From a virus: 26,097 bases of DNA. Under the pieces are notes generated by a model, which did no database searches, was not told the DNA's origin, and saw only the letters and a list, made by a program, of their open reading frames with translations. The translations under genes were made by a program, and so were the position numbers. How positions within the stretch are numbered: position 1 is the stretch's first letter; each line of letters begins with the position of its first letter. Below, piece by piece: positions 1-26,097 of the stretch. The stretch covers positions 1 to 26,097 of the IMG/VR virus record IMGVR_UViG_3300030116_002425; one strand, given 5' to 3'.

Positions 1-1909
1 CATATTCTAATCTTTCTCGAACAGTTTGAGACATGGCAAAATTTCTTATCTCTATACTCTTATCTTCTAACAAACCAGTATCTGGGTTACGAATAAAGTG
101 TCTTATCTCCCGATTTGCAGGACCGTTTGCCTTTACCACCGCACCGTCAAACACAGCGTTTCTTGTGTACGGTACTTGTAAGTCTTTACAACGTGACTTA
201 GCCGTAGGCTCATCTACTTGCCATACAGAAAATGCGCATCTTACACCGTCCACAATCGCAGACGTACCTCTGATTTTGTTACGAGCTTTCTCTGGCGAGT
301 CGATGAAATCATTGTCACTTACCTTCGCCATGTGGTGATTTACGATTACCGTTGCCCCTGTTTCTGTTGCAATTTGAGCAAGTAAGCCCATGAATGCTGC
401 ACCCGCAGCAGGGTCAGCGTTTACATCCGCGTGTACAAATGATGCCATCGGATCAATAACGATCAATGCCAGGTCTTCAATCTCCAACATTTCTTCATAA
501 ATCTTTTCAAACTCTGGAGATGTTGCATATGTATTATCCACTTTCATCATAATTGGAAACACACCGCCTTCGTTCGGAAGCGGCACAATAATACAATCGT
601 GGTCATAACCCGAGCGTTTGTTCAAGGGATCTAATCTGCTGATTCGTCTATGGATCTCATCTTTGTCATCTTCTGCCGATAAAACAATTGATGTGCCATG
701 ATTGGCAACCAAACCACCAAAAGAATTTTGCATACCATCGCCCGATGCCACCTTCATTGCTAGATCAAGCGTCATCATGCCCTTACCACTATCTCCTGCT
801 GCTGCAAATACCACTGGAACTCCAAGCGGTATCGTATCTCCAATTAAAAACTTTTGCTCTGGAGCCGACCCAACAAATTGCTGAGTGATAAGTAAGTTTT
901 GATTTTTGAGAGATAATACCTTTTTAACTTTATGCGTGGGAGCATTGAGGAATTTTGATATGTCAAATCCCTCTTCAATTGCGTCTGCTGCATCCCATTT
1001 CTTGGGCTTGCCCTTTGGTGGCACGAGCATGGTGATTGATTTTGCCCCTGCATTTTGTGCCAGTTCTTGAACTATCCTAGCTAGTTTTTTACCCGCATCG
1101 TCATTGTCAGGCCAGATTATTAGCTCTTTCCCTTGCAACGGAGAGAAATCGAACTTGTCTTTAGTATTACGAGATAGCATCCCTGCACCACCGATAGTGC
1201 AAGTAGCTGTATATCCTTGCTTTGTTAGCTCATCTGCACACTTTTCACCCTCAACCCATATCACGCGATCTGATTGGGCAATGTCAGGAAGATTATAAAG
1301 CGGTCTGGTTTCAGGTAAACGGGGAAACTGACGAAACTCTTTCTTTGCATTTCCGTCTGTATCCCGAACAATTTCACCTGCTGCATCTCTTTCTATGTAT
1401 CTTCGCACTGTTACGAGGACTTCTTTATCAGTTGATAGGTAGAAATACTCGCCATCGTGCGGTGTATTGATGTCAATAACCCGTCTCTGTTTAACTTGTT
1501 CGGGTTGTTCTTCCTGGCTGTCTTCAGACTTGTTCGGGTTGATTGGGTTCATTGGCGCTTCTGCCTGGGGTTGATCTAAGAATGTAGCAAAATGTTCGGC
1601 TACATCGGTGATTTTCCACCTGTAAGCCTCCATTAATATCTTAGATATGCCCCCAATCCCGTCACCACTATTGAAATCCATGCCACGCATGAAGTTTGGA
1701 CTTGACGGATCAATGTTTATTTTAAGAGATTGCCCTGCTTCGCCTGCCAATGAGCCAAGATAAAACTCATTCCGAACAACTCTTCCGTTTGGGTAGGCGT
1801 TTTTTAGTGCTTCAATCTGTACGTATGACGGAACTTTCTCCGTGATCTCAGCGACTAAATCTTTTTGATTGCCCCCATATATTGTATTGCCAACTACTCT
1901 CAATGACAT
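1..1909 (-). CDS. Toprim DNA primase-helicase, C-terminus cut by window edge
   Basis: Replicative primase and helicase that would unwind the phage fork and lay primers. I translated it from the start at 1909 to the left edge: 636 residues with no stop, so the C-terminus is missing. Residues 75-110 (GDGIGGISKIL) resemble the end of a primase zinc domain, but there is no cysteine before residue 224, so the usual zinc ligands are absent. The toprim domain is at about 216-275, with WVEGEK (E220) and IIWPDNDDAG (D268, D270). A RepA/RecA-like ATPase domain (AAA_25 type) follows at about 355-600, with a Walker A-like AAAGDSGKGM at 369-378, Walker B ALIVIDPMAS at 481-490 and NHHMAK at 524-529. The start ATG has AAGGA seven bases upstream. 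It is the last visible gene of the replication module. The family is clear; whether it primes on its own is not. Confidence 0.88.
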   Translation of the reverse strand, partial: MSLRVVGNTIYGGNQKDLVAEITEKVPSYVQIEALKNAYPNGRVVRNEFYLGSLAGEAGQSLKINIDPSSPNFMRGMDFNSGDGIGGISKILMEAYRWKITDVAEHFATFLDQPQAEAPMNPINPNKSEDSQEEQPEQVKQRRVIDINTPHDGEYFYLSTDKEVLVTVRRYIERDAAGEIVRDTDGNAKKEFRQFPRLPETRPLYNLPDIAQSDRVIWVEGEKCADELTKQGYTATCTIGGAGMLSRNTKDKFDFSPLQGKELIIWPDNDDAGKKLARIVQELAQNAGAKSITMLVPPKGKPKKWDAADAIEEGFDISKFLNAPTHKVKKVLSLKNQNLLITQQFVGSAPEQKFLIGDTIPLGVPVVFAAAGDSGKGMMTLDLAMKVASGDGMQNSFGGLVANHGTSIVLSAEDDKDEIHRRISRLDPLNKRSGYDHDCIIVPLPNEGGVFPIMMKVDNTYATSPEFEKIYEEMLEIEDLALIVIDPMASFVHADVNADPAAGAAFMGLLAQIATETGATVIVNHHMAKVSDNDFIDSPEKARNKIRGTSAIVDGVRCAFSVWQVDEPTAKSRCKDLQVPYTRNAVFDGAVVKANGPANREIRHFIRNPDTGLLEDKSIEIRNFAMSQTVRERLEY

Positions 1910-1943
1910 TATATTGTCCTTACACTCATATTTACCACTTTAT

Positions 1944-1981
1944 GGGGTTAGCATTGACACGGTGCTGACCCCTAATATTAT
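1944..1981 (+). promoter_or_regulatory. Inverted repeat overlapping a plus-strand promoter-like sequence
   Basis: The gap between the Cas4-like nuclease and the primase (1910-1977) holds an inverted repeat: GGGGTTAGCA at 1944-1953 and TGCTGACCCC at 1963-1972, a 10-bp stem with one T-G pair on the plus strand and one C-A mismatch on the minus-strand RNA. A perfect TTGACA lies in its loop at 1954-1959, with TATTAT (5 of 6) at 1976-1981 after 16 bases, pointing right and antisense to the nuclease gene. It could be a promoter with an operator, or a hairpin in the mRNA leader of the primase. Such a match can occur by chance. Confidence 0.35.
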
Positions 1982-2757
1982 TCACCCTTCCAACAAGTCT
2001 CCCTAAACTCACAGAACTTACAAAGATAAAAATCTTTGCTTTGAGCTATGCGAGGTAGAATGTCACCTGCTTTCGATGCAGTCAAGATATTTACCGCCTT
2101 GTCACTTGCTGCTTGTGCTAAGTCTTTATCAAAAGGAACCAACTCATAATATATTTCAGACGTATTTTTGTTTACGACTGTAAACAATGCAGGGCATTCC
2201 GTTAGCTCCATGTAAGCCTGATACAGAGCGATCTGCGTTGCATATGTTGGGTTTGCCCTTGTTACGCCCATACGTTGAAAGGCTTTCCATTTGTTGTCTT
2301 TTGCTGACTTGTTTTCCCACAACGCAGGATAACACATATCAACAGGGCCATCGCAGATCACACCATCTATGTGACCTCTGATCTCACCATCAGCGATTGA
2401 GAACCCAAATTGTTCTCCCATCTTGTCTTCTGTTCTGAGATCAAACCCTGCATCCTTTATCCATTTGGCTGCATAGTCCTCGATCCCATGACCGAACTCA
2501 AAGATGCGTAACGTCTGTGCGCTAAAGCCAGAGTTCTCATCTTGAGGATAATTTAAGTAACGATACTGTATTTTACGGCTGCACTCATCGCCAATACTTG
2601 ACGCTCCCAAGTACTTTCGCCGCTCTCTTCGTTCATTAACCCGAACAATTCCCTGATCTACAGCCTCTGCTATCGCCTCAGTTACTGGATCAGAATGGGA
2701 TGCTTGTATGGGGCCAAGCGCCCGTTGACTTAAAGTAATTTTCTTCGAGCTTCCCAA
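1978..2757 (-). CDS. Cas4/RecB-like PD-(D/E)XK nuclease with four-cysteine cluster
   Basis: Probable single-strand DNA exonuclease of the Cas4/RecB type, used in phage replication or recombination. About 259 residues. The PD-(D/E)XK core is visible as GHIDG (metal-binding Asp) and WENKSAK (ExK). One cysteine near the N-terminal side (GDECSR) and three at the C-terminus (CKFCEFRETCW) match the iron-sulfur cluster arrangement of Cas4 and AddB-type nucleases. There is no ATG at the front. The open frame begins with TTG at 2763, but GGAG sits right against it; the TTG at 2757 has GGAGA six bases away and is preferred. It overlaps the preceding 75-codon gene by 68 bases. No CRISPR or cas1/cas2 is nearby, so a CRISPR role is not supported here. 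Confidence 0.82.
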   Translation of the reverse strand: MGSSKKITLSQRALGPIQASHSDPVTEAIAEAVDQGIVRVNERRERRKYLGASSIGDECSRKIQYRYLNYPQDENSGFSAQTLRIFEFGHGIEDYAAKWIKDAGFDLRTEDKMGEQFGFSIADGEIRGHIDGVICDGPVDMCYPALWENKSAKDNKWKAFQRMGVTRANPTYATQIALYQAYMELTECPALFTVVNKNTSEIYYELVPFDKDLAQAASDKAVNILTASKAGDILPRIAQSKDFYLCKFCEFRETCWKGE

Positions 2758-2917
2758 TGTCAATCTCCGCTGATAGTTTTATTGCCTCTTGTAATCCAAA
2801 TATAAGTGTATGGACTTGATCTTCTGATAAATCACAAAATCTGGTTTCCCACCCAAATTTCTCTAGTATGAATACTAATTCATCTAGTGGTTTTTTTGCC
2901 TCCATTATGTCTTCCAT
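2690..2917 (-). CDS. Small acidic hypothetical protein (75 aa)
   Basis: I do not recognise this protein. It has 75 residues, is acidic and probably helical, and has no transmembrane segment or cysteine motif. It ends in SIPF, similar to the acidic or IPF tails of other small phage replication-region proteins. Its ATG overlaps the stop of the preceding 103-codon gene as TGATG at 2917-2919, so translation is probably coupled; GGGAG lies ten bases upstream. Its 3' end runs into the nuclease gene by 68 bases, which is long for this genome and leaves the exact nuclease start in some doubt. By position it belongs to the replication module. Confidence 0.65.
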   Translation of the reverse strand: MEDIMEAKKPLDELVFILEKFGWETRFCDLSEDQVHTLIFGLQEAIKLSAEIDIGKLEENYFKSTGAWPHTSIPF

Positions 2918-3228
2918 CAGTGCATTGCTCCCTGTTGCTCTGTTAATAAATCAATAATCTCGTCTATTTCTTTCTTTGGAAGTTCACTATTTGTGTATTG
3001 TAGCATCAGAACTGTAAGATCATTTACAATAACATCTGCTGATCCGAACAAAACTTCGCCCTCTTCAGAATCCTCCATCTCATCTTGAATAACTTCGTTT
3101 GCCGTATTTGTAATTTCTTTTAAGTCTTTAAGATTCTTACAAAAACAAACATATTTGGTTTCTTCTGTGTATAATTCTCTTTGACCGCTGCGCTTGGCTA
3201 TTGATAAAATCATTTCAAACCTAGCCAT
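2917..3228 (-). CDS. Small acidic hypothetical protein (103 aa)
   Basis: I do not recognise this protein. It has 103 residues with a basic N-terminus (KRSGQRE), a strongly acidic middle (EMEDSEEGE) and an acidic C-terminal helix. It contains two close cysteines (CFC, about residues 28-30) but no full metal site. Its ATG lies inside the end of the 50-codon gene before it (8-base overlap), with AGAGG about eight bases upstream. It is one of three small genes between the SF2 helicase and the nuclease and may be an accessory replication factor, but nothing in the sequence says so. Confidence 0.65.
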   Translation of the reverse strand: MARFEMILSIAKRSGQRELYTEETKYVCFCKNLKDLKEITNTANEVIQDEMEDSEEGEVLFGSADVIVNDLTVLMLQYTNSELPKKEIDEIIDLLTEQQGAMH

Positions 3229-3373
3229 CCTCTTGCCTCTCTGTGTCGTTATCTCTTAACCATAACGCTAAATCAGATAAAATGTACTTAAATTGTGAAC
3301 ATGGTATAATTGCTATAAGCTTACCGTCTTTCCAAATCTTCATTCCCTCATCATAAACAGCCCAATTTATCAT
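3221..3373 (-). CDS. Small hypothetical protein (50 aa)
   Basis: A 50-codon gene below the usual length cut-off. The helicase stop TGA (3370-3372) overlaps its ATG (3371-3373) as ATGA, and its TAG stop (3221-3223) lies just inside the next gene, an 8-base overlap. It therefore fills the space between the helicase and the 103-codon gene exactly, which is strong evidence for a coupled gene. The product is rich in aromatic residues and lysine near its N-terminus (four Trp/Tyr/Phe in the first 15 residues) and ends with a charged tail (DNDTERQEDG). It has no membrane segment. Function unknown. Confidence 0.6.
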   Translation of the reverse strand: MINWAVYDEGMKIWKDGKLIAIIPCSQFKYILSDLALWLRDNDTERQEDG

Positions 3374-5028
3374 AGGTAAGCTTCCACTGCTTGTTCAATC
3401 GGACTTCTATTCCACATAAAACTAAGCATGCATGCTGCCTTGTATTTAGTCCAAGAGAAATCAAATCCATTTACTTCGATGCCTTGCGTAGATAAATGGT
3501 TGCGCTGTGTGTCTGTCATGTTTTGATCTAACCAACGCTTAGTCTTCTTCGCTGCGTTACCATCCTCAATATCACGCAAGAAGTCATCTGCTGCTGCGGT
3601 AGCTTGTGGTTTGCCGCCAACGGCAAGAACACGCACTCTGCCTTTTTTACGTTTGCCAAATGCAATTGATATCTTTGATGTGTTAGCTACCCCCACAAAT
3701 CCCTCGAAACCTGTCGCCATGCGCAAGCTGCCATCACCAAACAAATCAATCCAACGGAACGGTGACATTTGCATTAAGTCATACTCCGTCATGGTGAATG
3801 CAGATAGCTCTTCTTTTTCTTCTTTCTCAGACTCAAAAAGATAGCCACATACTGGACACTCTTGAACACCCATAGGAACGTAGGACTCGCACTCTGGGCA
3901 TTCTTTCAAAGGCGCTTCGCCCCTTTCTCGATCATCTAGGTCAACTGCGTCTTCTAAAGACCCATGCGTAAGAACGCTCGTGCCAAAGTCAAGAATCACG
4001 CAATCTGTTTTAACAATGCCAGGAAACTCTTCTGGATCAATCGTGCGTAGCCCACGACCAATCATTTGAACCATCGTACCCTTTTGTGAACATGGCCTTG
4101 TAAGAACGATACAAGACACGGCAGGAGCGTCAAAGCCCTCAGTCAACACCGACACATTTACAACCACTTGAAGATCACCATAGGCAAGCTCATGTAGCGT
4201 TTCGGCTCTTTCATCCTTTGGTGTGTCGCCAGTTACAAGTTTAGCATCAATATCGTGCTCTACAAATGACTCTAATAAATCTTCCGCATGCTTGATTGTG
4301 CTACAAAACACAACAGTCTTACGGCCCTCTGCACGTTCTATCCATTCTGTCACAACTTTATCATTAATGACTTTATGGTTCATAATGGCTTCGACTTGTT
4401 CCATATCGAAGTCATTGCCCTTACGAGACACGTTGTTAAGCTGATCCCCTACACCACAGTCAATTACATATGACTTGGGCGGCACTAAAAATCCCTCACG
4501 TATTAGCGTTGTAATTTCAATCTGATGTGAGCAATTATTAAAAACGCTGCGTAGCCCTTTGCCATCACCACGATTCGGTGTCGCAGTAAAGCCAACAACC
4601 TCTGCGTCTGGATTGTCTTCTTTCACTGCGTTAATAACTTTTAAATATGTATCGGCTGCTGCATGGTGGCTTTCATCCACTACAATCATATCAAACTTCG
4701 GGCGATCTCTAAGGTTTCTCTCGCGTGAGATTGTCTGCACCATTGAGAAGATAGTATTGCCATCCCAATTTTTGACTGTGCCGTTTACAATGCTTGTTGT
4801 GATGTATGGGTTGATACGCTCAAACTTAGACTTGTTTTGATCTACAAGTTCATCGCGGTGTTGCATCACCAAAATCTTTTTACCGTCTTTGTAACGTTCA
4901 CCTACGAGCGCGGAGAGCATAATCGTCTTACCTGCTCCAGTAGGTGCTACAACAATTGTATTACCGTGTTTGTCTAATGCTTTACATGCATCACTAACAG
5001 CGGCCTCCTGGTAGGGGCGCAGTAACAT
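3370..5028 (-). CDS. Superfamily 2 DEAD/DEAH-box helicase with zinc-binding insert
   Basis: ATP-driven DNA helicase or translocase of the RecG/UvsW/type III restriction helicase class, probably for branch migration, replication restart or recombination. It has 552 residues. Domain 1 has motif I APTGAGKT (28-35), motif II DESHH (118-122) and motif III TATP (148-151). Domain 2 has LTEGFDAP (295-302) and motif VI QMIGRGLR (321-328). A four-cysteine zinc knuckle follows, CPEC at 377-380 and CPVC at 391-394, then a C-terminal region of about 150 residues I cannot assign. The ATG at 5028 has GGAG eight bases upstream. It follows the SSB-like gene after a 96-base gap. The helicase family is certain; the pathway is inferred from the Sak4/SSB neighbours. 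Confidence 0.9.
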   Translation of the reverse strand: MLLRPYQEAAVSDACKALDKHGNTIVVAPTGAGKTIMLSALVGERYKDGKKILVMQHRDELVDQNKSKFERINPYITTSIVNGTVKNWDGNTIFSMVQTISRERNLRDRPKFDMIVVDESHHAAADTYLKVINAVKEDNPDAEVVGFTATPNRGDGKGLRSVFNNCSHQIEITTLIREGFLVPPKSYVIDCGVGDQLNNVSRKGNDFDMEQVEAIMNHKVINDKVVTEWIERAEGRKTVVFCSTIKHAEDLLESFVEHDIDAKLVTGDTPKDERAETLHELAYGDLQVVVNVSVLTEGFDAPAVSCIVLTRPCSQKGTMVQMIGRGLRTIDPEEFPGIVKTDCVILDFGTSVLTHGSLEDAVDLDDRERGEAPLKECPECESYVPMGVQECPVCGYLFESEKEEKEELSAFTMTEYDLMQMSPFRWIDLFGDGSLRMATGFEGFVGVANTSKISIAFGKRKKGRVRVLAVGGKPQATAAADDFLRDIEDGNAAKKTKRWLDQNMTDTQRNHLSTQGIEVNGFDFSWTKYKAACMLSFMWNRSPIEQAVEAYL

Positions 5029-5071
5029 GTTGGGAACTCCATTAGTCTAGAAAAGAGGGGGAGTATTTGGC

Positions 5072-5114
5072 CCACCGCTCCCCTTCGGTGGTCTAGCAGG
5101 TGAAGTAAAACCTG
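5072..5114 (-). promoter_or_regulatory. Two tandem hairpins between SSB-like gene and helicase
   Basis: In the 96-base gap, the minus-strand RNA can fold CAGGT/ACCTG (5110-5114 with 5097-5101) and, just after it, CCACCG/CGGTGG around an 8-base loop (5086-5091 with 5072-5077). The run of T that follows is weak (CTCTTTTC about 15 bases later), so this is not a convincing terminator. It may be a processing or partial attenuation site that lowers helicase expression relative to the SSB-like gene. Confidence 0.3.
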
Positions 5115-5124
5115 TGCCGCTAGA

Positions 5125-5748
5125 TTACCTGTTTGCCCAACTTGGTACTGCACCACTTGCTACGGGCTGTGCCTGTTGCTGCGGTTGCACCAATTGCTGC
5201 GCTGCGGCAGGTGTCTGAGACATTGGCGCTTGACCAGAAGGGATAAAATCCTTTTGGTTAGGCGTAATGGCTGCGGTCAACTTATTTTGATCCGCGTACC
5301 CATTTGTGCCTTTCTTGATGCCGACCTTAGCGCAAATCTCCATACCATTCAAGTCATTAACGCCTTGAATCTGTCTACGAGCTTGTGCTTCGGGTGAGAC
5401 ATCACTTGGAACAATGTTAAATGCGCTCTCAATAATTGTTCTGAGCGTTGATAAACCAATTTCTCTAGCTTGTGGCATACCGCTTTGACCTATCTTATCA
5501 CCATCAACAAAGATGCGATCCCAAAACTTGCGTCTATCATGTTCACCGCCAATCACAGTAAACTCTAACTCCATCCACTTTGCTTTGGTAGCCTGTGAAG
5601 CTTTAAACCACTGACCTGTTCCAAACTCTGGAATTTCCATATCACCAAGCTTTACAGTGATTATTGCACGGCATACTGTACCCGCAGGGATTAATGTGCG
5701 CTCCATTTGTGGAGCTTCTGATACGTTTGCGTTATTTAAATTAAGCAT
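5125..5748 (-). CDS. Putative single-stranded DNA-binding protein
   Basis: Likely phage SSB that coats single-stranded DNA for replication and annealing. It has 207 residues: a mixed alpha/beta N-terminal part (to about 150) rich in strands, then a low-complexity linker rich in Gln, Pro and Ala (PAAAQQLVQPQQQAQPVA) ending in PSWANR. A compact domain plus a disordered tail is the usual SSB layout, but the tip is not the acidic DDDIPF type. The ATG overlaps the stop of the Sak4-like gene by 8 bases (ATGCTTAA), giving coupled translation. Sak4 proteins commonly sit beside an SSB, and that partnership is the main reason for this call. It could be another phage DNA-binding protein. Confidence 0.6.
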   Translation of the reverse strand: MLNLNNANVSEAPQMERTLIPAGTVCRAIITVKLGDMEIPEFGTGQWFKASQATKAKWMELEFTVIGGEHDRRKFWDRIFVDGDKIGQSGMPQAREIGLSTLRTIIESAFNIVPSDVSPEAQARRQIQGVNDLNGMEICAKVGIKKGTNGYADQNKLTAAITPNQKDFIPSGQAPMSQTPAAAQQLVQPQQQAQPVASGAVPSWANR

Positions 5749-6613
5749 TTGCTAATTCTCCTTCTCTAGAATGTTGAGTGTTTGGGTCTACAAAATCAAG
5801 CAGTCTTTCTTTCTCTGGTGCGCCCACACTCATTTTATTTAATAATTTACCAAGATGTGGCTCTTCAAGTATGTCAAGCCTACCAGACCGATCCTTTGCA
5901 GGATAGCCCCACTCGTTTAAGGCACCGCAGATGAAGGCACGATATGGGCCGTTGTCTCCCGCCATCACAGCCATCGTAATCACTTCATCCACGATCCCTG
6001 GTAGTTCTCTGCCAGTTTTAGACCCTTCGATCTGTAACGCATATTGCTTGCGTCCATAATCATCGGTAACTTCGTCTAAAATACCAACAAAGACCACGTT
6101 CTTTGAGCGAATGTGTTGTAGCTGTGTAAGCCACCCCATCATTTCGCGTCCATGCAAACCATAAGCTGCACGAGTATCTAGCTTGCCAGTTCTGTCTGAT
6201 CTTGAGTCAGGTTGCTGTGTACACCATTGAAAACACAAGCGCCCTGCAACCGTAATAGAATCAATAAACAGAGTTTCATACTTGCTGATCGTCTGTTCTG
6301 GATCACCAAAATACTGACACACATTATCATAATGCGCTTCACTATACGGCTGATCTTCTGCCAAAGAAGGGTTTGGCCCTCCTAAATAACAAGCAAAATC
6401 ACGACAATCTGCCCATGTTTTAGGGCGAATTACATCAATCTCATATCCTTCGATTGCTGCATCCCCCGCTTCCAAGTCCATAAACAATGTCGAATGCGGC
6501 TCTAATGTTCGAGCCAAGGTTGTTTTGCCAACACCGCTTGCACCGCAAATCACAATTTTGTGACCACGCTTTTCTGCAAGACGCTGTTCAGCAGATATAA
6601 TTTGTAAACTCAT
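5741..6613 (-). CDS. RecA-like ATPase, Sak4-type phage recombinase
   Basis: Phage nucleotide-binding protein of the AAA_24/Sak4 group, RecA-core ATPases that assist single-strand annealing together with an SSB. It has 290 residues from the ATG at 6613. Walker A GASGVGKT is at 24-31, Walker B TLFIDSI at 114-120, and a sensor-like strand NVVFVGILDE at 172-181. The open frame continues upstream to 6778, but that part overlaps the preceding coiled-coil gene and is not domain-like. The ATG at 6613 directly follows that gene's TAA at 6615-6617, with GTGGA about eight bases upstream. RadA/DnaB-like family members are the main alternative. Confidence 0.8.
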   Translation of the reverse strand: MSLQIISAEQRLAEKRGHKIVICGASGVGKTTLARTLEPHSTLFMDLEAGDAAIEGYEIDVIRPKTWADCRDFACYLGGPNPSLAEDQPYSEAHYDNVCQYFGDPEQTISKYETLFIDSITVAGRLCFQWCTQQPDSRSDRTGKLDTRAAYGLHGREMMGWLTQLQHIRSKNVVFVGILDEVTDDYGRKQYALQIEGSKTGRELPGIVDEVITMAVMAGDNGPYRAFICGALNEWGYPAKDRSGRLDILEEPHLGKLLNKMSVGAPEKERLLDFVDPNTQHSREGELANA

Positions 6614-6614
6614 A

Positions 6615-7013
6615 TTAATTATCCACTTCCACTGTAAATCCACCAATTTCAACGCTACGGCAAGGTTCAAGTAACGATCTGATAGCAGGTGGTGCTGCTG
6701 TATACTTACGCTCTTCAATTGCAAGCGTAAGCTTTCCATAGTGCCGTGCATCCTCTGGAGCCATTGCCTCCAACACACTGCCTAATTTATCCTGGTCCCA
6801 CACAACTTTTTTAGTAATCTTAGCTTTGAGCTTTTGATTACCTGCAATCATATGTGCGGTACCAAAGTCTTTACCGTCTGCCCGTAAAGCATCACGAGCT
6901 TGGTCATAAAACATGTCTTTGATTTGTTGTTCGATGTCTTTGAGTTCACTCTTGAGCATGTTTATTTGCTCTTTGAGTTCTTCTCGCGCAACGAAAAGTT
7001 CTGTACTGTTCAT
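6615..7013 (-). CDS. Coiled-coil hypothetical protein (132 aa)
   Basis: I do not recognise a named family. The N-terminal 40 residues form a clear coiled coil (REELKEQINMLKSEL... with heptad leucines and isoleucines), followed by a basic region (KLKAKITKKVVW, about 61-72) and a mixed C-terminus. The size, coiled coil and position before a Sak4-like gene recall Gam-like or other nuclease-inhibitor proteins, but I see no diagnostic motif, so this is only a suggestion. Its promoter candidate lies just upstream (7044-7072). The ribosome binding site is poor (AAAG, about nine bases before the ATG). Confidence 0.7.
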   Translation of the reverse strand: MNSTELFVAREELKEQINMLKSELKDIEQQIKDMFYDQARDALRADGKDFGTAHMIAGNQKLKAKITKKVVWDQDKLGSVLEAMAPEDARHYGKLTLAIEERKYTAAPPAIRSLLEPCRSVEIGGFTVEVDN

Positions 7014-7043
7014 AATAATACTTTCTTTAGTTCTAGAATTTAA

Positions 7044-7072
7044 AACTTAGAAAAGTATGGGATCTTTGTCAA
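7044..7072 (-). promoter_or_regulatory. Candidate sigma70-type promoter for the DNA metabolism operon
   Basis: On the minus strand a perfect -35 TTGACA (7067-7072) overlaps the TGA stop of the DUF1064 gene. After 17 bases comes TAAGTT (7044-7049), a poor -10 (3 of 6). Transcription would begin near 7037, about 24 bases before the ATG of the coiled-coil gene. The perfect -35 in one of the few gaps supports it; the weak -10 means it may need an activator or be chance. Confidence 0.35.
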
Positions 7073-7443
7073 CTATTTTTTTTGGATAAATAAATATTAA
7101 TGTTATGAACAGCTTTCATAAGCTTCTTTTTTAGTTTAAATTCAGGGGTTTCCACACCTTTTGCATCTTCTATCACATGTTCCCAAACACCGTCTTTATC
7201 TTCCTTGTCATACTTAAAGTCGGCTATGTATGTGCAGATCTTTTGTCCGTTTACAGAGATTATGAACTTTGGCTGTAGCTCTAAATTCTTTACTCGACCT
7301 GCTTTTTCCAAAGACTTCAGATAAAGATAACGTTGTGATTCCCATTTAGAATCAAACTTTATTCCGTCAACCAGAGTTTTCTTGTTGCCGTACTTGGGTC
7401 TTGACCTTTTTAGTTTGGGATTATATGTTGGTTTCGAGAACAT
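7069..7443 (-). CDS. DUF1064 phage endonuclease
   Basis: Small phage nuclease of the DUF1064 family, a PD-(D/E)XK-like group proposed to act like Holliday junction resolvases. About 124 residues from the ATG at 7443. Family hallmarks: KYGNKKT, then DGIKFDSKWESQRY (with the conserved Glu), LQPKF, YIADFKY (metal-binding Asp) and EDAKG (E/DxK). The frame stays open to a GTG at 7506, but that extension would overlap the opposite-strand ribbon-helix-helix gene, so the ATG at 7443 is preferred although it lacks a clear ribosome binding site. It opens the DNA metabolism module, and resolving branched DNA fits the Sak4, SSB and helicase that follow. Confidence 0.78.
   Translation of the reverse strand: MFSKPTYNPKLKRSRPKYGNKKTLVDGIKFDSKWESQRYLYLKSLEKAGRVKNLELQPKFIISVNGQKICTYIADFKYDKEDKDGVWEHVIEDAKGVETPEFKLKKKLMKAVHNINIYLSKKNS
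7401..7429 (+). promoter_or_regulatory. Candidate promoter for the plus-strand ribbon-helix-helix gene
   Basis: TTGACC (5 of 6) at 7401-7406, 17 bases, then TATGTT (4 of 6) at 7424-7429, all inside the DUF1064 gene on the opposite strand. Predicted start near 7436 leaves an 18-base leader containing GGGAG before the ATG at 7454. This is the right place and direction for the only plus-strand gene, which would otherwise have no source of transcription in this window. Confidence 0.4.
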
Positions 7444-7453
7444 TATGGGAGTT

Positions 7454-7669
7454 ATGCTAGTGCCTAAACCATCAAAATACAAGTCTATAGGTGTGAATGT
7501 AGACACTTATGAAAAGATCGTACAGATCGCAAACAAAGAAAGACGAAATATATCACAGCAATTGTCTTTGCTTGTAGATGAGGAATACAGAAGCCAGGGT
7601 TTACAAAAGACTACACCACCAGTTGCTAGAGCAATGGTCGGGGGAATTTCAGCGGTTATAGAGGACTAA
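7454..7669 (+). CDS. Ribbon-helix-helix DNA-binding protein (Arc/CopG-like)
   Basis: The only plus-strand gene in the window; 71 residues. Residues 10-46 fit a ribbon-helix-helix fold: a short strand KSIGVNVD, helix TYEKIVQIANKER, a turn with RRNIS, then helix QQLSLLVDEEYR. Such proteins dimerise, insert the paired strands into the major groove and act as small repressors. The C-terminal 25 residues are flexible. ATG options are 7445 and 7454; the latter has GGGAG just before it. It ends tail-to-tail with the 1017-residue gene with a 4-base overlap, and its start is divergent from the DUF1064 gene. Lying between the virion and DNA metabolism modules, it is well placed to regulate one of them. 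Targets are unknown. Confidence 0.75.
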   Translation: MLVPKPSKYKSIGVNVDTYEKIVQIANKERRNISQQLSLLVDEEYRSQGLQKTTPPVARAMVGGISAVIED

Positions 7670-10600
7670 AGAAGACCCGCGCTACCAAGACCGCCTAGTA
7701 AACTAGCCGCAACATAAGGATTTGTTTTAGCTCTTTGACGTATGTTTTGTTGTTGTTGAATATAACGCGGATTAATTCTTCTTGTTATTTGCAAATCTTG
7801 CGCTGAGAGTGGAGGCAAAACTTGAGGAACAGGGGTTTTGCTTTGTGGTGGCGGTGTTCCTTTTACCTCCTGTGGGCTTGTTAATAACTGTCCTGCTGTT
7901 TGCCTAGTGGCAACCTGACCTCGATTCAATGCTCCAAGAGTAGCTCCTACTCCTTTTGCAACTCCTGCTGCCCTTTGAGTTAAAGGAACGCCAGAGCCAC
8001 CCACTTGTGCTGCTGACTCATTCAAAGCTTGTGTGAGACTTTGTGCCGCCGCTTGTGGGCTTGTTCTGCCTGCTTTAAGTTCTAACGCTGCTCTCATAAC
8101 AGTTGGATTATTAAACATATAATTCAACACACGAAATCTTGCCGCTTTCGGTAAATTTTTCATTGGATTAGTGAATTGACCAGTTCTAATTGCGTCTGCT
8201 GCAAGTGAACCCGCTCCTCTAGCTCCTGTATCACGCAAGAAAACAAGATCATCTGCCATTTGTCTCATATCTTTTACAGCTTGTTCACCTAATACTCTGT
8301 TAAGCATTTCTGGTTTGTAAGAATCTATTGCATTGCGTAATGAATAAGCCGCTTTCTCATTAATAAATATATCCTCATCTACAGATCCGAGAATATCATT
8401 AACAATTGTTCGCCTTATTGTTTCTTGAGCTTCAGGGCTGTCATCAAAAAATTTAAGTATTCGATTCATTTGAGCACGACTCATGGTACGGTCGGTAATT
8501 GCTGCTGCCGCTTCCTCTGGATCAAGATTTCCAGAGTTTAAACGTTTTAAAATACTAGATTGAGAAGCCTCTTCTAATCCAACTTGCGCATCTCTAACAC
8601 TACGGAGCGTTTGAACTATACCCGCATCTGGATTTTGAGCTAAAATACGTTGTAGTGTTGCATCATCAATTTTTCTAACACCACCGTAAGCTAATGATTT
8701 TGCTAAATTTTGCACATTAGGCCATTCATCTCCAAACAAAAGTTTACCTGTTTTATCTTTGTTCATACGTTTTATTTTTCCATAAAACTGAACACCATTA
8801 AATTTTGTTGGATCAGAAAAGTCTTTATTAGAGTCTAATAAAGCCTCATCAAGATAACGTTTTGCTAAATCTTGACGAACCACTTCACGTTGATCTTTTG
8901 CCGCATTTAATGCAGCTTCTATACGAGTGGGGCTTGCTATAATTTTATCATAATTATTTCCAGCCGCAAGTCTTACATTAACTCCAGGTTCTCCAAGATT
9001 TCTAACAATATTAAGAGTTTCTAATCTATTGAAAAGACGCATTTCTGAGCGATAAGCTTTGTTTGCCTCTTGCAATTTTTTCATCGCATTACGCATTGCA
9101 GTGGAGTTTGCTTTTGAGCCTTTAGCTAAACCTTGATTTATGCCTGTTAATTTTACATCTCCTTTTAGCATAGTATCTACAGTTTCTCTTAACTCAACTA
9201 ATAAACGGCGCGGAGTTGTCGCTCCTATACTTAATGATGGATCAAACAATTTATCTTGTATGTTTTTACGCAATCCTCGCAAACCATTAAAAGTAGTTTT
9301 TCCTACATCTGAACCTTGAGTTGCAAGTTCATTAATAATTCTTCCAACTTCTTGAAACTGTTTTGGCGCTGATGAAGGTGAATTTCCGTATTTTTCAAAA
9401 ATCATATCATCATAACGGGTTTTTATTGCATTAATATCAAATAAAGGAAGTGATCCACCCTTAACTGATCGAGTCCTTCCGTTTATAGTTACATTACCGT
9501 CAATTTTTGCCAATTCATCATCAACACCTTTGTAAAGAGTTTCTGCATTTTTGGCAAACTCATCATAATTATACATCAACACATTAAGAACAGAGTCATC
9601 AATATCTGTTCCTTCTTTTGTTGATTTTGTTAAAATGGAGATTGTTTCATCAATCGCATTCATATGTGCATTTTGAGCATCATCTAACGATTTTTGTAAT
9701 TTTTTTGCTTTCGTAGGAGCCGCATCTGCGATTACTTTTGCAAGATCATCTGAAGTAGCTCCTGCAATTACATTGCCTTGTGCATCCATGATTCCTGCAT
9801 CTTGAAGTAATTTTTGTTTTTTATTTAAAGCAAAAATAATATTATTAATTGCTCTTTTTTCTTTTCCTGAAATAGCTTCTGCAATTTGTGACGCTTTTGA
9901 TATCGCGGCAGGCATACCCGCTGCTTCATAGCTAGGCATACCGCCCTCATCCATAATTCTTAATGCTTGTTCGGCTCCACCTTGACCTAATTGACGTTCA
10001 CTTTGTCCTATAGCTCGTGCGCTTGCATTTGCTACTTTACCCGCACCCCCAATAAGACCTTTAACTACTTTGTATGTTCCCATTGTGGCAAGATCAATTG
10101 TCCCTGCAAGCGCAGCTTCTTTAGCCGCATCTTTTGCAACTTCTAAACCAGTTTGTTTTTGTAAACCTAATAGTTTTTCAATACCTTCTTCAACAAGCTG
10201 ACCACCTGCTGCGCCTGCTGCCGCACCTGCTGCTCCTGTAATAAGACCTGGAGCACCAAGAATACCACCAATTATTGATCCAATTGTCTCTGGGGCTAAT
10301 CCCGCAACATCAGAAATGTCTCTTAAAGTAAAACCCTCTTCTTCAATGACTAGATTTTTGCCGATAGGCTTCATACCCTCTTTAGCTTGCCCTTCAGGAG
10401 TAAGAGCTAACCTACCTTGAGCGTCTTTTGTAAATCCAGATTCTCCTACCCTCCGAAGTAAAAAGTTTTCTTTTTCTTCTGGAGTTTCCATAAAAGAAAG
10501 TTTTGCTCTTAAACCACCTCTGGCTCCTGTTGTGTAATCAAACATTTGTTCATCTTTTCCAGACCCAGATTTTAAAAGATCTTGGAAACTAGGAGCACGT

Positions 10601-10719
10601 TGAAAACCAAAATTATTTCTATTAGTAGATCTTCTTAATTGTCTTAATTCTTCTTGAGGAGACAAATCTGTTTTCTTCCTAGACTCTCTAAGAGCTTGTA
10701 ATTCTTCTTGCGGAGTCAT
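7666..10719 (-). CDS. Large internal virion / DNA ejection-type protein (1017 aa)
   Basis: The largest gene here. No enzymatic domain is visible. The N-terminus carries two copies of a charged helix, PQEELQALRES (3-13) and PQEELRQLRRS (21-31). Residues about 136-175 form a long Gly/Ala-rich hydrophobic stretch (GSIIGGILGAPGLITGAAGA), suited to inserting in a membrane. Most of the rest is predicted alpha-helical and charged, and the last 15 residues are again hydrophobic (AASLLGGLGSAGLL). Large helical proteins with a glycine-zipper-like segment next to other structural genes resemble podovirus internal core or ejection proteins that cross the host envelope during infection. It starts at a TAATG overlap with the 618-residue gene, with no strong ribosome binding site of its own. 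The role is inferred. Confidence 0.65.
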   Translation of the reverse strand: MTPQEELQALRESRKKTDLSPQEELRQLRRSTNRNNFGFQRAPSFQDLLKSGSGKDEQMFDYTTGARGGLRAKLSFMETPEEKENFLLRRVGESGFTKDAQGRLALTPEGQAKEGMKPIGKNLVIEEEGFTLRDISDVAGLAPETIGSIIGGILGAPGLITGAAGAAAGAAGGQLVEEGIEKLLGLQKQTGLEVAKDAAKEAALAGTIDLATMGTYKVVKGLIGGAGKVANASARAIGQSERQLGQGGAEQALRIMDEGGMPSYEAAGMPAAISKASQIAEAISGKEKRAINNIIFALNKKQKLLQDAGIMDAQGNVIAGATSDDLAKVIADAAPTKAKKLQKSLDDAQNAHMNAIDETISILTKSTKEGTDIDDSVLNVLMYNYDEFAKNAETLYKGVDDELAKIDGNVTINGRTRSVKGGSLPLFDINAIKTRYDDMIFEKYGNSPSSAPKQFQEVGRIINELATQGSDVGKTTFNGLRGLRKNIQDKLFDPSLSIGATTPRRLLVELRETVDTMLKGDVKLTGINQGLAKGSKANSTAMRNAMKKLQEANKAYRSEMRLFNRLETLNIVRNLGEPGVNVRLAAGNNYDKIIASPTRIEAALNAAKDQREVVRQDLAKRYLDEALLDSNKDFSDPTKFNGVQFYGKIKRMNKDKTGKLLFGDEWPNVQNLAKSLAYGGVRKIDDATLQRILAQNPDAGIVQTLRSVRDAQVGLEEASQSSILKRLNSGNLDPEEAAAAITDRTMSRAQMNRILKFFDDSPEAQETIRRTIVNDILGSVDEDIFINEKAAYSLRNAIDSYKPEMLNRVLGEQAVKDMRQMADDLVFLRDTGARGAGSLAADAIRTGQFTNPMKNLPKAARFRVLNYMFNNPTVMRAALELKAGRTSPQAAAQSLTQALNESAAQVGGSGVPLTQRAAGVAKGVGATLGALNRGQVATRQTAGQLLTSPQEVKGTPPPQSKTPVPQVLPPLSAQDLQITRRINPRYIQQQQNIRQRAKTNPYVAASLLGGLGSAGLL

Positions 10720-12575
10720 TAGAAATCACTCATTTTTCTTGGTTCTAAACCGTCTTCTTCTCTTTTTGCATTAATAGCATCAAGTTCTTCTTGTGATATT
10801 TTTGGCATAACACTATATCCGAATTGATTTTCAAAAGTATCTAGAGCCATATCTAAATTTTTCTGAGCATCAGTAACCACCATGTCATAAACATATTCTA
10901 CTTGATTTAAAATTAAATCTAAATCGGAACCTTCTAAACTTAAATCAACTTTAGACACTCTTTTTTCGGCTCTTTGACGCTCACCTTCAGAAATAGTTCT
11001 TCCAGATTCTTTTAATATTTGTAAAACGTTATCAATAGCTATATTTGCAAGTGCTTGTTTTGATTTAGCAGTTGTAGATGTGTCCACATTTAAACCAAGG
11101 CTTTTTGCAATTTGTTGAACAGTGCCTGCTATTTGTTTAGGAAAACTAACGCCAGCTTGTAAATTTTTTATAAGTTCATTTAATTTTTCTGTATTTTTAG
11201 CTATGTCTGTTTGATATCGAACAAATCTATTTTTCACATCTTCATCTTCTTCAGCTAATAATCTACGAGAGGGAGTTTCACCTTCATAATTTGGATTTTT
11301 AGCATGAGATAAAACTTGCAAAGCAGGAGGAACGTCTTTTGGATCACCGCCGATTAATGAAAAAGCTTTGGGATCTCCTTTAACCCACATTTCACCAAGC
11401 TCAACAGGCTTAGACAATTCTTTCATTACATCTATATATTCAGACTTTTCAATAAATGAAAACCTCTCATCAAAATCTGGATTAGTAATTAATTCGTTTA
11501 ATTCTCTTGGATTTAAATAAACAATTTTACCATCTTTAAATTTTTTGTTTCCATCCTCTATATCTGTACCACGTTCAAAAATATAATAACCAGGTCTATT
11601 TAATTGTTTTTCAAAATTAGCTGCATCAGTCGCCTTATCTGCTGCTTGTGCTTCGAGCGCATATTTTCCAGCAGCTATGGCATTATTTCTGGCTTCTATC
11701 TTAGCTGCTTCTAGTTTTGGAAGAGCAACTTCACCCGCCTGACCAACGGCTCTTAATATATTTCCTACGTTAAAACCACTTCCCGCTCGATTTTGCATTA
11801 AAGCAAGTCCTAACGCCATCAAAGCCGAACTTTTGTCTGGTTTACCGCTAATATCTATTCCTGTAGCTTCTGCAAAAGCTCTTTTGTATTCTTTTATACT
11901 TCTTTCAGTTGGCTTATATGGGGCAGACTCACGAGCAGAATTTATAAATTCATCCATACTAGATAAAAAAGCAGTGACAGAAGCATCCTCTTCTTGACCT
12001 TTAATTGGTTGAGACTTCAATCCGCCTTGCATTTCTACACGAGCGGCTTCTTTTTCTCTAAATTCTTCAGCACGTTGCGCCTTAGTTCTATCTCCAGGTT
12101 TTTCTATAACTGTGCCTCTACCACCTGCAAGATCAGATGGAATTACCTTTGAACCCAGAGCAGAGTTAGATAAATCTTCAACTAATTTTGGCCCTTCTGG
12201 ACCTGGTGTAGATTCAAATATTTTTACATTAGGAAGTGTTTTTGGGTCAAAAGGAACAAAATCATCTGGCGTTCCTTTTTTTACACCACCCGCCTCTGTA
12301 ACTTTTTTAACAGCAGCTTCGATTCCTTGAGGTGTGGCAGGTAAATTAGCTTGACTCAAACCGCCTGCCTTTAAAATATTTTGAAGATTTATCCCAAATC
12401 TTTGTAAATTATCTACTAAAGTTCTTGGGCTATCTATAATAGTAGATGGATCAACACCCTTACCGCTTGCAATAATAGCTTCTTTCCTAGTCATAGGAGC
12501 GCCACCTGTCATAGGAGCGCCACCTATCCCACGCTTCATTAGCTCCATGTTGTAAGGATCTGAAAGTTTAGCCAT
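10719..12575 (-). CDS. Putative virion structural protein (618 aa)
   Basis: I do not recognise a family. It has 618 residues, lysine- and glutamate-rich with long helical stretches. The N-terminus has a 6-residue tandem repeat (GGAPMT twice) from an 18-base direct repeat at 12492-12527. A small-residue helical segment (about LMALGLALMQNRAGSGFNVG) lies near the middle, followed by Ala-rich helices. No catalytic motif is seen. It has a good ribosome binding site (AGAGGG six bases before the ATG) and is directly followed by the 1017-residue protein. Position and composition suggest an internal virion protein that works with its neighbour. Confidence 0.6.
   Translation of the reverse strand: MAKLSDPYNMELMKRGIGGAPMTGGAPMTRKEAIIASGKGVDPSTIIDSPRTLVDNLQRFGINLQNILKAGGLSQANLPATPQGIEAAVKKVTEAGGVKKGTPDDFVPFDPKTLPNVKIFESTPGPEGPKLVEDLSNSALGSKVIPSDLAGGRGTVIEKPGDRTKAQRAEEFREKEAARVEMQGGLKSQPIKGQEEDASVTAFLSSMDEFINSARESAPYKPTERSIKEYKRAFAEATGIDISGKPDKSSALMALGLALMQNRAGSGFNVGNILRAVGQAGEVALPKLEAAKIEARNNAIAAGKYALEAQAADKATDAANFEKQLNRPGYYIFERGTDIEDGNKKFKDGKIVYLNPRELNELITNPDFDERFSFIEKSEYIDVMKELSKPVELGEMWVKGDPKAFSLIGGDPKDVPPALQVLSHAKNPNYEGETPSRRLLAEEDEDVKNRFVRYQTDIAKNTEKLNELIKNLQAGVSFPKQIAGTVQQIAKSLGLNVDTSTTAKSKQALANIAIDNVLQILKESGRTISEGERQRAEKRVSKVDLSLEGSDLDLILNQVEYVYDMVVTDAQKNLDMALDTFENQFGYSVMPKISQEELDAINAKREEDGLEPRKMSDF
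12492..12527. repeat. 18-base tandem duplication in the 618-codon gene
   Basis: Two adjacent copies of an 18-base unit, 12492-12509 and 12510-12527, differ at a single base (TGT against TAT at the end). In protein it gives GGAPMT twice. The near identity suggests a recent slippage event in a tolerant N-terminal region. Confidence 0.8.
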
Positions 12576-12589
12576 CTTATGCCCTCTTA

Positions 12590-13669
12590 TTATGCTTGGT
12601 TAATGCCCTGAAGCGTTGTGTAAGCCCCAAGACCAGAGAGGAATGGGTTAGCAGGAGGCGCATAACCTGCTTGAGTTTGTGAATATATTCCTGCTGAAGG
12701 TGTGCCAGTAAGCGCACCATAGCCAAATTGAAACGGTAATAATCTTTGCTCTGTTGGACGTTGATATTCTTGTCTTGCTGTATCTATCATTTGTTGACGA
12801 TATGCACGTTCTGCTTCGCCCACGCCTGTCATAAACGCAAGATCCGCAGGCTGTAACGCTGAGTATACACGACCAATATCTGCGCTTGTGCCTGCTAAAG
12901 TTCCGTATGATTGACCAAGACCGCCTGTTAAACGACCTGCCTCTAAATCACGAGCTTTACCCTGTTGATAGGCTTGCTGCGATGCAGCGAGAGCTTGCGC
13001 ATAATTTTTGTTTCTTAAATCGGCTGCGGCTTTTGATTTTGCATCAAGAATATTTCTTTCTACTTCAGCCGCTTGTACACCTTGTCTTGATCCGCCAAAG
13101 GCACCACGACCTACGGATTGTGCAGCAGCACGTTGTCGAGCCACGTTTCCTTGCCGCTCAATATCTTTTTCAACTTCTTCAATAACACCTGTTGTGTAAG
13201 GAGACATAAAATCTGATACATAATCAGATGGTCTGTACATGCCCCGACCTTCTTGAACTTGAGCAATACCACTCTTCATAGCATCAACAGCAGATTTTGT
13301 TGCGCTTCCCGCAGTATCAAAATATTCGGAATATCTATCTAAAAAATCTGGTCTACCATCATTATCTGCGTCTTCCATTAATGCTTGTGTTGCAAATGTT
13401 TCTGGACCAAGACCTACGATTGCACCAGTTACTGGATCACGACCTATCTGACCTGCTATTTGATATGGTGCTACACGAAATAAATCAGGATCTTGTAAGA
13501 TCCCACCATATAGGTCTCCTTTTTTATAAAGAATATTACCCTCGTCATCAAGGATATCTTCCTGTGCTTCTGTTCCAAATATACCACTTAATAAGGCTTT
13601 TTCTAATCGTTCAATGTATTCTGGGCGGCGTTGTACTGTTTCCGATCTGTTTACCATTTCTTCAGCCAT
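12590..13669 (-). CDS. Putative internal virion protein with calcium-type motif (359 aa)
   Basis: A structural-type protein of unknown family. The preferred start is the ATG at 13669, which overlaps the preceding gene's stop by 8 bases and has AAGGCG about eight bases upstream; the frame is open to a TTG at 13690. Residues 100-111, DADNDGRPDFLD, match a thrombospondin type 3 or dockerin-like calcium loop. The middle (about 140-290) is helical and rich in Ala, Gln and Arg with a glycine patch (VGRGAFGGSRQG). The C-terminus is rich in Gly, Pro, Tyr and Ala (GYGALTGTPSAGIYSQTQ). It sits in a block of four internal or structural genes. It could be a tail or connector component instead. Confidence 0.6.
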   Translation of the reverse strand: MAEEMVNRSETVQRRPEYIERLEKALLSGIFGTEAQEDILDDEGNILYKKGDLYGGILQDPDLFRVAPYQIAGQIGRDPVTGAIVGLGPETFATQALMEDADNDGRPDFLDRYSEYFDTAGSATKSAVDAMKSGIAQVQEGRGMYRPSDYVSDFMSPYTTGVIEEVEKDIERQGNVARQRAAAQSVGRGAFGGSRQGVQAAEVERNILDAKSKAAADLRNKNYAQALAASQQAYQQGKARDLEAGRLTGGLGQSYGTLAGTSADIGRVYSALQPADLAFMTGVGEAERAYRQQMIDTARQEYQRPTEQRLLPFQFGYGALTGTPSAGIYSQTQAGYAPPANPFLSGLGAYTTLQGINQA

Positions 13670-14456
13670 AGTTATTCGCCTTATTTTCAAGGTTGTTCAT
13701 CATTGAATAAGCTCTTTCAATACCACGATTTGAGTCGCCATCACCAAGACCTTTTACAGCGTCTTTTGTTAGCACAAATTCACCTGCCATAAGCATAGCA
13801 GGAACGTCATCTTTTTGACCAGAACCCTCAGATGGCATAATGCCACCCGTGCGTCTTGGAAAATATTGGTCATCAATATAACCACCCGCCGCATATTTTT
13901 TTGGAATATTAATTCTTATATCGCCTTCTCCACCAAACGGTCTACTAATTGATGTTGCAACTTCATCATCTTTGTTAAACATAGACAATACTTGAGAGCC
14001 AAGACCACTAAATAAAGCTTCTCCCGCTTTGGTATTTAAAAAATCCGCCAATTTGCCTTGACTGAGAAGTCCACCGTCTACCAAGGCTTTAGCAATGCCA
14101 AGTGTTCCTTCGCCTTGTGTAAAAACTGGATCAATGTTTTTTGCAACGTTAGCAGCTTGAATAGCTTTTGCTGTAGCATCCGCACTAGGAAGTCCAGATG
14201 ATCCCTTTTTTGTAATTGGATCAGCCATATTAGTAATAGATTTTGTAACAGAGCCTGATTGTTTATCACCGCCAAATAAGTTTCCTAAATTAAAACCATC
14301 TGAACCAAGACCCTGTTGGAGAGCGGTAAACATGAGCGCATCTTTTGTACTACCGCCAAGAACTTTAGAAGTTATAGCATTTGCAATAAGATTAGATACA
14401 AAATCTCCGCCTGTGAAGGCTCCGATACCTTTTTTAACTAAATCTCCTAGACTCAT
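13662..14456 (-). CDS. Structural protein with tape-measure-like C-terminal motif (264 aa)
   Basis: A 264-residue protein with Gly/Ala/Leu-rich helices (for example FVSNLIANAITSKVLGGST) in the first 160 residues. Near its end, residues 204-238 carry GGIMPSEGSGQKDDVP followed by AMLMAGEFVLTKDAVKGLG. That pattern (GSGxxDxVPAMLxxGEFV) is widely seen close to the C-termini of phage tail tape measure and related internal proteins. No transmembrane helix is certain. It is too short to be a normal tape measure, so it is more likely an internal or neck protein of a short-tailed phage. The ATG has AGGG about eight bases upstream and overlaps the stop of a possible 13-codon ORF as ATGA. Confidence 0.6.
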   Translation of the reverse strand: MSLGDLVKKGIGAFTGGDFVSNLIANAITSKVLGGSTKDALMFTALQQGLGSDGFNLGNLFGGDKQSGSVTKSITNMADPITKKGSSGLPSADATAKAIQAANVAKNIDPVFTQGEGTLGIAKALVDGGLLSQGKLADFLNTKAGEALFSGLGSQVLSMFNKDDEVATSISRPFGGEGDIRINIPKKYAAGGYIDDQYFPRRTGGIMPSEGSGQKDDVPAMLMAGEFVLTKDAVKGLGDGDSNRGIERAYSMMNNLENKANNYG

Positions 14457-14494
14457 AAAAAACGCCCTAAGTATCTTTTATATCTATTTAACAT
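14453..14494 (-). CDS. Possible 13-codon leader ORF before the 264-codon gene
   Basis: The gap 14457-14527 contains ATG (14492-14494) with AGGA six bases upstream, then 13 codons reading MLNRYKRYLGRFL and a TGA that overlaps the next ATG as ATGA. The layout is that of a coupled leader peptide. The same frame runs unbroken back to the endolysin's TAA at 14528-14530, so it could also be decayed endolysin 3' sequence. A TATAAA at 14478-14483 could instead be a -10 element, though I see no good -35. Confidence 0.3.
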   Translation of the reverse strand: MLNRYKRYLGRFL

Positions 14495-14527
14495 ACTATT
14501 TCCTAATTTCAAAGTGCCGCTCTTAAA

Positions 14528-15136
14528 TTATCTTAACCACTCGTAAATCTTCTTAGTCTCTTCTCTTCGATGTTTTAATCCATTGTATCCACCGTTAATT
14601 CTTTTAGTAAGACGCTTGATTGTATCGTCATTAACGCCTTCATCACAAATTTCCCAAAGATCGTTTCTTTTAAAGAACCAAATCGCACTTTCCATTGGGT
14701 ATTTTGTTGCCACAAGATCAGGATCTTTCATTACTTCTGGTAAATTCATATCATTAGCAAACATAGCATAATTTTCTTTAAACGTGCATTGCAGAAATCC
14801 ACGTCCTCGCCATAAATAACCCTGTCCATTATTGCCATAACGATGCCCATAAACTCGATCTGCTAATGCTTGTGGGTTACGAGCACAGCTTTCGGCTTCT
14901 CCTTCTGTTTTAAAGTATTTACCAAACACTTTGAGAATAGCCTCTTTGCTGTAGTTTAGATTTTCTTCTACATACCTAAACGTACCGCTTTCATGGACAA
15001 GCTGCCCAAGAAAATGAGCGCCTCTTTCTGGGTTCAGGACGTAATGATGACAAATCTTTTTTGCAGTATTAGGGCCAAACGCACCATCAGGCGTAGCTCC
15101 TATTTTTTCCTGTAATGTCTTTAATGCTTCACTCAT
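14528..15136 (-). CDS. Endolysin, glycoside hydrolase family 19 muramidase/chitinase type
   Basis: Peptidoglycan-cleaving enzyme for host lysis, 202 residues. The first 28 residues (LQEKIGATPDGAFGPNTAKK) resemble half of a peptidoglycan-binding domain repeat. The GH19 core follows: HFLGQLVHESGTF with catalytic Glu49, second acid Glu58 in VEENLNYS, then YLWRGRGFLQCTFKENY and KRINGGYNG. No signal peptide is seen, so release would depend on the holin encoded two genes earlier. The ATG overlaps the nuclease stop by 8 bases, with AAGGA about nine bases upstream. The family call is secure. Confidence 0.92.
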   Translation of the reverse strand: MSEALKTLQEKIGATPDGAFGPNTAKKICHHYVLNPERGAHFLGQLVHESGTFRYVEENLNYSKEAILKVFGKYFKTEGEAESCARNPQALADRVYGHRYGNNGQGYLWRGRGFLQCTFKENYAMFANDMNLPEVMKDPDLVATKYPMESAIWFFKRNDLWEICDEGVNDDTIKRLTKRINGGYNGLKHRREETKKIYEWLR

Positions 15137-15530
15137 TCGGGGCTTTCCTTCTATCTCTTAATGTCTGTAAGTCTTTCTCTTTCTTACCACCATCATACTT
15201 CCAGGCGTAGCCTTGTTCTATCATAGTCTCATTTATAGAATACTTTGCATCTTCATCTTTGTAGAACCAACCAAGCATTCTACCATACTTACCGTCTTTT
15301 TCTGTTTTTACTATTAGTTTATCAGCGCCTTTAAGCATATCTGTAAGGTGATCTTTTGCCTCAAGACCCATGGCTTTTTCTTCTAAATCTCTTGTACGGC
15401 TTTCTGGAGTATCTATGCCTGCAAGCCTTACTCTCTCCTTCTTTGTTAGATCAAAGCCAAGATCAATGATTACATCTACCGTATCACCGTCTACAACCCT
15501 ATCTACTGAAGAAACAAAGTAAGTGTACAC
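15129..15530 (-). CDS. Staphylococcal nuclease-like (thermonuclease) protein
   Basis: Calcium-dependent DNA/RNA nuclease of the SNase family, 133 residues, the length of a bare catalytic domain. Active-site residues are all present: RVVDGDTVDV (Asp14, Asp16), then RLAGIDTPE giving Arg35, Asp40, Thr41 and Glu43, and KYGRMLG with Arg84. No signal peptide. The start is GTG at 15530, overlapping the previous stop as TAGTG, with AGAGG ten bases upstream. It is embedded between the one-TM protein and the endolysin, so it would be made late with the lysis proteins. It may degrade host DNA or reduce viscosity at lysis; that is an inference from position. Confidence 0.88.
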   Translation of the reverse strand: MYTYFVSSVDRVVDGDTVDVIIDLGFDLTKKERVRLAGIDTPESRTRDLEEKAMGLEAKDHLTDMLKGADKLIVKTEKDGKYGRMLGWFYKDEDAKYSINETMIEQGYAWKYDGGKKEKDLQTLRDRRKAPNE

Positions 15531-15796
15531 TAATTTTCAACCTCTTTTGTTCCACATACTCTTTGATAGGTCATGTCATTTGTATATGACTCAGCCCATT
15601 TGTTTTCAGTGAAGGTACAGAAATACCACAAATCATTTACGTCAGCATTTAAAAGATCTATGATGTCTTGTTGCGCTGATGTTTGACCTTTGAGGTGTTC
15701 GATGTCGTGAACAATGTTGCTGATATACCACACCAAACCAACTAATTGCACTGCCATAGCAAAAACTAAAGCTACTGGTATCTTTAAATCACTCAT
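15530..15796 (-). CDS. Single-pass membrane protein, possible spanin or lysis accessory (88 aa)
   Basis: One N-terminal transmembrane helix (about 6-28, PVALVFAMAVQLVGLVWYI), then a predicted helical, partly coiled-coil region (HDIEHLKGQTSAQQDIIDLL) and a charged C-terminus with two cysteines (about residues 60 and 81). An N-terminal anchor followed by a coiled-coil periplasmic part, next to holin and endolysin, is the layout of inner-membrane spanins (Rz-like), but it is shorter than most and no lipoprotein partner is evident. It could also be an antiholin. Its ATG overlaps the holin stop as ATGA. Confidence 0.65.
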   Translation of the reverse strand: MSDLKIPVALVFAMAVQLVGLVWYISNIVHDIEHLKGQTSAQQDIIDLLNADVNDLWYFCTFTENKWAESYTNDMTYQRVCGTKEVEN

Positions 15797-16179
15797 TTTT
15801 TACTATCCGTTTTCTTTAATTTATCAAATGATCTCATACCACCAATTCCAAGCATACCAAGCAACAAGGGCATCATTACTGACATATCTGCCTGTGGTAT
15901 TTCAAAACCAAAACCTAATGCAATGGGCGCAACCATGTAATTTATTCCTAATGATATACCACAAATCCAGCCGATAAGTGGACGCCAAGAAGCTTGAAAC
16001 CAGTTACCTTGTGCATCAGCTTTAAGAATTTCTAACTGTTGCATCATCAAAGCTTGAGAGTTTTTCTCAGCCATTGTTGCAATTTCGTGGGCTAGTTTTG
16101 CTTTCTGATCTTTATCTTCAATAACTTTATCAAGAATATTGCTAACTGGATCTACCAGCTTTCCAAGTAAATCTATCAT
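15793..16179 (-). CDS. Holin, 3TM superfamily type
   Basis: Membrane pore-former that times lysis and frees the endolysin, 128 residues. The N-terminal 55 residues are amphipathic helix (DKDQKAKLAHEIATMAEKN), then the family hallmark NWFQASWRPLIGW (59-71) leading into hydrophobic helices at about 66-90 and 100-116, and a lysine-rich tail (KLKKTDSKK). This matches phage holins of the 3TM family. The start has an excellent ribosome binding site (GGAGGGAG, about five bases before the ATG) and overlaps the previous stop as ATGA. High expression of a holin late in infection is expected. Confidence 0.82.
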   Translation of the reverse strand: MIDLLGKLVDPVSNILDKVIEDKDQKAKLAHEIATMAEKNSQALMMQQLEILKADAQGNWFQASWRPLIGWICGISLGINYMVAPIALGFGFEIPQADMSVMMPLLLGMLGIGGMRSFDKLKKTDSKK

Positions 16180-16526
16180 CTATCTCCCTCCAAACTAACA
16201 CTTGTTTTTTTAGTATCAGCCTTTGCGCTGTAAGCATTGAAACCGAAAAACGATGCAACGACCCCACTCGCGGCAATAACGTAAACTGAAGCAATATCTG
16301 TAATTAAACTTGCGGCCTTATCAAAACCAAGAACAGAGGCTAATAAAATTACAAACGGATATATCAACATCCCAGCTAACGCGAAGCCAGTAAATCTCCT
16401 CTCCGCGTTTCTCTTCAAATCGCGGTCTATCATCTCTAATCTGCGATCCTCTAAGGCAAGCTTGTTCCACTCAACCTTTTCTATGACACCGTTATTATTT
16501 AAATCTGCTTTTTCAAATTCTGTCAT
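16176..16526 (-). CDS. Two-TM membrane protein with N-terminal EF-hand loop (116 aa)
   Basis: A membrane protein directly upstream of the holin. Residues 8-19 (DLNNNGVIEKVE) form a canonical EF-hand calcium loop: Asp1, Asn3, Asn5, Gly6 and Glu12. A charged helix follows (EDRRLEMIDRDLKRNAERR), then two hydrophobic helices at about 46-68 and 76-98, and a basic/polar tail. The size and topology suit a second holin or an antiholin; the calcium-binding head is unusual for either. The ATG at 16526 overlaps the stop of a 37-codon gene as ATGA, with AAGG eight bases upstream. Function in lysis is inferred from position. Confidence 0.72.
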   Translation of the reverse strand: MTEFEKADLNNNGVIEKVEWNKLALEDRRLEMIDRDLKRNAERRFTGFALAGMLIYPFVILLASVLGFDKAASLITDIASVYVIAASGVVASFFGFNAYSAKADTKKTSVSLEGDR

Positions 16527-16636
16527 TTCTTTGACCTTACGTATGCCATAACAATTCTTTTATCACGAGTTATTATAACTATTTTTCCGTTTTTGTCATA
16601 CAATATGTATTTTCCACGTCTTTCAACTAAAATCAC
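16523..16636 (-). CDS. Very small basic hypothetical protein (37 aa)
   Basis: A 37-codon gene starting with GTG at 16634-16636, which overlaps the previous TGA (16633-16635), and ending in a TGA that overlaps the next ATG as ATGA. It therefore bridges the two neighbours without a gap. The product is lysine- and arginine-rich with alternating strand-like segments (ERRGKYILYDKNGKIVIITR). There is no membrane segment. It could be a small DNA- or membrane-binding protein; function unknown. Confidence 0.5.
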   Translation of the reverse strand: MILVERRGKYILYDKNGKIVIITRDKRIVMAYVRSKK

Positions 16637-16794
16637 CGTTCTATTTTAATGCAAACCACTTTAGAGTTTTGATTTGTTACAAGAACCTTTGCTTCTTTTT
16701 GAGCGATTTTACAAGCTTCTTCACTTGAGTAACTTCCTACATGGTAGTGATCGAAACTGCCGCTTATTACTTGTAACCACAATAAAACCCACAT
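16633..16794 (-). CDS. Small secreted or membrane-anchored protein (53 aa)
   Basis: A 53-codon gene. The preferred ATG (16792-16794) overlaps the previous TAA as TAATG and has AGGGG eight bases upstream; an in-frame ATG at 16812 is possible but has a poor site. The N-terminus MWVLLWLQVISGSFDHYH looks like a signal peptide or short anchor, followed by a polar region with two cysteines (EEACKIA and VVCIKIE). Very small proteins with this layout occur in marine phage lysis regions. It may be exported to the periplasm; function unknown. Confidence 0.55.
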   Translation of the reverse strand: MWVLLWLQVISGSFDHYHVGSYSSEEACKIAQKEAKVLVTNQNSKVVCIKIER

Positions 16795-17270
16795 TACCAA
16801 CGCCCCTGCCATTTACCCCAAATATAAAATGCAATAAATAATACTCCTCCACTCAAAGCGAATATAAGTGCGCCAATAGCAAAATTTATAAGATTGTCTA
16901 TTTGAGCCTGCTTTCTATACAATTCATCCTTCCTACGCTTTCGCATCTGAGCCTCTATTGCTAAAACTTCATCCCAAGCAGACTTGCCATAGTGCCAAGT
17001 TATATGTTCTTTAATCTCTGCCCTCATATGTTCCATTTTTTTCTTATTAGCAAAGATTTCAAGGGCAGTTTCTTCGTCAGATCCTTTAAAAGTTTGTTTC
17101 CACCAAGGAGGATTTTTCTCTCGTTCTTCTAAATTTGTAAAATCAGAAAACGCTTTCCCCCATTGAGAAAGCTGTCCTGTCATTTCTTGCAGGTCTTTTC
17201 CAGCGCCTATAGCTCCTTTTAGTGCTTTAAATGCTCCTGTCGCTAAAGCTACGCAAGATACAGGGTCCAT
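16794..17270 (-). CDS. Membrane-anchored hypothetical protein (158 aa)
   Basis: No named family. Starting at the ATG at 17270 (AGGGGAAG six bases upstream), it has a small-residue N-terminus (PVSCVALATGAFKALKGAIG), an aromatic loop (KNPPWWKQTF, 52-61), a long charged helix rich in Lys, Arg and Glu (about 75-125), and one transmembrane helix at 128-151 near the C-terminus (NFAIGALIFALSGGVLFIAF). The open frame reaches 17426 but that part only overlaps the zinc-ribbon gene. It has the shape of a tail-anchored cytoplasmic protein. It may take part in lysis or virion assembly at the membrane. Confidence 0.65.
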   Translation of the reverse strand: MDPVSCVALATGAFKALKGAIGAGKDLQEMTGQLSQWGKAFSDFTNLEEREKNPPWWKQTFKGSDEETALEIFANKKKMEHMRAEIKEHITWHYGKSAWDEVLAIEAQMRKRRKDELYRKQAQIDNLINFAIGALIFALSGGVLFIAFYIWGKWQGRW

Positions 17271-17271
17271 A

Positions 17272-17502
17272 TTAGGCTTCCCCTGATATAGCCTCTGGTG
17301 CAGTTGCGAAAATACGGACTCCTTTTGATTCAGATCCTGTCCAAGTATTGCCACATTGAGGGCAATTACCGTCTGGATATGATGCAATTTCTTCGGGAGT
17401 ATCAACTGCATTATTACAAGAAGCACAATGAATTAAGTCTTGGCTCGTAGATGGCTTCCATTTAGAGCCATTAGACATGATAAGAATAGTATCATCACTC
17501 AT
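17272..17502 (-). CDS. Small zinc-ribbon protein (76 aa)
   Basis: 76 residues with two CxxC knuckles (CASC at 26-29 and CPQC at 47-50), a typical rubredoxin-like zinc ribbon. The rest is polar, with a Ser/Thr-rich N-terminus and an acidic C-terminus. The ATG overlaps the previous stop as ATGA (17499-17502). It lies between the stabilisation protein pair and the membrane genes. Zinc ribbons bind nucleic acid or protein; here a structural or assembly role is as likely as a regulatory one. Confidence 0.7.
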   Translation of the reverse strand: MSDDTILIMSNGSKWKPSTSQDLIHCASCNNAVDTPEEIASYPDGNCPQCGNTWTGSESKGVRIFATAPEAISGEA

Positions 17503-17795
17503 GTTGTTGTCACCGTTACTGTTCCCACAGATCCTGTTGCACTAAAACCACGAACATGAGGAACATTTGTTCGGGTTATTTTTACAAATCCATCTTGCTG
17601 GAACAAAGCACCAACTTCAAGACCAGAATCATCTGTTTGTAAATCAGTTAAGGTAAGTCTTGTTGCTCTTTCTTCTCCTGGGTTCTGTTGCTGTTCCATA
17701 TATACAGCAAAACTTCGCGTTAAATTTGCGAAGTATTGTTGATCGTATTGCGTTGGTGGCACCGCAAAAAACGGAAGGATCAGGTTTCGTGACAC
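17499..17795 (-). CDS. Small virion-type protein with C-terminal GxSATGSVG motif (98 aa)
   Basis: I do not recognise a family by name. The first 80 residues are mixed, with an aromatic start (LILPFFAVPPTQYDQQYF) and predicted strands. The last 16 residues contain GFSATGSVGTVTV (83-95), the same motif that repeats four times in the 740-residue protein just before it. The start is GTG at 17795, overlapping the previous stop as TAGTG, with a strong GGGAGG about five bases upstream. The shared motif and coupling suggest the two products interact in the tail or neck. Confidence 0.65.
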   Translation of the reverse strand: MSRNLILPFFAVPPTQYDQQYFANLTRSFAVYMEQQQNPGEERATRLTLTDLQTDDSGLEVGALFQQDGFVKITRTNVPHVRGFSATGSVGTVTVTTT

Positions 17796-20017
17796 TATTT
17801 CCTCCCATCAGGACGCACATCTAGTCTTGGTGATCCCAATCGCCACCCCACCCCAGAGGCTGTAGACTCTACTCGCATTGCAAAACTACGTCCGCGTAAT
17901 CTTAAATGCACTTGGTCTGTGAACTGCTCGACAGGCACCGACGCTGACTTGGTAACAGCACTCGATGTTGACTGTAGATAATTGCCTCCAGGGAAGTTAC
18001 GTGTTTTTACTGTTATGTTTGCAGATGGACTACCCGCTGTTGACCCTCTGAATGTTAGGTCTGGTATCATGCGACGAATAAAAGAAAACTGTTCTCCATC
18101 TCCAATGTCCATTTGGCTCGATTCAATATATGCAGTAAGTGCAGACCCATCGTCATCAAATCCAGATTCTTGAGTGTAGAGATAGTTGTTTGGCCCTGCT
18201 GCAATAGGATTTTCGAAGATACCACGATCCATCCAAAAGCTTCTTGCAAGTGTACCATAATACCACACCTTTTGCTCGTAGTTATAAACTACATATTTAT
18301 CATTTGTAGTGCTTGATCCTGATGGATAAAACCACCAAATTTCAGAAAACGAAGTATTAGTAGCAGCTACAACTTTTTCTCTTTGTTCAAGATTAAAATC
18401 ATCAAATACAAAATCTCGAACTGTGCATGGTAAACGTTGCACCGTACCACCGTAAACGTAAAACTCTTTAAGGCCCATCCAAAAAACGTTATCTTCTACA
18501 GCTACAGCAGAAAGCGGCCCCATAGTTGTGATGTTTTCTGATACAAGGTTTACGCCAAAGGTAAACGGTGGTCCTAAAAACTGCATGGCATACAAAGATT
18601 CATCGGTGTACACCAAAATTTGCTGCCTCGTTTCAATAGCGGTAACAATCTCTGAACCAGACCCAAGCCTTAACTCACCCGCAGTATTTGCTGCTGTTGT
18701 AGCCCAATCAGTCAAAGATTCTTGAGATGAAAAACGTATTACCAAAGGATCTTGAACACCTGGATTGCTCTCTGGATCACAGCCAAACGCTATAATGTGT
18801 CTATCTCTGTCCGACACCATAATTTGTTTTGCTACAGTTGGTGCGCTAGTAGATCCTGTTAAAGAATCTAAAGACACCGCTCTTGAGGTAAAACCACTTG
18901 TTTTGTCCCAATAATATATACCACCATTACGCACATTGATAAGAAGGTCTTCACCAAAGTTATCGTGAGTCCAAATCCGTAGTGTATCTGTTTCTATGCT
19001 AGTACTTGAGGCACTACCCCATGTCCCACGCCCCCAAGTTCCTGCACCCCATCCAGTTCCGTATACTACTGAATCTAATCCAGCGTTAAGTTGATATTTA
19101 GCCACACTTGTCAAGCCTCCATCACCCACGTCTGAACTGTTTGCAACTACTGGTGTCGGCACAAGCTGACCATTTACGGTAATGGATTGTATTGATGTAT
19201 TCGCTTGTCGAGCAACGAATGTAAAAGTAAATGAAGAAGGAACCGATGCTATTTCATATTCTTGATTAATTACATCTGCGGTTATGTTACCCCCTAAACT
19301 ATTAACACCAGAAAACGTTACAAAAGATCCTGTTGTTGCGCCGTGTTCTGTATTTACAGTTACAGTAATTGTAGAAGATCCGTTTGTCGCTGAAAAAGAA
19401 AGATCGTCAAATACCGTTACGTTTTGACTTGAAGTACCTACTGATCCAACCGACGTAGTACCAGAAACTCCAGTTACACTAACAGACTCATCAAGATTTC
19501 CTGCAACAGTTACTTCTCCAACGGACGCTGTAAGAGCGGGTGCAGACAGACCAATTATTTCATTTGTAACTGTGTTTGTGCTTCCTATTACTATAACAGA
19601 ACCTACGGCTCCTGACCCACTAACACCCGTGTTAGTTGCAACATTATCATTTTTGGTTATTTCACCAACACTTGCTGAAGCAGATACTCCGACTACACCT
19701 ATTGAAATTGAATTGTTAAGTTCATTAGAAAGACGAATAGGAGTAATATCACTAAAAGAACCACTGTCCTGATTGATGTAGTATTTGAGGGATGTACCAA
19801 TCCCAATAAGTCGGCTATTATCTAAACCTACCCAAGGGTGCATAGCTCTTGCTGTTCCCAAATACGATGCAGGTGTAAACTTCTCCCACCCACCAATCTT
19901 CTCAGGCATACCAAAGCGAAAACGTACTTTATCTACGTCAAACCAACCGCCCTCATTAGTATAAGAGGTAGTCTCTCGATTGACACCTGGGCGAAACTGA
20001 AGTTTGGTTAGTGGCAT
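17795..20017 (-). CDS. P22 gp10-like stabilisation / tail structural protein (740 aa)
   Basis: Probable head-tail joining or tail protein. The N-terminus (PLTKLQFRPGVNRETT) and the C-terminal half (about 400-740, with LVYTDESLYAMQFLG, FWMGLKEFYVYGG and VWYYGTLARS) look like the beta-rich packaged-DNA stabilisation proteins of P22-type phages. Between them, residues 110-195 hold four degenerate repeats of the GVSGSGAVGSV type, then an Ig-like strand-rich segment (about 203-290) with NGSSTITVT and HGATTGSFVTFSG. No transmembrane helix or enzyme motif. The ATG has AGGA six bases upstream. The repeat block looks inserted into a conserved scaffold. T7 gp12-type tubular protein is the main alternative. 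Confidence 0.62.
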   Translation of the reverse strand: MPLTKLQFRPGVNRETTSYTNEGGWFDVDKVRFRFGMPEKIGGWEKFTPASYLGTARAMHPWVGLDNSRLIGIGTSLKYYINQDSGSFSDITPIRLSNELNNSISIGVVGVSASASVGEITKNDNVATNTGVSGSGAVGSVIVIGSTNTVTNEIIGLSAPALTASVGEVTVAGNLDESVSVTGVSGTTSVGSVGTSSQNVTVFDDLSFSATNGSSTITVTVNTEHGATTGSFVTFSGVNSLGGNITADVINQEYEIASVPSSFTFTFVARQANTSIQSITVNGQLVPTPVVANSSDVGDGGLTSVAKYQLNAGLDSVVYGTGWGAGTWGRGTWGSASSTSIETDTLRIWTHDNFGEDLLINVRNGGIYYWDKTSGFTSRAVSLDSLTGSTSAPTVAKQIMVSDRDRHIIAFGCDPESNPGVQDPLVIRFSSQESLTDWATTAANTAGELRLGSGSEIVTAIETRQQILVYTDESLYAMQFLGPPFTFGVNLVSENITTMGPLSAVAVEDNVFWMGLKEFYVYGGTVQRLPCTVRDFVFDDFNLEQREKVVAATNTSFSEIWWFYPSGSSTTNDKYVVYNYEQKVWYYGTLARSFWMDRGIFENPIAAGPNNYLYTQESGFDDDGSALTAYIESSQMDIGDGEQFSFIRRMIPDLTFRGSTAGSPSANITVKTRNFPGGNYLQSTSSAVTKSASVPVEQFTDQVHLRLRGRSFAMRVESTASGVGWRLGSPRLDVRPDGRK
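19433..19690 (-). repeat. Four degenerate GVSxxxxVGxVxV repeats in the 740-codon gene
   Basis: Codons 110-195 encode GVSASASVGEIT, GVSGSGAVGSVIV, GLSAPALTASVGEVTV and GVSGTTSVGSVGT, spaced 21 to 27 residues apart. A fifth relative ends the next gene's product. The units predict as short beta strands and turns. The bases have diverged more than the protein pattern. Confidence 0.7.
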
Positions 20018-20025
20018 CTAGCATC

Positions 20026-20367
20026 CTATGAGTTAAGTGCGGTCAAATCATCCCAAACACGTTGAGCATGTGCAGCAGCATCAAAAGTAACCTCGTTGCC
20101 TTCTGCGTCTAAATCTTTCCAACCACCCGCTGAAGCTTGTGCAGTTAAATATGTCTGTAGATTCTCTTTAGATGTAACCTCTTCAACCGCGCCAGATATA
20201 TCTGCACCATCGTCTGATATACCAATCATTATCCAATCTCGTGGACTAGCAGTGCCACTATCTGCAACTGGATACATACCGCCTGTTAACTGTGATACGC
20301 CAAACTTTAACCATGTTGGTATCGTGCCATTTGATTCAAGTCTATACTTTACTACTTTATGCGCCAT
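20026..20367 (-). CDS. Hypothetical tail-region protein (113 aa)
   Basis: No family recognised. 113 residues: strands in the first half (HKVVKYRLESNGTIPTWLKFG), then a helical acidic C-terminus (ADISGAVEEVTSKENLQTYL and HAQRVWDDLTAL). The middle contains PRDWIMIGISDDG. It has no membrane segment. Its ATG overlaps the stop of the coiled-coil gene before it by 11 bases, indicating coupled translation. Position between the chaperone/fibre block and the stabilisation protein suggests a virion or assembly role. Confidence 0.62.
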   Translation of the reverse strand: MAHKVVKYRLESNGTIPTWLKFGVSQLTGGMYPVADSGTASPRDWIMIGISDDGADISGAVEEVTSKENLQTYLTAQASAGGWKDLDAEGNEVTFDAAAHAQRVWDDLTALNS

Positions 20368-21208
20368 CTGTTTTATCCTCTAGCTGTGGAGTATTAGTCA
20401 AAGATGTCCTGTCCATAATATCAAAACCACGACTGTTTGCAAAGTCTGTTGGGCAGTGCGCCCACTTTTCTGCACAAGCCTCTAACCACTGCACTGTGTG
20501 GTGATGCTCTGGTGCTTTGCCTTGTTTAATAATTTCGTTTTCCCATTGCAAATATGAGAAGACTTCTGCCTGTGCTTGCGCTGCATTGATGCCTAGATCA
20601 AAAATGTAGATAAGATTGCCCTCATCTATCTGACCATTACGACTCCTAGCTGCGTTCAATGCTTGCTTCATACAGGTCATAATGTGGTACTTAACTTCTT
20701 CTAACTCGTAGTCTTCTTCGGTAAGCTCGTCCTTACCGATCTTCTTCATCAGGTTGTCATACTGATTGGTAAAGAAGTTTAGCTTTCTTACCGCACCCTC
20801 TACATAGCCACGAGAGCTTGCTGCTTGTGCTTGCTTTTCGTTTATCTTCACCTCAAGCATCTCACGCTCAAGATCGTCTGTCTCAGTCTCAAGCTTACGC
20901 TCTAGCTTTTTGAGCTTTACTTCTTCTTTCTTCATCTTGAAGTAACCTTCTTGTAAAGCTGCCTTAGTCTTTTCAATCTCAGCCAAGCTATGCTTGATAG
21001 AGCGGATAGGAGTAATAGCCGTGACATCGAGCGTCACGCTCATCATTTGGGAATGTGATTTGTAAAAGTTACTAGATGCCTGTGCGATTGCAGGAGCTTT
21101 CTCCTGTATATTTGCCAACATAGATTTGTATTCAGGCTTCGCTTGTGGAAGCTGAATGTTTATATCAGGCGTAGTAAGTGCTACTTCTTGTGTTGTATCT
21201 TTGGGCAT
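20357..21208 (-). CDS. Coiled-coil protein of the tail region (283 aa)
   Basis: No family recognised. From the ATG at 21208, which overlaps the chaperone stop as TAATG, the product has 283 residues. A highly charged coiled coil spans about 74-130 (EVKLKKLERKLETETDDLER). The C-terminal part (about 165-270) is a compact helical domain rich in Trp, His and Cys (LQWENEI, EHHHTVQWLEACAEKW) ending in a flexible acidic tail. It is unlike the surrounding beta-rich fibre proteins. It may be an assembly factor or a host-directed protein expressed late. Confidence 0.65.
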   Translation of the reverse strand: MPKDTTQEVALTTPDINIQLPQAKPEYKSMLANIQEKAPAIAQASSNFYKSHSQMMSVTLDVTAITPIRSIKHSLAEIEKTKAALQEGYFKMKKEEVKLKKLERKLETETDDLEREMLEVKINEKQAQAASSRGYVEGAVRKLNFFTNQYDNLMKKIGKDELTEEDYELEEVKYHIMTCMKQALNAARSRNGQIDEGNLIYIFDLGINAAQAQAEVFSYLQWENEIIKQGKAPEHHHTVQWLEACAEKWAHCPTDFANSRGFDIMDRTSLTNTPQLEDKTDGA

Positions 21209-21726
21209 TATGACGGCTTCGTTGGCATGGTATGAGTATGAGGCCATCCTGATGCAGTTGGCAAGTCTCTCAATGCTTTACGATACGTTACCCACTCAGC
21301 TTTCTTTTCTGTGCTCAGTGCAGTATCAGCCATTTGAGTCCAATCAGATTCAGCAAGAAGTGTGGTTCTATAAGACCTTTGGGCTTCAGCCCTATCAGCA
21401 TCAACACGAGCACGATAAGCTGTGGTTTGTGCATCAACCGTTTGCACTTTACCGTCATCGTCTGTGAACTCAGTAAACACTGGTCCAACAGAGTTGACTG
21501 TCATCCAGTTGCCGTTAGAATCTTGCTCCACACCAGAGCGAAAACTAAACTCATATGGCGGTGTTGTATCGGCTTGAGCACTTTCCATTACAGGATCTGC
21601 ACCAAGACCGTCTAGTCTTTCTTTAGTAAGCGTTGGTTCCAACGTAGGTCGGGTCTTCTTATGCATGGTTCGGAAAGTTATTTCCGTCACCACCTCGCCT
21701 GTTTCTCTTATTCTTATTAGTCCCAT
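21208..21726 (-). CDS. Phage tail assembly chaperone-like protein (172 aa)
   Basis: 172 residues. The C-terminal 65 residues carry the hallmark of phage tail assembly chaperones: LLAESDWTQMADTALS (123-138), then KAEWVTYRKALRDLP and a GWP...MPTKPS ending. The N-terminal 100 residues are strand-rich and probably bind the fibre or are a virion part. Such proteins are commonly encoded right after the fibre whose folding they assist, and here the gene directly follows the 673-codon fibre. The ATG has AGGAG eight bases upstream. Confidence 0.78.
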   Translation of the reverse strand: MGLIRIRETGEVVTEITFRTMHKKTRPTLEPTLTKERLDGLGADPVMESAQADTTPPYEFSFRSGVEQDSNGNWMTVNSVGPVFTEFTDDDGKVQTVDAQTTAYRARVDADRAEAQRSYRTTLLAESDWTQMADTALSTEKKAEWVTYRKALRDLPTASGWPHTHTMPTKPS

Positions 21727-21738
21727 GACTAAACTCCT

Positions 21739-23760
21739 TTATGTTGCAATTGCGTAGAAGATGTAGGTGCCATTGTTCGCGCCAACTGGATTCGCTCCAG
21801 TTACAGCAAACCCTGAAGAATAAGGGTCTACATAATCTTGATTAGTAACTTCGGCATCAGTTGTATTAAGAGTCAAGTATGGGTCAAAACCCGAAACAAT
21901 TCCTCTCGTGGTGTCAAAAACAAGCCAATTGTCTGCGGAATCAGCTCTCTTTATCAAAACAAACTTAGCACCACTACTAAACCCGCAGTCAATGTTTTGT
22001 CCAGAGCCTGTCCCAGTATAGGTTCCCACCTTGGATACACCTGCTTTAGTAGCGAAAAGATAGGCTATGTAGTCTTGATTAGCAGCATGAAGGGTTGATT
22101 TAAATGTGGTTGCAGTTGAAGTGTAAGATGAATTTAAAGAAGTAAGAGCATTGTTAGTATTTAATTGACCCTCTAGTAACTGATCGTAAAACAAAACATT
22201 CCAAGCCTGAGTACTGGTTCTAGATTTTATCCATGCCATCTCAACAGGAACACCTAAATTATGATTAATTAAAGTAGAAATTGAACTGGCAGGATAACAA
22301 ACCACATCAAAATAGCCAGGTGCACGCTTCCACATGTGGGCAATAAAATTATCAGAGCTATCTCCGTCATCATCAAAACCATTCATATAGTCCATATCCA
22401 TAGTACTGGTGCTTGCCTCACCGTTTGTGGAACCTGTAAGCAAAGATTTATTAGTAGTTAGCCTAGAAGTAATATACATACCTTCTACGCCTGAACTTGT
22501 GCGGAGACGTTGCATTCCCATGTCAACAGGAAAACCTGATATAAACCTTGGATTATTACTGTTTGGACTTTCATCTGCCTGAAATACACCAGTGGAACTG
22601 GTAGGCTGCGCAAGTGGGCCACGTCTGATTGCCATGTAGATGTAGTCACCTGAACCACCACCACCACCACCTGCTGAACCTACGACTTTAAAACCTGTTG
22701 GTGTTGGAAATGGATTATACTCTGTATTTTCTGCATTATTTAAATTCCAACGTAGTTGATTAGAGTTATCACCTGCACTGGTTACTGGAGTAGGGGTACT
22801 ACGTATTACATCAACAACACTCCAATTACTTGTAGCATCTGTTCTTTTAAACATCATAAACTGAGGTTCAAACCCTAAATTAACCTCGACACCTGATCCA
22901 CTATTTGTATAACTCCCACACTTAATAATATCAGCATCTTGATCTGGCCCAAACCCACCATCATTATTGTTGTGTGCAAATAGGTAGGCTACGTAAGTTG
23001 CGCCATTGGTGTTGACTGTACCATTTGCACCGACTGTAAATTGTGTAGATGTCGGGGCTGTGTCGTTCCAATAACCTGAGTTAGCCGTTTCTGCGTTTGT
23101 AAGATTTAAACGTATATATTTAGTTTCGGGATTTGTTCCGCTATTTAAACCTATATGATAAACCGCCCAATCAGAGGTGTCATCAGTACGCTTTGTAATT
23201 ATCATGCCAGGAACTGAACCTAAGTTATGGCTAATGTTCTGTGCAGAACCTGTACCGCTATACGTCACAATATCAAAAAATTTAGGGGTTTTGCGGAATG
23301 TCCAAGAAACCATATCTCTTGTATTTTCATTCCAACGTGAGTTTGCAGTGCTAAATCCATAACCATTGTTGTTTGCAACAAAACTTATACTATTGTTAAA
23401 AGCTTGTTGGGTACTATTTGATTTTAATTCTTTTAAGTAGTTTGAGTCTGAACTTACGAGTTCATGGTCAGCCACCTCACTACGCATTTTTGTCCATACT
23501 AAACCTCCATTGTCAGCTAAATTTATACCATTAACAAAGGTTCGGGCTGAAGAACTTCCATTCCCAGTATACAAAAAATTGCTGAACACTTCGTCTACAT
23601 CAATAGCCACATTGCCAACCGTGGGCCATTTGTTTTTCTTCTGAAGCTCCATAACTTCATCTAAAGACCACACCCCAGGAGCGGAGGTTGTCTCTAGGTT
23701 ATTAGCAGGCTCAACAGCCGTGGTTCTAATTATATTTGCCTCGTATCGTTTATCCGACAT
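21739..23760 (-). CDS. Tail fibre with repeated DUF7483-like units (673 aa)
   Basis: Receptor-binding or fibre-type protein. After a 55-residue N-terminal part with GVWSLDEVMELQ and WPTVGN (29-50), four units begin at about 161, 278, 483 and 574. Each reads roughly FDIVTYSGTGSAQNISHNLG, then a strand of the form PxMIIxKR, then SDWxVxD and a YxAYLFA strand; a less complete copy is at about 57-92. A glycine run GGGGGGSG (364-371) separates two halves. A similar architecture is common in fibres of marine phages. The ATG overlaps the previous stop as TAATG, with GGAGG nine bases upstream. Tip function is unknown. Confidence 0.75.
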   Translation of the reverse strand: MSDKRYEANIIRTTAVEPANNLETTSAPGVWSLDEVMELQKKNKWPTVGNVAIDVDEVFSNFLYTGNGSSSARTFVNGINLADNGGLVWTKMRSEVADHELVSSDSNYLKELKSNSTQQAFNNSISFVANNNGYGFSTANSRWNENTRDMVSWTFRKTPKFFDIVTYSGTGSAQNISHNLGSVPGMIITKRTDDTSDWAVYHIGLNSGTNPETKYIRLNLTNAETANSGYWNDTAPTSTQFTVGANGTVNTNGATYVAYLFAHNNNDGGFGPDQDADIIKCGSYTNSGSGVEVNLGFEPQFMMFKRTDATSNWSVVDVIRSTPTPVTSAGDNSNQLRWNLNNAENTEYNPFPTPTGFKVVGSAGGGGGGSGDYIYMAIRRGPLAQPTSSTGVFQADESPNSNNPRFISGFPVDMGMQRLRTSSGVEGMYITSRLTTNKSLLTGSTNGEASTSTMDMDYMNGFDDDGDSSDNFIAHMWKRAPGYFDVVCYPASSISTLINHNLGVPVEMAWIKSRTSTQAWNVLFYDQLLEGQLNTNNALTSLNSSYTSTATTFKSTLHAANQDYIAYLFATKAGVSKVGTYTGTGSGQNIDCGFSSGAKFVLIKRADSADNWLVFDTTRGIVSGFDPYLTLNTTDAEVTNQDYVDPYSSGFAVTGANPVGANNGTYIFYAIAT
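21742..23592 (-). repeat. DUF7483-like repeat units in the 673-codon fibre gene
   Basis: Four clear protein-level units start near codons 161, 278, 483 and 574, and a partial one near codon 57. They share NLG or GF followed by a basic xKR strand and a SDW/SNW/QAW/DNW motif. DNA identity is low, so they have diverged under selection or were recombined long ago. Confidence 0.6.
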
Positions 23761-23777
23761 TATTGAAGTCCTCCGTG
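23758..23777 (-). promoter_or_regulatory. Ribosome binding site embedded in HGGL codons; matches 24711-24730
   Basis: The codons for the HGG of the terminal HGGLQ also supply the GGAGG ribosome binding site for the next gene, followed by TAATG. The same 20-base junction occurs at 24711-24730 with only two differences. It decides both downstream starts and could serve as a short homology for gene exchange. Confidence 0.7.
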
Positions 23778-24713
23778 CGCAGTAGAACCACCTTGCCCCA
23801 TAGCGGATTTACTCGCTGTTAGGTCTCCAAAATCAGATGCATTCCCTGTGCTTGCGATGGTTATAAAGTCTATTACGTTAACGTATGTGCTTGCTGCCGT
23901 TTGACCCGCAGCAAATATCGCTCGTAAAGTACCTGCTGCGCCAGAAGGATCTCTTTTGGCTGCGGTTAAATCGCCAAAGTCAGTGGCATTTCCAGTTGAT
24001 GCTATCGTTATGTAATCAATAACATTTGAATAAGACGGAGGATTTCCCCCACCAATAGTCCCTCTAGTGGAACTAGCTGCACCTGTTGTACTTTTTCGGC
24101 CTTGTGTTAAATCACCGAAATCTGTAGCGTTACCCGTCGAAGCTATAGTCACATACTGTATCGTATTTGCGTAGTCACCAAGCGAGTTTGATTGACCCCC
24201 TGCAACCACTCCCCTTGTTGGGGAAGAAAATCCCGCAGGAAGATCATTAAAGTCAGCTAATAAATCACCGAAGTCTGTGGCGTTACCAGTGCTTGCAATA
24301 GTCACATAATCTATAATATTTGTCGTGTTGCCCCCTGCCCAACAACCTCTTGTAGAACTAGAAAATGATGAAGGACTTTGCCGTCCCGTTGTTAGATCAC
24401 CAAAATCTGTAGCGTTACCTGATGTTGCAAACTCAACATATTCTATCGTATCAGAATTGCTATTAGATGTTGTATTACCTAAAGATTTTACTGCTCTAGT
24501 AACAGAACTACATGCGCTCCCGCGCAAAGACCCTGTAGTCAAATCACCGAAATCTGTAGCATTGCCTAATGTTGTAATAATCACTTGATCTATTGGAGCT
24601 ATTCTTACACCAGTATAGCCACCGAAAAACAAAGCATTTTCAGGGCCTGTAGGCCAATCTGAAACATTCTGCATCTGAACTGTGAGCGACCATACACCTT
24701 GATAATTTGGCAT
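23760..24713 (-). CDS. Tail fibre protein with six GNATDFGD repeats (317 aa)
   Basis: A fibre-type protein. The N-terminal 28 residues (QGVWSLTVQMQ, DWPTG) share a pattern with the start of the next fibre. Six repeats follow, the GNATDFGD motif starting at residues 50, 99, 143, 194, 241 and 290, spaced 44 to 51. Each has the form YITIASTGNATDFGDLT, then a basic turn, SSTRG and a GGG turn. Spacing and strand pattern suit a six-bladed beta-propeller or Kelch-like ring. It ends HGGLQ. The ATG overlaps the previous stop as TAATG, with GGAGG nine bases upstream. A role in receptor or glycan binding is inferred. Confidence 0.72.
   Translation of the reverse strand: MPNYQGVWSLTVQMQNVSDWPTGPENALFFGGYTGVRIAPIDQVIITTLGNATDFGDLTTGSLRGSACSSVTRAVKSLGNTTSNSNSDTIEYVEFATSGNATDFGDLTTGRQSPSSFSSSTRGCWAGGNTTNIIDYVTIASTGNATDFGDLLADFNDLPAGFSSPTRGVVAGGQSNSLGDYANTIQYVTIASTGNATDFGDLTQGRKSTTGAASSTRGTIGGGNPPSYSNVIDYITIASTGNATDFGDLTAAKRDPSGAAGTLRAIFAAGQTAASTYVNVIDFITIASTGNASDFGDLTASKSAMGQGGSTAHGGLQ
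23814..24593 (-). repeat. Six propeller-like repeats in the 317-codon gene
   Basis: Units of 44-51 codons centred on GNATDFGD cover about 260 residues. The last four are the most alike (IASTGNATDFGD or IASTGNASDFGD), implying recent expansion or gene conversion. Confidence 0.75.
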
Positions 24714-25885
24714 TATGAAAGTCCTCCGTGTCCCGCAGACGTTCCATATTGTGCACTTGTCTGACTAGAATAATAGTCAGCCCAAGTAGAACTGTTGCCT
24801 GTTGATGAAATAGTCACATACTGTATTCCATTTCCACCACCAAAACTACTACTATAAAAGAAAGCATTTGTTGAGTTTGCTGCTGCACCTAATGAACTAG
24901 CGTTGGTGGATAAATCACCAAAATCTGTGGCATTTCCTGTGGAGGCTATAGTAATGTAACTAATTTCATTAGTAGCACTTGATATGATGCCTCCTCCCAA
25001 CACACCCCTAGTGCTATTAGAACATCCTGCGAGTGCTCTTATGGTACTTAAAGTATTTCCAAAGTCTGTAGCGTTACCTGTTGAAGCTATAGTGATGTAA
25101 TCAATTACATTAGTATTTGTAAAACCTTGCAAATAACCTGCTGAATGAACACCTCGAGTAGTTGAGTTGATTGACCCTGCACCCCTATATTTTCCAACTG
25201 TTAAATCACCGAAGTCTGTACCGTTACCAGTTGATGCGATTGTTATATAGTCCATGACGTTTATAACTTGGTTTGTATAACCCCCCATAAACACGCCTCT
25301 AGTGTTAGTATTTACCGCACCTCTACCGTATCCATTTGTTGCAGTATCACCAAAATCCTGCCCTGCGCCTCCACTAGAAACCGTCCAATAAGCGATTTCG
25401 TTACTGTCTGAATCGCCACCCGCTTGAACTAAACGAGTTGCATTACATACAGCACAAGGAATATTTACGCTTGAAAGAGTGTCGCCAAAGTCAGTAGCAG
25501 TTCCTGCGGTATCCATATTAAATTTAGCAATATGTGTGTTTCCACCACCTTGAAACATCATTGCAAGCGTAGGTTGAGCAGGGGTAACACTTCCGCTTGC
25601 ATCACTAGGCGCAGAATAACCAAATGCATTGATTGCCCAGACATTAAATGTATAGGCGGTGCCATTAGAAAGACCTGTAACATTAATCGGAGAAGAAGTG
25701 CCAGAAGCACCTATGCCCGTATTTGATTGCGCACGATACCCAGTTATGGCAGAACCACCAACGTCCGTCGGCGCGGTAAATGCAACGCTAACCGAAGCAT
25801 CCCCTGCCGTACCACTAACATCTGTAGGGCTATCTGGTGCATTTAACCCATCTTGACCTATAAAGCCGCCTCTACCTCTAGCCAT
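24713..25885 (-). CDS. Tail fibre protein: FN3 domain plus six propeller-like repeats (390 aa)
   Basis: A fibre-type protein of 390 residues. The N-terminus is MARGRGGFIGQDGLNAPD. A fibronectin type III domain spans about 17-104 (SVSVAFTAPTDVGGSAITGY, then INVTGLSNGTAYTFNVWAIN). Six repeats follow with motif starts at about 128, 173, 220, 270, 317 and 363: GTATDFGD, GAGQDFGD, GNGTDFGD, GNATDFGN, GNATDFGD and a decayed GNSSTWAD. It ends HGGLS, nearly the same as its neighbour. The ATG has AGGAG six to seven bases upstream. The two fibre genes look like products of duplication and domain shuffling. Binding target unknown. Confidence 0.74.
   Translation of the reverse strand: MARGRGGFIGQDGLNAPDSPTDVSGTAGDASVSVAFTAPTDVGGSAITGYRAQSNTGIGASGTSSPINVTGLSNGTAYTFNVWAINAFGYSAPSDASGSVTPAQPTLAMMFQGGGNTHIAKFNMDTAGTATDFGDTLSSVNIPCAVCNATRLVQAGGDSDSNEIAYWTVSSGGAGQDFGDTATNGYGRGAVNTNTRGVFMGGYTNQVINVMDYITIASTGNGTDFGDLTVGKYRGAGSINSTTRGVHSAGYLQGFTNTNVIDYITIASTGNATDFGNTLSTIRALAGCSNSTRGVLGGGIISSATNEISYITIASTGNATDFGDLSTNASSLGAAANSTNAFFYSSSFGGGNGIQYVTISSTGNSSTWADYYSSQTSAQYGTSAGHGGLS
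24770..25573 (-). repeat. Six propeller-like repeats in the 390-codon gene
   Basis: Units of 45-50 codons, homologous to those in the adjacent 317-codon gene. The first two and the last have drifted from the GNATDFGD consensus; the third to fifth keep it (one reads GNATDFGN). Confidence 0.72.
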
Positions 25886-25897
25886 GTGCGACTCCTA

Positions 25898-26097
25898 TTA
25901 GTCGGTGATTTGCTCGTAACTTACAATTACTTCTAAATCGCTTGCTGTACCCGCAGTTGCAGTTATTGAAGTATTTTCTTCAAGGTATATTGCGGTGCTC
26001 TTGTCCAACACAATCAACGATGCATCAGCAGGAACAGATACGGTTGAAACGAGCGAGTATGCTGTGCCCCCGCCTGATGCTGCGCTATGCACATCGA
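25898..26097 (-). CDS. C-terminal fragment of a virion-type protein
   Basis: The frame is open to the right edge, so only the last 66 residues are seen. They are strand-rich with a glycine run (SAASGGGTAYSLV) and regular beta segments (STVSVPADASLIVL, NTSITATAGTASDLEVIVSYEQ). There are no cysteines or catalytic residues. It directly precedes the FN3 fibre gene with a 12-base gap and so belongs to the tail-fibre block. The internal GTG at 26092 is not needed as a start. Confidence 0.55.
   Translation of the reverse strand, partial: DVHSAASGGGTAYSLVSTVSVPADASLIVLDKSTAIYLEENTSITATAGTASDLEVIVSYEQITD

Follow-up and report, generated by a model that had tools for sequence, protein, structure and literature searches.

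The window analysed here, that is, the whole 26,097-nt stretch of IMG/VR record IMGVR_UViG_3300030116_002425, carries a plus-strand ORF that stops at position 7669 and encodes a putative ribbon-helix-helix (RHH) protein. The following features lie at and around this ORF:

6615-7013, minus strand: 132-codon gene (PHROG 2480, no function assigned), which heads the next DNA-metabolism genes
7031-7038, no strand assigned: TTCTAGAA, just downstream of the -10 of the 132-codon gene
7044-7072, minus strand: TTGACA-17-TAAGTT, candidate promoter for the 132-codon gene, with conserved TTGAC
7058-7063, plus strand: candidate operator TGGGAT (minus strand: ATCCCA), within the 132-codon gene promoter, in its spacer
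7069-7443, minus strand: DUF1064 / Holliday junction resolvase-like gene (Pfam E 5e-20, PHROG E 2e-34), divergent partner of the RHH gene
7401-7429, plus strand: RHH promoter TTGACC-17-TATGTT (-35 at 7401-7406, -10 at 7424-7429), from conservation and a consensus scan
7402-7460, no strand assigned: block of suppressed synonymous variation spanning both gene starts
7416-7421, plus strand: candidate operator word 1, TGGGAT, in the spacer beside the -10
7446-7450, plus strand: candidate operator word 2 (leader), TGGGA, overlapping the ribosome-binding site GGGAG at 7447-7451
7460-7669, plus strand: RHH gene, 69 codons from the probable start GTG 7460 (start codon conservation, dN/dS and fold)
7666-10719, minus strand: 1017-codon gene, convergent neighbour of the RHH gene

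The RHH gene and the 1017-codon gene overlap tail-to-tail, as the first-pass annotation had reported, the overlap being 4 nt (7666-7669), and the DNA-metabolism genes headed by the 132-codon gene are Sak4-like, helicase and Cas4-type exonuclease genes. The start of the RHH gene had been placed at ATG 7454, giving 71 codons. This codon is not conserved, being ATA or ATT in several clades, whereas all 77 distinct upstream sequences (drawn from 253 loci, many being repeat copies of one contig) have a start codon at 7460, 47 of them ATG and 30 GTG, so that translation probably begins at GTG 7460 and yields 69 codons. In the window GGGAG is located 8 nt before this GTG, and in distant clades the protein begins MPNP-x-KYKSVG at the same place. 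An in-frame alternative at 7445 is ATG, GTG or TTG in the clades compared. The start of the DUF1064 gene is most likely ATG 7443, since the DUF1064 match begins exactly at the equivalent position in 68 of 68 loci; an upstream start at GTG 7506 was discarded, the frame upstream of 7443 being interrupted by a stop codon in some relatives. Taken from 7443 and 7460, the two genes therefore form a divergent pair whose first bases are 17 nt apart. There is seemingly no ribosome-binding site before ATG 7443, and the DUF1064 message is perhaps leaderless. The description of the RHH gene as the lone opposite-strand gene holds for the window, in which a greedy ORF caller found, besides the RHH ORF, 0 nt of ORFs longer than 100 aa on the plus strand and 24,056 nt on the minus strand, but not for longer relatives, which have more opposite-strand ORFs. 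Records G001 (21148-26178) and G002 (31484-34503) each carry a second opposite-strand ORF block, mostly of unknown function and with its own TGGGA promoters.

Relatives of the RHH protein were collected from IMG/VR in a first scan (43 relatives) and a profile scan (70), followed by wider scans yielding 113, 239 and 135 relatives, of which the best 80 of each were kept. All 70 loci from the first scan and the profile scan have a 1017-codon gene homologue on the minus strand beyond the RHH gene, and in 68 of them a DUF1064 gene lies divergently beside the RHH gene; the other two (L016 and L091) end at a contig edge. A reverse scan starting from DUF1064 gave 316 relatives, and among the best 80 of these together with one prokaryote contig, the RHH gene, recognized by its N-terminal motif, was divergent from DUF1064 in 81 of 81 loci, with the two start codons 15-20 nt apart. 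One of these RHH genes (L233) is broken off after 25 residues, and it was the sole miss of an HMM search that found the RHH gene in 39 of 40 DUF1064 loci outside the RHH set. A search for the same opposite-strand gene at this border in related phages, which had been proposed as a check, finds it whether begun from the RHH protein or from DUF1064. The first-pass annotation had also named the absence of a conserved frame in relatives, or a near-neutral ratio of silent to replacement changes, as grounds against the gene. The frame is kept in relatives, and the median dN/dS is 0.125 (highest value 0.351; 44 pairs from 29 representatives, omitting the first 12 codons and excluding pairs with <70% DNA identity, dS = 0 or dS >=3). 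We conclude that the RHH gene is genuine and conserved, and that purifying selection acts on it.

Outside IMG/VR, 84,980 prokaryote genomes were scanned with the protein of the distant-clade locus L217, which gave a single match, on a contig of a Rhodobacteraceae MAG where the phage genes flank it on either side. Three tblastn searches of 50,697 phage records with the RHH protein returned no relative; one row at E 5 was a Latilactobacillus phage gene annotated as transcriptional regulator. In one cultured phage with DUF1064, this gene belongs to a run of genes that all point the same way, and none annotated as RHH stands next to it. In Roseobacter phage CRP-901, to which a virion protein is related, the stretch examined carries neither a DUF1064 nor an RHH label. 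The 1017-codon gene is just 22-31% identical (best segment) to that of the window in some of the loci L002-L016, where the RHH protein is 92-100% identical, and 84% identical in L006. A 1017-codon gene so divergent next to a near-identical RHH gene indicates that the virion module has been exchanged right at the border. Contig IMGVR_UViG_3300030376_000638 (L016, L160) has differing RHH copies on either side of a break, possibly a joining artefact.

The fold of the protein was approached through structure prediction. An AlphaFold model built from 77 sequences (pLDDT 73) has helices at residues 14-26 and 31-45 and a disordered linker; as a monomer it contains no strand, the N-terminal stretch being loose where the strand of a dimer would form. 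This model was preferred to a first one from 14 close sequences, which consisted of a single long helix (pLDDT 57) and was set aside. The best 36 Foldseek rows are nearly all RHH proteins (Arc, MatP, AmrZ, CopG, CdbA, antitoxins), with a best E of 0.3, none at E 0.001, and a probability of up to 0.96, and structural comparison by VIA gave Z values of 5.5 for CopG, 5.3 for Arc and 4.9 for omega. Such Z values are modest alone, and what counts in these model-based comparisons is the uniform list of RHH proteins. The fold searches thus point to a strand-helix-helix core of ~45 residues like that of solved RHH proteins, with the strand unformed in the monomer. Sequence profiles are less telling. 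Among the 77 members, RHH_5 was matched in 4 (best E 0.028), MatP_C in 4 and RHH_7 in 3, with unrelated families scoring equally well or better; in PHROG, the Arc-like PHROG 228 was matched in 2 members (E 0.087) and the best family, PHROG 5118 of unknown function, in 20. Searched singly, the RHH protein matched no Pfam family and merely weak PHROG rows of unknown function, and PDB-sequence profile searches gave nothing below E 0.46. Overall, the modelling supports a ribbon-helix-helix DNA-binding protein. Most members end in a C-terminal tail, GG[IL]S[AS]V[IL]ED, after a linker of varying length and sequence, and L168, L169 and L345 have a different sequence in its place.

The promoter that had been read inside the DUF1064 gene is present, TTGACC, the 17-nt spacer and TAT being found in 77 of 77 distinct upstream sequences. 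It is this conservation that makes it credible and not its consensus score, as a consensus scan of positions 6900-8100 found 3 promoter-like sites against a shuffle mean of 2.2, i.e. not above chance. The -10 hexamer varies beyond TAT (TATACA in 29 sequences, TATGTT in 24, TATCTT and TATGTC in 7 each, TATCGT in 5, TATATT in 3, and TATGGT and TATAAA in 1 each). More than 60% of alphaproteobacterial sigma-70 promoters are without the final T of the -10 (PMC8407463), and the missing last T in RHH promoters fits a weak hint of an alphaproteobacterial host.

Synonymous variation in the DUF1064 gene drops where this promoter lies. Across 26 representatives it is 0.159 over the 13 codons at 7402-7440 and 0.449 over the 81 codons at 7150-7399; the former value is the lowest of 82 runs of the same length, and none of 20,000 random 13-codon sets was as low. 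Dual coding was rejected as the cause of the frozen sites: the third positions of both frames coincide, and constraint on both proteins would therefore leave synonymous changes free. Nor was a clear minus-strand promoter for DUF1064 seen by eye within the element.

Two copies of a short word stand out in the block, 30 bp apart in the window and 30 bp (47 sequences) or 31 bp (30 sequences) apart among the 77. TGGGA occupies both places in 74 of them, with TAGGA at the first place in 2 and at both in 1, so that the repeated word is found at the gene's own promoter in all 77 if the 3 TAGGA variants are counted, word 1 lying within conserved DUF1064 codons and word 2 overlapping the ribosome-binding site, two circumstances that weigh against an operator role. 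Covariation of the two words was considered and dropped, both being altered in one of the three variants. At the other end of the gene, the scan detected no terminator-like site, so that there may be antisense read-through into the 1017-codon gene, which bears on the suggestion of the first-pass annotation that convergent transcription opposes that of the minus strand.

The same word recurs at the promoter of the 132-codon gene. There are 170 loci with both this gene and DUF1064; after leaving out 35 with a gap of at least 120 nt, 64 distinct gap sequences remain. TTGAC is found in all 64, [TC]CCCA in 47 (TCCCA in 43) and no [TC]CCCA in 17, which include the clades L100-L108 and L151-L161/L178. 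The inverted repeat TCCCA-N5-9-TGGGA occurs in 13 of the 64, and noncoding inverted pairs are few elsewhere. In the 35 loci left out (e.g. L002, L021, L043), 365-995 nt are inserted between the two genes. TCTAG follows the -10 in 60 of the 64 gap sequences, and TCTAG or TTCTAGAA also follows the -10 of many early-type promoters in G001, G002, G006, G007, G010, G012 and G013.

The word was then surveyed in 12 records, i.e. the window and eleven hand-picked relatives (477,618 bases); the records are related, so that the word and tandem counts are not independent. Promoter-like sites with TGGGA in the spacer or the first bases of the -10 number 68, 42 of them noncoding, although some of these 42 look like chance (e.g. 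G001 35424, G008 6884). Two permutations of the word that overlap the motif gave 50 (31 noncoding) and 47 (28 noncoding) sites in the same scan, and the 17 non-overlapping permutations 13-42 (1-8 noncoding). A sharper signal came from spacing. Noncoding direct repeats of TGGGA at exactly 10 bp number 17, whereas every other spacing from 5 to 40 bp occurs at most twice, and permuted words gave 8 and 5 repeats at 10 bp for the overlapping two and 0-2 for the other 17. Counting all DNA, there are 21 such tandems against a mean of 0.5 and a maximum of 2 in 20 whole-record shuffles.

The location of the tandems is uneven. When early and virion zones were assigned by hand from the gene map of G002 (noncoding length being similar, 54.1 and 51.2 kb), 16 of the 17 noncoding tandems were nearest to early-zone genes and the remaining one, close to the zone border, to a virion-zone gene; the 4 coding tandems are all nearest to virion-zone genes, 3 of them in one homologous gene. 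By eye, 12 of the 17 lie in TTGA promoters, where the arrangement is TTGACA-N12-TGGGA-TAnnnT-GGGAT or else both words fall in the spacer (2 of the 12 being one site in two near-identical records), and 5 lie outside (G002 29047, G002 31154, G006 1237, G006 54912, G007 27611). Noncoding 10-bp tandems are absent from the window, G003, G008, G009 and G011. Among eleven early-block genes queried, the window and G003 have none, G008 and G009 three and G011 seven, so that 3 of the 10 records having early-block genes are without noncoding tandems, and G011 counts against a universal tandem rule. Through 16 of the 17 tandems the word of the RHH promoter is thus also present at early promoters, with G008, G009 and G011 as the records lacking it there. 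Within the window alone no word enrichment was seen (TATGGGA 2 against 3.2 expected); word pairs number 15 against 3.5 in shuffles for G002 and 5 against 3.2 for G001, with no excess in the window or G003.

Two further sequences were met in the survey. The G008 promoters at 20480 and 30099 share AAAATATTTT, which occurs once more in the noncoding DNA of the 12 records, in G011, and is perhaps another operator in G008, where TGGGA tandems are lacking. A pairing of an altered word with an altered strand in clade L100-L108 was not borne out, AAAATATTTT being missing from its RHH promoter. At G006 1029-1060, G008 34487, G011 2912-2940, G012 1285 and G013 13825, TTGACG-like words are repeated next to a stretch, AATAAAATCAA..TTAG, that is common to these places and may mark a replication origin.

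The analysis shows the gene, its synteny, the selection acting on it, the fold, the conserved promoter, and the common word with its 10-bp tandems. From these we infer, with reasonable though far from full confidence, that the RHH protein controls its own expression and represses promoters of the early and DNA-metabolism genes; its binding to the word, the repression and the timing all belong to this inference. The dimer would be made rightward from its own host-type promoter within the start of the divergent DUF1064 gene and would bind TGGGA words, probably via the N-terminal strand KYKSIGV, with neighbouring copies, spaced by 10 bp or by 30-31 bp, presented on one helix face. Bound to the RHH promoter, it would cover the spacer beside the -10 and the leader and so repress its own gene. 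In the 132-codon gene promoter and the early-zone promoters of the relatives, the spacer and the -10 are where the words are found, and there host RNA polymerase would be blocked. Rising amounts of the protein would thus lower transcription of the early and DNA-metabolism genes, and infection would move on to the virion phase.

The first-pass annotation had foreseen a small RHH autoregulator, and this idea is strengthened by the fold, the invariant synteny and the conserved cis element with its two TGGGA words, even if sequence profiles are weak and autoregulation is deduced from the arrangement. It had also envisaged a switch between late virion genes and DNA metabolism. Here the word at the 132-codon promoter and the early-zone tandems agree with a switch, but one that is likely to act on the early and DNA-metabolism genes and not on those for the virion, because the word is present at the 132-codon promoter and a single one of the 17 noncoding tandems is nearest to a virion-zone gene. 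One could go further and see in the 69-residue protein the master early-off switch of a widespread group of uncultured marine phages, with TGGGA over the -10 of most early promoters, so that virion onset would be set by it, and with the tail as a partner-binding or degradation signal acting as a timer; we regard this extended version as rather doubtful.

Alternatively, the RHH protein could act on its own promoter alone, and perhaps on that of DUF1064, the other TGGGA sites being recognized by some other regulator, of phage or host origin. In favour of this, the words are kept at the own promoter in all 77 distinct sequences, while clades L100-L108 and L151-L161/L178 have no word at the next promoter and G008, G009 and G011 have no tandems. 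Against it, an identical word with helical-phase spacing is found at the own and the other promoters, and no other regulator was linked to TGGGA in this analysis, which makes so narrow a role unlikely in our view. That the bound protein would instead be an activator, sitting in the spacer and aiding RNA polymerase at weak -10s, e.g. those without the final T, would account for the many -10s off consensus (TATACA in 29 of 77) and has a precedent in AvtR, a viral RHH protein described as both stimulating and repressing (PMC5569661). However, these promoters have good -35s (TTGAC), their -10 is itself overlapped by the tandem pair, a position from which bound protein would be expected to block, and the final T is dispensed with in most alphaproteobacterial sigma-70 promoters anyway (PMC8407463), so that we consider activation improbable.

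The words may also belong to the promoters themselves. If TGGGA and the following TCTAG were parts of a phage promoter class that the RHH gene merely uses, TCTAG would be expected where it is found, after the -10 in nearly all gap sequences and in many early promoters. Yet the word shifts among spacer, -10 flank and leader, in both orientations, as an operator would, and the RHH gene's own promoter is without TCTAG at that place; this explanation has, we think, quite a small chance of being correct. Least of all would we expect the protein to be the antitoxin of a toxin-antitoxin pair. Although several structural matches are antitoxins, no co-directional partner, and hence no adjacent co-transcribed toxin gene, was found: the neighbour on one side is convergent, of ~1017 residues and with a homologue in 70 of 70 loci, and DUF1064 on the other side is divergent.

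The gene timing of phages without cultured members is usually unreadable. In the present case, sequence yields a putative regulator together with its candidate word, a rule for the spacing and a set of candidate target promoters, which makes early/late control in a widespread marine phage group testable with one small protein and short DNA pieces. The regulator's promoter is moreover kept inside the coding start of its neighbour, where the synonymous sites of tens of bases are frozen. While this kind of system is known, the protein family and the candidate regulon were not found in the literature searched; that is, no published account of this RHH gene was found in the literature on RHH and early genes of marine phages, on DUF1064 together with RHH, or on TGGGAT-type early promoters of phages.

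Among known regulators, Arc of Salmonella phage P22 shares the phage origin, the RHH fold and the use of two dimers on adjoining half-sites within a promoter, but reads a different word and shows no significant sequence match to the protein described here. Arc acts at the ant promoter, with its operator between the -35 and the -10. CopG and omega, plasmid copy-number regulators, are the closest folds by VIA besides Arc, at low identity to the RHH protein (16-19%); omega reads 7-bp tandem words. SvtR of SIRV1 and AvtR of AFV6 are viral RHH proteins that bind several further sites in the viral genome and, for SvtR, its own promoter, although they are archaeal, the best SvtR target is a virion gene and AvtR can also stimulate (PMC5569661). 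Another archaeal viral protein, F55, has tandem repeats as its binding sites, both at early promoters and at its own (PMC5569661). The virus and its promoters are archaeal, the word is a different one (ATAGATAG) and F55 keeps lysogeny. Nevertheless, judged by its described working, F55 is the closest counterpart of the mechanism proposed here: a small viral RHH protein acting at its own and early promoters through tandem repeats that overlap core promoter parts.
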